NCBI RefSeq assembly: GCF_029953305.1
Contig: NZ_JASBAN010000001.1
Span: 1,387,501-1,451,500 of the forward strand
Direction of reading: 5' to 3'
Source: Commensalibacter nepenthis
GTDB taxonomy: Bacteria; Pseudomonadota; Alphaproteobacteria; Acetobacterales; Acetobacteraceae
DNA: 64,000 nt
A program made the position numbers and the translations under genes. The notes beneath the pieces are model-generated. The model was not told where the DNA came from, ran no database searches, and saw only the letters and a program-made list of their open reading frames with translations. Positions 1-64,000 of this stretch are shown in pieces. The first letter of the stretch is position 1. Every line of letters starts with the position of its first letter.

Positions 1-528
1 GCAAAAACAAAGAATACATTCATAAAGACCATCCATTTTTTTGCGCTCTTCGATACTTTGAAGGCGTTCTTTATCAGGTGGCGGTGGAGTATCAGATTTT
101 AACCAAGGTTCTACCTCACGTAATTGCGCATAGGGTCCGCTGAGGTCAGGAATTAAATCTTTGACGACAGGCATATGAGGTAATGGATAAATGGGTACAT
201 CGGAATCAATATCTTTGATATATTTCAAACATGCGAGGGTATTATGTCCATCAATATTCATCGCACATGAACCACATACCCCTTCACGGCAAGAACGACG
301 GAAAGAAAGGGTGGGGTCAATTTCATTTTTGATGTAGATTAACGCATCCAATACCATTGGGCCAATTTTATCTAGATCGATTTCATACGTGTCAGTAACA
401 GGATTACGATCATCATCGGGACTCCAGCGATAGATTTTAAACCGTTTGACATTTTTTGCATCAGGAGCCGCATGAAATGTTTTTCCAACACCGATACGAC
501 TATTTTGGGGTAATCTAAATTCAACCAT
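1..528 (-). CDS. sdhB: Succinate dehydrogenase iron-sulfur subunit (partial, C-terminus off the left edge)
   Basis: Iron-sulfur subunit of succinate:quinone oxidoreductase (complex II), passing electrons from SdhA flavin to the membrane quinone site. The first 176 residues are visible. The plant-type ferredoxin domain shows the 2Fe-2S ligands Cys80, Cys85, Cys88 (motif [10 protein letters not shown]) and Cys100. The sequence is cut exactly in the first 4Fe-4S ligand cluster (ECILCFC). I place the start at the ATG whose complement is at 526-528, because the reading frame gives the family N-terminus and a purine-rich ribosome site lies just upstream. It is the last gene of sdhCDAB, 21 bases after the sdhA stop. 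The edge of the window truncates it, not a mutation. Confidence 0.96.
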
Positions 529-549
529 AATTTTTTACCTTTCTTTCTC

Positions 550-2361
550 TTAATATACCCGTTTTTTCGGTGGGAATGTTTGAATCTCATCTGTCAAAGT
601 ATTCATATGTACTGGACGATAATCCAAGGACACTTCACCTTTGTCATTAAGGAAAGAAACTGTGTGTTTTAACCAATCTTTATCATCGCGATCTGGATAA
701 TCATCATGTGCATGCGCACCACGGCTTTCTTTGCGTGCTTCAGCACTGACCATTGAAACGGTTGCATTGGCGAGAAGATTTTCGAATTCCAATGCTTCCA
801 TAAGATCTGTATTCCAGATCAAAGATTCATCCGCAACTGAAATATCAGCTAGTTCAGGCCATAGTTTTTCGATTTTTGTCACACCGTCTTTAAGGTTTTG
901 ATTATTACGGAAAACAGCGGCATGACGTTGCATGGTGCGTTGTAAGGAATCACGCATTTGTGCAACTCTGGTATTTCCTTTGGCGTATCTTAATTTGTCT
1001 AAACGAGCGATCGCATCTTCGCCAGCACCTGCGGGTAATGGGGCAATTGCGTCATGAGGTTTCAAGATTTCTTTGGCGCGTAATGCAGCAGCACGACCAA
1101 AAACGATCAAATCGAGTAAAGAGTTAGTTCCAAGACGGTTTGCACCATGAACAGAGACACAGGCTGCTTCACCCACAGCCATGAGGCCAGGAACCGTTGC
1201 ATCAGGATTTTCTTTGGTTGGGCGAATGACTTCGGCATGAATATTAGTAGGAATACCACCCATATTATAATGCACGGTTGGTAAAACAGGAACGGGGTTT
1301 TTGGTTACATCAATACCAGCAAAGACCCTGGATGTTTCAACGATACTTGGTAAACGTTCATGCAAGATGTCTGCACCAAGATGTTCAAGGTGCAACATAA
1401 TATGGTCTTTGTTTGGACCACAGCCACGTCCTTCGTTAATTTCAACAATCATCGCACGAGAGACAACATCACGAGAAGCAAGGTCTTTGGCATGAGGAGC
1501 ATAACGTTCCATGAAACGTTCGCCTTCAGAGTTGGTTAGATATCCACCTTCACCACGGCACCCTTCGGTCAACAAACAGCCTGCTGGGAAAATACCTGTT
1601 GGATGGAATTGAATAAATTCCATGTCTTGGGTTGGAATACCAGCACGCATTGCCATTGCATTTCCGTCGCCAGTACAAGTATGGGCTGAAGTACAAGATT
1701 GAAAAGTTCGTCCATATCCACCTGTTGCTAATACAACGAGATTAGCACGGAAACGGTGCATTGTGCCATCGTCAAGGCACCAAGCCATCACCCCTTTACA
1801 CGCGCCTTTGTCATCCATAATCAGATCAAGGGCAAAATATTCAATAAAGAATTCTACGTCATGCTTGAGGCTTTGTTGGTATAAAGTATGTAAAATGGCA
1901 TGTCCTGTTCTGTCAGCAGCAGCACAAGCACGTTGAACGGGTTCTTTACCAAAATCGCTCATATGTCCACCAAAGGGACGTTGATAGATTTTTCCATCTT
2001 CGGTACGTGTAAAAGGGACACCCATATGTTCAAGTTCATAAACAGCAGGTACAGCTTCACGGCATAGATACTCAATCGCATCTTGGTCGCCTAACCAATC
2101 TGATCCTTTAATGGTATCATACATGTGCCATTGCCATTTATCTTCGGCCATATTGCCCAAAGATGCGGCAATACCGCCTTGGGCTGCGGTTGTATGGCTG
2201 CGTGTAGGAAAAACTTTGGTGATACAAGCTGTTTTTAAGCCAGCGGCACCCATACCCAATGTTGCACGAAGTCCAGAGCCACCAGCGCCAACAACAATAA
2301 CATCATATGCATGATCGACAATGCGATAACTGCGTTGTGAAGGTAAGGTTATGGTATTCAT
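550..2361 (-). CDS. sdhA: Succinate dehydrogenase flavoprotein subunit
   Basis: Catalytic FAD subunit of complex II, oxidising succinate to fumarate in the TCA cycle on the inner face of the membrane. 603 residues, the usual length. The Rossmann motif GAGGSG is at 25-30. The covalent flavin site SHTTAAQGG gives His56 as the histidyl-FAD residue. Active-site motifs HPTGIFPAG and [10 protein letters not shown] are present. The C-terminal part has the expected [16 protein letters not shown] segment. It lies 33 bases downstream of sdhD and 21 bases upstream of sdhB in one operon. Its presence argues for a working oxidative TCA cycle, which several other acetic acid bacteria lack. Confidence 0.98.
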
Positions 2362-2394
2362 TATTTAATATATCCTGTTTCTTTTATTTCTTGA

Positions 2395-2805
2395 TTATTT
2401 TTTGGCTGGAGCAAGAGCAATTTTTAAAATGGAAATAACAGAGAGCAGCCCTAAAAAGAAAGTTCCGCCTTTAATGACTAAATCAAGGATTGTTTTGTTT
2501 TTACCACGAGCATAATCGCTGGTAATGACTTGTAATCCCATTTGCATATGGTGAAAGGTTAAAATCATCAAAGAGAGTAATAAGACGGTATTAACTGGTT
2601 TTCCAGCCCATTGTACGACATTTTTATGGTCTGCATCACCCAGTCTTAACATTTGAATAATAAACCAAATGGATAAAGGTGCGCTGCCGATTGCTGTTAA
2701 CCGTTCGGCTTTCCAATGTTCAACAATGTGATGACCAGCACCTAATTGACGCATACGACCAAGGTTAGAACGTAAAATAGTAGGGCGATCTGAAGGGGTT
2801 GTCAC
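2395..2805 (-). CDS. sdhD: Succinate dehydrogenase membrane anchor subunit
   Basis: Small membrane anchor of complex II; with SdhC it binds heme b and ubiquinone. 136 residues with three hydrophobic segments (about 42-55, 70-92 and 108-132). The family signature is visible in HHMQMGLQVITSDYA, with His85/His86 near the heme and Asp97-Tyr98 near the quinone site. The cytoplasmic N-terminus contains the RMRQLGAGHHIVEHW stretch typical of alphaproteobacterial SdhD. It follows sdhC by 75 bases and precedes sdhA by 33, so sdhCDAB is read as one unit. Confidence 0.93.
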   Translation of the reverse strand: MTTPSDRPTILRSNLGRMRQLGAGHHIVEHWKAERLTAIGSAPLSIWFIIQMLRLGDADHKNVVQWAGKPVNTVLLLSLMILTFHHMQMGLQVITSDYARGKNKTILDLVIKGGTFFLGLLSVISILKIALAPAKK

Positions 2806-2880
2806 TTGTAGTTTCTCCTAAAAACTTAATAATACATTACAAAAATATGAGTGATTATTCATTATATAATTGCGTATTTA

Positions 2881-3333
2881 TTATTTTTTCTTTTTACCTA
2901 ATTTCTTGCCTATAATAATCGTCCATAACCCAAGCGTTAAGGCAGAGATACTGACAATATCTATTTTACTATCTTGATTAATTTCTTCTTTTTCCAAACG
3001 CTTTGCGGTGCTGTCCCACACCAGATGACGTATTCCACGGATAAAGTGAAGAAAGAAAGAGGCTGAAAAACCAAATAAAACAAGCTGTCCAGGAAAGCTG
3101 CCTGTGACTTTTTGAACTTTTTTAAACGATTTTGGACCTTTTGCTGCGGATGCAAGCCAAGCAACCATGATCGCTGATCCAAAAGATAAAGCTGCCCCAG
3201 TAATACGATTTAAAATAGACAAGGACATCGAAGGGATAGGTTTATAAACTTGCAAATGCGGTGACATAGGTCGTTTTTTAAGAGAACCATCGCTCGTATG
3301 GCCGACATAAAAAGTTTCGCGTATATCCAACAT
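2881..3333 (-). CDS. sdhC: Succinate dehydrogenase cytochrome b556 subunit
   Basis: Cytochrome b anchor of complex II. 150 residues with three membrane segments. The signature RPMSPHLQVY...LSILNRITG spans about 21-46 and the heme-ligand region HFIRGIRHLVWD covers 96-107, with His96 the expected axial ligand. The usual His of the first signature (SILHR) is Asn42 here. The C-terminus is unusually lysine-rich (KKLGKKKK). It is the first gene of sdhCDAB. On the minus strand upstream a TTGACT-like -35 (complement of 3418-3423) and TATAGG (complement of 3392-3397) can be seen, but their 20-base spacing is long, so the promoter is only tentative. Confidence 0.93.
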   Translation of the reverse strand: MLDIRETFYVGHTSDGSLKKRPMSPHLQVYKPIPSMSLSILNRITGAALSFGSAIMVAWLASAAKGPKSFKKVQKVTGSFPGQLVLFGFSASFFLHFIRGIRHLVWDSTAKRLEKEEINQDSKIDIVSISALTLGLWTIIIGKKLGKKKK

Positions 3334-3705
3334 AATTATTTCCTAATGTATCATTTTCGGCATAGTGCCAAGTAAATTACTTAGGTCTTAACCTATACCC
3401 CGTTATTCAATAGGTCTAGTCAATTTATTAGGAGAAAGTAGATATTTTAATTAAAAAACATATAGTTTTTTGTATATAATGCGTTTTGTATGGCTTGCTT
3501 ATAATGATAAAAAATGCGTGAGTCTATAGTATGGTAAATAGACGAAAGAGATTTATGAGTAAGCGTATTAGAATTTTGAAATTTGAGGATAGATTAGGTA
3601 AAACAGAAATTATTAATAGTGCCTTTTGCTTTGATAGGAATAGTGTATAATTCCACTGACTTTGCATAAGCTGTGCCAGAGCGAATAATACAAGGATCCT
3701 TTACA
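3334..3705. other. Gene-free AT-rich stretch between sdhC and the broken gene
   Basis: About 370 bases with no supportable gene. It must hold the sdhCDAB promoter at its left end. A 31-codon reading frame starting at about 3555 has no recognisable content. An open stretch in the frame of the following pseudogene begins just after a stop at 3667, so some of the right end may be decayed coding sequence. Confidence 0.5.
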
Positions 3706-4183
3706 ATGACTTTATATCCAAATGGCAAAATATATTTTACAAGAGAAGATGACGATAACAACGTATCTATTCAAAGATGCCATTCAATTTCTTTCTTTTT
3801 ATAACAAACCCACAATAATGTAGTGCAGAAAGAAAAGATAGACTTATATGAGCATGATGGAGGATGTCCAGAAATAAAATCTGTTTTCTTTGGAAATATA
3901 CAAAATAAAAAAATATATTTTCGTTATGGTTGTTTGGGATTCTAAACATCTTAAGATTGGTATAGATGGCGATTCCTATCAAACATATGTTTATACCAAG
4001 AATCAGCAAGGAATATTGTCACTTGATAAAGTGATTTCAGATGATGACAATCTATCAAGTTTTGAGGGCGACAATAACTGTAAAAATGATATTAATCCCG
4101 ATAGTGACGATGACGGTTATGTAAAATATAAGTATAAAACCACAGCAGATATAAAGAAATATTTAAAGCAAAAATATCATTAG
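3706..4183 (+). pseudogene. Broken gene of unknown function (nonsense codon plus frameshift)
   Basis: Reading from the ATG at 3706, frame 1 codes a plausible hydrophilic start (MTLYPNGKIYFTRED...), meets TAA at 3802, then continues in the same frame with protein-like sequence (VVQKEKIDLYEHDGGCPEIK...) to a TAA at 3943. Frame 2 is open from 3890 to 4183 and continues in similar style (VVWDSKHLKIGIDG...), ending in an acidic SDDDGY segment. The three pieces have the same aromatic- and Asp-rich flavour, so one ancestral gene of about 150 codons with a nonsense mutation and a frameshift near 3925-3945 is likely. Alternatively the 97-codon frame 3890-4183 is itself a gene. No family recognised. 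Confidence 0.45.
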
Positions 4184-4225
4184 ATATACACAAAGAATAT
4201 ATTTTAATTATTTGGAAAAAAGAAC

Positions 4226-4537
4226 ATGGATTTTTATACAGGAAAACCTGATCGGGCTATCAAGCATTTTGGTATTATTCATTATACTTATGAGACGTCT
4301 CAGGCAGTTGGTTTGATGAAGGCAATTACAAATGCGTTTAGGTACGAGACCGATGTTAAGCAGCAATCGGATGAGGATGCGTTGTTAGCTATAGAAAATT
4401 TGGTTTTAGAAAGGAAACCCAATGCTAATGTGGTCTATGATATGAATGTATCCATGGTGCATATCCCTATACAAGGAAGCTATTGTATTATTACGAAAAT
4501 ATTCGCCAGTTACGGTGCTTATCAAGATGTATGGTAA
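4226..4537 (+). CDS. Small protein, possibly YbjQ-like fold
   Basis: 103 residues, no signal peptide or membrane segment. A ribosome site (GGAAAAAAG) sits about 7 bases before the ATG. The order of a strand (IKHFGIIHY), a helix around 26-40, an acidic helix containing DEDALLAIENLVL, then NANVVYDMNV and GSYCIITKIF resembles the layout of the YbjQ/heavy-metal-binding family. The similarity is in pattern only and no metal ligands are conserved. It lies 42 bases after the broken gene and is followed by a hairpin shared with asd. Both may belong to one small accessory patch between sdh and asd. Confidence 0.45.
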   Translation: MDFYTGKPDRAIKHFGIIHYTYETSQAVGLMKAITNAFRYETDVKQQSDEDALLAIENLVLERKPNANVVYDMNVSMVHIPIQGSYCIITKIFASYGAYQDVW

Positions 4538-4542
4538 TTAAT

Positions 4543-4573
4543 AAAAAAAAGCGAGAGATGTTCCCTCGCTTTA
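4543..4573 (-). terminator. Rho-independent terminator of asd, shared with the convergent small gene
   Basis: Stem aaagcgag (4548-4555) pairs with ctcgcttt (4565-4572) around a 9-base loop. On the minus strand the stem is followed by a run of T (complement of a-run 4543-4550), which is the classical form for ending asd. On the plus strand a weaker T-rich tail follows. Confidence 0.8.
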
Positions 4574-4601
4574 TACTTTATATCTCGTTTGATGCCCAGA
4601 A

Positions 4602-5624
4602 TTATTTCTGAGAAACCAGATTTTGTGCCACCATAGATTCTGCAATTTGTACCGTATTTAATGCAGCACCTTTGCGTAGATTGTCAGAAACGCACCACAA
4701 AGCCAAACCATTAGGAACCGTTGGATCAATGCGTAATCTGGAAACATAAGATGCATCTTCACCAGCAGCTTCGATTTGTGTGACATATCCTTCATCTTGG
4801 CGTTCATCATATAAAATGACACCTTCTGCATTACGCAGTGCTTTGCGCGCTTTTTCCAAATCAACAGGGCGTTCACATTCAATCGTGATGGCTTCACCAT
4901 GCCCAATGAAAACAGGAACACGAACACAGGTTGCGATCACGGCAATATCTGGATCCAGAATTTTTTTGGTCTCAACCGTCATTTTCCATTCTTCTTTGGT
5001 AAATCCGTCATCCATGAATTTATCAATATGGGGAATACAGTTAAACGCAATTTGCTTGGTAAAGTTACCACGTGTAATGCTTTCCCCAATCAAAGAGGCT
5101 TTAGTTTGGGTAAAAAGTTCATCCATTCCTTTTTTACCAGCTCCACCAGTGGCTTGATAGGTTGAGACCACGATTCTTGTTATTTTAAAAAGTTCATGTA
5201 GTGGTTTTAACGCCACCACCATTTGAATGGTTGAACAATTAGGATTCGCAATAATATTGCGTTTTGCTTTTTTAAGGGCTTCGGGGTTTACTTCTGGCAC
5301 GACTAATGGCACGTCGGGTTCCATACGGAAATAAGAGGTATTATCCACCACGATACATCCTGCTTCAGCAGCTTTTGGCGCATAAATTGCAGACACAGAT
5401 GCCCCAGCAGAAGCCAATACAAAATCCCATCCGTTAAAGTCAAAGGTTTCAAGATTTTGAATTTTAAGAACTTTTTTATCACCAAAAGAAATTTCTTTGC
5501 CAGCAGAGCGAGGGGAAGCAAGCGCTGCAATATCTTTAATTGGAAAATTCCGTTCAGCAAGAATTTTTAAAATTTCTCTGCCAACAGCTCCTGTTGCGCC
5601 CATAACGGCTACGCGATAACCCAT
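4602..5624 (-). CDS. asd: Aspartate-semialdehyde dehydrogenase
   Basis: Reduces aspartyl-4-phosphate to aspartate semialdehyde with NADPH, the branch point to lysine/diaminopimelate, threonine and methionine. 340 residues, normal length. The N-terminal nucleotide-binding loop GATGAVG is at 9-15. The catalytic Cys130 lies in NPNCST. The dimerisation domain contains the HIDKFMDDGFTKEEWKM segment and a C-terminal GAALNTVQIAE typical of the family. A monocistronic gene, flanked by the hairpin at 4543-4573 and by a 212-base gap on its 5' side. Confidence 0.97.
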   Translation of the reverse strand: MGYRVAVMGATGAVGREILKILAERNFPIKDIAALASPRSAGKEISFGDKKVLKIQNLETFDFNGWDFVLASAGASVSAIYAPKAAEAGCIVVDNTSYFRMEPDVPLVVPEVNPEALKKAKRNIIANPNCSTIQMVVALKPLHELFKITRIVVSTYQATGGAGKKGMDELFTQTKASLIGESITRGNFTKQIAFNCIPHIDKFMDDGFTKEEWKMTVETKKILDPDIAVIATCVRVPVFIGHGEAITIECERPVDLEKARKALRNAEGVILYDERQDEGYVTQIEAAGEDASYVSRLRIDPTVPNGLALWCVSDNLRKGAALNTVQIAESMVAQNLVSQK

Positions 5625-5836
5625 AGTTCTTTTATCCTTAGATTAGGTTCATAAATCTTAGAGGTTATAGTTTACCTGTTTATTTTTGGATGTAAACGCA
5701 CGAAAATAAAAAACTAGCGAAAGAGATCACGATTGCACGAGATGGACAAAAATAACTATGAATTTTTATTTATGTCTTTAAAAAAGAAGATACAAAATTT
5801 TTAGTAATCTTTTAGGATCGGTTAGAAGAGTAAAAT

Positions 5837-6958
5837 ATGAATTTGCCCAGCAATGTTTATCAGGCAAGAGTAAAAGCAGGGACTTTAAAACAAGATGACG
5901 CACAACAAAAAATCGTGTTGTTATTCGATCAATTGTGTAAATCACTCGCAACTTATCAACCTGCTGTGCATTCTGTTGAAAGCGGGCTTTTGGGGTCTTT
6001 GAAAAGCCTTTGGCACAAGCCCCAGCAACCTCCAAAAGGGATTTATTTGGTTGGTTCTGTTGGGCGAGGGAAATCAATGTTAATGGATTTGTTTTTTGAA
6101 CAAGTCCCCGTCCAGCATAAAATCAGAACACATTTTCATATTTTTATGCAAGAGACTTACAAACGGTTTCATATCTTAAAACAACAATCAGGCAAAGGGG
6201 GAGATCCAATTCCTGATTTAGCCAAAGAGCTGGCTCAAAAAGCATGGCTTCTTTGTTTTGATGAATTCCAAGTTAATGATATTGCCGATGCGGTGTTGTT
6301 GGGTCGTTTGTTTGAGCAGCTTTTTGCACTGGGTGTGGTGGTTGTAGCGACTTCTAACGTCAAGATTTCTGCACTCTTTCAAAATAGACCTGGGGCAGAT
6401 GCATTCAAGCCTTTTATTAAAATTTTATCTCAACAAATGATAGAGATAGAGTTGAATGCTGCTCAAGATTATCGTTTAGGTCGTCCCGAAGATGAAAAAC
6501 GATGGTTGGTTCCTTGTACTGCCGAAAATAAAGAGCGTTTAGACCATATTTTCCTAAGTGAATCTCATGGTCGCCCCGTTAAAGAGGAAATTTTGACTGT
6601 GATGGGCAGAGCATTTCATGTGCCTTGTGCTTCTGGGATTGTGGCTCGGTTTTTATTTCGGGATTTATGCGATGTTAATTTGGGGGTAGGCGATTATCTA
6701 GCGCTTGCTCAGCGTTTCAAAGTGATTATTTTGGATGAGATTCCAAGGTTTAATCCAGATAATATGAATGTTATTGAACGTTTCACAATGCTTATTGATG
6801 TGTTATACGAACAAAATGTCAAATTATATGTTTCTGCAGAAGCAGAGTTTGAAGAAATTTATCGTAAAGAAGATCGAAGAGCGTTTTTTGAGCGTACGAT
6901 TTCACGTCTAAATGAAATGCAAGGACAAAACTGGGGAAGTGCAGCTCGGGCTTCGTAA
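5837..6958 (+). CDS. zapE: Cell division protein ZapE (AFG1-like ATPase)
   Basis: AFG1/ZapE-family P-loop ATPase; in E. coli ZapE acts at the divisome under stress, and the mitochondrial homologue helps clear respiratory subunits. 373 residues. Walker A GSVGRGKS is at 73-80. Walker B is in LLCFDEFQVND, followed by sensor-type VVVATSN. The C-terminal part has the FLFRDLCDVNLGVGDYLAL signature and the HRAF-type RRAFFERTISRL region. The gene lies directly before sucA, a neighbourhood (zapE near TCA dehydrogenase genes) common in alphaproteobacteria. Confidence 0.93.
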   Translation: MNLPSNVYQARVKAGTLKQDDAQQKIVLLFDQLCKSLATYQPAVHSVESGLLGSLKSLWHKPQQPPKGIYLVGSVGRGKSMLMDLFFEQVPVQHKIRTHFHIFMQETYKRFHILKQQSGKGGDPIPDLAKELAQKAWLLCFDEFQVNDIADAVLLGRLFEQLFALGVVVVATSNVKISALFQNRPGADAFKPFIKILSQQMIEIELNAAQDYRLGRPEDEKRWLVPCTAENKERLDHIFLSESHGRPVKEEILTVMGRAFHVPCASGIVARFLFRDLCDVNLGVGDYLALAQRFKVIILDEIPRFNPDNMNVIERFTMLIDVLYEQNVKLYVSAEAEFEEIYRKEDRRAFFERTISRLNEMQGQNWGSAARAS

Positions 6959-6983
6959 ATGGGTTGTGGCTTTCGATTTATAT

Positions 6984-6989
6984 TATAAT
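6984..6989 (+). promoter_or_regulatory. Candidate -10 box for the sucA-sucB-lpd operon
   Basis: A perfect TATAAT lies 36 bases before the sucA ATG in the short zapE-sucA gap. The hexamer at the 17-base distance (6961-6966, gggttg) is a poor -35, so this is a tentative extra promoter for the operon. Confidence 0.35.
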
Positions 6990-7024
6990 TGTTTCAAAAC
7001 GAAAAAGTAAGGAAGAAAATTAAG

Positions 7025-9901
7025 ATGGCGATAAATGATCATATTGCAAGTGTGTTCAGCGGATCAAATAGTGCCTATCTTGCTGATTTATATGCACAAT
7101 GGGTGGAAGATCCAAATAGCGTTGACCCTTCATTTTCAGAACTATTTATTGCATTAGATGATGCACAAAATATCGTTATTAAGGATGCTCGCGGTGCGTC
7201 TTGGGCGCCACGCCCTGTAACAGATATTGTGGTTGAGACGGATGAAAAAGCACCGTCATCTTCAAAAGGCGATAAAATTTCCAAAGATCAATTGTATAAA
7301 GCTGCACAGGATAGTATGCGCGCAATTCAGTTGATTGATGCATATCGTGCATTTGGACATCAATATGCACGGTTGGATCCTCTGCAACTTAGTCAAAGAC
7401 ATTTAGTTGCCGAGCTTGAACCAACAACATACGGTTTTACGTCTCAAGATATGGATCGCCCTATTTTTATTGGAAAAAATAGGGCTGTTTTTTTATCTAA
7501 GGAAATACATACATTACGTGAGATTGTTGCTGGGTTACAGCAGATTTATTGTCGTTCTATTGCTTGGGAATATATGTATTTACAGGATCATGAACAGCGC
7601 CAATGGTTGATGCAAAGAATAGAGCAATTGGGTTCTATTTCTTTAGCGAATGATGATAAAAAAAGAATATTGCAAGAATTGACCGAGGCGGTTGGATTTG
7701 AAGCCTTTTGTCAAAAAAGATATGTGGGCGTGAAGCGTTTTGGTCTTGATGGCGGTGAAGTTACAATCCCTGCATTACATGCTGTGATTAGGCATGCAGT
7801 CATGAAATATAATGTCAAATCGATCGGTATGGGTATGGCGCATCGTGGGCGGTTGAATGTATTAACCAATGTTGTTGGCAAGCCATTTACTGCGTTGTTT
7901 CATGAATTTGCTGGGGGCTCTTATAAGCCTGACAGCATTCCAGGTGCTGCGGATGTGAAATATCATCTTGGATATCGTAAGCAGGTCGAGATTGAAGGAA
8001 AATCTGTCGAGCTTTCAATGGCGTTTAATCCCTCTCATTTAGAAGCAGCGGGGGCTGTTGTTGAGGGGCAGGTTCGTGCAGAGCAAGATCATGATGGTCA
8101 AAAGCATTTGGCTGTTTTGTTGCATGGAGATGCTGCCTTTGCTGGGCAAGGTGTGGTTTATGAAATTCTAGCCATGTCACGATTACCCGCTTATGAAACG
8201 GGTGGAACGGTTCATATTATTACCAATAATCAAATTGGATTCACAACCTCGCCCGAGTTGGCTTTTTCTGGATATTATGGTTCAGATGTTGCCAAAGTTG
8301 CTCGTGCACCGATTGTTCATGTGAATGGTGATGATCCAGAGGCAGTTGTCAAAGTCATGCAACTTGCTGTGGAATTCAGAGAGCAATTTGCAACAGATAT
8401 TGTGGTTGATTTGGTTTGTTATCGTCGGAATGGTCATAATGAAACGGATGAGCCAGCATTCACGCAACCTTTGATGTATAATGCTATTCGGCAGCATGAA
8501 ACAATTTATAAAAAATACGCAGAAAAACTGGCGAATGAAGGTGTAATCACCTCTGTTGACAGTGAAGCCAATTGGAATGGGTTCCAAGAATATTTGCAGG
8601 CAAGCTATAATGCATCTCAGAATTATCGTGTCAATGAGATGGATTGGGTGAGTGCTGAATGGCAAAAAATGAAATGGCGTGGTCAAGAGCGTCAAGAAGA
8701 AGCAACTGCTATCTCTAGAGATGTGGCTTTGAAAATTGGAAAAGCATTATCCTCTTATGCCGATGGGTTTGATTGTCATTCGAAATTGATTCGTCAGTTA
8801 GAAGCAAAAGCACAAATGTTCTCCTCAGGTGAGGGAATTGATTGGGCAACGGGTGAAGCTCTGGCTTTTGGTAGCTTATTATTAGAAGGACACCCCGTTC
8901 GTTTATCAGGTCAAGATTGCCAAAGAGGTACTTTCAGTCATCGTAATGCCGTTTTATTTGATCAGAAAACACAGCAACCTTATGTATTGTTAAATCATAT
9001 TCAGCCAGAACAGGCACAGATTGATATTTATAATTCGTTTTTATCTGAGTTTGCAGTGCTTGGCTTTGAATATGGGTATAGTTGTACAAATCCAAATGCT
9101 TTAGTCTTATGGGAAGCTCAGTTTGGGGATTTTGCTAACGGGGCTCAAATCATTATCGATCAATTTATTAGTGCCGGGGAAAGTAAATGGCTGCAAATGT
9201 CTGGTTTGGTCATGTTGTTACCTCATTCTCAAGAAGGACAAGGGGCAGAGCATTCTTCGGCAAGATTGGAACGTTTCTTACAGCTTTGTGCTGATGATAA
9301 TATGCAGGTTTGTAATTTAACGACACCAGCCAATTATTTCCATGCGTTGCGCCGTCAGTTAAAGCGCAATTATCGCCAACCTTTGGTGATTATGTCCCCC
9401 AAATCTTTATTAAGACATAAATTGGCACAATCGTCGCTTGCTGAATTTATTGATGGAACCAAATTCTTGTCTGTGATTGACGAAGTTGATCCTATTGTCG
9501 TTAAAGATAAAGTGCAACATGTTGTATTATGTTCCGGTAAAGTCTATTATGATTTATGGACACGTCGCCTTGAATTAAGAGGGACATCACAATCGGAGCC
9601 AGTAGCCTTGGTGCGTATGGAACAAATTTATCCATTCCCAGCACAGGAATTGAAAGAAATTCTTGCACAATATCCAAATGCCGAGATCGTTTGGTGTCAA
9701 GAAGAACCAGAAAATATGGGCGCTTGGAATTTTGTAGATCGTAAAATTGAAAAATGTTTACGGGAAATGAAACATCAATGTACGTTTGTTAAGTATACAG
9801 GACGCTTGCCTGCTGCCAGCCCAGCTTCTGGTTTATCCTCAGTGTATAAAGCAGAGCAAGAAGGGTTAATTAATCAGGCGTTAAATTATCAAAAAGTTTA
9901 A
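7025..9901 (+). CDS. sucA: 2-oxoglutarate dehydrogenase E1 component
   Basis: Thiamine diphosphate-dependent E1 of the 2-oxoglutarate dehydrogenase complex, decarboxylating 2-oxoglutarate and succinylating the E2 lipoyl arm. 958 residues from the ATG at 7025, which is preceded by the ribosome site AAGGAAG; an in-frame TTG at 6989 would add 12 residues but has no ribosome site. The N-terminal E2-binding segment (GSNSAYLADLYAQW) is present. Active-site motifs are GMAHRGRLNVL, the HGDAAFAGQG diphosphate-binding loop and the GFTTSP loop. The C-terminal transketolase-like domain ends in the CQEEPENMGAW region. First gene of sucA-sucB-lpd. Confidence 0.97.
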   Translation: MAINDHIASVFSGSNSAYLADLYAQWVEDPNSVDPSFSELFIALDDAQNIVIKDARGASWAPRPVTDIVVETDEKAPSSSKGDKISKDQLYKAAQDSMRAIQLIDAYRAFGHQYARLDPLQLSQRHLVAELEPTTYGFTSQDMDRPIFIGKNRAVFLSKEIHTLREIVAGLQQIYCRSIAWEYMYLQDHEQRQWLMQRIEQLGSISLANDDKKRILQELTEAVGFEAFCQKRYVGVKRFGLDGGEVTIPALHAVIRHAVMKYNVKSIGMGMAHRGRLNVLTNVVGKPFTALFHEFAGGSYKPDSIPGAADVKYHLGYRKQVEIEGKSVELSMAFNPSHLEAAGAVVEGQVRAEQDHDGQKHLAVLLHGDAAFAGQGVVYEILAMSRLPAYETGGTVHIITNNQIGFTTSPELAFSGYYGSDVAKVARAPIVHVNGDDPEAVVKVMQLAVEFREQFATDIVVDLVCYRRNGHNETDEPAFTQPLMYNAIRQHETIYKKYAEKLANEGVITSVDSEANWNGFQEYLQASYNASQNYRVNEMDWVSAEWQKMKWRGQERQEEATAISRDVALKIGKALSSYADGFDCHSKLIRQLEAKAQMFSSGEGIDWATGEALAFGSLLLEGHPVRLSGQDCQRGTFSHRNAVLFDQKTQQPYVLLNHIQPEQAQIDIYNSFLSEFAVLGFEYGYSCTNPNALVLWEAQFGDFANGAQIIIDQFISAGESKWLQMSGLVMLLPHSQEGQGAEHSSARLERFLQLCADDNMQVCNLTTPANYFHALRRQLKRNYRQPLVIMSPKSLLRHKLAQSSLAEFIDGTKFLSVIDEVDPIVVKDKVQHVVLCSGKVYYDLWTRRLELRGTSQSEPVALVRMEQIYPFPAQELKEILAQYPNAEIVWCQEEPENMGAWNFVDRKIEKCLREMKHQCTFVKYTGRLPAASPASGLSSVYKAEQEGLINQALNYQKV

Positions 9902-9946
9902 ATTTGTTACAATAAGAATTTATAAAGACAAAACAAGAAAGTAATT

Positions 9947-11134
9947 ATGATGTCAGTAGAAATAAAAGTACCACAACTTGGAGAAAGCATTTCCGTTGCA
10001 ACGATTGCCAAATGGTTAAAACAACCTGGCGAACATGTGGAAATGGATGAAGCAATTGTCGAGCTGGAAACGGATAAAGTCAGTGTTGAAGTTGCAGCAT
10101 CACAAGCTGGTACTTTGGGAAATCATTTTGTGAATGAAGGAGATGAAGTTGAAGTCGGAGCGATCTTAACAACGATTGAAAAGGGTGGTGCAAAAGCGCC
10201 CGCAGCTCCAGTTACCAAAGCACCTAAGTCAGTTGAAAAGGCTGCGTCATCTCCCGAACTTCATCAACCTATGCCTGCTGCGCGTAAAATGATGGATGAA
10301 AAACAGGTTTCTGCGACACAAATTGGTCAAGGAACAGGGAAGAACGGTCGTATAACGCGTGAAGATGTTATTAACTTTGTAACAGGTGCAAATACTAAAC
10401 CAATTGCATCTGTCCCAACGCGTCAAGATGATCCTCGTGAAGAGCGCGTAAAAATGACTCGCCTACGTCGCACGATTGCTCGACGTTTGAAAGATGCCCA
10501 AGAAACAGCAGCCATGCTGACCACTTTTAACGAAGTGGATATGTCTGCAGTGATGAAATTGCGTGCTGAATATAAGGATGCATTTAACAAAAAATATGAA
10601 GATGCACGTTTAGGATTTATGTCCTTTTTTGTCAAAGCAACGGTTTCTGCTTTACAAGAATTTCCAGCAATTAATGCTCAGATTGATGGAGAAGATGTGA
10701 TCTATCGTCACTTTGTGAATATGGGGATTGCTGTTGGGGGACCAAATGGATTGGTTGTTCCAGTTTTACGGGATGCGGATCAGATGAGTTTTGCTCAGAT
10801 CGAGAGCAATATTATTGGTTTTGCAAAAAAAGCCAAAAACAATCAATTAAAAATAGATGACTTATCCGGTGGGACTTTTTCAATAACGAATGGTGGGATT
10901 TATGGTTCCTTGATGTCTACGCCGATTTTAAATATGCCGCAATCAGGTATTTTAGGAATGCATGCAATCAAAGAGCGTCCTATTGCTGAAAATGGACAAG
11001 TTGTTATTCGTCCAATGATGTATTTGGCATTATCTTATGACCATCGTATTGTTGATGGCAAAGAGGCCGTCAGTTTCTTGGTACATATTAAAGACAGAAT
11101 TGAACATCCAGAACGCTTGTTACTTGGTGTGTAA
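9947..11134 (+). CDS. sucB: Dihydrolipoyllysine-residue succinyltransferase (2-oxoglutarate dehydrogenase E2)
   Basis: Core E2 of the 2-oxoglutarate dehydrogenase complex. It transfers the succinyl group from lipoamide to CoA. 395 residues. An N-terminal lipoyl domain (about 3-77) carries Lys44 in [10 protein letters not shown] flexible Ala/Pro linker follows, then the peripheral-subunit-binding domain (about 108-145, PAARKMMDE...GRITREDV). The catalytic domain has the DHRIVDG motif, His366 and Asp370. Two ATG codons are adjacent (9947 and 9950); either gives the same protein less one Met. It lies 45 bases after sucA and 51 before lpd. Confidence 0.97.
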
Positions 11135-11185
11135 TTTTACCCGATTAGACACCATTCATATTACAAATAAAGAAGGATTATCCTT

Positions 11186-12889
11186 ATGACTGTGGAAATT
11201 ATAGTTCCTGTTCTGGGCGAAAGTATTACTTCTGCTGTTGTTTCTAAATGGTTAAAGCAACCAGGTGAGGCAGTCAGTGCTGACGAGGCTATTGTTGAGT
11301 TAGAAACAGACAAGGTGAATGTAGAAGTTTCTGCCCCCGTTGCAGGAATTATAGGACAACATCAGGTTGTTGTTGGGGATGAAGTGTCCGTTGGTGCTTT
11401 ATTGGTTGTTGTCGGCGATGCTGGCGATACAGGAGCGTCAACAGCGACAGTTTCTTTGCCCCCTGTTGTCCAAGAAACAAAAGAGACTGTAACATCTGGT
11501 GATGCTGAATTTGATTTGATTGTTATTGGTGCAGGACCTGGTGGTTATGTTGCATCTATTCGTGCGGCTCAATTGGGGATGAAGGTTGCTTGTGTTGAAA
11601 AAAGAAAAACATTAGGTGGCACGTGTCTGAATGTGGGGTGTATTCCTTCAAAAGCATTATTATACGCCTCAGAACAATATGAAGCAGCACAAAAGCGATT
11701 TGCGGATTTAGGTGTATTGGTCAAAGATGTTGAGTTAGATTTGGCTAAAATGCATGCACACAAAGATTCTGTCATTAATGCGAATGTTTCAGGGATCGAG
11801 TTTCTTTTAAAGAAGAATAAAATTACGTGGTTAAAAGGAACTGCAACTATTCCTGCGCCTGGTCAAGTTTCAGTAGAGGGTAAAATTGTTACAACACGTT
11901 CTATTGTGATTGCAACAGGTAGTGAAAGTGTTTCTTTACCCAATGTAGAGATTGATGAAAAACGAGTTGTAACTTCTACTGGGGCTTTATCGCTTGAAAA
12001 AGTGCCAGAACATATAGTTGTGATTGGCGGTGGGGTTATTGGTGTTGAATTGGGCAGTGTTTGGCATCGTTTGGGTGCCAAAGTAACCATTGTTGAATAT
12101 TTTGATCGTTTATTGCCTGGATTTGATAAAGAAGTTTCTTTGACCTTTGCAAAGATATTGGAAAAACAAGGGATTCAATTAAAGCTAGCCCATAAAGTAG
12201 AAAAGTTGGAGAAAACAGGCAAAGAAACTCAGGTCACGATTAGCAATGCGGCTGGAGATCATACAGAAATTTTGTCTGCGGATGTGGTGTTGGTTTCAGT
12301 GGGTCGTCGTCCTGTGACACAAGGATTGGGTTTGGAAGCTCTTGGTGTTGCTTTGGATGAAAAAGGACGGATCAAGACCAATGGTCAGTTTCAAACCAAT
12401 ATCTCTGGGGTTTATGCTATTGGGGATGTGATTGCAGGACCTATGCTGGCACACAAGGCAGAAGAAGAAGGTGTTGCCGTGGCTGAATATCTGGCAGGGC
12501 AAAAACCGCATATCGATTATGGGTTAATTCCTAGTGTTGTTTATACAGAGCCAGAAATTGCGATGGTTGGTAAGACAGAAGAAACATTGCAAGCTGAATC
12601 GATTGAATATACAGTTGGCAAATTTCCATTTAGTGCCAATGGTCGCGCAAGAGCAATGAATCAAACAGAGGGATTTGTGAAGATTCTTGCCGATAAACGT
12701 ACCAATAAAATATTGGGTGTTCATTTAATCGGTCCACATTGTAGTGAAATGATCGCTGAAGTTGTATTGGCAATGAATTTTGGGGCTTCTGCCGAAGATA
12801 TCGCCTTGACTTGTCATGCACATCCGACCTTGACAGAATCGATCAAAGAAGCGGCTTTGGGAACACAGAAAAGATCAATTCACATGTAA
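11186..12889 (+). CDS. lpdA: Dihydrolipoyl dehydrogenase (E3) with an N-terminal lipoyl domain
   Basis: E3 flavoprotein that reoxidises dihydrolipoamide with NAD+. 567 residues, about 100 more than an ordinary E3, because residues 1-77 form a complete lipoyl domain with Lys43 in ETDKVNVEV. A Ser/Thr/Val-rich linker (about 80-107) follows. The FAD motif GAGPGG is at 115-120, the redox disulfide Cys147/Cys152 lies in GGTCLNVGC, the NAD motif GGGVIG follows, and His546/Glu551 form the C-terminal proton relay. The lipoyl domain is strikingly like that of the neighbouring sucB (both contain KWLKQPGE and [12 protein letters not shown]), suggesting domain copying within the operon. Lipoyl-E3 fusions are known from some pyruvate dehydrogenase operons. 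Confidence 0.95.
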   Translation: MTVEIIVPVLGESITSAVVSKWLKQPGEAVSADEAIVELETDKVNVEVSAPVAGIIGQHQVVVGDEVSVGALLVVVGDAGDTGASTATVSLPPVVQETKETVTSGDAEFDLIVIGAGPGGYVASIRAAQLGMKVACVEKRKTLGGTCLNVGCIPSKALLYASEQYEAAQKRFADLGVLVKDVELDLAKMHAHKDSVINANVSGIEFLLKKNKITWLKGTATIPAPGQVSVEGKIVTTRSIVIATGSESVSLPNVEIDEKRVVTSTGALSLEKVPEHIVVIGGGVIGVELGSVWHRLGAKVTIVEYFDRLLPGFDKEVSLTFAKILEKQGIQLKLAHKVEKLEKTGKETQVTISNAAGDHTEILSADVVLVSVGRRPVTQGLGLEALGVALDEKGRIKTNGQFQTNISGVYAIGDVIAGPMLAHKAEEEGVAVAEYLAGQKPHIDYGLIPSVVYTEPEIAMVGKTEETLQAESIEYTVGKFPFSANGRARAMNQTEGFVKILADKRTNKILGVHLIGPHCSEMIAEVVLAMNFGASAEDIALTCHAHPTLTESIKEAALGTQKRSIHM

Positions 12890-12970
12890 TGAATATAAAT
12901 CCTTTGTTTTTACATTCGATTACAGTATGATTCTATATTAATTAATCTTGTGTAATAAGGAGTGGTAGGA

Positions 12971-13963
12971 ATGAAGATTAATCGTATTGCTGTCAGTGTG
13001 ATTGGTGTTTTGACCGTATTGACACAAATACAATCTCAAGCAATTCCTACTTCTTTTGATATAAGAGACGATATTAAAGGGTTAGAGGATACTAGTGGCT
13101 TGCCACAATACACACCGATTCCTGATCCACATGCAGATCGTTCTTATGTGCATTTTTATAATCTGGCGGACACGTCTTTATTTAAAAAAGAGCATGAGCT
13201 GCATGGTCTCCCCCCACTACCTTCTTTAAATCAAGAAGAAGCCTATCAAGAAGCAGCAAGGCTAACTGCTTTGTTAAAAAAAACAGTTCCCAACGCTTTA
13301 ATCTATTCTTCGCAGCGAAATAAAAAATGGGTTCAACTGGCTCAAGAGGAAATGGGACGCAAAGGTCCCCCTGTTAAAAGAGCGCAATTATTAATTGTTG
13401 TGGATCGTAATCCCAAAGTCCAAGAATTATGCTTTGTATTGGCATTTCCAAAAGGACAAGGGGAGTGGAAAGCATTGGGGGGAGGAAAGGTTTCAACGGG
13501 AAATACTGCACGAAAATTATATTATATTACTCCCACGGGTGTCTTTTATAATACTGTAGAGCGAATTGGATATCGAGCATTAGGAACTAAAAATAAAAAC
13601 GGTATTCGTGGGAATGGTATTAAGGGAATGCGTGTTTGGGACTTTGGATGGCAATGGGCAGAGAAAGGTTGGTTGCCTAGCCGAGAAAAAGGACAAATTC
13701 GCCTAGAAATGCATGCGACAGATCCAGATTATTTAGAACAGCGGTTGGGTAAACCAGCATCAGAAGGATGTGTCAGGCTAGCGACGAAAATGAACGAATT
13801 TATCGATCATAATGGTATTATCGACGCATTATATACTCAAGCTGCCTACAAAGATAAACGATTTAGTTCCGTTTTATCCAAAAAGATTCAATTCACACCA
13901 TTGGCTGGGGACAAATTGGTCATTGTTGATTCTTCTCAATCCGAAGCTTCTCAACGTAGCTAG
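12971..13963 (+). CDS. L,D-transpeptidase (YkuD) family protein, exported
   Basis: Probable periplasmic enzyme that makes 3-3 crosslinks in peptidoglycan or links proteins to it. 330 residues from the ATG at 12971 (AGGAG and TAGGA lie upstream; an in-frame GTG at 12962 would add three residues). A signal peptide covers about 1-24 and ends at SQA. The YkuD active site is in the second half: His248 and, after a spacing longer than in classical members, SEGCVRL with catalytic Cys267. The long N-terminal part (25-130) is not recognised. Stand-alone gene. Substrate specificity cannot be read from the sequence. Confidence 0.8.
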   Translation: MKINRIAVSVIGVLTVLTQIQSQAIPTSFDIRDDIKGLEDTSGLPQYTPIPDPHADRSYVHFYNLADTSLFKKEHELHGLPPLPSLNQEEAYQEAARLTALLKKTVPNALIYSSQRNKKWVQLAQEEMGRKGPPVKRAQLLIVVDRNPKVQELCFVLAFPKGQGEWKALGGGKVSTGNTARKLYYITPTGVFYNTVERIGYRALGTKNKNGIRGNGIKGMRVWDFGWQWAEKGWLPSREKGQIRLEMHATDPDYLEQRLGKPASEGCVRLATKMNEFIDHNGIIDALYTQAAYKDKRFSSVLSKKIQFTPLAGDKLVIVDSSQSEASQRS

Positions 13964-14104
13964 ATCTGTATCTGTTAAGGATGATTGTTAGTGTGAGAAA
14001 TTATGTTTGGTTAATAAATAACAGTTTAGTGGTATAGACTGGGCAAAAGATTGTTTTGTATAAACTGCGTTTAGTAGTAGTAATGATTTAGAGGAGAAAA
14101 TAAC

Positions 14105-14332
14105 ATGCCTATACAAACCAAAGAAGCTGAAGCATTAGAAAAATATTTGCAAAAAAAGTTAGAAAGTAATTGCCTAAAGGTTGTCTTACCTAAACGTATT
14201 GGTCAACCCGTCGAACTGTGCGTTCAAAATGGTAAGACATCAGAATCTATCGGCACGGTTTATCGTGATGAAGATGAAGGTGAGGTTTCTTATGCAATTT
14301 CTCTAACAATTTTAGAAGAAGATTTGGAATAA
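14105..14332 (+). CDS. DUF3126 family protein
   Basis: A 75-residue acidic cytosolic protein. The C-terminal signature YRDEDEGEVSYA...ILEEDL is that of the DUF3126 family, which is found almost only in alphaproteobacteria and has no established function. A ribosome site (GAGGAG) precedes the ATG. It converges with the DUF2939 gene with only three bases between the two stop codons. Confidence 0.85.
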   Translation: MPIQTKEAEALEKYLQKKLESNCLKVVLPKRIGQPVELCVQNGKTSESIGTVYRDEDEGEVSYAISLTILEEDLE

Positions 14333-14335
14333 AAT

Positions 14336-14899
14336 TTATTTTAAATCAGATTGTTGGAAAAGCTGGAAAGTAAGCTGTTCTGAAAACTTAAAAGAAATTA
14401 CTTTCCATTTCCAATTTTGTAAATGCAACGTCATTTGAATAGAGTTTTTTTCTTCGCCTGGAATGACAATATCAGCTTGCAACGAGATTGGTGATATAAA
14501 ATGAACATGAGTCGCCATAAAAGAGCTTAGCAATGTTTTGATGGTAGAAGTGTTTTCTTCAGAATTGTCTTGTTTAAGGTGATTAATAAATTTGGCTAGA
14601 TTATCGGGTGTTAAATTTTGATCTACAGCATTAGAAATAGCCGTTTGTGCAAAAGAATTTCCAAAATCTGGTAAGTCATCTTGAGATGTCGGGGTATTCT
14701 GGACCGCTTGAGTTAAATCAGATTGTAAATTGGTTTTAATGGATTGCCAGTCCAAATACGTTACCAGCTGTGGTGTATTATAGGTTTGAATGGCTTTGTA
14801 AATAGACCATAATGTTGTGTAGGGGTATATAATGTAAAGACCACCTAAAAAAAGAAGTATAAAAATTAACTTCCATTTTTTTAAAAATGAAACAAACAT
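14336..14899 (-). CDS. DUF2939 family protein, membrane-anchored
   Basis: 187 residues. A single N-terminal membrane segment (about 11-29) follows a basic start, so the rest is expected in the periplasm. The region after the anchor (WSIYKAIQTYNTPQLVTYLDW) is the DUF2939 hallmark, in which a helix is followed by a 'domain reduced to a pocket' of unknown role. Residues 65-100 are predicted helical. Function unknown. Its stop codon lies three bases from that of the converging DUF3126 gene. Confidence 0.75.
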   Translation of the reverse strand: MFVSFLKKWKLIFILLFLGGLYIIYPYTTLWSIYKAIQTYNTPQLVTYLDWQSIKTNLQSDLTQAVQNTPTSQDDLPDFGNSFAQTAISNAVDQNLTPDNLAKFINHLKQDNSEENTSTIKTLLSSFMATHVHFISPISLQADIVIPGEEKNSIQMTLHLQNWKWKVISFKFSEQLTFQLFQQSDLK

Positions 14900-15125
14900 T
14901 TAATATTCCTTTAAAATAAAATAATCAGGTGGTGGTTTATTATATGAATATATAACAATCTGAATAGCATATAATTTTCATAGATAGAGGATTAGATAAT
15001 TGCTATAAAGAATCTTCAGAAGTCATATTAACATTAGCTGCATTTTATATTACTAATATAAGGAGCTATAAATTATTTATTTAAATTTGAAAATAAAAAT
15101 GTATATCTTTGAAAGATAGGATCAT

Positions 15126-15941
15126 ATGAACTATTGTTTTTCTGAATTGTCTATACCTTATCAATGGACAAAATATAAAATGACTGCTGCTTTGATAATT
15201 GCTTTGGTGGCTGGTGGTGTCATTTTTCCTGTTTCTGGATATGCACAAGGTTCACAAGAAAAACAATATTCACCCAGTGCAACCATTCCTGCGCAACCAA
15301 TCACACCACAAAATGGTGCTTTACCTGCGGTCAGTGGAACGGGGCAAATCCTTCCCTCCGCTGCTGATAATGCGGAAAAGGGGTCTGTAACTGGTAAGCC
15401 TTTGCCTTATTTTTTGTCCTTACGTGCCGATGAAGTCAACATGCGCGCAGGACCAGGGGTGCGTTATCCGATTAGTTGGACATATCATCGTCGTAATATG
15501 CCAGTCAAAGTGACACGAGAGTTCGATATTTGGCGATTGGTAGAAGACGTCGATGGTCAAAAAGGTTGGATCCAACAAGCTATCTTATCAGGTGGTCGCT
15601 CTTTTATTATCACAGGGGAGCCTTTGTCTGTAGGTCAGGAAGTTGCGGATTCTGGCAAGGACAAGGATAAAAAGAAAAACGACCACATGGACAGCCGTAT
15701 TGTTGGTTATATTGCCGATGCCCAATCTGTACAGCCAGGTAAAAATAGTATTATTGTTAGATCGGAACCAAAAGATACAGCCACAGCGATAGCTGTTTTA
15801 AAGCCTGGCGTTGTGGGTAGTATTAAGTCATGTCCCGCAGGATCAGAATGGTGTAATATTGCGATTAAGGGGTATAATGGTTGGATACCACGCAGTAGCT
15901 TTTGGGGAACGACACCTCAAGAAGCCATCGAAGGTCATTAA
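15126..15941 (+). CDS. Exported SH3-domain protein
   Basis: 271 residues. An N-terminal hydrophobic segment at about 20-38 after a 19-residue lead (a second ATG at codon 19, MTAALIIAL, may be the true start and would give a classical signal peptide ending at AQG). A Pro/Gln-rich linker is followed by a bacterial SH3 domain (SLRADEVNMRAGPG...YHRRNMPVKV...WIQQAIL) and a second, diverged SH3-like repeat (NSIIVRSEPK...GYNGWIPRSSFWG). Such proteins usually bind peptidoglycan or partner proteins in the periplasm. It stands alone just before pyk. No catalytic domain is seen. Confidence 0.85.
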   Translation: MNYCFSELSIPYQWTKYKMTAALIIALVAGGVIFPVSGYAQGSQEKQYSPSATIPAQPITPQNGALPAVSGTGQILPSAADNAEKGSVTGKPLPYFLSLRADEVNMRAGPGVRYPISWTYHRRNMPVKVTREFDIWRLVEDVDGQKGWIQQAILSGGRSFIITGEPLSVGQEVADSGKDKDKKKNDHMDSRIVGYIADAQSVQPGKNSIIVRSEPKDTATAIAVLKPGVVGSIKSCPAGSEWCNIAIKGYNGWIPRSSFWGTTPQEAIEGH

Positions 15942-16031
15942 GGCATTTTAGAATCAATTTTTATTGATGTTTATTGTTACAAACAAAATAACTTTGATTT
16001 ATTCATTTAGAATATAAAGGAATTACGTATT

Positions 16032-17477
16032 ATGGAAGACAAAGCTAGTTTATTAAGAGGTCGTCGAACCAAAATTGTTTCTACTTTGGGACCTGCATCT
16101 TCTACCAAAGAGATGATTCAGACATTATTTTTTGCTGGCGTTGATGTTTTTCGTTTAAATTTTTCTCATGGAACACACGAAGAGCAAGCCGCACGATACC
16201 ATATTATTCGCGAACTTGAAAAAGAAACTGGTAAAGTAATCGGGGTGCTTGCAGATATTCAAGGACCTAAATTACGTGTTGGCAACTTTGCAGACGGCAA
16301 AGTTACTCTGAAAACGGGCACCGTGTTTCGTTTGGATTTAGATACAACTTTAGGTACTGAACAGCGCGTTTGTTTGCCTCATCCAGAGATTATTAATAGT
16401 GCAGAACCTGGATGCCGTTTGTTGCTTGATGACGGTAAGTTATGTTTAATTGTTCGTAAAGTAGGTAAAGATTTCCTAGAAACTGAGGTTGTTGTTGGCG
16501 GATCATTGTCCAATCATAAAGGGGTGAATGTTCCTGATATGATTTTACCAATTCCTGCTTTGACAGAAAAAGATCATAAAGATCTTAAGTTTGCTTTGGA
16601 ACTAGGGGTTGATTTTATTGGTCTTTCCTTTGTTCAACGCCCAGAAGATGTTCAAGAAGCAAAAGATATCTCCAATGGTCGCGCATGGATTGTGACCAAG
16701 ATGGAAAAGCCACAAGCAATGCAAAATATTGATGCTATCCTAGAATTAACAGATGGTGTGATGGTTGCTCGTGGTGATCTTGGGGTGGAAATGCCCCCAG
16801 AAGAAGTGCCTTTGGCTCAGATCAAAATCATTCGTAAAGCACGCCAATTGGGTAAACCCGTGATTGTTGCAACACAAATGTTGGAAAGTATGATTTCATC
16901 TCCAACTCCAACACGTGCCGAGGCTTCAGATATTGCAACGGCTGTGTTTGAAGGTGCAGATGCTGTGATGTTGTCTGCTGAAAGTGCTGCTGGGCAATAT
17001 CCAAAAGAAGCGGTTAGCATCATGGATCGAATCATCAGTCGTGTTGAAAAAGACGATGAATGGCGTAAATTAATGGAAGCAACACGGGAACAACCACATA
17101 ATAATGTTGCAGATGCAATTGTGGCTGCTGTTCAAAAGATTTGTAACACGTTGGAAACGCCTGCTGTTGTTGCATTTACACGCAGAGGAAAAACCGCACA
17201 ACGTATGTCCAGAGAACGCCCCGATTCAATGATTTTTGGTGTAACACCAACGATGGAATCCGCCAGAAAGCTTGCGTTGGTTTGGGGGGTTCATCCGTAT
17301 CATTCTGTCACTGTTGATAATCCAGCATGTAGCGTTGAAGATATGGTTGCAGAAGCATCACGTATTGTCCAAAGCTATCAAGTTGTCACCAAAGGGGATC
17401 ATATGGTAGTTATTGCTGGTATGCCGTTTGGTCAGGCTGGTAGCACGAACTTAATCCGTGTTGTTGATATTCAATAA
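16032..17477 (+). CDS. pyk: Pyruvate kinase
   Basis: Converts phosphoenolpyruvate and ADP to pyruvate and ATP. 481 residues, normal length. The N-terminal RTKIVSTLGPASS, the substrate/metal region VFRLNFSHG, ADIQGPKLRVG, the catalytic-lysine segment WIVTKMEKPQA and the MVARGDLGVEMP motif are all present, followed by the TQMLESM and AVMLSAESAAG signatures and the C-terminal regulatory domain. Monocistronic, ended by a strong hairpin. In an acetic acid bacterium its position outside any glycolytic operon is unremarkable. Confidence 0.97.
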   Translation: MEDKASLLRGRRTKIVSTLGPASSTKEMIQTLFFAGVDVFRLNFSHGTHEEQAARYHIIRELEKETGKVIGVLADIQGPKLRVGNFADGKVTLKTGTVFRLDLDTTLGTEQRVCLPHPEIINSAEPGCRLLLDDGKLCLIVRKVGKDFLETEVVVGGSLSNHKGVNVPDMILPIPALTEKDHKDLKFALELGVDFIGLSFVQRPEDVQEAKDISNGRAWIVTKMEKPQAMQNIDAILELTDGVMVARGDLGVEMPPEEVPLAQIKIIRKARQLGKPVIVATQMLESMISSPTPTRAEASDIATAVFEGADAVMLSAESAAGQYPKEAVSIMDRIISRVEKDDEWRKLMEATREQPHNNVADAIVAAVQKICNTLETPAVVAFTRRGKTAQRMSRERPDSMIFGVTPTMESARKLALVWGVHPYHSVTVDNPACSVEDMVAEASRIVQSYQVVTKGDHMVVIAGMPFGQAGSTNLIRVVDIQ

Positions 17478-17488
17478 TTAATGACTAT

Positions 17489-17518
17489 AAAGAGGGGTTC
17501 AAATACCTCTCTTTATTA
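17489..17518 (+). terminator. Terminator of pyk, convergent with the histidine kinase gene
   Basis: A 10-pair stem, aaagaggggt (17489-17498) with acctctcttt (17505-17514, one G-T pair), and a 6-base loop, followed by a T-rich tail. The A-rich 5' side could also serve the converging minus-strand gene. Confidence 0.8.
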
Positions 17519-19144
17519 TATGAAATGATCTTTAGAATCTTCAATAGCTTTGACACAATCTGCAAGCACTGTATGGGTTATTGGTTTGCGAATAATGAAA
17601 TTTTGTTCGCGGATAAATGAATCGAATATAATGGGTGTCTCCTCATACCCTGTAATAAATAAAATAGGGAGTTGAGGAAAATTTTGGTTAATTATTGATA
17701 AGAAATCCGTAGGCGTATTGGGTAAAATACGGGTATCAATCGCAACAAAGCTGAACTGATCGTCGCTTTTGAGTAAAGTAAAGGTTTCCTTGGTTGTTTG
17801 AGCGATGGTCATTGAATATCCTAAATCCTTTAGATTCTCGCTGAGCAACATGCATAGATGATTATCTTGTGAAATCAGTAATGTTTTAAGCAAGTTCACT
17901 TTGGTAGAGTTGCTATTTAATTTTTGTATCGTCATAGAATTATAATAGCGAGGTAAAAAAAGGCTAATTCTTGTCCCTACTTTGGGATTGGAATCGATGG
18001 TCAAATGCCCGTTGGATTGTTTGGTAAATCCATAAGCCATTGACAACCCAAGACCGGCGCGCTTTCCTAGAGGTTTTGTCGTAAAAAATGGGTCTGTAGC
18101 TCTGTTAATAATGTCAGGAGGCATGCCAATTCCATTATCCTGAATAAGAATATTAATATATTCCCCCTGCTTGATAAATTTGCGCAGGGGATGCGATGGT
18201 GTGACCCTTACATTATGTGTCTCTATGATAATTTTGCCATTTGAAGAGCGGATGGCTTCGCAGGCATTTTGGAAAATATGTATAATAGCATTTTTTAAAT
18301 GTTCTGGATCACAAAAAACTGACCAAATATCTGCTTCTAACTGAATTTGTAAGTTGATATGTTTCTTAATGGTATCTTTATCTTCTTTAATAAAATTTTG
18401 AAAAGTATCTAATAGAACTTGTATCGTGTGGTTGGGATCGATGATGTGTGGCGCTAGAATCTGTCGTCTAGAAAAAGAAAGAAGTTGATGTGTAATTTCG
18501 GTAGCTTGTGTTGCAGCTTTTTGGGCAGCGTGGATATAACGAGGCAGTAAGTCTGCTTTATTTTGTTCAATGCGCATCTGCATCAGTTCTAGGTTGCCAA
18601 TAATACCAGCTAGTAAGGTATTGAAGTCATGTGCTAATCCACCGATCAGCTGTTCAATTGTTTGGATTGGAGAATTGGTGGATAGACTCGATTCCGTCAC
18701 GATACTCAACATTCCTTGGACTTGATTTTGTTCACCGAGAATAGGATTATATGTCACTTCTATTTGTGTTGGTGTTGAGTGCTGATGGGTTACGCCAGGA
18801 ATTTGATAGTCGCTTGTATATTGAATGGTTTCTTTTTGATAAACAGCACTGACAATTTGGTTAAAGTGGGATTTGCGTTCAGGCCATACATCTATTAATG
18901 GTCTGCCCAATAAAGCTGGGTGTTTTGTGCCGATTAATTTTGCATAAGCATCATTATATAAAGCAATATTTTCTCTTCCCCAGTAAATAACCATAGGTAA
19001 AGATGTGTTTAAAACCAATGATAAAATTGCTTGCAAATTTAGAGGCCAAGAATCTTGCTTACCTAATAAGGTAGTGTTCCAATCAAAGCTGCTGATAAGT
19101 TGTTTGACGGTCAATAGTTCTGAAGTTGGAACGGGTTCTGTCAT
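17516..19144 (-). CDS. Hybrid sensor histidine kinase (PAS-HisKA-HATPase-receiver)
   Basis: 542 residues without a membrane segment, so a soluble sensor. A PAS domain spans about 35-150 (with VIYWGRENIALYNDAYAKLIG). The dimerisation/phosphoacceptor helix has GGLAHDFNTLL with His172. The ATPase domain (about 270-405) contains the N-box, DNGIGMP and GLGLSMAYGF. The C-terminal receiver domain (about 418-540) has phosphoacceptor Asp470 in FVAIDTRI and the conserved Lys520 in RKPI. The usual acidic pair at the start of the receiver is weak (ISQDNH). No response regulator lies next to it, so its output partner is unknown. The H-box is of the HDFNNLL class often found in PAS-linked kinases. Confidence 0.9.
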   Translation of the reverse strand: MTEPVPTSELLTVKQLISSFDWNTTLLGKQDSWPLNLQAILSLVLNTSLPMVIYWGRENIALYNDAYAKLIGTKHPALLGRPLIDVWPERKSHFNQIVSAVYQKETIQYTSDYQIPGVTHQHSTPTQIEVTYNPILGEQNQVQGMLSIVTESSLSTNSPIQTIEQLIGGLAHDFNTLLAGIIGNLELMQMRIEQNKADLLPRYIHAAQKAATQATEITHQLLSFSRRQILAPHIIDPNHTIQVLLDTFQNFIKEDKDTIKKHINLQIQLEADIWSVFCDPEHLKNAIIHIFQNACEAIRSSNGKIIIETHNVRVTPSHPLRKFIKQGEYINILIQDNGIGMPPDIINRATDPFFTTKPLGKRAGLGLSMAYGFTKQSNGHLTIDSNPKVGTRISLFLPRYYNSMTIQKLNSNSTKVNLLKTLLISQDNHLCMLLSENLKDLGYSMTIAQTTKETFTLLKSDDQFSFVAIDTRILPNTPTDFLSIINQNFPQLPILFITGYEETPIIFDSFIREQNFIIRKPITHTVLADCVKAIEDSKDHFI

Positions 19145-19332
19145 TACGATGCCTTGCGTATTTTACATCATCAAAGAGTATTGGGTTGTTAAATGATATT
19201 ATACCCGTTTTTATTTTATTTTAAACTCTGTCTGGCAATAACGTGATTTTCTTTTGAATGAAATTTTATTTCCAAGATTATTTTACATTCAGGGTTTGTT
19301 TTAAGTTGTCTCAAATATTTTATAATAGGATA

Positions 19333-19398
19333 ATAAGATACTGCTTGGTAAGTCGACGCAACTTATCTGTAAAGAGGAGCTGTTCTCCTCTTTGTTTT
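19333..19398 (+). ncRNA. Candidate small RNA with own promoter and terminator
   Basis: A perfect TATAAT at 19321-19326 (with a weak TTGTTT at 19296-19301) is followed within 70 bases by a strong intrinsic terminator on the same strand, with no protein frame between them. Both neighbouring genes are on the minus strand, so the terminator does not belong to them. The start at 19333 is estimated from the -10 box. No known RNA family recognised. Confidence 0.4.
19371..19398 (+). terminator. Orphan rho-independent terminator
   Basis: Nine-pair perfect stem aaagaggag (19371-19379) / ctcctcttt (19385-19393), 5-base loop, followed by gtttt. It lies on the plus strand between two minus-strand genes. 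Confidence 0.8.
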
Positions 19399-19578
19399 GA
19401 TGGTTGGGTGCAATGTTAATTTCTAAGATATAAAATGCAATTGCAGAATAACCCGCAATCTCAGTTCGTGGTAAGCTACAGCTATAGTCACTTAATTTGC
19501 TTGGGACTGGTGCTTTCCGAAAGACCATGAATGAAATATTCATCTGATTGGATTAAATAGCGTTTAGTATGATATATA

Positions 19579-20469
19579 TTATTGCACTTGCTTGTTTTCG
19601 ATCAAAGATTTACGAATGCGTCGTCCTTTTTGGATGGTTTCTGTAATATATTCTTCATCTTTCCATCGGATTGCTTTTGCCATGGCTTGAGCATCTTCTG
19701 TAAAACGAGCCAGCATTTCGAGGATGGCCTCACGATTATTGATAAATACATCTCGCCACATGGTTGGATCAGAAGACGCAACCCGCGTAAAATCTCTGAA
19801 ACCAGAGGCTGCGTAATCTAGAACTTCAGATCGTGTTTCTTCTTCTAAACTATCAGCAGTATTGCAAATGGTAAATGCAATTAGGTGAGGTAAATGGCTG
19901 ACAATAGCACAGACTTTATCATGGTGTTGAATGGTAAGGTTCCGTGTATTTGAACCCATTGCTTGCCAAAAAGCAGTTATTTTATTTAGTCCTTCTGGGG
20001 TTGTGTTGGCTATGGGCGTAATCAAACACCAACGATTTTCAAATAACGTGTCAAACCCAGCATCTGGACCAGAGAATTCTGTTCCTGCCATCGGGTGCGC
20101 AGGGACGAAAATAATATCGGGGGTAAGGTGAGGTTCAATCGCTGCGATTACAGAGGCTTTGGTGGATCCAGTATCGGTTAAGATTGCACCTTTTTTCATG
20201 TAAGGAATGATTTGTTTTGTGACATCTTCCATTGCTCCGACAGGAATGGCGAGGACAACGCAATCAGCATTTTCAACAGCGGATTTTGGATCAAAACAGA
20301 CCTCATCTGCTATTTGCAGCTTTTGAACATGCTTACAAACCTCTTGGTTATTGTCATAGGCAATTGTGTGGGTTGCGATAGAGCGATCCTTTTGGATACG
20401 TCTTAAAATAGAAGATCCAATTAAACCTGGTCCAATAACAGCAACGCAATGAAAGATAGGAGTGTTCAT
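19579..20469 (-). CDS. tyrC: Prephenate/arogenate dehydrogenase family protein
   Basis: Oxidative decarboxylation of prephenate or arogenate on the way to tyrosine. 296 residues. The NAD-binding motif is at 12-20 (IGPGLIGSS). The domain continues with TDTGSTKASV, the catalytic-histidine segment PAHPMAGTEFSGP and the helical C-terminal domain with SHLPHLIAF and AASGFRDFTRVASSDP. All are family hallmarks of the TyrA/TyrC type. It lies 42 bases downstream of hpnL on the same strand and could share its transcript. Whether it prefers prephenate or arogenate cannot be told. Confidence 0.93.
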   Translation of the reverse strand: MNTPIFHCVAVIGPGLIGSSILRRIQKDRSIATHTIAYDNNQEVCKHVQKLQIADEVCFDPKSAVENADCVVLAIPVGAMEDVTKQIIPYMKKGAILTDTGSTKASVIAAIEPHLTPDIIFVPAHPMAGTEFSGPDAGFDTLFENRWCLITPIANTTPEGLNKITAFWQAMGSNTRNLTIQHHDKVCAIVSHLPHLIAFTICNTADSLEEETRSEVLDYAASGFRDFTRVASSDPTMWRDVFINNREAILEMLARFTEDAQAMAKAIRWKDEEYITETIQKGRRIRKSLIENKQVQ

Positions 20470-20511
20470 AATGTGTAATCAATATTCAAAATGAAAGATG
20501 AAGGGAATAGA

Positions 20512-21579
20512 TTAATTAGACGTAATATTCAGATTGGTATCTTTTTGAGGGTTTTTGCGTAGGTATCGTATCTCGCCCAATTGCCATAAAAGTAAAATAG
20601 GAATACCGATAATAAGATCACGTGCGCGACGTAATATAGACAATACGAAAGACAGAGAAGGGTCAACCCCAAATATCGTTCCAATGATAACATAGGCTCC
20701 TTCTTGTATGCCAACACTGGCAGGCACTAAAAATCCAATAGAAATAACAACACAAACCAAAGCTTCGATGGTAATGGCTTCGAGTAAAGTAATATCTGCC
20801 CCAATGAAATGATAACACATCCATGTTCCAATACCACTGCCGACCCATCCGATAAAATGGATAGTACAACTATAGATTATCCTTTTGGGATGTGCCCAGA
20901 TTTGATCTAGGGCTTCTTGCAAGGAATCTGCACTAGAAACGATTTTGCCACTCCATTGTTGGGCAATATTAGAGCTCAACCCGTTCACAATTTTGCGGAA
21001 GAAAAGATTCCCTTGTCTTTGCGTCCAAATAAAAGGGATTAATCCAAAAATCAGTAAGAGAACTCCAAAAATAATAAACCATTTGAGATTGATTTGAACA
21101 CCCAATAGATGAATATCTTGTAATTGTGTATGATATCCTCCGACTAACAGAATTGTGATGCCTGTAATGATAAACACAACCTGTCCCAATGTTTCTGTTG
21201 TAATATCAACGATATTGGAACTTATCCCTTGTGCGGCAGATAGGTTAGGGGGGTTTTTAAGATAACGATACCCTTTGAAACATACCGCACGCACCCCCAG
21301 CACAATCCCGCCAATTTGCGAAAAAGGAAGGCAAGTTGCAGCGGCTTCTCTAAGGTTTCTTGCCCAAAAAAGCCTGCCGACCCCTAATTCTGGGCAAATG
21401 CAATGCCAAGCCCAGCTTAGCACGACAATAATCAATAGTTGCCATATACATAAAATAAGTAATCTGTCTAATCCAATAGAAAAAACAGATTTTAAGATAC
21501 TATCTGCGCCTATCCAAGCCGCACCAGCAATAATGAGGCTGAGCCCCAAAAAAAATAAAATAATCGAATTTTTTTTCAA
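20512..21579 (-). CDS. hpnL: HpnL-like membrane protein (lysylphosphatidylglycerol synthase-domain family)
   Basis: 355 residues with about eight membrane segments, of the UPF0104/MprF-flippase-like superfamily. The family signature appears around AWHCICPELGVGRLFWARNLREAAATCLPFSQIGG and in the C-terminal VPASVGIQEGAYVIIG. In hopanoid producers this subfamily is called HpnL and is encoded with the hpn genes; a role in moving hopanoids or precursors is proposed but not established. It is divergent from hpnA with a 159-base shared promoter region, which supports the hopanoid assignment. Confidence 0.82.
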   Translation of the reverse strand: MKKNSIILFFLGLSLIIAGAAWIGADSILKSVFSIGLDRLLILCIWQLLIIVVLSWAWHCICPELGVGRLFWARNLREAAATCLPFSQIGGIVLGVRAVCFKGYRYLKNPPNLSAAQGISSNIVDITTETLGQVVFIITGITILLVGGYHTQLQDIHLLGVQINLKWFIIFGVLLLIFGLIPFIWTQRQGNLFFRKIVNGLSSNIAQQWSGKIVSSADSLQEALDQIWAHPKRIIYSCTIHFIGWVGSGIGTWMCYHFIGADITLLEAITIEALVCVVISIGFLVPASVGIQEGAYVIIGTIFGVDPSLSFVLSILRRARDLIIGIPILLLWQLGEIRYLRKNPQKDTNLNITSN

Positions 21580-21738
21580 AGTAGACCGTGTATCTTGTTA
21601 TATAGAGTAGTTATTATTTCGTTTAATGGAATACATAGTAATTATAGATGAAATCGATTACAATATTCTTTAACATAATATTCAATAACAGATTCAACGT
21701 TATATGTGAAATTTTTATATTTTTTGATCGGGGGTTTT

Positions 21739-22728
21739 ATGGTTACCTCAACTTTCGTTACTGGGGTTACAGGATTTGTCGGTTCAGCTGTTGCAAGGAA
21801 ATTGGTTCAAAAAGGTCATCACTTAAAATTATTGACTCGTCCCAATAGCAACAAAGCCAACTTGCAAGGGCTGGATGCAGAAATTGTTGAGGGGGATTTA
21901 TTAAACCCAGAGGCTTTTGAAGAATCCTTGAAAGGGTGTAAATATCTTTTTCATGTCGCTGCGGATTATCGTTTATGGGTACCTGACCCTGCACAAATGA
22001 TGAAAATTAATGTGGAGGGAACACGCCGATTACTATTGGCTGCTCAACGAGCGGGGGTAGAAAAAATTGTTTATTGTTCCTCCGTCGCAGCGTTGGGGTT
22101 GGTAGGTGATGGCAGCATTGCAGACGAAACAACGCCGGTTCATAAGATTATTGGGATTTATAAACAATCAAAATATGAAGCGGAACAAGCCGTTTTAAAG
22201 CTGATAAAGGAAAATCAATTACCTGCGGTAATTGTGAATCCTTCGACGCCTATTGGTCCAAGAGATATTAAACCAACCCCAACAGGACAAATGATTCTAG
22301 ATTGCGCCAGAGGGAAAATGCCAGCTTATGTCGATACAGGGTTGAATATTGTTCATGTAGATGATGTCGCTGAGGGGCATTTACTGGCTTTGGAAAAAGG
22401 CGTGATTGGTGAGAAATATATCCTTGGAGGAGAAAATATGTCTCTACGTGAATTTTTCGACATGACTTCTAGGATTGCGAATGTCAGACCTCCGCTAGTA
22501 CGTTTAAATCAAAAGGTTATTTGGCCAGTCGCTATTGTGTCCGAGTGGATGGCTAATCGATTTAATATACAACCACGTGTTACACGTGAAATGTTATTAA
22601 TGTCCTATAAAAAAATGTTTTTTTCTTCTGCAAAAGCTGAAAAAGAACTTGGATATTATCATCGCCCTGCACATGAAGCCATTAAAGATGCTATTGAATG
22701 GTTTCATCAGCAAGGATATGTGCGTTAA
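21739..22728 (+). CDS. hpnA: Hopanoid-associated sugar epimerase
   Basis: NAD(P)-dependent extended short-chain dehydrogenase of the hopanoid gene cluster. Its substrate is not firmly established. 329 residues from the ATG at 21739, preceded by GGGGG; an upstream in-frame ATG at 21706 lacks a ribosome site. The Rossmann motif GVTGFVG is near the start. The catalytic triad region is CSSVAAL...YKQSKYEAE. The NPSTPIGPRDIKPTPTG segment is characteristic of HpnA. First gene of the plus-strand hopanoid operon hpnA-B-C-D-E-shc-hpnG. Confidence 0.95.
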   Translation: MVTSTFVTGVTGFVGSAVARKLVQKGHHLKLLTRPNSNKANLQGLDAEIVEGDLLNPEAFEESLKGCKYLFHVAADYRLWVPDPAQMMKINVEGTRRLLLAAQRAGVEKIVYCSSVAALGLVGDGSIADETTPVHKIIGIYKQSKYEAEQAVLKLIKENQLPAVIVNPSTPIGPRDIKPTPTGQMILDCARGKMPAYVDTGLNIVHVDDVAEGHLLALEKGVIGEKYILGGENMSLREFFDMTSRIANVRPPLVRLNQKVIWPVAIVSEWMANRFNIQPRVTREMLLMSYKKMFFSSAKAEKELGYYHRPAHEAIKDAIEWFHQQGYVR

Positions 22729-22821
22729 TAATTTTTTAATCAGTAATTAAAGAGTAATGAGGGAAATAGAATTCGTTTGAAGATATATCCGATTAATGAG
22801 TGATGAATTAGAGAATTGATA

Positions 22822-24081
22822 ATGATGATAGTTGCACTATGTTCTTTGGCTTTGTGGATTTTGCTGTTTTTATTTCATGGACGTTTTTGGCAGAGAGGAC
22901 CAATCTTATATGCTTGTACTCAATCAACTGTGGATGCTGGAAAAGAATGGCCCGATGTTTTTGTTGTGATTCCTGCACGTGATGAAGCAGAGACAATAGA
23001 GCGTGTAACACACTCTTTATTACAGCAAGATTATTTAGGGCGATATAAAGTTCTAGTCGTTGATGATGCCAGCACCGATCGCACAGGCGATATTGTTCGG
23101 ACATATCAAAAGAATTTATCGCCTTCTATTCAAAATCGTTTAGAAATTATTGAAACGTCTTTACGTCCAGCAGGGTGGAGCGGTAAATTATGGGCATTAT
23201 CAACAGGCGTAGACTATATTAAACAGCATAATTCTGTTAAAGATGCGTTTTTCTTTTTTACGGATGCGGATATTGAGCATAATTCCACACATTTGACAAG
23301 TTTGGTCAATAAGGCTCTGATAGATCAATTGGATCAAGCTTCTGAAATGGTTCAGTTAAGATGTGAAAATATGTACGAGAAAATTTTTATCCCTGCATTC
23401 GTTTATTTCTTTTGCATGTTATATCCTTTCTCACAAGTAAATAAAAAAAGTTCCTCAGTGGCAGCAGGGGCAGGGGGAACTGTTTTATTACGCAGTGGCA
23501 TGTTGGAGAAAATAGGTGGTATTGCTGCACTCAAATCAGCGTTAATCGATGATGTGACTTTGGCAAGTTTAGTTAAACAAAATGGCGGTCATATTTATCT
23601 TGGTCATAGTAGTCTTGCCCGTTCTTTGCGACCTTACGAGGTGCTAAGCGATATTTGGAATATGATTACCAGAACAGCTTATGTACAATTACGCTATTCG
23701 ATACTACTTCTATTATTAACGATTCTGTTAATGTCTTTGATGTGGTTCGTACCATTTATACAAATCGTAACAGCGCGTGGGGTCACACAACAGATAGCGA
23801 TTGCCTCATATTGTATTTCTATTGGTTCTTTTATTCCGACTTTATCGAGATTTCGCCTGTCCTTTTTATGGATTTTTGCGTTACCATTGATTGCTTTATT
23901 TTATTTATTAGCAACAATCGGATCAGCGATTAATTATTATCGTGGCAAAGGAATGACGTGGAAAGGCAGGGCTTATACAGCACCAGCGATTGGCAAGGAT
24001 AAAAAAGAGTTGCATATTGAGTTGCCAGATATGGTAAGCTCTGACAAAATTCAACAAACCAAGACGCAGAGTGATAATTAA
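22822..24081 (+). CDS. hpnB: Hopene-associated glycosyltransferase
   Basis: GT2-type membrane glycosyltransferase of hopanoid clusters; its acceptor is not established. 419 residues from the ATG at 22822 (an in-frame TTG at 22816 is less likely). An N-terminal membrane helix is followed by the GT-A domain with VIPARDEAETI and LVVDDASTDRTGD, then the DADIEH metal motif. The C-terminal third has three to four membrane helices. Its stop overlaps the hpnC start by one base (TAATG), so the two are translationally coupled. Confidence 0.94.
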   Translation: MMIVALCSLALWILLFLFHGRFWQRGPILYACTQSTVDAGKEWPDVFVVIPARDEAETIERVTHSLLQQDYLGRYKVLVVDDASTDRTGDIVRTYQKNLSPSIQNRLEIIETSLRPAGWSGKLWALSTGVDYIKQHNSVKDAFFFFTDADIEHNSTHLTSLVNKALIDQLDQASEMVQLRCENMYEKIFIPAFVYFFCMLYPFSQVNKKSSSVAAGAGGTVLLRSGMLEKIGGIAALKSALIDDVTLASLVKQNGGHIYLGHSSLARSLRPYEVLSDIWNMITRTAYVQLRYSILLLLLTILLMSLMWFVPFIQIVTARGVTQQIAIASYCISIGSFIPTLSRFRLSFLWIFALPLIALFYLLATIGSAINYYRGKGMTWKGRAYTAPAIGKDKKELHIELPDMVSSDKIQQTKTQSDN

Positions 24082-24968
24082 TGATATCTTCTCAATCCAG
24101 TAAATCACATTTATATAATTCTTCAATTTGGGGAGAGGAGGACGTTTCTTCTGGTAAAGCAGCCAAAGATGAAAATTTCCCCGTAGGTTCTTTGTTGATT
24201 AGCCGTGAACTTAGACCCCATGTTCAAGCCTATTATGATTTTGCAAGGGTGATTGATGATATTGCTGATTCTGAAATGTTGAGCGCAGAGGAAAAGATCA
24301 ATCGCTTAAACGGGATGGAAGCGGTTTTATGCAAAGATGTTCCCGCTCCAGATCGCTCGGATGTTTGGACGGCACGGCGTTTGCATAATAGTTTTATTGA
24401 AACTGGTGTGTCTTTTGATACGGCAACTGATTTGCTCATCGCTTTTCGTCAGGACGCAGTAAAAACACGCTATAAATCATTAGAGGAACTAATTCAGTAT
24501 TGCCGTTACTCTGCCAATCCTGTTGGGCATTTTTTGTTGAATTTACACAAAGAAGGTCCAGATACGATCCCTGCCTCTGATGCGTTATGCACTTCATTGC
24601 AAATTTTAAATCATCTGCAAGATTGTAAAACAGATTTAATTAAATTGGGGCGTTGTTATATTCCGTTGGATTTGATGCAAAAGCATAACGTGGTAGTTGA
24701 AGATCTGTTGGCGGATACAACCAGTTTCTCATTACGAACGATATTTAATAGTTTGTTGGATTATATTGACGCATTAAATAAAGAGGCAGAGGATTTGCCA
24801 CGTTTAACACGTAATCGACGGTTACGTTTAGAGGCCGCGGTCATTGTTTATTTGGCTAAATTTTTAGCTCAACGGTTAAGAAACGAGGATCCTTTGGCTG
24901 GGCGTGTGAAGCTCAGCAAAAAGGACGTTTTATATTCTACTTTGAAATCTTTTCGTCATTTTATGTAA
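24081..24968 (+). CDS. hpnC: Squalene synthase HpnC (hydroxysqualene synthase)
   Basis: Prenyl-synthase-fold enzyme that converts presqualene diphosphate to hydroxysqualene in the HpnCDE route. 295 residues. The first Asp-rich motif is DFARVIDDIAD and the second is in LQDCKTDLIKLGRCYIP, both typical of HpnC, which has QDCKTD rather than the HpnD RDIEED. The conserved YCRYSANPVGH segment is present. It overlaps the end of hpnB by one base. A 145-base gap separates it from hpnD, wider than in many clusters, where the two genes often abut. Confidence 0.96.
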   Translation: MISSQSSKSHLYNSSIWGEEDVSSGKAAKDENFPVGSLLISRELRPHVQAYYDFARVIDDIADSEMLSAEEKINRLNGMEAVLCKDVPAPDRSDVWTARRLHNSFIETGVSFDTATDLLIAFRQDAVKTRYKSLEELIQYCRYSANPVGHFLLNLHKEGPDTIPASDALCTSLQILNHLQDCKTDLIKLGRCYIPLDLMQKHNVVVEDLLADTTSFSLRTIFNSLLDYIDALNKEAEDLPRLTRNRRLRLEAAVIVYLAKFLAQRLRNEDPLAGRVKLSKKDVLYSTLKSFRHFM

Positions 24969-25113
24969 AAATATGTGATATGTCTGATCGCACTCATCTG
25001 TATCTAATTAGAAAAAAAAGATATATAGTTGAAGGTTGTATATTTAATTGTAACTTGGTATTTGTGACATCTGTTAATATTTGTCATGCAAAAGAAAGGT
25101 TCGATCAGACATT

Positions 25114-26010
25114 ATGCGTAAGCCGTTAGCTGAAGCTGCACAAACAATGGGGTGCAGCGAACTTGATTTGACTTATGTAGAAAATATTGTTTGCAAATCA
25201 AAGACCTCTTTTGCTGCGGGTATGCAGGTTTTATCACCAGAGCGTCGTTATGGGATGTATGCACTTTACAGTTTTTGCCGTATCGTTGACGACATTGCAG
25301 ATGAAGAAGGCGATATTGCAACAAAGCATCGTTTATTACAAGAATGGCGCGATAAAATGCCTCGCCTGTATGATGGGCATGCAGAAGATGCGGTTGAAAG
25401 AGTATTACTCGCAACCATCCAACGGTTTAGCCTTAAGCAACAAGACTTTATTGATATTATTGATGGTATGGAAATGGATGTTGAACATCCAATTGTTGCA
25501 CCAGATGAAAAGACATTGGATCTTTATTGTGATCGTGTTGCCTCTGCTGTAGGTCGCTTAGCCGTTTGTATTTTTGGCGATAGCTCGAATTCAGCCCAAG
25601 AAGTTGCGTATCATTTGGGTAGGGCGTTGCAATTAACAAATATTTTACGTGATATTGAAGAAGATGCTGGACGTGGGCGTCTATATTTACCCAAAGAACT
25701 ATTGGAGCGTTTTCGCCTGCCATTAGATCCCAAAGGATGTATTCATCATCCCAATATAGATCAAGTTTGTAATATTTTGGCATATAGAGCTTCGGATCAT
25801 TTTAAATTGGCACGTCGATTTACAGCACAATGCAGTCAAAAATCGTTGCGTCCTGCAACGATTATGGCGATTACCTATGGGTATGTGTTGTGTAAGCAAA
25901 GAAAGTTAGGGTGGAAGCAGCCTTTCCAAAGAGCTTCTTTATCAATGCTTGAAAAAATTACGGTAACTGGCATCGGGTTGCTGATGGGCTTTATTGGATC
26001 GAAGAGATAG
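25114..26010 (+). CDS. hpnD: Presqualene diphosphate synthase HpnD
   Basis: Condenses two farnesyl diphosphates to presqualene diphosphate, the first step of the HpnDCE squalene route. 298 residues from the ATG at 25114; an in-frame TTG at 25081 is a weaker start. Motifs are YSFCRIVDDIADEEGD, the LYCDRVASAVGRL helix, and LTNILRDIEEDAGRGRLYLP. All are diagnostic for phytoene/squalene-synthase-type HpnD. It is followed after 10 bases by hpnE. A promoter in the 145-base gap upstream is possible but not certain. Confidence 0.96.
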   Translation: MRKPLAEAAQTMGCSELDLTYVENIVCKSKTSFAAGMQVLSPERRYGMYALYSFCRIVDDIADEEGDIATKHRLLQEWRDKMPRLYDGHAEDAVERVLLATIQRFSLKQQDFIDIIDGMEMDVEHPIVAPDEKTLDLYCDRVASAVGRLAVCIFGDSSNSAQEVAYHLGRALQLTNILRDIEEDAGRGRLYLPKELLERFRLPLDPKGCIHHPNIDQVCNILAYRASDHFKLARRFTAQCSQKSLRPATIMAITYGYVLCKQRKLGWKQPFQRASLSMLEKITVTGIGLLMGFIGSKR

Positions 26011-26020
26011 ATATTTTAGG

Positions 26021-27325
26021 ATGGCAAAAAAACATATTCATATTATTGGTGGTGGGTTAGCGGGTCTATCTGCTGCTGTTTCTTTATCTCAAAGATCTGA
26101 TGCGCAAGTCATTCTGTATGAAAGCAGCCCATCCTTGGGAGGGCGAGCACGTTCTTTTTACGATGCGCATTTGGATCGAACGATCGATAATGGTAATCAT
26201 TTGATCTTGTCAGGAAATGATGCTGTTTTTAAATATTTGCGTATGATTGATGCAACCAACAGTTTGATTGGATCAGGATATCCGTTATTTCCCTTTGTTG
26301 ATTTGGAAATTGGCAAACGCTGGGATTTGTTATTATCAAAAGGGCGTTTTCCGTGGTGGTTATTTTTTGCCAGTCACCGTGTTCCTGATTTTAAATTTCC
26401 AGAATTATTGGCTTTATGGAAGCTATTAAAAGCTGATACACAGCAAACCGTTGCGGATTGTTTGGTTAATGGACAGTTCGCACGTCGATTGTTAAAACCT
26501 TTTGCGGTTTCAGCGTTAAATACGTCTTGTGATATAGGCAGTGCTTTGTTACTGGGTTCTGTTATGCGACAATCGTTGATGAAAGGTGGCAAGGCTTGCA
26601 TTCCATATTTTCCTAAAGTGGGGCTTTCTGAAACATTTGTGCAACCCGCAGTATCTTTGATTAATTTACAAGGCGGTAAAATCCATACAAAATCTCGTCT
26701 TTCGGAGCTGCATGTCGAAGAGGGTAAAATTGATTATTTGATTATGAATAATGATAAAATAGAGGTTAGACCTGAAGATACGGTTATTTTGGCGCTAAGT
26801 GCGCATGTTGCGGAACAAATCTTGGGGACTGTTTGTCCAAAGGTAAAAGTTCCTAATCAGTTTGAAAGTATATTAAACCTGCATTATGCGGTTGATCTGA
26901 ATTTGCGCGTTAAAGGGAGTATAGGCAAAGCGAAATTTGCGGGTGTTATTGGCGGTATTAGCGAATGGATTTTTGTAAAACCAGGCGTGATTTCTATTAC
27001 AGTAAGTGCAGCCAATCGTTTTATGGGGTGTCAGTCTGAAAATTTAGCATCTTTAATCTGGCAAGAGGTTAAGGATGTTCTCTCTCCTGTGTTGGAAACT
27101 CCTTTACCCCAAGAAATTCCTCATTATCGCCTTTTATGGGAAAAACGTGCTAGTTTTGTTGCGACAGTAGAGCAAAATCATCGTCGTCCATCCTGTTATA
27201 CGCCATATCAGAATTTATTCTTGGCTGGAGATTGGGTGGCAACAGGGTTGCCAGCAACGATTGAGGGGGCTATTCGTTCTGGATTTGGTGCTGCGGAAGT
27301 GATTTTTTCTTCTCAGCCTCTTTAA
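26021..27325 (+). CDS. hpnE: Squalene-associated FAD-dependent desaturase HpnE
   Basis: Flavin oxidoreductase that reduces hydroxysqualene to squalene. 434 residues from the ATG at 26021 (TTTTAGG upstream; the in-frame TTG at 25994 would overlap hpnD). The dinucleotide-binding motif IIGGGLAGLSAAV lies near the N-terminus, followed by YESSPSLGGRARSF. The C-terminal FAD-binding motif is LFLAGDWVATGLPATIEGAIRSG. All are as in HpnE. It completes the three-enzyme squalene pathway together with hpnC and hpnD. Confidence 0.96.
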   Translation: MAKKHIHIIGGGLAGLSAAVSLSQRSDAQVILYESSPSLGGRARSFYDAHLDRTIDNGNHLILSGNDAVFKYLRMIDATNSLIGSGYPLFPFVDLEIGKRWDLLLSKGRFPWWLFFASHRVPDFKFPELLALWKLLKADTQQTVADCLVNGQFARRLLKPFAVSALNTSCDIGSALLLGSVMRQSLMKGGKACIPYFPKVGLSETFVQPAVSLINLQGGKIHTKSRLSELHVEEGKIDYLIMNNDKIEVRPEDTVILALSAHVAEQILGTVCPKVKVPNQFESILNLHYAVDLNLRVKGSIGKAKFAGVIGGISEWIFVKPGVISITVSAANRFMGCQSENLASLIWQEVKDVLSPVLETPLPQEIPHYRLLWEKRASFVATVEQNHRRPSCYTPYQNLFLAGDWVATGLPATIEGAIRSGFGAAEVIFSSQPL

Positions 27326-27406
27326 GGAACGATATTATTATCAAAGAGGATAAGGATTTATCCCAAAATACTTTGTGTTGTATAAATAAAAAGGAAATAT
27401 TTGATT

Positions 27407-29371
27407 ATGCTTGACCATGTTGACTCTTTGGAAAACACGATAAAGGACGAAGCATTAGATCATGCTATTTTACAAGCACAAAATATATTGGCAAATCGTC
27501 AGAATAAAGATGGACATTGGGTTTTTGAGTTAGAAGCCGATGCAACGATCCCTGCTGAATATGTATTGTTGGAACATTTTCTTGATCGTATTGATACAAA
27601 GTTAGAAGAAAAAATAGGGGTATATTTACGCCGTATTCAAGGCGATCATGGGGGATGGCCTCTTTATTATGGTGGGAATTTTAATATTTCGGCCTCTGTT
27701 AAGGCATATTTCGCGTTAAAAGCCATTGGGGATGATATTGATGCCCCTCATATGAAGCGTGCAAGAACAGCGATTTTAGCACATGGTGGTGCCGAAGTAT
27801 CTAATGTGTTTACACGTACACAACTTGCTCTATTTGGTGAAGTGCCTTGGCATGCGACCCCAGCAATGCCTGTTGAATTAATGTTAATGCCAAAATGGGT
27901 GTTATTCTCAGTTTGGAACATGTCTTATTGGTCCAGAACTGTTATTGCACCGCTGGTTTTATTAGTTTCTTTAAAGGGCATAGCGGTTAACCGTCATAAT
28001 ATTCACGTTCAAGAATTATTCGTAACACCGCCTGAACAAATCAAAGATTGGATCAAAGGACCATTTCGCTCTCAGTGGGGATATTTATTTAAATATCTTG
28101 ATAAAATTATTCGTCCGGCTGAGAAATTATTTCCTCGTTTTTTACGCAAACATGCACAAAAGAAAACAGTAGAATTTATTGAAAAACGCTTAAATGGCGA
28201 GGATGGATTGGGTGCAATTTATCCAGCAATGGCGAATACAGTGATGGCGTTTCGTTGTATGGGGATGCGCGATGACGATCCTAGAGCAGCAGTTGCTTGG
28301 GAATCAGTAAAAAAATTGATGATTGTTAAAGGTGAAGAGGCTTATTGCCAACCTTGTGTATCTCCTATTTGGGATACAGCATTAACAGGGCATGCACTGT
28401 TTGAGACAGCCTCTGGCATTCGTGCTGCGGATCGTGAAGAAACGATTAAAAGGCTTGCACAAGCAACAGATTGGTTAAAAGAACGTCAAATTCTGGACGT
28501 TAAAGGGGATTGGGCAATTAATTGTCCTGATGTGGCTCCTGGTGGTTGGGCGTTCCAATATCGTAATGACTATTACCCTGATGTTGATGATACTGCTGTG
28601 GTGGGGATGTTGCTTCATCGACAAGGCAACCCTGAACATCAAGAATCTATTGAACGCGCGCGCCAATGGATTATTGGAATGCAAAGTTCTAATGGAGGTT
28701 GGGGAGCTTTTGATATTGATAATAATAAAATGCTCTTAAATCATATTCCGTTTTCCGATCATGGGGCTTTGCTTGATCCACCAACAGTTGATGTGGCGGC
28801 GCGATGTATTTCTTTTCTTGCACAATTAGGGCATCCAGAAGATAAACCTGTTATTGATCGTGGTATTCAATATTTGCGCGATGAGCAAGAAAAATTTGGT
28901 GCATGGTTTGGACGTTGGGGAACCAATTATATTTATGGAACATGGTCTGCATTATGTGCGTTTAATGCAGTGGGTATTTCGGAAGATGATCCTGCGGTTA
29001 AAAAAGCAGTTGATTGGTTGCTTTGTGTTCAACGTCCTGATGGTGGTTGGGGCGAGAGTGAAGAATCCTACGAGGGTGCAACACCAGGTCAGTATCATAC
29101 CAGTTTGCCTTCTCAAACGGCGTGGGCATTGTTGGGATTAATGGCTGCAAAGCAACATCATCATCCAGCCGTGCAAAAAGGTATTCAGTGGTTAATGGAA
29201 AATCAAGAAGTTGATGGTCAATGGAATGAAGATCCTTATAATGCTGTTGGCTTTCCAAGAGTTTTTTATTTGCGTTATCATGGATATCGTCAGTTTTTCC
29301 CACTATTTGCGTTGTCACGTTATCGGAACCTGCAATCTAGCAACACAGGTAAAGTAGAGGTAGGATTTTAA
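27407..29371 (+). CDS. shc: Squalene-hopene cyclase
   Basis: Membrane-associated class II triterpene cyclase that turns squalene into hopene/diplopterol. 654 residues from the ATG at 27407 (AAGGAAAT upstream). The acid-catalyst motif DVDD is at 392-395. Several QW repeats are visible (for example QGDHGGW near the N-terminus and QRPDGGWGES near the C-terminus). The GTWSALCAFNAVG segment is conserved. It is also called hpnF. Its stop codon abuts the hpnG start directly, so hpnG is probably co-translated. Confidence 0.97.
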   Translation: MLDHVDSLENTIKDEALDHAILQAQNILANRQNKDGHWVFELEADATIPAEYVLLEHFLDRIDTKLEEKIGVYLRRIQGDHGGWPLYYGGNFNISASVKAYFALKAIGDDIDAPHMKRARTAILAHGGAEVSNVFTRTQLALFGEVPWHATPAMPVELMLMPKWVLFSVWNMSYWSRTVIAPLVLLVSLKGIAVNRHNIHVQELFVTPPEQIKDWIKGPFRSQWGYLFKYLDKIIRPAEKLFPRFLRKHAQKKTVEFIEKRLNGEDGLGAIYPAMANTVMAFRCMGMRDDDPRAAVAWESVKKLMIVKGEEAYCQPCVSPIWDTALTGHALFETASGIRAADREETIKRLAQATDWLKERQILDVKGDWAINCPDVAPGGWAFQYRNDYYPDVDDTAVVGMLLHRQGNPEHQESIERARQWIIGMQSSNGGWGAFDIDNNKMLLNHIPFSDHGALLDPPTVDVAARCISFLAQLGHPEDKPVIDRGIQYLRDEQEKFGAWFGRWGTNYIYGTWSALCAFNAVGISEDDPAVKKAVDWLLCVQRPDGGWGESEESYEGATPGQYHTSLPSQTAWALLGLMAAKQHHHPAVQKGIQWLMENQEVDGQWNEDPYNAVGFPRVFYLRYHGYRQFFPLFALSRYRNLQSSNTGKVEVGF

Positions 29372-30037
29372 ATGCAACAACGTATCGGTGTTTTGGTTGG
29401 GATGCAATCAGAGGCGAAATTGGCTCGCCATTTGTATCCTGCGGCTATTGAAGCAAGTGGAGCAACAAAAGAAGGTGCAAAATTAGCTTTAAATCGCTTG
29501 GTAGTAGCAAATGTAACTTCGATTGTTTCTTTTGGTTTTGCCGCAGGGTTAGATCCATTAATCAAGGCCGGTACTATTTTGCTGCCGAATGTTATCCATG
29601 TAAATGGTAAGGACTATGTCTCCGATCCTATGTTACGTGTGAAACTTGGTGCTGAAAAGTCTCGGATTAAAGTCGGTGCTTTGTTACATAGCGATGAAAT
29701 CATTACTGCATCGGTTGAAAAGCAGGAACTTTTTCAAAGGACTGGGTGCGTAGCCCTTGACATGGAAAGTGGTATCGTTGCGCAATATTGTGCAGATCAT
29801 CAAATCCCTTTTGCTGTTTTAAGAGTCGTTTGTGACTCTGCGGCAAGGGATTTGCCCCCTCTTGCTTGTATGGCTTTGTCACATGATGGTAATTTGAATA
29901 GGCTTCAAATGATGAAGAGTTTATTATTAAATCCAGGGCAAATTGCGGGGTTAATTAAACTAGGAGTGGATGCTGGCATTGCCTATTCACAGTTAAATAG
30001 TTTTGTTCATCATAAAAATATGTTTGAAAATATTTAA
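29372..30037 (+). CDS. hpnG: Adenosylhopane nucleosidase-type phosphorylase HpnG
   Basis: Nucleoside phosphorylase-family enzyme that removes adenine from adenosylhopane, the step after HpnH, leading towards ribosylhopane and bacteriohopanetetrol. 221 residues. The family core is seen in VSFGFAAGLDPLIKAGTILLP, the substrate-binding DMESGIVAQY and the C-terminal VVCDSAARDLPPL. Last gene of the operon, closed by a perfect hairpin. hpnH, the radical-SAM partner, is not in the window and should lie elsewhere. Confidence 0.93.
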   Translation: MQQRIGVLVGMQSEAKLARHLYPAAIEASGATKEGAKLALNRLVVANVTSIVSFGFAAGLDPLIKAGTILLPNVIHVNGKDYVSDPMLRVKLGAEKSRIKVGALLHSDEIITASVEKQELFQRTGCVALDMESGIVAQYCADHQIPFAVLRVVCDSAARDLPPLACMALSHDGNLNRLQMMKSLLLNPGQIAGLIKLGVDAGIAYSQLNSFVHHKNMFENI

Positions 30038-30053
30038 TGTATATTATTTTAGG

Positions 30054-30105
30054 AAATATTCACAATCTACGATGAAATATGTTTATAGATTGTGAATATT
30101 TTTTA
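30054..30105 (+). terminator. Terminator of the hopanoid operon (16-bp perfect stem)
   Basis: Positions 30054-30069 pair perfectly with 30086-30101 around a 16-base loop. A T-run to 30104 follows on the plus strand. It overlaps the region just beyond the stop of the converging LOG gene, so it may end both transcripts, though the minus-strand tail is less T-rich. Confidence 0.85.
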
Positions 30106-30660
30106 GGACAATAATTCGTTTAATCGTTCCAAAGTGGTTGGTACATCTTTAATGACTTCGAATAAACTCAGGATGCCAGCATCGGCAAATCCTTGATCGA
30201 CAATGGCTCTGAGTTGGTGACAGACGGGCTCTGCCCAGTTTTCAATATTAATGATGATAATGGGTTTGTTGTGCAGATGTAGTTGTTTCCACGTTAGTAT
30301 TTCAAAAAATTCATCAAAAGTTCCTATGCCACCTGGCAAGCATAAAAAGGCATCTGCTTCGTTATATAGAATTTCTTTTCTACTGTGCATATCTTGGGTG
30401 ATAATGAGGTCTTTAACGCGGGAATGTTCGCCTTCTTTTTTTTGTAAAAATTTAGGGATAATTCCTTTTACGGCACCGTTTAAGTCAATGACACTATTGG
30501 AAACCGCCCCCATAATACCGACATTTCCCCCTCCAAAGATAAGGCGATAATTATTTTGAATTAATCCCACCCCTAGATCTTTTCCTGCTTGTTCATAAGC
30601 AGGATTATTTCCTAGATGAGAGCCACAAAAAACAGTGACAGAATGTGTATATGTAGACAT
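30103..30660 (-). CDS. LOG-family cytokinin-riboside-phosphate phosphoribohydrolase (TIGR00730)
   Basis: Rossmann-fold hydrolase that releases a base from nucleoside 5'-monophosphates. 185 residues. The family signature is GGGNVGIMG (43-51), SRKEIL (93-98) and PGGIGTFDE (109-117). In plants and actinobacteria such enzymes activate cytokinins; in most bacteria the in vivo substrate is unknown and nucleotide salvage is likely. It lies 4 bases after the MFS transporter gene, so the two are probably one transcript. Confidence 0.92.
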   Translation of the reverse strand: MSTYTHSVTVFCGSHLGNNPAYEQAGKDLGVGLIQNNYRLIFGGGNVGIMGAVSNSVIDLNGAVKGIIPKFLQKKEGEHSRVKDLIITQDMHSRKEILYNEADAFLCLPGGIGTFDEFFEILTWKQLHLHNKPIIIINIENWAEPVCHQLRAIVDQGFADAGILSLFEVIKDVPTTLERLNELLS

Positions 30661-30664
30661 TAAT

Positions 30665-31903
30665 TTAACTTTTTATAATATTGTTTTCATCAGAAGCCAT
30701 AACATTACGATATTTTGATTGATAGTGCAAAATATAGGTTAATATTGCCCCAGCACAGGTAAAGATAGCAGCGCTCAGGAATAACCAGTAATAGCCCCAA
30801 TGAAATAAAATAAACCCTAATAAAGGTCCAGCGATAAATAAAGCAATATCAAGGAATAGACCAAAGCCAGCCAAAGCCGACCCTCGATTTTCTGCACCAA
30901 CAGTGGCAATCGCAATAACACCTAGTGCAGGGAAAATTAATGAAAAGCCACAGCCAGTCAGCGCAGCACCAATATAGGTGCCAATAATCGAATGATTAAA
31001 TGCGATGAAACATAATCCTATGGTTTCGATGCTCAGAGAAACAATGGAGACAATATATCCACCATATTTATGAATAGAGTTTTTAAAGATAAAGCGAATC
31101 AAAACAAAGCATATTCCAAAAAGACTAATCACATAACCAGAGCCACTCCACCCATTAAATACAAAATACAACGCCATAAAAGCTTGTATGCTTCCAAACC
31201 CCACGGTTGCCAGACCAAGACTAGAACCCGTTGGTAGGACACGCATAAAGACTGTGGTAAAAGGAAGCGGTGGGTTTGTTGATGGGGTTGGAGCAATATT
31301 GGGATAAGTCGTTGCAAGTGCAGCTCCTATGCCAGCAAGAACGATTGTAACGACAGCAATCGTTGTTAATCCACCAAAATGACCAGGAAGATTTAAAAGA
31401 AAAATCCCTAATGGTGCGCCAATAGCCATTCCCCCGTAAGAGGTAACCCCATTCCAAGAAATAACTTGGGTTGCATTTTCAATACCAGCACGGCTAATAT
31501 TCCAAAGATTAGTTCCCGTAGAAGCCCAGCTTTCAGAAGCCCCTATACATAAACGACCAAGGATAATAATAAGCAATGTGACGATTGGCAGGCTGGTAAA
31601 TAAGGTAGAAATAAGTGTAAATACACCCCCAATTGCGCTGATTGTTAATCCAATAATTACAGAATTTTTTGCGCCTTTGGTATCAATCCACCTGCCTGCG
31701 CTTGGTCGTGTTAGAAATGTACCAATATAAGCAACAGAAACAGCCATTCCTGCAATAACAGAGTTATATTTAAGAGATTGATGCACAAATACGGATATTG
31801 CCGTAAAGAACATTCCTACGTTAATGTAACAAATCAGGTTGAAAATAACAACAGCAAGGATTTTTAATGTAATTGGACTGGGTTTAAGGTTATTGATAGG
31901 CAT
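30665..31903 (-). CDS. Major facilitator superfamily transporter (YhhS-like)
   Basis: 412 residues with 12 predicted membrane segments. The loop 2-3 MFS motif appears as GRWIDTKGAKNSV. The second half has GCGFSLIFPALGVIA, as in the YhhS/YfcJ-type exporters of sugar-like or drug-like compounds. The substrate cannot be inferred. It is followed by the LOG-family gene with a 4-base gap, and diverges from the M20 dipeptidase gene. Confidence 0.85.
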   Translation of the reverse strand: MPINNLKPSPITLKILAVVIFNLICYINVGMFFTAISVFVHQSLKYNSVIAGMAVSVAYIGTFLTRPSAGRWIDTKGAKNSVIIGLTISAIGGVFTLISTLFTSLPIVTLLIIILGRLCIGASESWASTGTNLWNISRAGIENATQVISWNGVTSYGGMAIGAPLGIFLLNLPGHFGGLTTIAVVTIVLAGIGAALATTYPNIAPTPSTNPPLPFTTVFMRVLPTGSSLGLATVGFGSIQAFMALYFVFNGWSGSGYVISLFGICFVLIRFIFKNSIHKYGGYIVSIVSLSIETIGLCFIAFNHSIIGTYIGAALTGCGFSLIFPALGVIAIATVGAENRGSALAGFGLFLDIALFIAGPLLGFILFHWGYYWLFLSAAIFTCAGAILTYILHYQSKYRNVMASDENNIIKS

Positions 31904-32023
31904 TATATGAGAGTACAGTGCTTTGTTTAAAAAATCCCGTCTATGATAAAGATAGATTTTTTAATTTTTTGGAAAATGATTGTAATCATAAAATGGTTAT
32001 ATGGAGAAAGAAAGGAAATATTT

Positions 32024-33409
32024 TTGCACACAATTTTAGGATCAGTTGATCGAACGCTACCTCAATCACTAGAAAAATTATTCGCGTTATTGAAAATTCC
32101 TAGTATTTCAGCCCACCCCGGTTGCGCGAATGAGTGTCGTAATGCAGCCAATTGGTTGAAAGAATATCTAGAGTCTTTTAACTTTGTCACACGCATTTGT
32201 GAAACAGAAGGGCATCCAATAGTCTTGGCACAAGAGCTTTCGGCAACAAATGCTCCACATATTTTATTTTATGGTCATTATGATGTTCAGCCCGTTGATC
32301 CGATTGAGTTGTGGGAAAATCCCCCTTTTGAACCGTGCATTCTTAAAGATGCTTTGGGTCATGATGTGATTCATGGTCGTGGGTCTTCTGATGATAAAGG
32401 ACAAATTCTAACATTTTTAGAGGCATGTCGTGCAATTTACACGGAAACTGGTGAATTGCCCGTTCGTATTACAGTCATATTGGAAGGTGAAGAAGAAAGC
32501 GGCGGTGAACATTTACCGGCATTTTTAGCCGAACAAAAACACCATTTAACCCCTGATATGGCGTTTATTTGCGATACAGATATGGCAACACCAGATGTAC
32601 CTGCAATTACAGCAATGGTGCGAGGATTGGTGGGGGAAGAAGTAACGATATATGCTGCCAATAGAGATTTACATTCTGGTATTTATGGAAATGCGGCAAG
32701 GAATCCTATTCAAGTTTTATCTGAAATTATCATTGCGTTAAGAGACGATCAAGGTCGAGTAAGCATTCCAGAATTCTATGAAGGCGTTCCTGAAATTCCT
32801 GTGGAAATAAGAGAAAAATGGCAAGAAATTGGTAAAACGGATGAAACGCTTTTATCTCCTATTGGATTGAAACAAGCTGCGGGTGAAAATGCGTTTAATG
32901 CTATAGAACAAACGTGGTGCAGACCCTCGTGTGAAATTAATGGGATTAGTGGTGGTTATCAAGAGGCAGGTTTTAAAACAGTCATTCCCGCAAAAGCGTC
33001 AGCAAAAATCTCTTTTAGATTAGTGGGTCAGCAAGACCCTTTGAAGATTAGAAAGAATTTCCGTGAGTTTGTATCTACTCTGATTCCTCAAGATTGCCGA
33101 GTTGAGTTTAAGTCTCATGGAGCTTCTAGGGCAGGAATGGTGTCGTTAGAAGGGGCTGTTTTGGAAAAGGTTTGTCAGGCTTTGCAAGATGAGTGGAATT
33201 GTGAAACAGCGATTGTTGGCAGTGGGGGTGCTATTCCCGTCGTCAATGATTTACAAAGAGAATTCGGTATAGAATCATTTCTGGTCGGTTTTGCAAATGC
33301 CGATGATTGCATTCATTCCCCCAATGAAAAATACAATTTACGTTCTTTTCACAAGGGGATACGGTCTTGGGTACGTATTTTATATGCGTTACAATCAGTA
33401 AAATTATGA
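32024..33409 (+). CDS. M20/M25-family dipeptidase
   Basis: Zinc peptidase of the dipeptidase/ArgE/DapE group, cleaving dipeptides in the cytosol. The reading frame is open from 31943, but the family N-terminus (SLEKLFALLKIPSIS) and a good ribosome site (AAGGAAAT) favour the TTG at 32024, giving 461 residues, the family norm. Metal ligands and catalytic residues are in FYGHYDVQPVD (His85), GRGSSDDKGQ (Asp123), EGEEESGG, CDTDM and the C-terminal HSPNEKYNLRS. The stop codon overlaps that of the convergent MetF-like gene within six bases. No signal peptide from this start. Confidence 0.88.
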   Translation: MHTILGSVDRTLPQSLEKLFALLKIPSISAHPGCANECRNAANWLKEYLESFNFVTRICETEGHPIVLAQELSATNAPHILFYGHYDVQPVDPIELWENPPFEPCILKDALGHDVIHGRGSSDDKGQILTFLEACRAIYTETGELPVRITVILEGEEESGGEHLPAFLAEQKHHLTPDMAFICDTDMATPDVPAITAMVRGLVGEEVTIYAANRDLHSGIYGNAARNPIQVLSEIIIALRDDQGRVSIPEFYEGVPEIPVEIREKWQEIGKTDETLLSPIGLKQAAGENAFNAIEQTWCRPSCEINGISGGYQEAGFKTVIPAKASAKISFRLVGQQDPLKIRKNFREFVSTLIPQDCRVEFKSHGASRAGMVSLEGAVLEKVCQALQDEWNCETAIVGSGGAIPVVNDLQREFGIESFLVGFANADDCIHSPNEKYNLRSFHKGIRSWVRILYALQSVKL

Positions 33410-34147
33410 GAATACTTCCATTAAAGGAGGTAAATATTTTTCAAGTTTAACCCGTAACGGCATTAAATATGTATTGCTATTGGTTTGTTTAATTAATTGC
33501 AAAGCACGTTTGGCAAACGCGATATTGGCTTCTAATGTTGGTTCAAAATGATGAGGGAAAATAACATGATTGGTGACTTCCCAATATGATTTGGATTTTG
33601 GACCAACAACAGGGGATAATCCCCAAAAAACATTTTTATCATGTAACCAATCCATGCAAAGTTCTAGCATTTTTTCATCAAATATTGGCTGGGTGAAAAA
33701 TCCTGAGGCTCCCGCAGCTTCTTTGGATTGGATATGTTCTAACTCTTCCTTAGGAGAGCGTCGATAAGGGTCAAATGCTGCATATAACGTAAGGTGCGGC
33801 AGCTCTTTTTGATAGCGACGTAAAATTGTTTCTGTGGTATTGGGATAAGTGACTTTATGAAGGTCTGCTGGTGGATCGCCTTGGATAACCAGTATTTCCT
33901 TGAGGTTTGTCTGATTATATCCTGGTAAAGGGGCATTAGGATCAATATCGATCGCCCTAATATGAGGGATTGTGTTGGGATATAAAGGATAAGTGATATC
34001 AAATGCTTCCCAACTTCGTAAAGGGAAACGCATAAGGTCAGGAATATTAATGGTGTTTGTGATAGGAAAATATTCTTTGATATGGCTCATATCGAGCGTC
34101 AAGCTGTCTTTATCCCGCGGGATAAGTTCAATTGAGATGCGTGTCAT
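33404..34147 (-). CDS. Methylenetetrahydrofolate reductase-family protein (short form)
   Basis: 247 residues, about 40 shorter than typical MetF. The TIM-barrel flavoprotein family is indicated by the N-terminal ISIELIPRD, the VIQGDPP segment, and KEAAGASGFFTQPIFDE, in which the FFTQP motif is highly conserved. Missing are parts of the usual N-terminal strand-helix units, so it may be a divergent relative acting on another folate or a methyl-carrier. Its 3' end overlaps that of the M20 gene by six bases. The reaction (5,10-methylene- to 5-methyl-tetrahydrofolate) is therefore probable, not certain. Confidence 0.7.
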   Translation of the reverse strand: MTRISIELIPRDKDSLTLDMSHIKEYFPITNTINIPDLMRFPLRSWEAFDITYPLYPNTIPHIRAIDIDPNAPLPGYNQTNLKEILVIQGDPPADLHKVTYPNTTETILRRYQKELPHLTLYAAFDPYRRSPKEELEHIQSKEAAGASGFFTQPIFDEKMLELCMDWLHDKNVFWGLSPVVGPKSKSYWEVTNHVIFPHHFEPTLEANIAFAKRALQLIKQTNSNTYLMPLRVKLEKYLPPLMEVFS

Positions 34148-34264
34148 TTTTTATCCTTTATTGTTTGAGATATAGTATAAAGGTTTGGTAATGACTGCAA
34201 GTCATCGTCACATAGTTTATGTTCAATTTTATAACGATAAAAATTAACTATAGTAGGTTATCTT

Positions 34265-34768
34265 ATGGTTGCTCCGTATCTTCAATGTATGATGATGGTC
34301 TCATCTTTTCACCATTTGCCACCCAATGTGCTGCCATCAATACAGCGTGTTGAAGGTGGTGCGCCTGGTGCTGTTTCAAACAATAAAAACGGAACACAAG
34401 ATTTGGGGGTGATGCAAATCAATACACGGTGGATAGAGCCATTACGACGTACCACAGGTGAAGCTGGAGAGATCGTTTATAAAAGATTAAAAGAGGATAG
34501 TTGCTATAATATTGCTGTGGCTGGTGCCATTATGAAGCTGTATTTAAAAGAAACAAACGGAGATTTGATGCAAGCAATTGGTAATTATCACTCACACACA
34601 CCTTCTTTGAATAATCAATATCAGTTAAAAATTGTTAATGCGTCTTACAAAACCAATGTTTCGGATATTTCTTTGGGAAAGCATTTGTCACCTTACCAAA
34701 GACGCTTATTAAAAGCTAGGTCAAAACCGAATAGGTATCATCATCGTAAAAAATATCAACGATCATGA
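34265..34768 (+). CDS. Lytic transglycosylase (VirB1-like SLT domain)
   Basis: 167 residues. An SLT-type lysozyme fold is indicated by SIQRVEGGAPGAVSNNKNG, with the catalytic Glu in RVEGG, followed by DLGVMQINTRWIEPL and YNIAVAGAIMKLYL. This is the VirB1/conjugation-type organisation. The N-terminus has a short hydrophobic patch but no clear signal peptide. The C-terminus is very basic (KARSKPNRYHHRKKYQRS). No secretion-system genes lie nearby, so it may serve general peptidoglycan opening. It converges with the repeat protein gene on the minus strand. Confidence 0.8.
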   Translation: MVAPYLQCMMMVSSFHHLPPNVLPSIQRVEGGAPGAVSNNKNGTQDLGVMQINTRWIEPLRRTTGEAGEIVYKRLKEDSCYNIAVAGAIMKLYLKETNGDLMQAIGNYHSHTPSLNNQYQLKIVNASYKTNVSDISLGKHLSPYQRRLLKARSKPNRYHHRKKYQRS

Positions 34769-34793
34769 TACCTATTCAAAGCAACCGTTCATT

Positions 34794-35324
34794 TTAAGCT
34801 GTGGTTGAACGTTTTCTTTTTGATGTAGAGTGTGTTATTTTGGCTTTTGTTGCTGTTTTTGGAGTTCTTTTTGTTACCGTCTTCGCTTTTGCTGGAGAGT
34901 CAACAACGATATCTTCTTTTGGTTCTTCTTGTTCTGCGTCTGTTTGAACTTCAACAGGTTCTTTTGGAATGTCTGATACAGTTTCTAATACATCAGAATC
35001 TTCGGTCTCAATAAGGTCTTCTTGCAGAAAAATATCAAAATTAATAGGAGGTAAAGGGGGAAAACCTGGTGCACGGGGTAATCTGCCTTCTGAAGCACCA
35101 TATAAAATATAGTGAATAAAAGGATTAATTGAAGATTGTGCTAGATCAGGATAAGAGACCAAGTAAAAGTCAGTGTTAAAAAAACGATTAGGGTTACGTC
35201 CTTCTCGATACCCGAACGAAAGGTAATGCTCTAGTGGGTCGCAATTTGCCATCGCGACATCTTGATATGTCGCGAGATACCAAGCAGAGTCAAATAAAAG
35301 AGATAGGGTTTCAATTTCAGACAT
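34794..35324 (-). CDS. Protein with two WYL...YPDVA-type repeats and a basic histone-H1-like tail
   Basis: 176 residues. Two tandem repeats of about 37 residues lie at 11-46 and 49-84, each with the pattern F-D/N-x-x-x-Y-L-x-x-Y-x-D-x-A ... P-x-x-H-Y-x-x-x-G-x-x-E-G-R-x-P. Such repeats are known as appended units in bacterial glycosyltransferase and polysaccharide proteins, but here no enzyme domain follows. An acidic linker (105-138, rich in E/D/P/V) leads to a C-terminal tail (139-176) made mostly of Lys, Thr, Ala and Arg, like alanine-lysine histone-H1-type tails. Function unknown. No signal peptide. Confidence 0.7.
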   Translation of the reverse strand: MSEIETLSLLFDSAWYLATYQDVAMANCDPLEHYLSFGYREGRNPNRFFNTDFYLVSYPDLAQSSINPFIHYILYGASEGRLPRAPGFPPLPPINFDIFLQEDLIETEDSDVLETVSDIPKEPVEVQTDAEQEEPKEDIVVDSPAKAKTVTKRTPKTATKAKITHSTSKRKRSTTA

Positions 35325-35475
35325 TTTATTTTTAATCCATTATAATATTTTGTGAATTATGAAGAAAGTATAGCACCAGTTTATTGATAATTCAGACATA
35401 TAGGTAATGTTTAAAAGAATGTTTTACAAGATTTATGATTTTTTTTATGAAAAATTTATAATTTCCTATTGTTCT

Positions 35476-36348
35476 CTATTTTTTTGCTGCGCTTAAGGTA
35501 TTGAATAATAGGCAAGATATTGTTACTGGACCCACTCCGCCTGGAACTGGAGTAATTTTGCTTGCAATCCCTAATGTTTCATGAAAAGCAACATCACCGA
35601 CCAATTTTACTTTATGATCTGCTGTTGTGATTCGATTTATTCCGACATCGATAATGACAGCACCTTTTTTTATCCAAGACCCTTTGACCAACTCTTTGCA
35701 TCCTGTGGCGACAATTAAGATGTCTGCTTGTCGTGCTAATTCTGCGGTATTTTTTGTATCGATATGCGCAATTGTAACCGTACATCCTTGGTTTAAAAGT
35801 AATTGTGCCATTGGTTTGCCCATCAGATTGGAGGCCCCAATAACCAAAGCATTTAATCCGCGTAAGTTAGAAAGCTCTTGTTGCAATAATAATAAACATC
35901 CCAAAGGTGTACATGGAATAAAGCCATCTGTATGTCCAAGGGTTAATTTTCCAGTATTATACGCAGTCAGCCCATCAACATCTTTTTCAGGTAAAATTGC
36001 TTGAATAATTGGATCCGAATCCAGATGTTTGGGTAATGGCAGTTGAACAAGAATACCATGAATATCTGGATCATTATTCAACCTGTGTATCAGGTTTAGT
36101 AATTCTTGCTGTGTGGTTGTCTCGGGTAATAAATGCATAAAGGATCGCATGCCGACTTTATGCGTTTGTTTGGTTTTATTACGCACATACACTTCGCTGG
36201 CAGGATCATTGCCAACCAAAATAACAGCTAGACCTGGCGTAATTCCTGTGGTTCTTTGTAATTCTGTCACTTCAGCCTTGACTTCTTGAGTCATTTTTGC
36301 AGCAAAGGCTTTCCCATCAATCAGTTGTGTTTCTATAGATGTATTCAC
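35476..36348 (-). CDS. folD: Bifunctional methylenetetrahydrofolate dehydrogenase / methenyltetrahydrofolate cyclohydrolase
   Basis: Interconverts 5,10-methylene-, 5,10-methenyl- and 10-formyl-tetrahydrofolate. 290 residues, normal length. The catalytic Tyr54-x3-Lys58 is in SEVYVRNKTK. The substrate segment is ILVQLPLPKHL followed by EKDVDGLTAYNTG, and the NADP-binding region GASNLMGKPMAQLLL leads to PVPGGVGPVT near the C-terminus. It stands alone on the minus strand, 44 bases downstream of the dicarboxylate symporter gene. It and the MetF-like gene are the one-carbon genes of this window. Confidence 0.97.
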   Translation of the reverse strand: MNTSIETQLIDGKAFAAKMTQEVKAEVTELQRTTGITPGLAVILVGNDPASEVYVRNKTKQTHKVGMRSFMHLLPETTTQQELLNLIHRLNNDPDIHGILVQLPLPKHLDSDPIIQAILPEKDVDGLTAYNTGKLTLGHTDGFIPCTPLGCLLLLQQELSNLRGLNALVIGASNLMGKPMAQLLLNQGCTVTIAHIDTKNTAELARQADILIVATGCKELVKGSWIKKGAVIIDVGINRITTADHKVKLVGDVAFHETLGIASKITPVPGGVGPVTISCLLFNTLSAAKK

Positions 36349-36392
36349 GACAATTAATCTTTATTCATTATTATTAAAAATTATACCAAGGA

Positions 36393-37703
36393 TTATATAG
36401 TTGTTGTTGTGCTTTTTTTAAGTTGTTCTTTGTGAGCCCATTCATCAGCAATCGCAGCAACAATACCATTTCCCAGCACGCTGGTGGCTGTTCTTGCCAT
36501 ATCAAGGAATTGATCGATCCCTACAATCAGTAATAGCCCTGCAGCAGGGATATCAAATCCTGGCATAACCGCAGCCAGCATAACTGTTGAAGCTCTTGGA
36601 ACTCCAGCAATGCCTTTGCTGCTAATCATCATAACCAGTAACATCATCATTTGTTTATCCCAAGGCATGTTGACGTGATAGACTTGGGCAATAAAGATGG
36701 CCGCAAAAGAAAGGAAAACCATCGTACCACAAAGGTTAAAGCTATATCCTAAAGGCAAAACAAAAGCAGATACTTTTGGGGATACACCAAAATCAGTTAA
36801 TTTTTCCAATAGACGAGGAAAAGCCGATTCACTGCTAGCGGTTGAAAAGCCAACTAAAACTGGTTCAGAAATAAAAGGTAGTAGCTTAAATACTTTTTTA
36901 CCCATCATGCAATATCCTGCACCGATCAAGATGACCCACATAATCAGAACAAGTATATAAAATTCAAGCAAATATATCCCATAATTTCCAATGATTTGTA
37001 TACCATTTTGGGTGGCAATTGAAAGCAAAGAGGCAAAAACAACCAATGGAACAATTTTCATCACCATATCGGTGACTTTTAACATTACATGCCCCATCGC
37101 ATCAATGCCATCACGTAGAATTTGTGCTGATTTTCCAGGTAAACTTGCCAAACCAAGTCCAAAAAATACAGCAAAAACAACCAGTTGGATCATATCATTT
37201 TTTGCCATAGCATCAACGATGCTGTCTGGTACAATATGAAGGATAAATTTGACGATATCAAAGCGATAGCTGGAATGGTCGGCAGAGATGGGCGGAGGAT
37301 TATTCGTAAAGCCAACACCTGGTTGAACGATATTGGCATATATCATTCCCACGGCTAGCGAGACGAAAGAGGCAACGATAAACCAAAGGATAACTTTGAT
37401 ACCAATTGTTTTAATTGTGCTGGTATCTTGTACATTACTGATCCCTGCAATCAAAGTCGTAAGCACAAGAGGGGCAACAATCATTTTAATTAATCGTAAA
37501 AAAATATGAACGATTAAGTCTGATGTTCCCATGATAAAGGTCATTAAGTCGGTTGTTTTTGTAATATGTATGTTTTTACCATAAGCATGACAAATCAGAC
37601 CTAAAACAAGTCCAGATATCATCGCAATTCCGATAATTGTTACTTGCCTTAAAAGCGAATTGGATGAGGTTGAAGGTGTGTGCCCAATTTGTTCTGATGC
37701 CAT
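36393..37703 (-). CDS. Dicarboxylate/amino acid:cation symporter (DAACS family)
   Basis: 436 residues with eight membrane segments and two re-entrant loops. Family hallmarks are PLVLTTLIAGISN in the first half, the substrate-binding hairpin GFSTASSESAFPR, the NLCGTMVF helix with its conserved Asn, and GIAGVPRASTVML. It resembles GltP/DctA, importing C4-dicarboxylates or glutamate with protons or sodium. In a TCA-complete cell, dicarboxylate uptake would feed SDH and OGDH directly. It lies upstream of folD and after the NUDIX gene on the same strand. Confidence 0.93.
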   Translation of the reverse strand: MASEQIGHTPSTSSNSLLRQVTIIGIAMISGLVLGLICHAYGKNIHITKTTDLMTFIMGTSDLIVHIFLRLIKMIVAPLVLTTLIAGISNVQDTSTIKTIGIKVILWFIVASFVSLAVGMIYANIVQPGVGFTNNPPPISADHSSYRFDIVKFILHIVPDSIVDAMAKNDMIQLVVFAVFFGLGLASLPGKSAQILRDGIDAMGHVMLKVTDMVMKIVPLVVFASLLSIATQNGIQIIGNYGIYLLEFYILVLIMWVILIGAGYCMMGKKVFKLLPFISEPVLVGFSTASSESAFPRLLEKLTDFGVSPKVSAFVLPLGYSFNLCGTMVFLSFAAIFIAQVYHVNMPWDKQMMMLLVMMISSKGIAGVPRASTVMLAAVMPGFDIPAAGLLLIVGIDQFLDMARTATSVLGNGIVAAIADEWAHKEQLKKSTTTTI

Positions 37704-37750
37704 ACTGTATTTCCCTGTTAATGACCAATGATTAAAAAAAATAAAACAAT

Positions 37751-38335
37751 TTAAACTAATTTTTTACTGCGTAATAAACAGAATGCAGCAATGGTGACCA
37801 TACAAGTGACTTCACCTGTTTCAATCATACTTTCAAATTGAACAAGTGGTACAGAATGGCAAGTCATATTTTGTTCAGTTGCTTCACGATTTGTTGTGTG
37901 TTGTGTTAAATCTGTTGCTAAAAAAACATGCCCTTTTTGTGTGGAATATCCAGCACCTTGATAAAAGCTACCTGCGTGTATCATATTTTTTGCTCGTAGT
38001 CCTGTTTCTTCCTCTAATTCTCCAACAGCAATCATTTCGGGGGTGGCATCGGGTTTTAGCTCCCACATACCCATCGGTAATTCCCACATAAATTCACCAA
38101 CAGGATAACGATATTGACGAATAAGGGTTACTGTTTTTTCGTTATTTTCAATACTCAAAGGTAAAATAACAGCAAACTCATTCCGTTCAACAACACCGAA
38201 CATTCCATCTAAATCATTTGGATATTTGATAATATCTTCGCGTATTTTTAACCAACGATTTTCATAGGCAATGCGTGAAGACACAGGTGTAATCCCGCCA
38301 GCATCAGGTTGGCCAATAATTTTTTTTGAAGTCAT
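37751..38335 (-). CDS. NUDIX hydrolase (ADP-ribose pyrophosphatase-like)
   Basis: 194 residues. The NUDIX box is present in the variant PMGMWELKPDATPEMIAVGELEEETGL, where the usual Arg before Glu-Leu is Gly and two residues are inserted before it. The EEETG catalytic core is intact. The N-terminal half (SRIAYENRWLKIREDII, VILPLSIENNEKTVTLIRQYRYPVGEFMWE) is that of the ADP-ribose/NDP-sugar pyrophosphatase subgroup. The natural substrate cannot be read from sequence. Confidence 0.88.
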   Translation of the reverse strand: MTSKKIIGQPDAGGITPVSSRIAYENRWLKIREDIIKYPNDLDGMFGVVERNEFAVILPLSIENNEKTVTLIRQYRYPVGEFMWELPMGMWELKPDATPEMIAVGELEEETGLRAKNMIHAGSFYQGAGYSTQKGHVFLATDLTQHTTNREATEQNMTCHSVPLVQFESMIETGEVTCMVTIAAFCLLRSKKLV

Positions 38336-38389
38336 AATAAATATTATCCTGTTGGTATGAAAAGAAATTAAATGATGCGTTTAAATTAT

Positions 38390-38869
38390 TTATTTTGTAT
38401 CTGCCTGTTTCTTCTCTTTCCACATAGTTGCAAAATCAATACGTTGCAAAGTTACGGGGGGTAAGTTCGCTGATCTGGTAATATTTAGCACTGTGTTTCT
38501 GATTTCTGGAAATAGTAAATCAGGGGTATGTATCATCAGCAAATCTTCTAAGTTGGACGTTTCAAGTGTTGGAAAGCTAACCATACCTGCATATTGAAGA
38601 TATAGACTAAAAATAGAATCATTACGATTATCGTCGGTGGTTACTGTACTGACACAAGAAATAAAAACAGTTACATCAAAATTGGGTTGTTCTTCAACCA
38701 ATTGTTGTGCATTGACATCAACCGTTACTGTTAAGTTGGGGGAGGCGGGAATATTTTCGAAAATATAAGGGGCTGCTGGGATTTTCAGGCTTATTTCTTT
38801 GATATATTGAGTATGCAGCTGAAGGTCAGATAATTTAGTTGCTTCAAGCGTTGGGTTGTTCTCAGACAT
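38390..38869 (-). CDS. secB: Protein-export chaperone SecB
   Basis: Tetrameric cytosolic chaperone that keeps preproteins unfolded and hands them to SecA. 159 residues. The strands typical of SecB are visible in HTQYIKEISLKIPAAPYIF, NLTVTVDVNAQQL, and the C-terminal PPVTLQRIDFATMW. It stands alone on the minus strand, before a long gene-free gap. Confidence 0.95.
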   Translation of the reverse strand: MSENNPTLEATKLSDLQLHTQYIKEISLKIPAAPYIFENIPASPNLTVTVDVNAQQLVEEQPNFDVTVFISCVSTVTTDDNRNDSIFSLYLQYAGMVSFPTLETSNLEDLLMIHTPDLLFPEIRNTVLNITRSANLPPVTLQRIDFATMWKEKKQADTK

Positions 38870-39239
38870 GATGTTTATTCTTTATCATTTAAGTATATGA
38901 ATTATTCTTGTGCAGATTATATAACAAGAATTACGCAGAAGACAAAATTAGAATTTATTTTATTTATAGTAGAGGGCAGGGAAATAAAATATTTGTCTTT
39001 GATGTGGTGTCGATGTCGCGTTATTTAAAGTATTATAGATCGATACTAAAATTAATTTGAAATCATTATTAGATGACTCATATGATGAAAGTATGATGCT
39101 ATAGGTACATACTGACAAGACTAATATTGAATAGTTTTAAATTTTGCTTATGTAAAATTGCTTATCTATATTTTGAAATATATTATATAGTAATTCAAAA
39201 ATGATGCCTCAATTAAATAATTTAAGGAGATATTTTTAA
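38870..39239. other. Gene-free promoter region between secB and lapA
   Basis: 370 very AT-rich bases without a supportable gene. It must hold the divergent secB and lapA promoters. A direct repeat of TTGCTTAT occurs at 39144 and 39158, the second copy being the -35 region of the lapA promoter. Confidence 0.5.
39158..39186 (+). promoter_or_regulatory. Candidate sigma-70-type promoter of the lapA-pyrF-trpF operon
   Basis: TTGCTT (39158-39163) and TATTAT (39181-39186) are separated by the ideal 17 bases, and lie about 54 bases before the lapA GTG start. A second TTGCTTAT copy starts 14 bases upstream. Confidence 0.5.
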
Positions 39240-39626
39240 GTGTTGCGTTTAATAATCATTGTGCCATTTTTAGCTGTTTTGGGTGTTTTTTTAATATTTA
39301 ACGAAGAGCCCGTGCAAATGTATTTTCCTTTATTAAGTTGGCAAGTTTCTGTTGGAGCGTTTGCTTTACTATTGGGGTTGGCGTCCTTTATCATTGGTGT
39401 TTTGGTTATGTTTGTTTCGCTAGTCAAGCAATGGCGTAAAGTCAGAACAGCCAATAAACAAATTCAAGAACTAGAAAAAAAACTAAACGAATTGCGTGAG
39501 CAATATATTAATAATTTGACACAACCTGTTGCTGGGCATGCTGCTATCCAAACACCTTCAGAACCTGTAACAGTCATTGGACAGTCCGCAGAAGCTGATG
39601 CAGAAACATTGACCTTAACCAAATAG
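39240..39626 (+). CDS. lapA: LapA-domain protein
   Basis: 128 residues starting at GTG, supported by AAGGAGA about 12 bases upstream. Two membrane helices at about 4-22 and 35-62 are followed by a coiled-coil helix (KQWRKVRTANKQIQELEKKLNEL) in the cytosol. This matches the LapA/DUF1049 family, which in E. coli pairs with LapB in control of LPS synthesis through FtsH/LpxC. No lapB is adjacent. First gene of a tight operon with pyrF (7 bases), trpF and a GNAT gene. Confidence 0.85.
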   Translation: MLRLIIIVPFLAVLGVFLIFNEEPVQMYFPLLSWQVSVGAFALLLGLASFIIGVLVMFVSLVKQWRKVRTANKQIQELEKKLNELREQYINNLTQPVAGHAAIQTPSEPVTVIGQSAEADAETLTLTK

Positions 39627-39633
39627 TATAAAA

Positions 39634-40338
39634 ATGAAGAAAAATACAGGATTGATTCTTGCATTAGATACCAAAGACCCTTCTCAAGCAGAGGAATGGG
39701 CAAAAATTGCTGATGCGACTGGGCAAATGATAAAGATAGGCATGGAATATACTTATGCTTGTGGCTTTGATGAAGTATGCCGTTTGGCTCAGGGTAGGAA
39801 GATTTTTCTAGATTTAAAACTGCATGATATTCCGAACACTGTTGCTTCTGCGATTGCGAGTTTAGCACCTGTAAAACCTGCAATGTTAACGATTCATGCA
39901 CTGGGTGGACAAGATATGATCCGTGCTGCGCGCAGATCAGTTGACGAACATTTCCTGAACGAAAATAAACCGATCTTATTGGCTGTTACGGTATTAACCA
40001 GTATGAATCAAGAGAATTTGGGGGCTATTGGCATTTTTGTAACGCCGTTGGAGCAAGTATTGTTACTTGGTAAAATGGCTTTGGCTGCTGGGGCAGATGG
40101 ATTGGTTTGCTCCCCACAAGAGGTGGCATATTTACGGGAATATTTAGGTGATGAGGTCATTTTAGTGGTTCCTGGTATTCGAATGGCAGATGCTGTTGCT
40201 GATGACCAACAGCGCGTCATGACACCAGCACAAGCACGTGAAGCAGGTGCCAGTTGGATTGTTGTGGGTCGTCCAATTACAAGAGCAGCAAATCCAGAAG
40301 TAATGGCAACGCAAATACTTCGTGAATTACAAGGGTGA
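39634..40338 (+). CDS. pyrF: Orotidine 5'-phosphate decarboxylase
   Basis: Last step of de novo UMP synthesis. 234 residues. The catalytic network Asp60-x-Lys62-x-x-Asp65 is in FLDLKLHDIPNTV. The phosphate-binding end is GIRMADAV...VVGRPITRA. It lies 7 bases after lapA and 6 before trpF. The pairing of pyrF with trpF is seen in other alphaproteobacteria. Confidence 0.97.
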   Translation: MKKNTGLILALDTKDPSQAEEWAKIADATGQMIKIGMEYTYACGFDEVCRLAQGRKIFLDLKLHDIPNTVASAIASLAPVKPAMLTIHALGGQDMIRAARRSVDEHFLNENKPILLAVTVLTSMNQENLGAIGIFVTPLEQVLLLGKMALAAGADGLVCSPQEVAYLREYLGDEVILVVPGIRMADAVADDQQRVMTPAQAREAGASWIVVGRPITRAANPEVMATQILRELQG

Positions 40339-40344
40339 TCGAGT

Positions 40345-40980
40345 GTGACGGGTATTAAGATTTGTGGTGTCAAAGAGCCTGCAACGTATGATTTGTTGAT
40401 AAAGTTGAAAGTCAATTGGGTTGGGCTGGTATTTTATGAGCCTTCACCGCGATTTATTTCCATGGGTCAAGTGCGTCAATTACCTGATTATCATAATGAG
40501 GGGTTGTTAAGAGTTGGATTGTTTGTGAAACCAACGGTTGATGAAGTGAGACGTGTCCTAGATACAGTTAGACTGGATATTTTACAACTTTATACAAGCT
40601 TGGAGGTCGCACACACTATTCGTGAAGCATGTGATATTCCTGTTTGGTTGGCTAAAGGGATTAAAGAGCGCTCTGATCTCCCGAAAACTTGCTCAGTTGA
40701 TGGGTTGGTGATTGAGACACCTTCAAATCATTCTGATTTACGACCGGGTGGCAATGGTCGAACCTTTGATTGGCGGTTAACCTCTACATGGGATATCCCT
40801 AAACCTTGGTTATTGGCGGGTGGATTAACGCCGGACAATGTTGGGCAAGCGATCCAACAATCTGGTGCTAAAGCGGTTGATGTTTCATCTGGTGTAGAGC
40901 GTCACAAAGGCGAAAAAGATTCCACGTTAATTCGACAATTTGTTGAAACTATTCGTGCTATTGATTGTAACGTGTCTTAG
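40345..40980 (+). CDS. trpF: Phosphoribosylanthranilate isomerase
   Basis: Amadori rearrangement in tryptophan synthesis. 211 residues from a GTG start. The catalytic Cys7 is in IKICGVKEP, the general acid region is LFVKPTVDEV, and the C-terminal phosphate site is LAGGLTPDNVG...AVDVSSGVE. All hallmarks of TrpF are present. In many relatives trpB and trpA follow immediately; here a GNAT acetyltransferase gene takes that place, so the trp genes have been separated. Confidence 0.95.
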   Translation: MTGIKICGVKEPATYDLLIKLKVNWVGLVFYEPSPRFISMGQVRQLPDYHNEGLLRVGLFVKPTVDEVRRVLDTVRLDILQLYTSLEVAHTIREACDIPVWLAKGIKERSDLPKTCSVDGLVIETPSNHSDLRPGGNGRTFDWRLTSTWDIPKPWLLAGGLTPDNVGQAIQQSGAKAVDVSSGVERHKGEKDSTLIRQFVETIRAIDCNVS

Positions 40981-40992
40981 GTAATTTTTCAG

Positions 40993-41598
40993 ATGAACCA
41001 ACAATTTTTACCCGACCCATCCGTTAGGCTTGAAAAAAATAATATCCATTTAGAGCCATTATCCCTAGCACACCAAGAGGGATTGCAACAAGCCTGCAAA
41101 GATGGAGAATTATGGAGATTAAGAATTACCTCAACCCCGCATTATTCACAGGTTAATTCATATATTCAAACGGCTTTACAAGCTAGGGAAATAGGTAAAA
41201 GATTTGCGTTTGCTGTTGTTGACGAGCAAAATAATCGTGTGATTGGCACAACCAGTTACCATGATATTTTGCCAGCCGTTCAACGATTGGAAATTGGGTA
41301 TACATGGTATGCAAAATCAGTGCAGAGAACGCATGTGAATACAATATGTAAGCTGTTATTATTAGAATATGCTTTTGAAACATTATATGCAAAAACAGTG
41401 GGATGGCGTACGGATATTTTTAATTTCAAAAGCCAACGTGCTATTGAACGATTAGGTGCTAAAAGAGACGGTGTTATTCGTGGTGATGCCTTGAGAAAAG
41501 ATGGTACTATTCGGGACACAGTGATGTATAGTGTCGTTGCGGGGGAGTGGTTCAATATCAAGGCGCATTTAATTGGATTGCTAGAAAATCAATATTAA
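40993..41598 (+). CDS. GNAT-family N-acetyltransferase (RimJ/RimL-like)
   Basis: 201 residues. The RimJ/RimL-like acetyltransferase fold is shown by IHLEPLSLAHQEGL at the start, FAVVDEQNNRVIGTTSY, the GYTWYAKSVQRTHVNT acetyl-CoA loop (with T-x-x-N in place of the usual Gly-rich run) and the C-terminal RAIERLGAKRDGVIRGDALRKDG. Substrate unknown; relatives acetylate protein N-termini or small amines. It follows trpF by 12 bases and is the last gene of lapA-pyrF-trpF. Confidence 0.88.
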   Translation: MNQQFLPDPSVRLEKNNIHLEPLSLAHQEGLQQACKDGELWRLRITSTPHYSQVNSYIQTALQAREIGKRFAFAVVDEQNNRVIGTTSYHDILPAVQRLEIGYTWYAKSVQRTHVNTICKLLLLEYAFETLYAKTVGWRTDIFNFKSQRAIERLGAKRDGVIRGDALRKDGTIRDTVMYSVVAGEWFNIKAHLIGLLENQY

Positions 41599-42113
41599 TT
41601 CTAGTATATTTAACCATACGGGCAAAATTGTTCTACAGTTAAATGTCTCGCTCAAAGAAAAGCATTACTTCATCAAGCAAATTATCAAATAGTGATAACA
41701 GAACCCTATCAAGAAATGTTAAAAGCACTGCAATAAAGTGAGTGTTGTGCGATGATTGTGATAGGATTTATCGTTTTTATGTGTGTGGTTGCTTTTTTGA
41801 TGCTTTAATTATCCTCATGTTTGCTCGCGATAGATTAGCAATTTTTCGATTGCATCTATACAACACTATCAGTTTTTTTTATTTTCAACTTTGTGTGTTT
41901 TAAAAGTGTATTTGCTCTTAGAGTGCGTCTGTTATGTGATAATAATGATAATTTGTACCTATATGATTATGAGTTTTAAGCGGATAGATATAGCACACAT
42001 GATCTGTAAATTTTGTGTCAGATGAGGATATTTATCAAAAAAATATTTTTTTAATTTACTAAAAAATTTGTTATAATTATATATGGTTTTGGTTTTTTAT
42101 AAAGAGGAACAAT
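41599..42113. other. Gene-poor AT-rich stretch with a gene remnant
   Basis: 515 bases. At 41614-41736 an open stretch without a start codon looks like the C-terminal end of a lost gene. An 18-codon hydrophobic frame lies at 41752-41808 but is too short to call. A bulged hairpin with arms ATAGAT...ATCTAT lies near 41830-41860, 13 bases before a T-run. The promoter of the following gene must be at the right end, where TATAAT occurs at 42072-42077. Confidence 0.5.
41614..41736 (+). pseudogene. C-terminal gene remnant without a start
   Basis: Forty codons between a TAA (41611) and a TAA (41734), with no ATG, GTG or TTG near the left end. The residues (CLAQRKALLHQANYQIVIT, then EPYQEMLKALQ) are protein-like in composition. 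They could be the tail of a decayed gene, whose family I do not recognise. There is no ribosome site. Confidence 0.3.
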
Positions 42114-42479
42114 ATGATGCAAAATAATCTGAGTAGTCCATCAAAAGCGATTGAGTTTTTTCTTGAAGATAAAGGTTCAAAATTAAGCCTGCAAAATATT
42201 GATAATTTTATCAAAAATATAGAGGGCGTGAAATCTGCAGAAGTTGATCCTGCATCAGGACAAGCTAAAATAACTTTAACAGCAGATTCTCTATTTGATA
42301 AAAAATTGATCGAAATACAAAGATTGCTCTTTGCGCAAGGCTATGAAGTGAAAGCAAAAAATACAAACGGTATACAGGCTGTTTTATTTTTTGGCACAAT
42401 GGCGTTGGGGTTCTTGATTGTCGCGATTGTGATGACATTGTTTTATTATTTTGGACCTTCTTTGCCATCATTAGTGTAA
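42114..42479 (+). CDS. HMA-like domain protein with one membrane anchor, lacking the metal-binding cysteines
   Basis: 121 residues. Residues about 12-82 follow the beta-alpha-beta-beta-alpha-beta pattern of heavy-metal-associated domains (helix LQNIDNFIKNIEGVKSAEVD, strand GQAKITLTAD, final LLFAQGYEVK), but the CxxC loop is absent. A membrane helix follows at about 88-112. A ribosome site (AGAGGA) precedes the ATG. It sits beside copZ and copA, so a role as a regulator, anchor or decoy in copper handling is conceivable, but function is unknown. Confidence 0.6.
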   Translation: MMQNNLSSPSKAIEFFLEDKGSKLSLQNIDNFIKNIEGVKSAEVDPASGQAKITLTADSLFDKKLIEIQRLLFAQGYEVKAKNTNGIQAVLFFGTMALGFLIVAIVMTLFYYFGPSLPSLV

Positions 42480-42500
42480 CTATACTGTTTCGTTAGAAGT

Positions 42501-42533
42501 AAAAGCCTCTTATAATAAAATAAGAGGCTTTTT
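42501..42533 (+). terminator. Bidirectional terminator between the HMA-like gene and copZ
   Basis: A 12-pair perfect stem, 42501-42512 with 42521-42532 (halves aaaagcctctta and taagaggctttt), 8-base loop, followed by a T-run on the plus strand. A-rich flanks on the other side let it serve the converging copZ gene too. Confidence 0.85.
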
Positions 42534-42534
42534 T

Positions 42535-42726
42535 TTATATCAATTTGTACCCTTCTTCTTCGATAACAGCCTTGACCGCGCTATGGTCTGGATTTCCTTT
42601 GATTGTGAGGGTTTTAGTATCTAGATCAACGGTTGCTTCATCAACATTTGGCAATGCTTCTATGACCTCTTTGACTGATTTTGCACAGTGTTGGCAGGTC
42701 ATACCCTCAACTTTAAAAATTTGCAT
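42535..42726 (-). CDS. copZ: Copper chaperone CopZ (HMA domain)
   Basis: 63-residue cytosolic copper carrier that delivers Cu(I) to CopA. The metal site is GMTCQHC with Cys11 and Cys14, followed by AVKAVIEEEGYKL at the C-terminus as in Atx1-like proteins. It diverges from copA with 82 bases between start codons, so copper regulation probably acts on a shared promoter. A clear MerR-type (CueR) dyad was not found there. Confidence 0.92.
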   Translation of the reverse strand: MQIFKVEGMTCQHCAKSVKEVIEALPNVDEATVDLDTKTLTIKGNPDHSAVKAVIEEEGYKLI

Positions 42727-42808
42727 GATTGTGACTCCATTAAAACAGCATATTATATAATAAAAAGAATTATTTTATATTAGGCTACAAAAATAGGACC
42801 AAGTAAAG

Positions 42809-45034
42809 ATGTCTAGTGAATCTTCTCTTACACGCTCAGTTGATTTTTTAATTTCTGGAATGACATGTGCTTCGTGTGTCAGGCGTGTTGAAAAAGTCAT
42901 TGAACGTGTTGAAGGGGTGGATGAAGTCAGCGTCAACCTGACTTTGGAACAGGCAAGAGTTGTTTTGCAAAATTCTGAGGCGTTGCAGCAAAAAATTAAT
43001 GAAATAGAAACCGTCGTTAATAATACAGGGTATGAGGCAAAGTGGCTTAACCCAGAAGAAAAGATAGAGGACACTTCTGGATCAGATCAACATAAAGATT
43101 TTTTGCAATGGGTCATTGCAGCAGCTTTTTCTTTGCCATTAGTGCTTTCTATGATTGTGGTCCCTATCCATCATGGTTGGATGCTACCAGGTTGGATACA
43201 GTTTTTATTGGCAACACCTGTGCAATTTTGGTTAGGACGACATTTTTATGTAGCAGGCTTTCGTGCGGTTAAGGCGGGTGCTGGGAATATGGATTTATTG
43301 GTTGCATTAGGTTCCAGTGCAGCTTGGATTCTCAGCACGGTTTTATTAATTGGGTATTTGTTTGATCCTACCGCTCAATCAGAACCCCATTTATACTATG
43401 AAAGTTCTGCGTTAATTATTACCTTTATTTTGTTTGGACATTGGTTGGAAAAACGTGCCAGACATAAAGCTGCGTCTTCTATTCGTGCTTTACAAGCCTT
43501 ACGCCCAGATACAGTTTGTAAATGGGTAGATGGGCAAGAAATAGTTGTTCCCAGTGAAGCAATGATTGTTGGTGATATTGTTGTGGTGCGTCCAGGGGAA
43601 CGAATCCCATGTGATGGTGTGGTTTATGATGGTGAAAGTGCTGTTGATGAATCCATGTTGACTGGAGAAGCTGTTCCAGTTGAAAAAATTAAAGGGGATC
43701 AGGTAACTGGTGGCTCTTTGAATGCGAATGGACGTTTATTAATCCAAGTAGAGAAAACAGGTAAAGAAACACGTTTAGCAACGATTGTTCAATTGGTTGA
43801 AAATGCACAAGCCTCTAAAGCACCTATTCAAAAGCTAGTTGATCGTATTAGTGCTGTATTTGTGCCTATTGTGATAGTGGTTGCACTGGTTACTTTCTTT
43901 GGGTGGTGGATCAATGGATATTTGGTTGAAGGGTTATTGCATGGTGCTGCTGTTTTAGTAATTGCATGTCCTTGCGCTTTGGGTTTGGCAACACCAACAG
44001 CATTGGCAACAGGGTGTGGGGCTGCTGCACGATCTGGGATTTTAATTCGTGATGCTGAAGCATTAGAGCGTGCTGCGCATATTCAAGTGGTAGGGTTTGA
44101 TAAAACAGGGACTTTGACCGAAGGGAAATTATCTGTTGTCTCTATTGTTCCCGCTGAAGGTTTTAATGTACAGCAAATTTTACAATGGACAGCTAGTCTT
44201 TCTTTGGGTAGTGAGCATCCTTTGGCAAAGGCGTTGTTAAATAAAGCAAAAGCTGAGAATATAGAATTACTAACACCAGAATCTTTTCGTGTAATTAAAG
44301 ACCAAGGAAGAGGGATTAGTGGTAAGATTAATGATGTAACTTTTCTTTTTGGCAATCAAAAGATGATTGAAAATTTTGGTTTACATGGCGATCAGTTACC
44401 TAGCGATGTGAATGGGGCAACGGTTTCTTGGTTAGTTCGTTATCAAGATGGCAACTATGAATTACTAGGTGTGGTGGCATTTGAAGATCATATTCGTGAG
44501 GGGGCAAATAAAGCGATTGCTCAATTAAAAGCAAAGCAAGTGAAGGTTGTTATTGTAACAGGAGATAATGAGCAAGCTGCATATAAAGTTGCAAATGCTG
44601 TAGAGGTAGAGGAAGTTTATGCAAGTTTAAGCCCTGAAGATAAACAAAATTTGATTGTTCAATTAAGAAGCGAAGCGGGTCAAAAACGCTCTGTTGCAAT
44701 GGTTGGTGACGGGATCAATGATGCCCCAGCATTGGCAGAGGCGGATCTTGGTATTGCGATTGGAGAAGGCACCGATGTTGCTGCTGAGGTGGCTGGTGTG
44801 GTTTTAATGCGTAACAATCCTGGGTTGGTGGCAGCAACGATAGATATTGCTCAAAAAACACGCCAACGGATTAAGGAAGGGTTATTTTGGGCATTTATTT
44901 ATAATATTATCGGAATTCCTTTGGCGGTATTTGGGTTTCTTAGTCCTGCGGTGGCAGGCGGAGCAATGGCATTAAGTAGTATGTGTGTTGTAGCCAATGC
45001 TCTAAGATTATTGCGATGGAAAGCTCAAATCTAA
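42809..45034 (+). CDS. copA: Cu(I)-exporting P1B-type ATPase
   Basis: 741 residues. One N-terminal HMA domain with Cys20/Cys23 (GMTCASC). Eight membrane segments with the CPC site in [15 protein letters not shown]. The phosphorylation motif DKTGTLTEG, the actuator TGEAVPVEK, the nucleotide-binding [10 protein letters not shown] and the hinge [16 protein letters not shown] follow, then the final helices with conserved N and MSS residues. Exports copper to the periplasm. It is followed after 18 bases by two exported paralogues that may be co-transcribed. Confidence 0.97.
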
Positions 45035-45052
45035 TTTAAAAATAGGAGTTTA

Positions 45053-45547
45053 ATGATGATGAATATCAAAGCAACAAGTATGAAATTATGTCTTTGTGCT
45101 GGTGCAATCTTGCTTTCAAGTCCGTTAATGGCGCAATCAGTGAAGCCACAGAATAATATTATTCACTCTAAACAGGCTGATAATTCTGGCATGTCCAATT
45201 GTCATTATACTACGGTGGGTTTCTTTCATGTGTTGCAAGAGAATATTGTTCAAAAAGATAAACAATCAGTTGCAGCAATGGTGAAATATCCATTGTGGGT
45301 ACAATTGAATGGGAAACAGATACAGATCAAAGATCAACAACAATTTGTAGAGCACTATGATGCGGTTATCACGCCTAAAATTGAAAAAATTGTGCAAGAT
45401 CAAAAAATCAAAACATTACTCTCAACCTATCGAGGAATGGCTTTTGGGAATGGCGAAATTTGGTTTTCCAATGCTTGTCAAGATAAAGCACAGAAAGACT
45501 CCAAGATGGTAAGAATGCAAATTATTGGCATCAATAATTTTATGTAA
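45053..45547 (+). CDS. Exported protein of unknown function, copy 1 of a tandem pair
   Basis: 164 residues with a signal peptide (about 1-27, ending at LMAQS). It aligns with the next gene along most of the mature part: a helix around FFHVLQENI, VKYPLWVQLNGKQIQIKDQQQF, YDAVITPKIEKIV, and the GMAFGNGEIWFS...C ending. The pattern recalls NTF2-like folds. Two Cys (50 and 142) lie in the mature chain. AGGAG precedes the ATGs at 45053 and 45056. Its position directly after copA suggests a periplasmic role linked to copper, but no metal motif is clear. Confidence 0.65.
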   Translation: MMMNIKATSMKLCLCAGAILLSSPLMAQSVKPQNNIIHSKQADNSGMSNCHYTTVGFFHVLQENIVQKDKQSVAAMVKYPLWVQLNGKQIQIKDQQQFVEHYDAVITPKIEKIVQDQKIKTLLSTYRGMAFGNGEIWFSNACQDKAQKDSKMVRMQIIGINNFM

Positions 45548-45564
45548 ACTGATAGAGGCAATAT

Positions 45565-46044
45565 ATGCTGAACATTAAAATGATCTTTATGGTTTTTGTT
45601 TTCGTTGGTTTATTGACAAATTCGTTGAGTGCTATCGCACGTCCTTCTAGTGATGTTAAAACAATAGAGCAAATGAATGTTCTATTGGATTTTTTATACG
45701 GTTCTCATCATGGGTATCAGGTCTTTGTCAATCAGTTAAAGGAAGATATTGCCCATCAAAACAAAGGGGGTGTTGCCGAATTTGTTAAATATCCTCTAAC
45801 AATAAATCTGAATAACAAGCCTGTTGCCATTAAAAACACACAACAATTTATTCAAAATTACGAGGCTATTATTACTCCTAAAGTTAAAGGAGCTGTTGCA
45901 AAACAACAATTTATTGGGATGTTTGCAAATGGGCAGGGGATGATGTTTGGCAGTGGTCAATTATGGATTTCTGGATATTGTTTGGATAAAACTTGTAAAG
46001 ACCCAACACAGATGAAAATTTATATTAAAGCCATTAATAATTAA
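45565..46044 (+). CDS. Exported protein of unknown function, copy 2 of a tandem pair
   Basis: 159 residues, signal peptide about 1-25 ending at AIA. Paralogue of the preceding gene: shared blocks are VKYPLTINLNNKPVAIKNTQQF, YEAIITPKVK and FGSGQLWISGYC. Cysteines (139, 144) are placed differently from copy 1. The gene starts 17 bases after copy 1 and ends before the bioB terminator, so copA and both copies form one run. A tandem duplication is the simplest origin. Confidence 0.65.
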   Translation: MLNIKMIFMVFVFVGLLTNSLSAIARPSSDVKTIEQMNVLLDFLYGSHHGYQVFVNQLKEDIAHQNKGGVAEFVKYPLTINLNNKPVAIKNTQQFIQNYEAIITPKVKGAVAKQQFIGMFANGQGMMFGSGQLWISGYCLDKTCKDPTQMKIYIKAINN

Positions 46045-46054
46045 AAAAGAATAA

Positions 46055-46078
46055 AGGTCTTAGGTGATTCTAAGACCT
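46055..46078 (-). terminator. Terminator of bioB
   Basis: Nine-pair perfect stem, aggtcttag (46055-46063) with ctaagacct (46070-46078), loop of six bases. On the minus strand it is followed by a T-rich tail (complement of 46042-46054), so it ends bioB transcription. Confidence 0.7.
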
Positions 46079-46087
46079 GAATATTAA

Positions 46088-47101
46088 TTAAGCAGAAGCT
46101 TCAACCATTTTATCAGCGATTCGTAAGCCTAATTTATTAAATAAGGTCAGATCGCTGCTTTTCTCTGGATTTGGACAGGTTAATAAACGTTGCCCAAGGA
46201 ATATCGAGTTGACCCCAGCCAAATAACATAGTGTTTGCATTTCTGGGCTCATTTCTGTTCTGCCAGCAGCAAGGCGTACGTAACTTTGTGGCATGACAAT
46301 GCGTGTGACGGCAATCGTGCGAACAAAATCCAAAGGGTCAATGGTTTCTGCATCTTCCAAAGGGGTGCCTTTAACACGAATCAATAGGTTAATCGGCACA
46401 CTTTCTGGATGTTTAGGTAAGTTGGCTAAGCTTTTAATCATGCTGGCGCGATCGATTTCGTCTTCGTTCATCCCTAAAATACCACCACAGCATACTTTAA
46501 TTCCTGCTTCACGCACGAAAGCTAATGTGTCTAAACGATCTTGATAGGTACGAGTAGAAATAATCTTTTCATAATGCTCTTCGGAAGTATCCAGATTATG
46601 ATTGTAATAATCCAGCCCAGCTTTTTTTAATTTTAGGGTTTGTTCAAGGTTTAACATGCCTAACGTTACACATGTTTCAAGCCCTAACTCTTTGACGCCT
46701 TCGATCATTGCGCAAACGGTTTCTAGATCATGATCTTTTGGGGAACGCCATGCAGCACCCATACAAAAACGTGTGGCACCTTCGGCTTTGGCCTCGCGGG
46801 CTTTTTCCAAGACTTTGTCGACTGCCATTAGGCGATCAGCTTTGATCTTTTCTTCGTGTCTGGCGCTTTGCGGGCAATAAGCACAATCTTCTGGACACCC
46901 ACCGCTTTTAATGGAAAGCAAGGTAGAGACTTGGATTTTAGTTGGATCAAAATAAATGCGATGTGCAGATTGTGCTTTGAACATGAGTTCTGGTAAAGGC
47001 AGTGCGAATAATGCAGAAACTTCCTCTTTTGTCCAATCATGACGAATAGGGAAGGTTTCTTCTGTTATTAAGTCATCACTTAACGTTTTATGGGCAAGCA
47101 T
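46088..47101 (-). CDS. bioB: Biotin synthase
   Basis: Radical-SAM enzyme that inserts sulfur into dethiobiotin. 337 residues. The 4Fe-4S cluster motif is Cys69-x3-Cys73-x2-Cys76 in [13 protein letters not shown]. Further family segments are [12 protein letters not shown], the [12 protein letters not shown] segment and LAAGRTEM. It is a single minus-strand gene with no other bio genes nearby. Confidence 0.96.
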
Positions 47102-47326
47102 AAAAATATCCTTAAATTATTATCAGGCTGAGTCACCGAGATAAAAGAGTGCTGTATATAGGGTTAAAATAAGTTAAGAAAAGATTTCTGAAAACAATAA
47201 AATATCAGGAATATAAAATATTCATTTTTGTGCATAGGAAATGTAGTAAAATTTAATTCATTCTATATAAGGTTAATTTTGCGGTTAAGATATAAGATAT
47301 TTTATCTAAATGAAGCGAGGGACGCT

Positions 47327-48334
47327 ATGAATCGGTTAATTATATGTCAAAAAAAAGGAAAATTAGGTATTTTAACCTTAAATCGTCCTAAATCTTTAAA
47401 TGCAATTAACCCAGCGTTGCAACAAGAAATTATCTCGCAGTTAGAATTATGGAAAACAGATCGATTAATTCAAGAGATTGTTATTAACAGCTCACATACC
47501 AAGGCTTTTTGTGCCGGTGGGGATATTCGTGAAATTGCATCTTTTGTAAAGGCGGGTCAGTACGAGCAAGCCATCGATGTTTTTATACATAATTATCAGC
47601 TTATTTACTATATTTCTAAATATCCTAAACCTGTTATCAGTATCATGGATGGGATTACAATGGGCGGCGGGGTCGGTCTTGGGTGTTTTTCCTCTCATCG
47701 TATTGTAACAGGACGTGCTGTGTTGGCAATGCCAGAGGTTATGATCGGTCTTACCCCAGATGCAGGAAGTAATTGTTTGTTTGGAAAAGCACCAGGGTAC
47801 ATGGGTCTGCGCATGATGTTGACAGGAAAAAGATTTCAGGCTGAGGAAGCAATAAAGTTGGGTTTTGCAGATTATAGGGTGTCTGCTTCTATGGTTGATT
47901 TTGTTTTAACACAATTAGAAAAGCGCGATATCGATGATGTTTTATCTTATTTAAAACGTGAAAAAGAATATGATCCCAGTTTTTTGAAAGAAGTTGAAAC
48001 GATTTATAATGCTCCTGATATTAAAACAATCATAGCAAATCTGAAACAAAGTGATTTCCCTTGGGCAAAAGAAGATTTAAAAGAAATTTTACAAGCATGT
48101 CCGTTTTCGTTACATATTACTTATAAGGCTTGGCAGAACAAATTATCTGATTTAAAGGATGTGTTACAACAAGATTTGAGCATTATCAGTCATTTGGTCA
48201 TGCGTTCTGATTTTATGGAAGGGGTTCGGGCGAGTGTGATTGATAAAGATCGTTCGCCAAAATGGAGTGCTGATTCAATTTCATCAAAAATAATCGACAC
48301 ATGCTTCGTTTCGTCTTATAAACTATATAGCTGA
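47327..48334 (+). CDS. Enoyl-CoA hydratase/isomerase-family protein (3-hydroxyisobutyryl-CoA hydrolase-like)
   Basis: 335 residues from the ATG at 47327 (GAGGGA ribosome site); the frame is open further upstream but without family sequence. The crotonase fold is seen in GILTLNRPKSLNAI and the oxyanion-hole region FCAGGDIREI...DGITMGGGVGLG. The following RAVLAMPEVMIGLTPDAG is the pattern of 3-hydroxyisobutyryl-CoA hydrolase, with its conserved Glu and Asp. Valine breakdown is the usual pathway, but no valine-degradation genes are nearby, so the true substrate may differ. Confidence 0.82.
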   Translation: MNRLIICQKKGKLGILTLNRPKSLNAINPALQQEIISQLELWKTDRLIQEIVINSSHTKAFCAGGDIREIASFVKAGQYEQAIDVFIHNYQLIYYISKYPKPVISIMDGITMGGGVGLGCFSSHRIVTGRAVLAMPEVMIGLTPDAGSNCLFGKAPGYMGLRMMLTGKRFQAEEAIKLGFADYRVSASMVDFVLTQLEKRDIDDVLSYLKREKEYDPSFLKEVETIYNAPDIKTIIANLKQSDFPWAKEDLKEILQACPFSLHITYKAWQNKLSDLKDVLQQDLSIISHLVMRSDFMEGVRASVIDKDRSPKWSADSISSKIIDTCFVSSYKLYS

Positions 48335-48430
48335 ATATATTAGGGCAAATATTTTCTTTTGCTCTATAGGACTCAAAAATATATAATCCAGAAAATTAAG
48401 AATATTAATCTTTTTTCAAGGTAAAAAATT

Positions 48431-49258
48431 ATGAAGCATTGGGATATGGAACAGATCAAATGGGATCGATTTGATCCATCTCTTATTGACCCAAAAATTG
48501 TTCCTTTAATCAAAGCTGCTTCAGTTGTTGAGCGAAATAGTGTCGATTATACAGTGTATCTTAATAACGTATTTGAACATGATGCTGAGTTAAGGCAATT
48601 ATTTCAACAATGGGAAGTTGAAGAGGTTCAGCATGGTGAAGTGCTTGGGCGGTGGGCAATGATGGCTGATCCAAGTTGGAACTATCAAAAAAGTTTTGAT
48701 CGGTTTAAAGAATTTTATAAAATAGATCTTGATACAAATAGTTCGATCAGAGGTTCCCACGCGGGTGAATTTATTGCTCGTGCAATGGTCGAGGTCGGTA
48801 CTTCTTCTTATTACAGCGCCTTGGTTGATTATGTAAAGGAACCTGTTTTAAAAGAAATTTGTCGTAAGATAGCAGGGGATGAGTTTCGTCATTACAAATT
48901 ATTTTACGATTGTATGAAGCAATATTTACCACAAGATAATCTATCCAAATGGGCGCGTGCGAAAATTGCAATAGGACGTATTGTTGAAAGTCAAGACGAC
49001 GAGTTGGCATCTGCATTCCATATTACCAATGAACCAGAAGGAATGCCTTATAATCATAAACGGTGTATAGCGTTATATATGGTCAATGCAATGCCTTTAT
49101 ATCAACGTCATCATGTTGCGCGTGTGGTTAATATGGTATTTAAAACGATTGGTTGGATGCCTTCGATGAAATTACAGGAAATCCTTGCCAAAGTTATGAT
49201 GTATATTATTAAATTCCAACATAAATCTTATGCAAAACAAATTGCAGGTTTGGTATAA
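48431..49258 (+). CDS. Ferritin-like di-iron protein of unknown function
   Basis: 275 residues. Four-helix-bundle ligands typical of ferritin-like di-iron proteins are visible: Glu34, Glu65-x2-His68, Glu121 and Glu151-x2-His154. Residues 200-275 form a further helical region with NHKRCIALYMVNAMPLYQRHH. No signal peptide. Relatives include the acyl-carrier desaturases and hydroxylases, so an oxidase or desaturase function is possible but not shown. It leads a same-strand run with the OpuAC-like, methyltransferase and YdcF genes. Confidence 0.75.
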   Translation: MKHWDMEQIKWDRFDPSLIDPKIVPLIKAASVVERNSVDYTVYLNNVFEHDAELRQLFQQWEVEEVQHGEVLGRWAMMADPSWNYQKSFDRFKEFYKIDLDTNSSIRGSHAGEFIARAMVEVGTSSYYSALVDYVKEPVLKEICRKIAGDEFRHYKLFYDCMKQYLPQDNLSKWARAKIAIGRIVESQDDELASAFHITNEPEGMPYNHKRCIALYMVNAMPLYQRHHVARVVNMVFKTIGWMPSMKLQEILAKVMMYIIKFQHKSYAKQIAGLV

Positions 49259-49293
49259 CCCATATTCATTTCTAAAAATAAGGTAGAGAAATA

Positions 49294-50061
49294 GTGACTC
49301 AAGAGTCTTTAACATTGGGGTTTTTTGATATTCCTGTTCATGAAGCAGCAGCAGCAGCTGTTTTACGTGTCTTAGAAGCGCATGGTGTCATGGATATAGA
49401 GCTGATAACAGGCGAAACTGCAGCTTTGTTTCAAGAGATTCGTGCGGGTGAAATAGACATTTTTGCAACATTATGGACACCAGAAGTACATCGAGATTTA
49501 TTAAATTCAGCCTCTTCTATGCGTGCTATTGGGAATTTATATCAGCCATTTTTATTTCTTGCCTTATCCAGCAAATTTAAGTCAGAGATAACATCAATCG
49601 ATCAATTGGCAATGTTGTCGGATATAGATCGAGAAGTGATCGCGTCTGAAATTATTTATGATCGTGTGTTGTCTGCTTTTCAGGCTTATGGATTAATCGA
49701 TGCGGGATATATACTCAAATCTGCCCCTGACGAAGAAGTTATCAGCCGGTATAGGGATGCGATGACCTCTCAAGAAGCAAAAATTATGGTTTTATATTCG
49801 CCGAGTTTTTTAGAAGATTCTGAGATGATTTATAAATTAGACGATCCAAAGAATCTTTTTGGGCAAGAGCAAAAGGCTGTTCTTCTGATTAAGAAACAGT
49901 TAATTGATTCTTTAGGAGCTGATTTGATTGATGAACTAGAAGAAATGACCTTGGGCAATCAGGTTATGAAGTTGATGGAACAGGCAATGCGTGTTGATGG
50001 AATGGATGCGCATGAAGCCGCAGAAGCCTGGCAACGTGGAAAGTTAGTAGTAAGAGCATAA
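49294..50061 (+). CDS. Cytosolic OpuAC-like substrate-binding-domain protein
   Basis: 255 residues starting at GTG. The fold of glycine betaine/choline-type ABC binding proteins is suggested by LTLGFFDIPVHEAAAAAVLRVLEAHG, then DIFATLWTPEVHRD (the region where these proteins hold the ligand), and the C-terminal GMDAHEAAEAW. There is no signal peptide or lipobox, and no permease or ATPase is next to it. It thus probably acts in the cytosol, perhaps binding a small quaternary amine or acting as a sensor. Its stop overlaps the methyltransferase start by one base. Confidence 0.7.
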   Translation: MTQESLTLGFFDIPVHEAAAAAVLRVLEAHGVMDIELITGETAALFQEIRAGEIDIFATLWTPEVHRDLLNSASSMRAIGNLYQPFLFLALSSKFKSEITSIDQLAMLSDIDREVIASEIIYDRVLSAFQAYGLIDAGYILKSAPDEEVISRYRDAMTSQEAKIMVLYSPSFLEDSEMIYKLDDPKNLFGQEQKAVLLIKKQLIDSLGADLIDELEEMTLGNQVMKLMEQAMRVDGMDAHEAAEAWQRGKLVVRA

Positions 50062-51314
50062 TGACAAAAGAACAGGATCAACAAGATATTAGCTTGGCCG
50101 CACAATATGAGGCATATCCTTATCCCGAGCGTAATCCTCTGGATGAAAAAAAGCGTTTATTTCTTGGCAGCCCCAGTCATTTAAATGAAATTGATTATTG
50201 GGTCTTTGGTGGTTATCGAAAGATTACAGACCCTTTAAAAATATTGGTTGCAGGATGTGGGACTGGGGATGCTGCCATTATGATGGCTCAACAAATGGCG
50301 CGTCAGAATTGTCCTGGCGAGGTTGTTTGTCTTGATCGTGCTGAGCCTGTGTTAAGAATTGTTAAAGAACGTGCAAAAGTACGTGAATTGACAAATCTTC
50401 GTTTCGTGCAAGGGTCAATTTTTGATTTACCTGAATTGGGTTTAGGCAAGTTTGATTATATCGATTGTTGTGGTGTATTACACCATTTACCTGATCCTGA
50501 AAAAGCATTGCGTATTTTAAAGGGAATGTTGAATATAGGTGGTGGTATTGGTCTGATGGTCTATGCTCCACATGGTCGTACTGGCGTGTATATGTTGCAG
50601 GACGCCCTTTCTTACCTTGCCCCTATTGAAGAAAAGCCTGCACAACGTTTGGAGATGGCAAAGCGTATAATGCGTCACCTTCCGCAAACAGCGTGGTTAC
50701 GTGCAAATTATAATTTTGGCGATCATTTAACAGGTGGAGATGCAGGACTTTACGATTTATTATTAAATCCTAGAGATCGTGCTTATACTGTGGATGCATT
50801 ATGGGATTTGATCGAAAAAACAGGTTTTGAAATGAATGCTTTTGTAGAACCTGCGCGGTATAACCCTAAATATCTAATTATAGATCCAAAATTTCGTGAA
50901 AAAGTCGATCAGATGGATGCTCGCACTCAGGCAATTGTTGCCGAAGGGTTGGCAGGGAATATGGCAACGCACGTTGTTTACATTCGTCGTTCAGAAGATG
51001 AGCTTTCTTTTGTTGATCCTATGGATCTCGAATCCATTCCCTTTATGCGAGAAAAACCTGGCGATATTTTAGCAAGTGAAATACTTCCTTCTAACTTATT
51101 GCCTTTTGCCTTTGGAACGTTAACTGTAATGATTCCATTGCCAGCACAAGCCAGAGGGTTTTTAGGATTAATTGATGGCAAACGTTCATTGGGTGAAATT
51201 ATCGAGGTTATTAAAGCCAGAGGGGTTCCAGAGAAAAAGATTTTACCTTTATGGAAAGAAACTTTTGAAAAATTACAGTCAATTAATCAGTTGTTTGTCA
51301 GAGTTGCAGAATGA
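50061..51314 (+). CDS. Class I SAM-dependent methyltransferase with C-terminal winged-helix-like region
   Basis: 417 residues. The N-terminal AQYEAYPYPERNP segment precedes the Rossmann domain, SAM motif VAGCGTGDAA (63-72), acidic loop VVCLDRAE, and DYIDCCGVLHHLPDPEKAL. This is a common alphaproteobacterial family annotated only as methyltransferase. The C-terminal LGLIDGKRSLGEIIEVIKARG segment resembles a PqqD-like or winged-helix unit. It overlaps the OpuAC-like gene by one base, and its own end overlaps the YdcF gene by four, so the three are translationally coupled. Substrate unknown. Confidence 0.8.
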   Translation: MTKEQDQQDISLAAQYEAYPYPERNPLDEKKRLFLGSPSHLNEIDYWVFGGYRKITDPLKILVAGCGTGDAAIMMAQQMARQNCPGEVVCLDRAEPVLRIVKERAKVRELTNLRFVQGSIFDLPELGLGKFDYIDCCGVLHHLPDPEKALRILKGMLNIGGGIGLMVYAPHGRTGVYMLQDALSYLAPIEEKPAQRLEMAKRIMRHLPQTAWLRANYNFGDHLTGGDAGLYDLLLNPRDRAYTVDALWDLIEKTGFEMNAFVEPARYNPKYLIIDPKFREKVDQMDARTQAIVAEGLAGNMATHVVYIRRSEDELSFVDPMDLESIPFMREKPGDILASEILPSNLLPFAFGTLTVMIPLPAQARGFLGLIDGKRSLGEIIEVIKARGVPEKKILPLWKETFEKLQSINQLFVRVAE

Positions 51315-51808
51315 CGCAGCAGCCCATTCTCGTTTTCGGCGCAGCTTTAAATGCTGATGGAATTCCTAAACGTGCCTTGATTATGAGAATAGAGGCTGCG
51401 ATTGCTTATGGAAAGCACTGTGCCTCTCCACTATATATCGTGACGGGTGGGAATCCTCAAAAAGGAATGACTGAGGCTGAGGTGATGAAGCGACTTTTGA
51501 TAGAGTATGGTGTATCTGAGAAACATATTATTTGTGAGACTCAAGCAAAAAAAACCATTCAATCTGTAGTTTTATGCAGCGCTTTATTAAAAAAATTAGG
51601 ATTTACACAAAAACAAACGCGTTTGGTTGTTGTTTCAAGTGCTTATCATTTACCTCGATGTTGTTGGTTGCTTATTTTATCAGGGTGGCGCACCCGTTCT
51701 GTGGCAGCATCAGGCAATGCTTCTCGAAATTTTTATAAATGCTGGAGCTGGCGTTTACGTGAAATTCCTGCGATAGTGTGGAACAGTTTTCGTATTTTAT
51801 TCTATTGA
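51311..51808 (+). CDS. YdcF-family protein (DUF218)
   Basis: 165 residues. The DUF218 fold is shown by ILVFGAALNADG at the start, LYIVTGGNPQKGMTEAEVM, and RLVVVSSAYHLPRC. Such proteins are often membrane-linked and tied to envelope polysaccharide or cofactor metabolism; YdcF binds SAM in one report. This one lacks a clear N-terminal membrane helix. Its first four bases overlap the methyltransferase gene. fabD begins 39 bases later and may be read through. Confidence 0.8.
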   Translation: MTQQPILVFGAALNADGIPKRALIMRIEAAIAYGKHCASPLYIVTGGNPQKGMTEAEVMKRLLIEYGVSEKHIICETQAKKTIQSVVLCSALLKKLGFTQKQTRLVVVSSAYHLPRCCWLLILSGWRTRSVAASGNASRNFYKCWSWRLREIPAIVWNSFRILFY

Positions 51809-51847
51809 TTTTGTTTTAATTTATTTATTTTAATGTAGGAATAACCA

Positions 51848-52816
51848 ATGGCAGTGAGTGCTTTTCTTTTCCCTGGTCAGGGTAGTCAATATGTTGGAAT
51901 GGGGAAAGAGCTTGCCAAAGCATTCCCCGTAGCTCGTGAAGTTTTTGAAGAGTTAGATGAAACATTGAAGCAACCTTTATCAAAAATTATGATGGAGGGA
52001 CCAGAGGACGAATTAACATTAACGCAGAACACGCAACCTGCTTTGATGGCACATTCAATGGCTGTGATTCGTGTTTTAGAAAAAGAAGCTGGATTAAATC
52101 TTGCGCAAAATATTGCTTTTGCTGCGGGACATTCTTTGGGCGAATATTCTGCATTATGTATGGCTGGGGTCTTTGATTTTGCAACGACCGCTGCGTTGTT
52201 GCGTGTGCGTGGGGACGCGATGCAAAATGCACTGCCCAAAGGGATGGGCGGAATGGCTGCGTTATTAGGTACCGATATGGTGCAAGCTCAAATGATTTGT
52301 CAGCATATTAGCCAACCTGATTCTTTGGTTGCTGTGGCGAATGATAATGGTAATGGGCAAGTGGTGATTTCGGGGCATATGGACGCGATTGATCGGGCAG
52401 TTCTTTTTGCTGGAGAGCAAGGCATACGAAGAGTAGTAAAATTATCTGTTTCTGCACCTTTCCATAGTCCTTTAATGGCTTCTGCAGCGATAAGAATGCA
52501 AGAAGAACTTGCGAATTCTAGGTTAAAACCTTTTAACTGCTCTGTTTTGGCAAATGTGACGGCTCAACCCTATACCAGCTTGCCAGAGATACAAGAATTG
52601 TTGGTTAAACAAGTGACTGCACCTGTACGTTGGGCGGAAACAATGCAATTTATGATCGATAAAGAGGTAGAGGTTTTTTTTGAAATTGGTTCAGGCAAAG
52701 TATTATCCAATTTAATGCGCCGAACCGCCAAAGATTGTCAGGTTTATTCTGTCGGAGAGCCTGCTGATATTGATCAATTTGTGACTATTTTTTCGAATTC
52801 TAAAAGCGAATCATAA
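51848..52816 (+). CDS. fabD: Malonyl-CoA:ACP transacylase
   Basis: Loads malonyl groups onto acyl carrier protein for fatty acid synthesis. 322 residues. The active-site Ser96 is in GHSLGEYSAL and the partner His206 is in APFHSPLM. N-terminal FLFPGQGSQYVGMG is diagnostic. It leads fabD-fabG-acpP-fabF; only three bases separate it from the annotated fabG region. Confidence 0.97.
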   Translation: MAVSAFLFPGQGSQYVGMGKELAKAFPVAREVFEELDETLKQPLSKIMMEGPEDELTLTQNTQPALMAHSMAVIRVLEKEAGLNLAQNIAFAAGHSLGEYSALCMAGVFDFATTAALLRVRGDAMQNALPKGMGGMAALLGTDMVQAQMICQHISQPDSLVAVANDNGNGQVVISGHMDAIDRAVLFAGEQGIRRVVKLSVSAPFHSPLMASAAIRMQEELANSRLKPFNCSVLANVTAQPYTSLPEIQELLVKQVTAPVRWAETMQFMIDKEVEVFFEIGSGKVLSNLMRRTAKDCQVYSVGEPADIDQFVTIFSNSKSES

Positions 52817-52825
52817 GGAATGAAC

Positions 52826-53572
52826 ATGTTTAGATTAGATGGTAAAGTGGCTCTGGTGACTGGGGCTTCTGGTGGTATTGGTCAGGCGATTGCACAAGCA
52901 TTGATTGCTCAAGGAGCTAAAGTTATTTTATCTGGCACCAGAGAAAATGTACTTCTTGAAGTGCAGGAAAAATTAGGTGGCGAAGAAAAAGCCAAGATTC
53001 AGGTAGCGAATTTGACCGATTCTGAATCTGTGGCAGCATTGATTTCCAGTTCAGAAGAGCATTTCGGAGCACCTATTGATATTTTGGTGAATAATGCGGG
53101 ATTAACGCGTGACACATTAGCCTTGAGAATGAAAGATTCAGATTGGCAAACGGTGTTGGATGTTGATCTTTCTGTGCCTTTTAAACTGAGTCAGATTGCG
53201 ATCAAAGGGATGATGCGTCGTCGTTATGGACGTATTATTAATATTGCATCGATTGTGGGTGTCACAGGAAATGCAGGGCAAACGAATTATTCTGCTGCAA
53301 AAGCTGGGTTAATTGGGATGAGTAAATCATTGGCATTGGAAATTGCTAGCCGAGGCATTACTGTGAACGTTGTCGCTCCAGGATTTATTGAAACAGCCAT
53401 GACAGACCAGTTGCCAGAAGCACAAAAAGAAAAATTAATTGATAAAATTCCATGTAACCGTATGGGTAAGGTCGAAGATATTGCAGCAGCTGTGATCTAT
53501 CTTGCGTCTGATGAAGCGCAATGGGTCACAGGGTCTACGTTGCATGTCAATGGAGGGATGGCAATGATTTAA
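52826..53572 (+). CDS. fabG: 3-oxoacyl-ACP reductase
   Basis: NADPH-dependent short-chain reductase of fatty acid elongation. 248 residues from the ATG at 52826, which has AAGGA six bases upstream; an ATG at 52820 lies too close to that site. The cofactor loop GASGGIG, NNAG, and the catalytic triad Ser142, Tyr155 and Lys159 (in ASI and NYSAAKAG) are intact. C-terminal QWVTGSTLHVNGGM is standard. A 233-base gap with a palindrome and promoter separates it from acpP. Confidence 0.97.
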   Translation: MFRLDGKVALVTGASGGIGQAIAQALIAQGAKVILSGTRENVLLEVQEKLGGEEKAKIQVANLTDSESVAALISSSEEHFGAPIDILVNNAGLTRDTLALRMKDSDWQTVLDVDLSVPFKLSQIAIKGMMRRRYGRIINIASIVGVTGNAGQTNYSAAKAGLIGMSKSLALEIASRGITVNVVAPGFIETAMTDQLPEAQKEKLIDKIPCNRMGKVEDIAAAVIYLASDEAQWVTGSTLHVNGGMAMI

Positions 53573-53718
53573 GCAACGCACTGTTGTAAAAATCATATAT
53601 TGACGTTATCTTAATAAAGAATTATTTGGTTAATACAAACAAGTATATGTAATTTTAAGTTTGGCTTGGCTATTGCTGATAAATGTGATATGCCCCATGC
53701 TAATATATTACAAGATAC

Positions 53719-53740
53719 AGGCTTATTACGTAATAAGCCT
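53719..53740. repeat. Perfect 22-bp palindrome upstream of acpP
   Basis: The half-site aggcttatta is repeated as its exact complement around a central CG (53719-53740). It is followed seven bases later by TATAAT (53747-53752), so it overlaps the expected -35/spacer region of an acpP promoter. It lacks a T-run, so it looks like an operator rather than a terminator. Confidence 0.6.
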
Positions 53741-53746
53741 TTGAAA

Positions 53747-53752
53747 TATAAT
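53747..53752 (+). promoter_or_regulatory. Candidate -10 box of the acpP promoter
   Basis: Perfect TATAAT 54 bases before the acpP ATG. The -35 position at 17 bases (53724-53729) falls within the 22-bp palindrome and is a poor match, as in promoters that need or oppose a regulator. Confidence 0.4.
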
Positions 53753-53805
53753 AGAGTTAAGATCATTATAGAAATGCTTAGAGCAAGCAGAAGGAATAAA
53801 ATTAG

Positions 53806-54048
53806 ATGAGCGATATCGCCGATAAAGTAAAAAAAATCGTTGTTGAACATCTTGGTGTTGAAGAAGCCAAAGTAACACCAGAAGCTTCTTTTATTGATGA
53901 TTTAGGCGCAGATAGCTTAGACACAGTTGAATTAGTGATGGCTTTTGAAGAAGCATTTAGCGTAGAAATCCCAGAAGATTCAGCTGAAAAAATTGCAACT
54001 GTTAAAGATGCTATTGACTATATCGAAAAACAAAAGCAATCAGCTTAA
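53806..54048 (+). CDS. acpP: Acyl carrier protein
   Basis: 80-residue acidic carrier for fatty acid intermediates. The phosphopantetheine Ser37 is in [10 protein letters not shown]. Full typical length. It precedes fabF by 51 bases. The upstream gap holds a palindrome and a TATAAT box. Confidence 0.98.
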
Positions 54049-54099
54049 TTTTGTAAAGACACTTTATATTTAATTTCAAGAGGCACATAGGTTAACCAG

Positions 54100-55380
54100 A
54101 TGGCAGAAAATAAATTGATTTGTCAGCGTCGCGTCGTTGTGACTGGTATGGGGATCGTAAGCCCTCTTGGAATTGGTATCGATAATGTATGGAAGCGTCT
54201 TGTTGCTGGTGAAAGTGGCATTAATGCTATCAGCAGCTTTGATGCTTCTGGTCTTCCTGCTCGTGTTGCGGGTGAAGTGCCTGCGGGAACGAAGAGTGAA
54301 GGCAAATTAGATCTTGCAGAATGGATTCCTGTCAAAGATCAAAAAAAAATGGATCGTTTTATTCATTTAGGTCTTGTTGCGGCGATTCAAGCTGTTGAAG
54401 ATTCTGGATGGGTGCCACAAGCCGAAGATGAACGTTGCGCCACAGGTGTAATGATTGGTTCAGGTATTGGTGGATTACAAACGATTTATGAAACTTCGGT
54501 GAAAGTTCACGAAGGTGAAAGTCGCAAGGTTTCCCCATTTTTTATTCCATCCTCATTAATTAATTTAGTGTCTGGCTATGTTTCGATTAAATATGGCTTC
54601 AAAGGACCTAATCATGCAGCTGTAACAGCGTGCGCCTCTGGGGTTCATGCCATTGGTGATGCAACGCGTTTAATTGCGTTGGGTGATGCGGATGTGATGG
54701 TTGCTGGTGGTGCCGAAGCCGCAGTCTGTGCCTTGGGGATCGCTGGATTTTCTGCAGCGCGTGCGCTATCTACTGGATTTAATGATACACCAGAAAAGGC
54801 TTCTCGTACTTGGGACAAGGATCGTGATGGCTTTGTGATGGGCGAGGGTGCTGGTATTGTCGTTCTTGAAGAATATGAACATGCCAAAGCTCGTGGTGCA
54901 AAGATTTATGGGGAAGTTATTGGATATGGAATGTCTGGTGATGCCTATCATATTACAGCACCTGCTGAAGGTCATGATGGTGCTTATCGTGCGATGCGTG
55001 CAGCGATTAAAAATGCAGGTGTTGCTGTTGAAGATATTAATTATGTCAATGCACATGGTACATCAACCAAAGCAGATGACCTTGAGCTAGAGGCTGTTGA
55101 GCGTTTATTTGGCGATGCTGGTAAAAAATTAGCAATGTCCTCTACCAAAACATCAATTGGTCATTTGTTAGGGGCAGCAGGTGCAGTAGAGGCGATTTTT
55201 TCTTTGCTTGCTATTCGTGATAATGTTGTACCCCCTACATTAAATCTTGATAATCCTTCTAAGGAAACAGTTATTGATCGTGTTGCCCATGAGGCACAAA
55301 GACGCCAAGTGAATATTGCTCTATCTAATAGTTTTGGATTTGGTGGTACAAATGCTTCTTTGCTGTTCAAAAAGGTTTAA
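54100..55380 (+). CDS. fabF: 3-oxoacyl-ACP synthase II
   Basis: Condensing enzyme of fatty acid elongation. 426 residues. Catalytic Cys178 is in TACASGVHAIGDA. The two catalytic histidines are in NAHGTSTKADD and IGHLLGAAGAVEA. The N-terminal RRVVVTGMGIVSPLG is diagnostic. It follows acpP and precedes mltG by 25 bases. Confidence 0.98.
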   Translation: MAENKLICQRRVVVTGMGIVSPLGIGIDNVWKRLVAGESGINAISSFDASGLPARVAGEVPAGTKSEGKLDLAEWIPVKDQKKMDRFIHLGLVAAIQAVEDSGWVPQAEDERCATGVMIGSGIGGLQTIYETSVKVHEGESRKVSPFFIPSSLINLVSGYVSIKYGFKGPNHAAVTACASGVHAIGDATRLIALGDADVMVAGGAEAAVCALGIAGFSAARALSTGFNDTPEKASRTWDKDRDGFVMGEGAGIVVLEEYEHAKARGAKIYGEVIGYGMSGDAYHITAPAEGHDGAYRAMRAAIKNAGVAVEDINYVNAHGTSTKADDLELEAVERLFGDAGKKLAMSSTKTSIGHLLGAAGAVEAIFSLLAIRDNVVPPTLNLDNPSKETVIDRVAHEAQRRQVNIALSNSFGFGGTNASLLFKKV

Positions 55381-55405
55381 ATTTAAAGCTTAAGGATATA
55401 TCATA

Positions 55406-56368
55406 ATGCGTAAATTCGTCATTCTTTTGGGCGCATTATTGGTTTTCTTTGCTGTTGTTTTTGTGTTTGGAAAAAGTATTTATTCCAGACCTGGAATTTT
55501 GGAGGCACAAAAAAATGTTGTGATTCCAAGGGGGAATACAGAAGCAATTTTAAAGCGTTTACAAACAGAGCATGTTATTGGAAATAATTTTCTAGATAAG
55601 TTCATATTTCAAATTGCTGCTAAAATAACTGCGAATCAGGGCGCATTGCATGCAGCAGAATTTGCTTTTCCAAGACATGCGTCTATACGTCAAGTTTTAC
55701 AAATCCTACGTCATGCAAAGCCTGTGCAACATGAACTTACCATTCCTGAAGGCTTAACAAGATATCAAATTGCAAATTTGATTAATCAAGCGCCTTTTTT
55801 AACAGGTCAAATAGAGGTTCCTGTAGAGGGAAGCATTTTACCCCAGACTTACGCGTATGAATATGGGTATTCTCGGGAAAAACTATTACAAAGAACGCAA
55901 GTGGCGATGCAAAAGACTTTGGATCAAGTGTGGAAAGATCGCCAACCTGTTGCACAGATCAAAACGCCTCAAGAATTATTGATTCTTGCCTCTATTGTAG
56001 AAAAAGAAACAGCATTGGGTCGTGAGCGCCCAATGATTGCACGCGTATTTATCAATCGTTTGCAAAAAGATATGCGGTTACAGTCAGATCCAACGGTGAT
56101 TTATGCATTGACTGATGGTCATGGTAAACTAGACCGACCTTTACTAAGACGGGATTGGGAAGTTGAAAGTCCCTATAATACATATTGGTCAGCTGGTTTG
56201 CCTCCAACTCCGATTTGTTCTCCAGGTAAAGCAGCTTTGGAAGCTGTGGCACATCCTGCGGAGGGGAATATGCTGTATTTCGTTGCCAATGGAACGGGTG
56301 GGCATAGCTTCTCTAGCACTTTGACCGAACATAACCATAACGTTCAGTCCTACAGAGAAAAAAAATAG
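55406..56368 (+). CDS. mltG: Endolytic peptidoglycan transglycosylase MltG (YceG-like)
   Basis: Membrane-anchored enzyme that cuts nascent glycan strands and helps set their length. 320 residues. A single N-terminal membrane helix (about 4-22). The LysM-like subdomain is followed by the catalytic domain with SIVEKETALGRERP, with Glu199 or Glu201 the catalytic residue, VFINRLQKDMRLQSDPTVIYAL and the C-terminal YNTYWSAGLPPTPICSPG. Its place after fabF is conserved in many proteobacteria. A shared hairpin with the converging SYLF gene marks its end. Confidence 0.95.
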   Translation: MRKFVILLGALLVFFAVVFVFGKSIYSRPGILEAQKNVVIPRGNTEAILKRLQTEHVIGNNFLDKFIFQIAAKITANQGALHAAEFAFPRHASIRQVLQILRHAKPVQHELTIPEGLTRYQIANLINQAPFLTGQIEVPVEGSILPQTYAYEYGYSREKLLQRTQVAMQKTLDQVWKDRQPVAQIKTPQELLILASIVEKETALGRERPMIARVFINRLQKDMRLQSDPTVIYALTDGHGKLDRPLLRRDWEVESPYNTYWSAGLPPTPICSPGKAALEAVAHPAEGNMLYFVANGTGGHSFSSTLTEHNHNVQSYREKK

Positions 56369-56387
56369 CCAAATAAATTGGCTATTC
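56357..56387 (-). terminator. Terminator of the SYLF gene at the mltG end
   Basis: An eight-pair stem, atagccaa (56365-56372) with ttggctat (56378-56385), loop of five bases. On the minus strand it is followed by a run of T (complement of the a-run 56357-56365, within the last mltG codons), so it ends the SYLF gene on the minus strand. Confidence 0.7.
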
Positions 56388-56401
56388 AGTTCGATAAATC
56401 A

Positions 56402-57247
56402 TTAGTATTTTTTAGCGGGTGGTGGTGCTAAATTCTCTGATTTAATATTACTATTATTTCCGCTTGGTGCCAGCTGAATGGCTCCAGAATCTATATCACT
56501 GTTATCGTCGTCCTGTTGCTTTTTGTTGCTTTTTATATTTGTTTTTTTGGTTGATCCTGTTGCTTCACTGCTTAGTTTCATAAGAATACGGCGCAATGGA
56601 TCGGCTCCTGAATTATTGACGCGCATTGCAATGACAATATCTTCTGGACCTACAGTTTCATTATAATAATTATGATTTGATTTGCTGTTAATTTTTAATT
56701 TAGAACCTTTCAAAGCAGCGCCTGCAAATAATCCAGAACTTTTTTGAATAGTATAAATATTGGATGCGCCGCTATCGGCACTACTATTAGCCGTTGCAGC
56801 GGTTGCAGAAGCACTGGCTCCCATTGTAAATTGGCTATCTAATAAGGAACGTAAGCTGGTTTCGTTCATCACAAATAACATGATTTCAGCATTCTCTACG
56901 CCTAATTGTATTCCAAAAGATCCGCTGGACATTTTATAAAAAGCGGGGCTAGACCATGATCCTTTGGCATCTCTGGATAGCAACACACAACTTCCCCCTG
57001 ATCCTCCGAAAACCAAAGAGATTCGAGTTACTGCTGGGCAAATCATAACTGCTCTGGCTTCTTTTAGACGGCTATAAAGATTATTGTCTGTAGAGACATT
57101 GCTGTAAATATCTTGGACTGCTAGGGTTGCATGATCGACCAAGGATTGTTCTGATTTTGTACTTGCATGTGCTGCATTGGAAATATTCATCCCAAATGCA
57201 GCAGTCATGCAGAGTAAAAAATATTTATAAAATTTCATTTGTTCCAT
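56402..57247 (-). CDS. Exported SYLF-domain (YSC84-type lipid-binding) protein
   Basis: 281 residues with a signal peptide (about 1-29, ending at AHA). The SYLF domain covers about 60-220: RLKEARAVMICPAVTRISLVFGGSGGSCVLLSRD is its start, with GSFGIQLGVENAEIMLFVMNE and SGLFAGAALKGSKL further on. Such domains bind phosphoinositides in eukaryotes; in bacteria their ligand is unknown. A Ser/Ala/Thr-rich segment (about 145-170) and a charged, Lys/Asp-rich C-terminus are extra to the core. It is the downstream neighbour of the SuhB-type gene. Confidence 0.85.
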   Translation of the reverse strand: MEQMKFYKYFLLCMTAAFGMNISNAAHASTKSEQSLVDHATLAVQDIYSNVSTDNNLYSRLKEARAVMICPAVTRISLVFGGSGGSCVLLSRDAKGSWSSPAFYKMSSGSFGIQLGVENAEIMLFVMNETSLRSLLDSQFTMGASASATAATANSSADSGASNIYTIQKSSGLFAGAALKGSKLKINSKSNHNYYNETVGPEDIVIAMRVNNSGADPLRRILMKLSSEATGSTKKTNIKSNKKQQDDDNSDIDSGAIQLAPSGNNSNIKSENLAPPPAKKY

Positions 57248-57281
57248 CTGTTAAACATAAAAAAATTTGAAAATAAAAGTA

Positions 57282-58076
57282 TTAAGCAGACTGTAAAGGG
57301 ATATTGACCGTTTTAGATAGAAGATCGGCTAATCCTGGTGCTGTGGTTAATATGGGAGTCGGCTGATGTAAACCACCATTTTCAAGGAAAGGTGAAGTTT
57401 TTGCCCCAGCCTCTTGTAATAAGACAAGTGCGGCAGCTACATCCCATAGATTGATTGCCATTTCAAAGTGCCCGTCTAATCTGCCACTGGCGACGTCGAC
57501 CAAAGACATTGTTCCAGAACCTAATGTGCGAATCATAGCGCCTGTTTCCAAGATAGCATTGGCGTGCTTTAAGAATTCTTCTCTTTTACTAACATGGCTC
57601 CAGCCTAGCTCAACCATTGCAATTTTGGGATCTGTGACAGGAGAGGCATGAATGCGCTGACCATTCATAAAAGCACCATGACCCAGTCTTGCGGTATAGA
57701 ATTCTTGAACAGGTGGGGCGGCAATAATTCCAAGGATTGGGGTGTTTCCTTCCATCAAACCAAGGGAAACGCACCATCTGTTACGACCTCTGGCGTAATT
57801 AGACGTGCCATCAATAGGATCAACGACCCATCTTAATGCACCGGTTCTGGTTTGTCCTTCTTCTTCACCTTGAAAGCCATCTTCTGGAAACAGTTTTTTA
57901 ATTTCTTGGGAAATGAAAGATTCTACTTTTCCGTCTGTTTCTGTTAACCAGTCTTGAGCATGTTTTAGCGAGCCCTGAGGCCCTCCTGGTGCTGGGCGCA
58001 TTGCCATAGCCATTTCAGCGGCTTTTTGAACAATAGTTTGTGCAGCGTCAAAGCGATGAGAAAGAGCATCCGTCAT
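57282..58076 (-). CDS. suhB: Inositol monophosphatase-family protein
   Basis: Mg2+-dependent phosphatase of the SuhB/IMPase family. 264 residues. Metal-binding residues are in GEEEGQ (Glu71/72) and WVVDPIDGTSNYARG (Asp86, Asp89). The C-terminal NLWDVAAALVLLQEAGA carries the last ligand. The family removes phosphate from inositol-phosphate, histidinol-phosphate or fructose-bisphosphate and also can bind transcription antitermination complexes. It lies 35 bases upstream of the SYLF gene on the same strand. Confidence 0.9.
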   Translation of the reverse strand: MTDALSHRFDAAQTIVQKAAEMAMAMRPAPGGPQGSLKHAQDWLTETDGKVESFISQEIKKLFPEDGFQGEEEGQTRTGALRWVVDPIDGTSNYARGRNRWCVSLGLMEGNTPILGIIAAPPVQEFYTARLGHGAFMNGQRIHASPVTDPKIAMVELGWSHVSKREEFLKHANAILETGAMIRTLGSGTMSLVDVASGRLDGHFEMAINLWDVAAALVLLQEAGAKTSPFLENGGLHQPTPILTTAPGLADLLSKTVNIPLQSA

Positions 58077-58319
58077 AATTAGGTTAACCTCGACAAAGAA
58101 ATTGTAATTTATATAATACCGATATTAATAATATCTTTTTTGCTGATCGTTAAGAAAATATGCTAAAACTAAATAAGATATATGATTTGTTTTTGAATAA
58201 ATGATGGCAATATTCGTTTTTTCAGTGTCGATTCTATGCTTTTTAAAGATGGATATCAATAAATATAAAACTCTACATATATAATTTAAAATAATTAAAA
58301 ATATTTTGGATGGAACAAA

Positions 58320-58619
58320 ATGTCACAAGAATTAAAAGTTATTGCAAAATGTGCTTTGCAATCCGATGCGTGGGAAGTAATTTCTACCGTTGTCAAAGAA
58401 TGTGTTGCTCAATCACGCAAAGAGGTGGGGAATCGCTTTTATACGGTTCATTTTGAACAAGGGAACCATAATCATATGGTGTTTATAGAACATTGGGACA
58501 GTCAATCAGCGCTTGATCTTCATATGAAGACAGAGCATTTCCAAAATTTGGTAAAGAAAGTTACCCCTTACCTAGAGCAACCCATGGAAGTGTCATTGTT
58601 GGAAGAAATTAAAGACTAA
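58320..58619 (+). CDS. Antibiotic biosynthesis monooxygenase (ABM) domain protein
   Basis: 99 residues. Dimeric alpha/beta barrel of the ABM/YgiN type: LKVIAKCALQSDAWEVISTVVKECV at the start, FYTVHFEQGNHNHMVFIEHWDSQSALDLHMKTEHF in the core, typical of quinol-type or stress-related monooxygenases without cofactor. It precedes the GINT1-N-like gene by 15 bases. Biological role unknown. Confidence 0.88.
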   Translation: MSQELKVIAKCALQSDAWEVISTVVKECVAQSRKEVGNRFYTVHFEQGNHNHMVFIEHWDSQSALDLHMKTEHFQNLVKKVTPYLEQPMEVSLLEEIKD

Positions 58620-58634
58620 GAGGATTATTGACGC

Positions 58635-59549
58635 GTGTCTATCTATGAGACGGATATTTGGCGTGTAGGGATTATTAAATCCCCAATGAAAACAGTTGTC
58701 TCCCAAGGGATTCGTGCTGTACATTGGTTGAATAAAGAGCCAAGCTTTCGATTTTTGGCCGACCCTTTTGGATTACATCAGGACAATAAATTCTATATTT
58801 TTGCTGAAGGGTACGATTACAAAGATCGTCATGGGCGTATAGAGGTTTTAATCCTTGACGAAGCATTGCATCTTTTGGATAGAACTGTGGTGTTGCAAGA
58901 GCCATGGCATTTGTCTTATCCGATGATTATCAAAGATCAAGGACAGATTTATATGCTGCCAGAGGCATATAAGTCGGGCAGAACAACATTGTACAAAGCG
59001 AAATGTTTCCCTTATCAATGGGAATCTGTATCAGAGTTTATTTTTCCAGAAATAGCTATTGATCCTAGTGTCTTTTTTCATAATGGTTTATGGTGGATGT
59101 TTTATACGCCAGCCGATTCAGGATATAGCCGTCAAAGTGTTTTATCTGTTGCTTATTCTGAGAATTTATTAGGACCTTGGCAGCCACATTCTCAAAACCC
59201 TGTTCGTATTACGCCGTCTAGTTCTCGACCTGGTGGAAATGTCTTGGTTACAGATTCCGAGATTTTTTTGCCGACGCAAGATTGCACAATGACCTATGGG
59301 GGTGGAATATCTTTTTTAAAGATTAGTCATTTGACCTCAGAAAAATTTGAAGCGCATTGTGTGAAAAAAATTACAGCAGACGCGACGGCTTTTGGATCAT
59401 ATTGTCAAGGAATACATACATTAAGCGCACTAGGAGAGTATACATTAATTGATGCTAAGAGAATGGATCAATCTGTGTTAAAACGATTGAAAATTGATGC
59501 TCTGTTTCATTCAAGAAAAAAGTTAGGTGCTTTGTATATGAATGATTGA
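58635..59549 (+). CDS. Protein like the N-terminal domain of glucosamine inositolphosphorylceramide transferase 1
   Basis: 304 residues from a GTG start. The pattern FLADPFGLHQDNKFYIFAEG, with a five-bladed beta-propeller layout, then LSYPMIIKDQGQIYMLPEAY, DPSVFFHNGLWWMFYT, and the SRPGGNVL segment, is that of the plant GINT1 N-terminal domain family, also seen in bacterial sugar-transfer loci. No GT-A or GT-B motif, so it is likely a partner or a hydrolase-like domain rather than a complete glycosyltransferase. It converges with the GT4 gene of the lptFG operon and follows the ABM gene. Confidence 0.75.
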   Translation: MSIYETDIWRVGIIKSPMKTVVSQGIRAVHWLNKEPSFRFLADPFGLHQDNKFYIFAEGYDYKDRHGRIEVLILDEALHLLDRTVVLQEPWHLSYPMIIKDQGQIYMLPEAYKSGRTTLYKAKCFPYQWESVSEFIFPEIAIDPSVFFHNGLWWMFYTPADSGYSRQSVLSVAYSENLLGPWQPHSQNPVRITPSSSRPGGNVLVTDSEIFLPTQDCTMTYGGGISFLKISHLTSEKFEAHCVKKITADATAFGSYCQGIHTLSALGEYTLIDAKRMDQSVLKRLKIDALFHSRKKLGALYMND

Positions 59550-59575
59550 GGATACTCAAAAATATTCTTGTGATG

Positions 59576-60664
59576 TTATCGTGGAGAAAATTGTTCCATT
59601 CGATCAAAGATTACTCGACCAATCCTATTAAAATGTTCTTCAGAAAAAATATTCATGACGGTCTGTCTTGCAAGTTGACCCATAGGATAAAGTAATTCTG
59701 GTTTTTGTAACAGTGTATATAAAGCATTTGCCAATGAAACAGGATCATTTGGTTCAACGGTCAGACCTGTTTGATTTTCTTGAATTGTAAAGGGAATCTC
59801 GCCGACTTTACTTGCAATAACGGGCAACCCTGCTGCCATTGCTTCGTGAGCTGCAATGCAAAACCCTTCTGAACGAGAGGGCTGAATATATAAATGATAC
59901 TGAGCAAGGGTTCGCCCAGTATGAGGCGTAAACCCTGTTAGCTTGATTTGATCTTCTAAATGGTACTGTTGAATTAGCGTTTGCAGTCTTTCATACTCTA
60001 TACCTTCCCCATAAATGGAAATCTTGTAAGGAGGAACATGAGGATATCGATTCAATAGATGGCATGCTTTAATTAAAACGTCATACCCCTTTACGGGATG
60101 CAACCTCCCCATAGAGGTAATTTGAATAATTTGTCCTTGTTCCCATGCATTCGCTTTGGGTGTATCAGGAGATGTTTTAAAAATTGGCCAAGTGATGATG
60201 TTTTCATCGGATATTTTAAGGCGCTGTTGCGTTAAATTCGTTACTTTGTTCGAATCACCAATCCATAATTTTGATAAAGAACGTGTCGCTTTTAAAAGTC
60301 TTAAATTCCATGGTTTCAGATATGCTGCATGTTGCCAACTGATAACAGGGATATTTAATTGCAATCCAGCCAATTGTCCCAATAATGTAGCTCTGGTTAA
60401 AGACGTCCATAAATGTGTTGGCTGATAGGTTCTGAGTTGTTGTTGAAGCCATAAAAAACTCTGAATATGATCTTTTAAACCGCCCTCTCTAACTACAACG
60501 GGTAAACATGCTTTATGTATTGCAGGTAATGCTTTACCATCTTTTTGGGCAAGGGTAAAGATTTTGACTTCTGCCCCATAATCCCGCATCAATGATAAAA
60601 TTGCAGGAATAGGAAAAGCAGCCCCGCCACCTTCCATGGAATTGATGATGTAAGCGATACGCAT
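59576..60664 (-). CDS. GT4-family glycosyltransferase
   Basis: 362 residues, GT-B fold. The N-terminal domain begins RIAYIINSMEGGGAA, and the C-terminal domain has the donor-site RSEGFCIAAHEAMAAGLPVIAS pattern (E-x7-E). No membrane segment. Such enzymes transfer a hexose or related sugar to a lipid-linked or head-group acceptor. It lies 7 bases after the nucleotidyltransferase gene and is the last gene of lptF-lptG-hydroxylase-NTase-GT4. Confidence 0.92.
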   Translation of the reverse strand: MRIAYIINSMEGGGAAFPIPAILSLMRDYGAEVKIFTLAQKDGKALPAIHKACLPVVVREGGLKDHIQSFLWLQQQLRTYQPTHLWTSLTRATLLGQLAGLQLNIPVISWQHAAYLKPWNLRLLKATRSLSKLWIGDSNKVTNLTQQRLKISDENIITWPIFKTSPDTPKANAWEQGQIIQITSMGRLHPVKGYDVLIKACHLLNRYPHVPPYKISIYGEGIEYERLQTLIQQYHLEDQIKLTGFTPHTGRTLAQYHLYIQPSRSEGFCIAAHEAMAAGLPVIASKVGEIPFTIQENQTGLTVEPNDPVSLANALYTLLQKPELLYPMGQLARQTVMNIFSEEHFNRIGRVIFDRMEQFSPR

Positions 60665-60671
60665 GAGTATA

Positions 60672-61436
60672 CTAATTTTGCATAAGAATACGAACGATTT
60701 TTAAATCTTCAGGTTTATCCACATCAACCGCAGCTTGCCCCCATGGCATTAACACAAAATGTGTTTTGGCTTTGGTGAGTTTGTAGATCCTTTTTTTAAG
60801 GGCATTTCTGGTTAAGCATTTTAATAAATATCTTAAAATGATCTTATATCCTAATAAATACCCCATTTTAACGGGTTTCTTACGATGTTTTTCAAGTGTT
60901 TGCCATAATCTTGCGACTTGTATGGCTTGAGGGGTTCTGAATAAAAAAAGATTACATCCTGAAAAAGAACCATCAGCAAGATTGATATAAGTCCTGCGTG
61001 TATTCGGGACATCAGATTCGATTTGTTCTTTTAATGCAATACCAACAGCAATATCACATTTTGTTAGTTCAGCTTCATTTAAAAAATGGCTGACCCACTC
61101 TAGTTGTAATAGGGGATTGTCTGCCGTGGTGACGAGCAATGGTGTCCCAAGTGTTTCAATGGCTTGAATGACACTGTCGCTGGGTCCTAAGGCAGCAGGT
61201 AAATATTGAATATATTCAGGAAGTATCTCTTGAACAATGGATTGTTGTTCAATGGTAACGGCAATTTTATTAATAATATTTAGTTTGGATAAGGTTTGGA
61301 CAACATATTCAATCATAGGTCGTCCTAGAATAGGTAAGATGGCTTTATGAGAAACGTGAGCTTGTTTTGCCAAAGGGTCTTGTTGACCTTCTCTGGAGCC
61401 AGCCAGTATCAAAGCATTAACAGATTCACGTTCCAT
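60672..61436 (-). CDS. Nucleotidyltransferase-family protein (MobA/IspD-like)
   Basis: 254 residues. The NTP-binding start is ALILAGSREGQQ, the catalytic Lys follows in SHKAILPILGRPMIEYVV, and the metal-binding Asp is in VTTADNPLL. The C-terminus PWGQAAVDVDKPEDLKIV is typical of sugar- or alditol-phosphate nucleotidyltransferases. The activated group (for example CDP- or UDP-sugar, or CDP-inositol) cannot be deduced. It sits between the hydroxylase and GT4 genes with gaps of 9 and 7 bases, so it probably supplies the donor to GT4. Confidence 0.85.
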   Translation of the reverse strand: MERESVNALILAGSREGQQDPLAKQAHVSHKAILPILGRPMIEYVVQTLSKLNIINKIAVTIEQQSIVQEILPEYIQYLPAALGPSDSVIQAIETLGTPLLVTTADNPLLQLEWVSHFLNEAELTKCDIAVGIALKEQIESDVPNTRRTYINLADGSFSGCNLFLFRTPQAIQVARLWQTLEKHRKKPVKMGYLLGYKIILRYLLKCLTRNALKKRIYKLTKAKTHFVLMPWGQAAVDVDKPEDLKIVRILMQN

Positions 61437-61445
61437 ATTATAATC

Positions 61446-62270
61446 CTAAGCTGCCTTTTGTTCCTGATGTGTAGATGATTTTTTTTGTTCACGAAAATTA
61501 GACCCTTCGGGACGATCACGAGGAGGGGATCCAGTTTTCAACATAACCCAAGGATAGCGTTCTGCTTCTTTGATATCATATCCTATGTTGAACACGGTTG
61601 GGCTACGAGGGCGGCTTTTCGCATCTGTGTAGAAAGTACCAAAAACTCTATCCCAGAAATAGTTTGTAATGCCGTAGTTACCTTTTTCAAAGTGAAAATG
61701 ATGCATGATATGTAGCTGTTTGATACGCAATACATAGTGGGACTTTGGTTTATACCCAAGATGTTGAATACAATGAAAAAACTCGTAAAAACAAGCCATG
61801 TATATTGCCGTTCCAATGGCAGCAAAAGCACCTGGTACCCCACCAACAGCCAGTCCAATTCCACCGCCCACAATAATGATCGTTGGGATTGTGTTTAAAG
61901 GGGAACCAAACAGAACATTCAAAAGATGTGGGTCTTGGTGATGGTCAAAGTGAATCCTTTTCCACAAAGAGGCTGTCCATTTAATTTGGTATAAAAAAGT
62001 AGCATGCATAATCCAACGATGGATAATATACCAAATTAAAGGGAAGCCCAAAATCATAACAATAGTTGAAGCCAGGACGGGCATCCATCCTGTGAATGTA
62101 TAGTAGATACCTACAATACAGGCAAGAATAAGGCTAAAGTAAAGCAAAATGGTGCCGTGTGTTAAATAGGCTACCCACAGTTCCTTTAGATTCATTTTTC
62201 CTAAATCATAACTGCGCCCAGAGCGTAGTTCTTGATTGCGCATAATCTGAAAGATAGATTGGCTTTTCAT
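61446..62270 (-). CDS. Fatty acid hydroxylase/sterol desaturase-family membrane enzyme
   Basis: 274 residues with three to four membrane segments. The di-iron histidine boxes are complete: His84-x4-His89, His107-x2-His110-His111, His166-x3-His170, His187-x2-His190-His191. This family hydroxylates or desaturates fatty acyl chains, sphingoid bases, sterols or carotenoids. The gene overlaps lptG by four bases (ATGA), and so is translationally coupled to an LPS permease gene. A lipid of the outer membrane is the likely substrate; identity unknown. Confidence 0.9.
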   Translation of the reverse strand: MKSQSIFQIMRNQELRSGRSYDLGKMNLKELWVAYLTHGTILLYFSLILACIVGIYYTFTGWMPVLASTIVMILGFPLIWYIIHRWIMHATFLYQIKWTASLWKRIHFDHHQDPHLLNVLFGSPLNTIPTIIIVGGGIGLAVGGVPGAFAAIGTAIYMACFYEFFHCIQHLGYKPKSHYVLRIKQLHIMHHFHFEKGNYGITNYFWDRVFGTFYTDAKSRPRSPTVFNIGYDIKEAERYPWVMLKTGSPPRDRPEGSNFREQKKSSTHQEQKAA

Positions 62271-63367
62271 GTTTTTTCTTCAATCATTAAAATAATAGCA
62301 CTGGCTGCTAAGATAAATATTAACAGTGAGGGAATAACTGCAATAGGCGCTGGTAATGTTCCAGCTTTTCCCAAAGCGCGTAGAACTTCCTGAAAAATAA
62401 TAAACAACAATCCAGCTCCTAAACAATATACAGGCAACCAGCTTTTTAATCCAGCTCTTGGAGGGATTGAGGTAACGGGGATGGCAATAATTAACATAAC
62501 GATGAACATAATGGGGATGAATAATCGCGCCCAAATGGTTGTTTTAATCGTATTTGTAGGTACTCGAAATGGCTCTGCTGCATTAGATAGTTGATTTAGC
62601 ATTGTTTGTAAAGACTGGGGTAGGGAAGGCATGGAAAGTCCTACCAATGCACGTGGTGTTAAAGATGTGTCCCAAATCATCTCTTCGGGTTTGGTCAATT
62701 TTGTAAATTCCAAGGGAACGCCAGGCGCAATATGTAATGCTTTGGCATTGGAAAGATTCCATTGTTTGTTGGTATATTGCGCTGTTTCTGCGCTGAAAAT
62801 AGATTCTAGATGAGACAAATCTTTGCGTTTGTAAATGGTCACCCCTTTGATCATATTGCCACCATAAGCGATATAATCAACACTAATGATATCGAGATTT
62901 TGATAGAAATAAAATCCTTTGCCTTTTTCAGGCGTAGGGTCTGTTTTATTCCACCAAATTGCTAAATTTAACTCTGATCTTGGTGTAATTTGGTCATGAA
63001 AAATAAAACAAATAACCCCAAGTAATAAGGTTGCAGGCAATAATTTGCTTATAAATCCAACAGAAGATAATCCTGCGGCTTTTAAAATAGTGACCTCATT
63101 ATTCAATGTCAGTTGCGTCAACATCACAATCGTACCGATTAACATACTCAGGGGTAAAACAGAGCTAAATAATAAAGGTAATCGCAATCCCATATAGTGC
63201 GCAATTCCTATCCATCCTAAATGCCTTGCCAGAATAGGAGACATTTGTTCAAGAAGGGTTAATGCTTCCATAATAATGGTAAACAGAACAGCAGTGCCTA
63301 AAACGATACTTAATAATCGTAGCGAAAGATAAATAATTAATTGATGTCGCCTAAACATATTGTTCAT
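62267..63367 (-). CDS. lptG: LPS export ABC transporter permease LptG
   Basis: 366 residues of the YjgP/YjgQ family. N- and C-terminal membrane segments (about 12-35, 60-80, 100-120; 275-360) flank a large periplasmic domain (about 130-265) with a beta-jellyroll. LPLLFSSVLPLSMLIGTI and NEVTILKAAGLSS are family hallmarks. It forms the inner-membrane core of the LptB2FG complex with LptF. Its start overlaps the lptF stop by one base and its stop overlaps the hydroxylase start by four. Confidence 0.93.
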   Translation of the reverse strand: MNNMFRRHQLIIYLSLRLLSIVLGTAVLFTIIMEALTLLEQMSPILARHLGWIGIAHYMGLRLPLLFSSVLPLSMLIGTIVMLTQLTLNNEVTILKAAGLSSVGFISKLLPATLLLGVICFIFHDQITPRSELNLAIWWNKTDPTPEKGKGFYFYQNLDIISVDYIAYGGNMIKGVTIYKRKDLSHLESIFSAETAQYTNKQWNLSNAKALHIAPGVPLEFTKLTKPEEMIWDTSLTPRALVGLSMPSLPQSLQTMLNQLSNAAEPFRVPTNTIKTTIWARLFIPIMFIVMLIIAIPVTSIPPRAGLKSWLPVYCLGAGLLFIIFQEVLRALGKAGTLPAPIAVIPSLLIFILAASAIILMIEEKT

Positions 63368-64000
63368 TATTTACCCATATGCTTTGATGAACGTTTGAAT
63401 AAGAAAATAAAAAGATACTGTAAATTACCACTTTTAAATAATAATATAGTATAGCACATGATAAAAAATAGAAACAAAGGTATCCATAATGTAATAAAGG
63501 CTGAATGATGCCCCGTAGCAACGAGTTCAGTGCCAAATTGTTGGATATGGTCATATGCTAATAACGTGATTGCTGCGATACCTAGTCCCCTGTTACGCTT
63601 TTTACGTTTTTTCATAATAGCCAGTCCAGTTGCAAGGATGGGAATACCAAGAATGGATAAAGCCCTGACAAGTCGAAAATGGAATTCTGCTCTCATGTCG
63701 GCAATAGAGGTAGAGTTGGTATGGTGGCGTAATTGTTGAAATAATTCTGTAATGGTGAGCTCTCGCTCATCATCCCCGCGTTCACGGAAGGTTACTTTTT
63801 TACCTTGCTGTTTTAAGTTTTTTTCAGCTTTCGTAAAGTCAGTAATATTGTTCTTGTTGTTTGAATTTAAAGTCAGATTTTGTCCGTTATACAAATTAAG
63901 TTGTATTTTAGAGCGGTTTTGAACTGTATAAAAAGAGCCTGATGCAGCAACGATGATATGTTCAGTGGTTTTGTTTTTAACCTTATCTAGTGCTTTTTGC
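63367..64000 (-). CDS. lptF: LPS export ABC transporter permease LptF (partial, N-terminus off the right edge)
   Basis: The reading frame is open to the window edge on the minus strand, so only the C-terminal 210 residues or so are seen. They include the end of the periplasmic domain and the C-terminal membrane bundle with AEFHFRLVRALSILGIPILATGLAI, the characteristic RFHWRL-type segment of the family (here EFHFRL). Partner of LptG in LPS export. It is the first gene of the five-gene minus-strand operon. Truncation is from the window limit. Confidence 0.9.
   Translation of the reverse strand, partial: QKALDKVKNKTTEHIIVAASGSFYTVQNRSKIQLNLYNGQNLTLNSNNKNNITDFTKAEKNLKQQGKKVTFRERGDDERELTITELFQQLRHHTNSTSIADMRAEFHFRLVRALSILGIPILATGLAIMKKRKKRNRGLGIAAITLLAYDHIQQFGTELVATGHHSAFITLWIPLFLFFIMCYTILLFKSGNLQYLFIFLFKRSSKHMGK

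Follow-up and report, generated by a model that had tools for sequence, protein, structure and literature searches.

Results

Gene organisation of the locus

The window analysed here, a stretch of 64,000 nucleotides of Commensalibacter nepenthis DNA, ends in a run of five minus-strand genes. In the direction of transcription, they encode LptF2, a second LptF paralogue of 406 aa (63367 to ~64587); LptG2, a second LptG paralogue (62267-63367); an FA2H/Scs7-type membrane hydroxylase, HYD (61446-62270; PF04116, 76.8 bits); a MobA/IspD-like nucleotidyltransferase, NTase (60672-61436; PF12804, 47.7 bits); and a GT4 glycosyltransferase (59576-60664; PF00534, 120.9 bits). LptF2 and LptG2 both match PF03739, at 190.3 and 190.1 bits. 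The lptF2 gene runs past the window end at 64000; it is contained whole in the fetched stretch L005 (5368-6588). A sequence-only reading of the window had described this lptF-lptG-HYD-NTase-GT4 run, its neighbours overlapping by 1 and 4 bases or standing 9 and 7 apart, and the coordinates agree; its wording that the genes are fused into the operon holds for a single operon, with no gene fusion present.

Just outside the window, a metallophosphoesterase (MPE) gene (~64597-65481, minus strand) lies 9 bases upstream of lptF2, in the company of genes for a lipid kinase, a Tam41-fold protein (ORF8) and a serine palmitoyltransferase (SPT). The convergent neighbour on the other side (58635-59549, plus strand) codes for a GINT1_N-domain protein (PF24793, 135.6 bits).

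Conservation of the gene order was counted in loci chosen by their NTase, namely the best 80 of at least 505 confirmed relatives (79 Acetobacteraceae and one Hyphomicrobiales MAG). MPE-LptF2-LptG2-HYD-NTase follow one another on a single strand in 79 of these 80 loci, an order that is not due to chance. Thus, of the five-gene order put forward earlier, the part from LptF2 to NTase is kept, while GT4 is present in only 33 loci of the same 80, once on the opposite strand, and in 14 of 35 Acetobacteraceae loci, once as a weak match. LptF2G2 was not found within the fetched stretches (up to 20 kb) of 6 of the 35 Acetobacteraceae hydroxylase loci (L034, L036, L053, L054, L056 and L061).

Sphingolipid genes beside the window

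NF047599, an NCBIfam equivalog with a cut-off of 500, gives the neighbouring SPT 607 bits. An acyl carrier protein (ACP) gene lies directly upstream of SPT, and the terminal part of an acyl ligase gene adjoins as well. The lipid kinase matches PF00781 at 46 bits and contains a GGDG stretch. Among 23 ORF8 members, Pfam returned a single match, to an unrelated DUF (E 0.002), and none to the Tam41 family; since this gave nothing usable, we predicted the fold. The ORF8 model matches the Tam41 CDP-DAG synthase with Z 18.4 over 231 residues at 3.3 Å, the best non-Tam41 row standing at Z 6.9, and a Foldseek search by itself pointed to Tam41 at TM-scores of about 0.5. The two proteins would thus have a common fold at 13% identity. 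CerR was not located. Judged by its SPT, MPE, lipid kinase and Tam41-fold neighbours, the locus is predicted to serve sphingolipids, not lipid A.

A second LptFG pair apart from the LPS permease

The Commensalibacter genome possesses another lptFG pair, of LPS type, located before lptD and away from the cluster (C1:771349-773568). Its proteins score 256.3 (LptF) and 255.1 (LptG) against the NCBIfam equivalogs TIGR04407 and TIGR04408, whereas LptF2 and LptG2 of the window stay below the respective cut-offs, with 179.6 against 230 and 179.7 against 240. These low scores express divergence only: of six cluster LptF/G proteins tested from LPS-less genomes, three pass the equivalog cut-offs and another two miss them by no more than 5 bits, so the cut-offs are a weak criterion and do not separate the types.

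A tree built from 88 LptF/G domains keeps LPS-type and cluster-type rows apart for both LptF and LptG. LptF2 and LptG2 of the window group with the cluster rows, away from 40 LPS-type rows, and are joined there by the sole LptFG pairs of 15 LPS-less genomes. Support for the LptG2 group, which is drawn open and includes one very long row, is moderate (83). G284 is absent from the tree; G213 contributes cluster rows only, its LPS-type LptFG not being caught in L255; and three Acetobacteraceae (G060, G013 and G118), where LpxC was not searched, are labelled 'LPS?'. The pair of the window, read earlier as the LPS export permease, is therefore a second, divergent pair on separate branches. The genome has one LptD and one LptC match; no second LptC (LptC2) was found in it, though a very divergent copy could escape the search.

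Co-occurrence of sphingolipid and Lpt genes

We scored a class sample of 240 Alphaproteobacteria, taking LpxC alone among the lpx genes as the sign of LPS, and a family sample of 120 Acetobacteraceae. SPT was first called at E ≤ 1e-110 against NF047603, whose own cut-off is reached by merely 2 of the 240 genomes. As the E. coli control matched too, a related enzyme was possible, and SPT proteins were rescanned with the sister model NF047599: SPT of all 32 positive genomes (30 rescanned, plus G000 and G040) passes its 500-bit cut-off, and no count changed.

Four or more LptF/G genes occur in 13 of 14 genomes with both SPT and LpxC (the exception, G197, has two), in none of the 18 with SPT and no LpxC match, and in 1 of 208 without SPT. 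Exactly two LptF/G genes, one pair, are found in 16 of those 18, and 17 retain LptD. Among the 16 single pairs, 14 lie beside the cluster SPT, ORF8 or NTase; that of G263 is some 315 kb from the cluster, and that of G284 was left out of the placement count. The complete genome G184 has SPT, neither LpxC nor any LptF/G or LptD, which means that a genome can carry sphingolipid genes and lack Lpt; LptF/G is absent from G189 (82% complete) as well. Lpt pairs also occur without LpxC outside the sphingolipid makers: LptF/G is present in 11 of 20 genomes with neither SPT nor LpxC, three of them at least 95% complete (G177, G180 and G252). Taken together, the LptF/G counts, the retention of LptD and the tree point to LptF2G2 as a sphingolipid exporter. 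The Tam41-fold gene and the NTase gene co-occur with SPT, with 28 of 28 and 26 of 26 bearing genomes, respectively, being SPT-positive.

The hydroxylase

Like yeast Scs7 and mammalian FA2H, the hydroxylase combines PF04116 with four histidine boxes (HX4H, HX2HH, HX3H, HX2HH), and all ten histidines are invariant across 18 aligned sequences, its own included. It is 274 residues long, where the longer Scs7 entry has 392, and shows no further Pfam domain. Searched against the PDB, its family profile matches yeast SCS7 only (E 1.2e-9). In the family sample, a close relative (E < 1e-80) is present in 34 of 36 SPT-positive genomes and in 1 of 84 other Acetobacteraceae; this threshold was chosen after viewing the list and falls in a wide gap, between 2.8e-82 and 2.8e-21. 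Another 18 genomes have weaker matches only. As background, the acyl chain of Acetobacter ceramide is 2-hydroxypalmitate.

NTase, GT4 and head-group genes

The AF2 model of the NTase (pLDDT 94) has 2dpw as its top solved match, followed by CMP-sugar synthetases, IspD, GlmU and TarI. In 16 of 20 stretches of the class sample, the gene follows CerS. NTase appears to be a core sphingolipid gene and, by this place beside CerS in relatives, a possible counterpart of Caulobacter CC_1153. In the available part of PMC12275187, CpgD is described as a small CTP:phosphoglycerate cytidylyltransferase required for the sphingolipid head group. R15, K31 and D106 of the NTase, invariant in 24 sequences, may correspond to the three active-site residues named there. 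The NTase differs from CpgD in its CC_1153 position and in having 2dpw as its best solved match.

GT4 would be an optional tailoring member. An obligate NTase-GT4 pair was considered and rejected on the GT4 count. The GINT1_N gene, found in 31 of the best 80 of at least 505 relatives, encodes a possible head-group tailoring protein. An inositol-phosphatase-like gene adjoins it. The two genes together hint at an inositol head group, a Pfam name being no evidence of substrate.

Discussion

We consider it quite likely that the block serves a phosphosphingolipid locus as its arm for export and tailoring. In acetic acid bacteria and their relatives, the cluster probably makes a hydroxylated sphingolipid, which LptF2G2 would carry to the outer membrane. 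We infer the following order of steps. SPT would form ceramide together with the ACP and acyl ligase next to it and a CerS encoded at a distance; a hydroxyl would be placed by the hydroxylase, with C2 of the N-acyl chain as its likeliest position; and the lipid kinase would make ceramide-1-phosphate, which the Tam41-fold protein probably converts to a CDP-activated form, its substrate here being a guess. The NTase would activate a head-group alcohol phosphate, and GT4, where present, would add a sugar. LptF2G2 would then lift the completed sphingolipid out of the inner membrane and hand it to the Lpt bridge, which, given one LptD and one LptC match, would be common to LPS and sphingolipid.

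The idea of a conserved unit that builds and exports a hydroxylated envelope lipid gains support from gene order, SPT neighbourhood and co-occurrence. Between the two products named at the outset, lipid A and a sphingolipid, the SPT, ACP, lipid kinase and Tam41-fold neighbours and the co-occurrence favour the latter; modified lipid A is rejected, the locus being that of an SPT and genomes lacking LpxC keeping the pair. An LPS or lipid A variant as the cargo, with the sphingolipid neighbourhood reflecting envelope co-regulation, would fit a family defined by LPS export and the three cluster proteins that pass the LPS-export cut-offs. We find it improbable in view of the 18 SPT-positive genomes without an LpxC match, of which 16 keep exactly one pair: 15 of these pairs, like that of the window, fall on the cluster branches.

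The choice is less sharp for the enzymes. PF04116 spans several substrate types, and since SCS7 sequences are the only solved ones matched, that match cannot separate hydroxylase subtypes; action on the long-chain base (at C4, as Sur2 does to give the phytosphingosine type) or on a different lipid is thus a possibility, albeit one we find doubtful. The matched SCS7 is a ceramide fatty acid hydroxylase. Caulobacter sphingolipids carry an N-acyl hydroxyl, ascribed in the available part of PMC11324152 to an unrelated, DesA-type enzyme. We therefore retain 2-hydroxylation of the ceramide N-acyl chain as the most likely role. As to the NTase, the sequence-only reading had joined it with GT4 into one unit making and using an activated sugar. 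Adjacent genes, and TarI and CMP-sugar synthetases among the structural matches, would suit an NTase that supplies GT4 with a CDP- or other NDP-linked sugar or polyol, with a glycosylated sphingolipid as the product. This seems unlikely to us: UDP- or GDP-sugars are the usual donors of GT4 enzymes, all NTase-bearing genomes of the class sample have SPT, yet GT4 accompanies under half of the 80 NTase loci, and in the class sample NTase mostly follows CerS instead. Activation of a head-group precursor remains our preferred role for the NTase.

On balance, we lean towards LptF2G2 being a dedicated sphingolipid permease that uses one LptD outlet with LPS, and towards a loss of LPS in at least 10 alphaproteobacterial families, which would now use Lpt for sphingolipids alone. 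If so, LPS producers such as Commensalibacter send two lipids over a single bridge, and 'LPS export permease' labels, which annotation models still give to many of these parts, mislead in such genomes. According to the available part of PMC11087976, no flippases or lipid transporters for bacterial sphingolipids have yet been identified. That of PMC11324152 describes transport to the outer membrane as not known and already proposes LptF2/G2 as sphingolipid transporters of Caulobacter, within an LptC2/F2/G2 set plus a flippase. New here are the LptF/G count pattern by SPT and LpxC and the tree grouping of LPS-less pairs. Genomes with SPT and without LpxC offer a natural test, as the cargo of their Lpt machine is unlikely to be LPS. 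Acetic acid bacteria, with their compact locus, are suited to proving sphingolipid export and provide a candidate FA2H-type ceramide hydroxylase. A trial cited in PMC11722302 (consulted in part) has examined the dihydroceramide of these bacteria as a food supplement.

Comparison with the Caulobacter phosphosphingolipid cluster

Caulobacter crescentus makes CPG/CPG2 phosphosphingolipids from the cluster CC_1168-CC_1152, as described in the available part of PMC11324152, on which the comparison below rests. The pathway, earlier taken as undescribed, thus has a described counterpart; for the Acetobacteraceae version with its hydroxylase, searches of an open-access library found no description. 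Counterparts of CC_1153, CC_1158 and CC_1161 were assigned by neighbourhood, fold and the wording of the paper, not by sequence comparison. In particular, the lipid kinase is likened to CpgB by its PF00781 match and GGDG stretch, CpgB being taken by description only, and ORF8 beside SPT is likened to CpgC (CC_1161) by fold and place only.

Several parts of the Caulobacter set differ or were not seen. Commensalibacter has one LptC match where Caulobacter has LptC2, CerS lies away from the cluster instead of inside it, and one NTase was seen instead of two. Pfam identified no CDP-alcohol transferase (CpgA type) among the ten proteins of the locus itself, read in all but some 5 kb of it, and neither CpgA nor the second NTase had a match in the best 80 of at least 505 relatives, with models built from one or two sequences. 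The Acetobacteraceae version has, in turn, the optional GT4 and GINT1_N genes as extras, and its FA2H-type hydroxylase sits inside the operon, whereas the DesA-type enzyme of Caulobacter is distant. Both loci bring together SPT with ACP, a phosphoesterase, a second LptF and LptG, and an NTase and, on the likenesses given above, putatively a CpgB-type lipid kinase and a CDP-DAG-synthase-like protein. By this analogy, the locus of the window is best described as a variant form of the phosphosphingolipid cluster known from Caulobacter.

Organisation and conservation of the locus

The five-gene arrangement proposed by the sequence-only reading is borne out by the sequence: lptF2, lptG2 and the genes of an FA2H/Scs7-type hydroxylase, a nucleotidyltransferase (NTase) and a GT4 glycosyltransferase follow one another on the minus strand; the first two junctions overlap by 1 and 4 bases, and the next two leave gaps of 9 and 7 bases (lptF crosses the window end; its remainder was taken from the same genome). 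A metallophosphoesterase gene (PF00149, about 64597-65481), likewise on the minus strand, precedes lptF with 9 bases between them; past it, a lipid kinase gene (PF00781) and ORF8, which has no Pfam match, occupy the plus strand. A minus-strand serine palmitoyltransferase (SPT) gene (about 67583-68785; 607 bits against the NCBIfam SPT equivalog, cut-off 500) comes next. Two more genes share its strand, one for an acyl carrier protein and one, of which the end was read, for an acyl ligase. The ceramide synthase (CerS)-like gene sits elsewhere in the genome (contig C1:2308811-2309929). The closest named relative among the matches listed is Commensalibacter communis, its NTase being 91% identical.

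We compared 80 named loci, the best 80 of at least 505 relatives, which are biased toward the NTase because they were chosen as best NTase matches. The order phosphoesterase-LptF2-LptG2-hydroxylase-NTase is kept on one strand in 79 of them, the sole exception being a Hyphomicrobiales MAG with CerS between LptG2 and NTase; GT4, the fifth member of the proposed unit, is found in only 33. A plus-strand gene convergent to GT4 (58635-59549) encodes a GINT1_N-domain protein (PF24793; 31/80 loci). The domain takes its name from plant glucosamine inositolphosphorylceramide transferase, and the protein may tailor the head group. Further along, 52/80 loci adjoin an inositol-monophosphatase-like gene, so labelled from its sequence, and a gene for a small secreted-looking protein (56402-58076, minus); these are probably mere neighbours of the cluster, with a link to inositol being possible.

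Among 120 Acetobacteraceae genomes, 36 have an SPT scoring over the cut-off, 35 have a close hydroxylase (E below 1e-80) and 34 carry both (Fisher p 2e-26, kinship ignored). SPT lacks its hydroxylase in only two genomes, G021 and G098; the reverse holds only in G056, where an SPT-like gene of 275 bits lies 6 kb off. All 35 hydroxylase loci were read: NTase is found in 30, LptF2 with LptG2 in 29 (none seen in the other 6), phosphoesterase in 29, GINT1_N in 15 and GT4 in 14, one of them weak. Two small genomes of one genus (L034 and L036; 1.9 and 2.1 Mb) keep SPT, hydroxylase and NTase, but neither phosphoesterase nor LptFG2 was seen in the stretch of 20 kb read from each.

The association extends to the class. 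In 240 alphaproteobacterial genomes (E up to 1e-6 for ORF8, 1e-15 for NTase, 1e-110 for SPT), SPT was found in 32, every protein passing the 500-bit cut-off of NF047599, and these include all 28 genomes with ORF8 and all 26 with NTase. Twenty stretches from 19 of these genomes contain the hydroxylase in 15 cases and a GNAT ceramide-synthase-like gene directly before NTase in 16, an order that agrees with the Caulobacter numbering in a passage of PMC11324152 (CC_1154, cerS; CC_1153, NTase). Some clusters outside Acetobacteraceae carry CDP-alcohol phosphatidyltransferase genes (for example L102 7516-8637 and 12124-13335; matches in 7/20 stretches). The 80 named loci, of which 79 are from Acetobacteraceae, gave no such match, a hint of a different head-group step. 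One LpxC-less genome (L104, family f39) carries two NTases of the window's family about 1 kb apart (8090-10719), some 65 kb from SPT; the hydroxylase is absent from its cluster stretch.

Predicted enzymes

The hydroxylase belongs to PF04116, and its boxes HX4H, HX2HH, HX3H and HX2HH are unchanged across 18 aligned sequences. The only solved sequences it matched are those of yeast SCS7, a ceramide fatty acid hydroxylase (E 3.4e-4 with the single sequence, 1.2e-9 with the family profile).

An AlphaFold2 model of ORF8, made from the C. communis protein (pLDDT 90), has Tam41 at the top of both structure comparisons (Z 18.4, 15.9 and 15.3 for three entries; next 6.9). Tam41 forms CDP-diacylglycerol, so CDP-ceramide synthetase is the natural guess for ORF8. 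CC_1161 is reasoned about in like manner in a passage of PMC11324152. The modelled window NTase (pLDDT 94) best matches 2dpw, an uncharacterised Thermus protein, followed by CMP-sugar synthetases, IspD, GlmU and TarI, which makes CTP a likely substrate. Since a phosphoesterase domain is ascribed to CC_1158 in part of the same paper (PMC11324152), the PF00149 protein of the locus may be its counterpart.

Two LptFG pairs and the presence of LPS

The window's genome has four LptF/LptG genes and single matches for LptD and LptC. The other pair (C1:771349-773568), at 256.3 and 255.1 bits, scores above the cut-offs for the LPS permease and is followed by lptD, confirmed separately, and by surA-like and ksgA-like genes, named on sequence grounds; the window pair stays under them (179.6 and 179.7 bits versus 230 and 240).

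With LpxC chosen as the marker for LPS, 14 of the 32 SPT-positive class genomes have it and 18 lack it, as do 20 of the 208 SPT-negative ones. Four or more LptF/G genes are present in 13 of the 14 genomes with SPT and LpxC; the odd one, G197, additionally lacks any match to ORF8 and NTase. Exactly two occur in 16 of the 18 SPT-positive genomes lacking LpxC (17/18 at least 99% complete) and none in G184 and G189 (82% completeness). Only one SPT-negative genome, G141, has four. Contrasts within families mostly agree: in f28 and f93 the SPT-positive genome lacks LpxC and the SPT-negative relative has it, while genomes with SPT and LpxC have four LptF/G versus two in the SPT-negative relative (f34, f51, f91, f126) or three in a relative 80% complete (f124).

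Of the 16 LpxC-less SPT genomes with a single LptFG pair, 14 have it next to SPT, ORF8 or NTase (G131, G155, G157, G176, G194, G198, G211, G249, G276, G282, G303, G309, G312, G350); in G263 it lies about 315 kb from SPT (position looked at in 15 of 16, leaving out G284). A tree of 88 LptF/G domains (quick search, SH-aLRT support) parts LptF from LptG, and within each, 20 LPS-type rows stand apart from 24 cluster rows (support 99 and 97 for LptF, 99 and 83 for LptG). The cluster rows include both copies from 15/16 LPS-less genomes. Automatic names mislead in two LpxC-less genomes, as three of their four LptF/G (L102 9812-12120, L106 11651-14040) clear NCBI's LPS-export cut-offs.

Two observations count against this pattern. 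First, sphingolipid makers are not alone in carrying an Lpt pair where LpxC is missing, since 11 of the 20 genomes lacking both SPT and LpxC have LptF/G, three of them at least 95% complete. LptD is present in 17 of the 18 LpxC-less SPT genomes. The exception, the complete genome G184 (L256), is the second observation: it gave no match for LpxC, LptF/G, LptD, ORF8 or NTase despite an SPT of 641 bits, and as a sphingolipid maker it may use no Lpt system at all.

A proposed pathway and its relation to known systems

Gene content, order, paralogy, co-occurrence and two predicted folds are established here; we infer which substrates the enzymes use, in what order and on which side the steps take place, and what LptF2G2 carries. 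Ceramide would be hydroxylated, phosphorylated and then activated; a head group would be put on the activated ceramide, glycosylation being optional, and LptF2G2 would pass the sphingolipid to the Lpt bridge.

In a passage of a 2024 paper (PMC11087976), flippases and lipid transporters are described as not yet identified; sphingolipid transport by LptF2/G2 in Caulobacter is an untested proposal in part of PMC11324152. New here are the contrast between LpxC-positive and LpxC-negative genomes and the arrangement in Acetobacteraceae, which has an FA2H-type hydroxylase built in; neither was found in the open-access literature searched. The locus would function like the Caulobacter CPG/CPG2 locus, of which it is most likely a variant.
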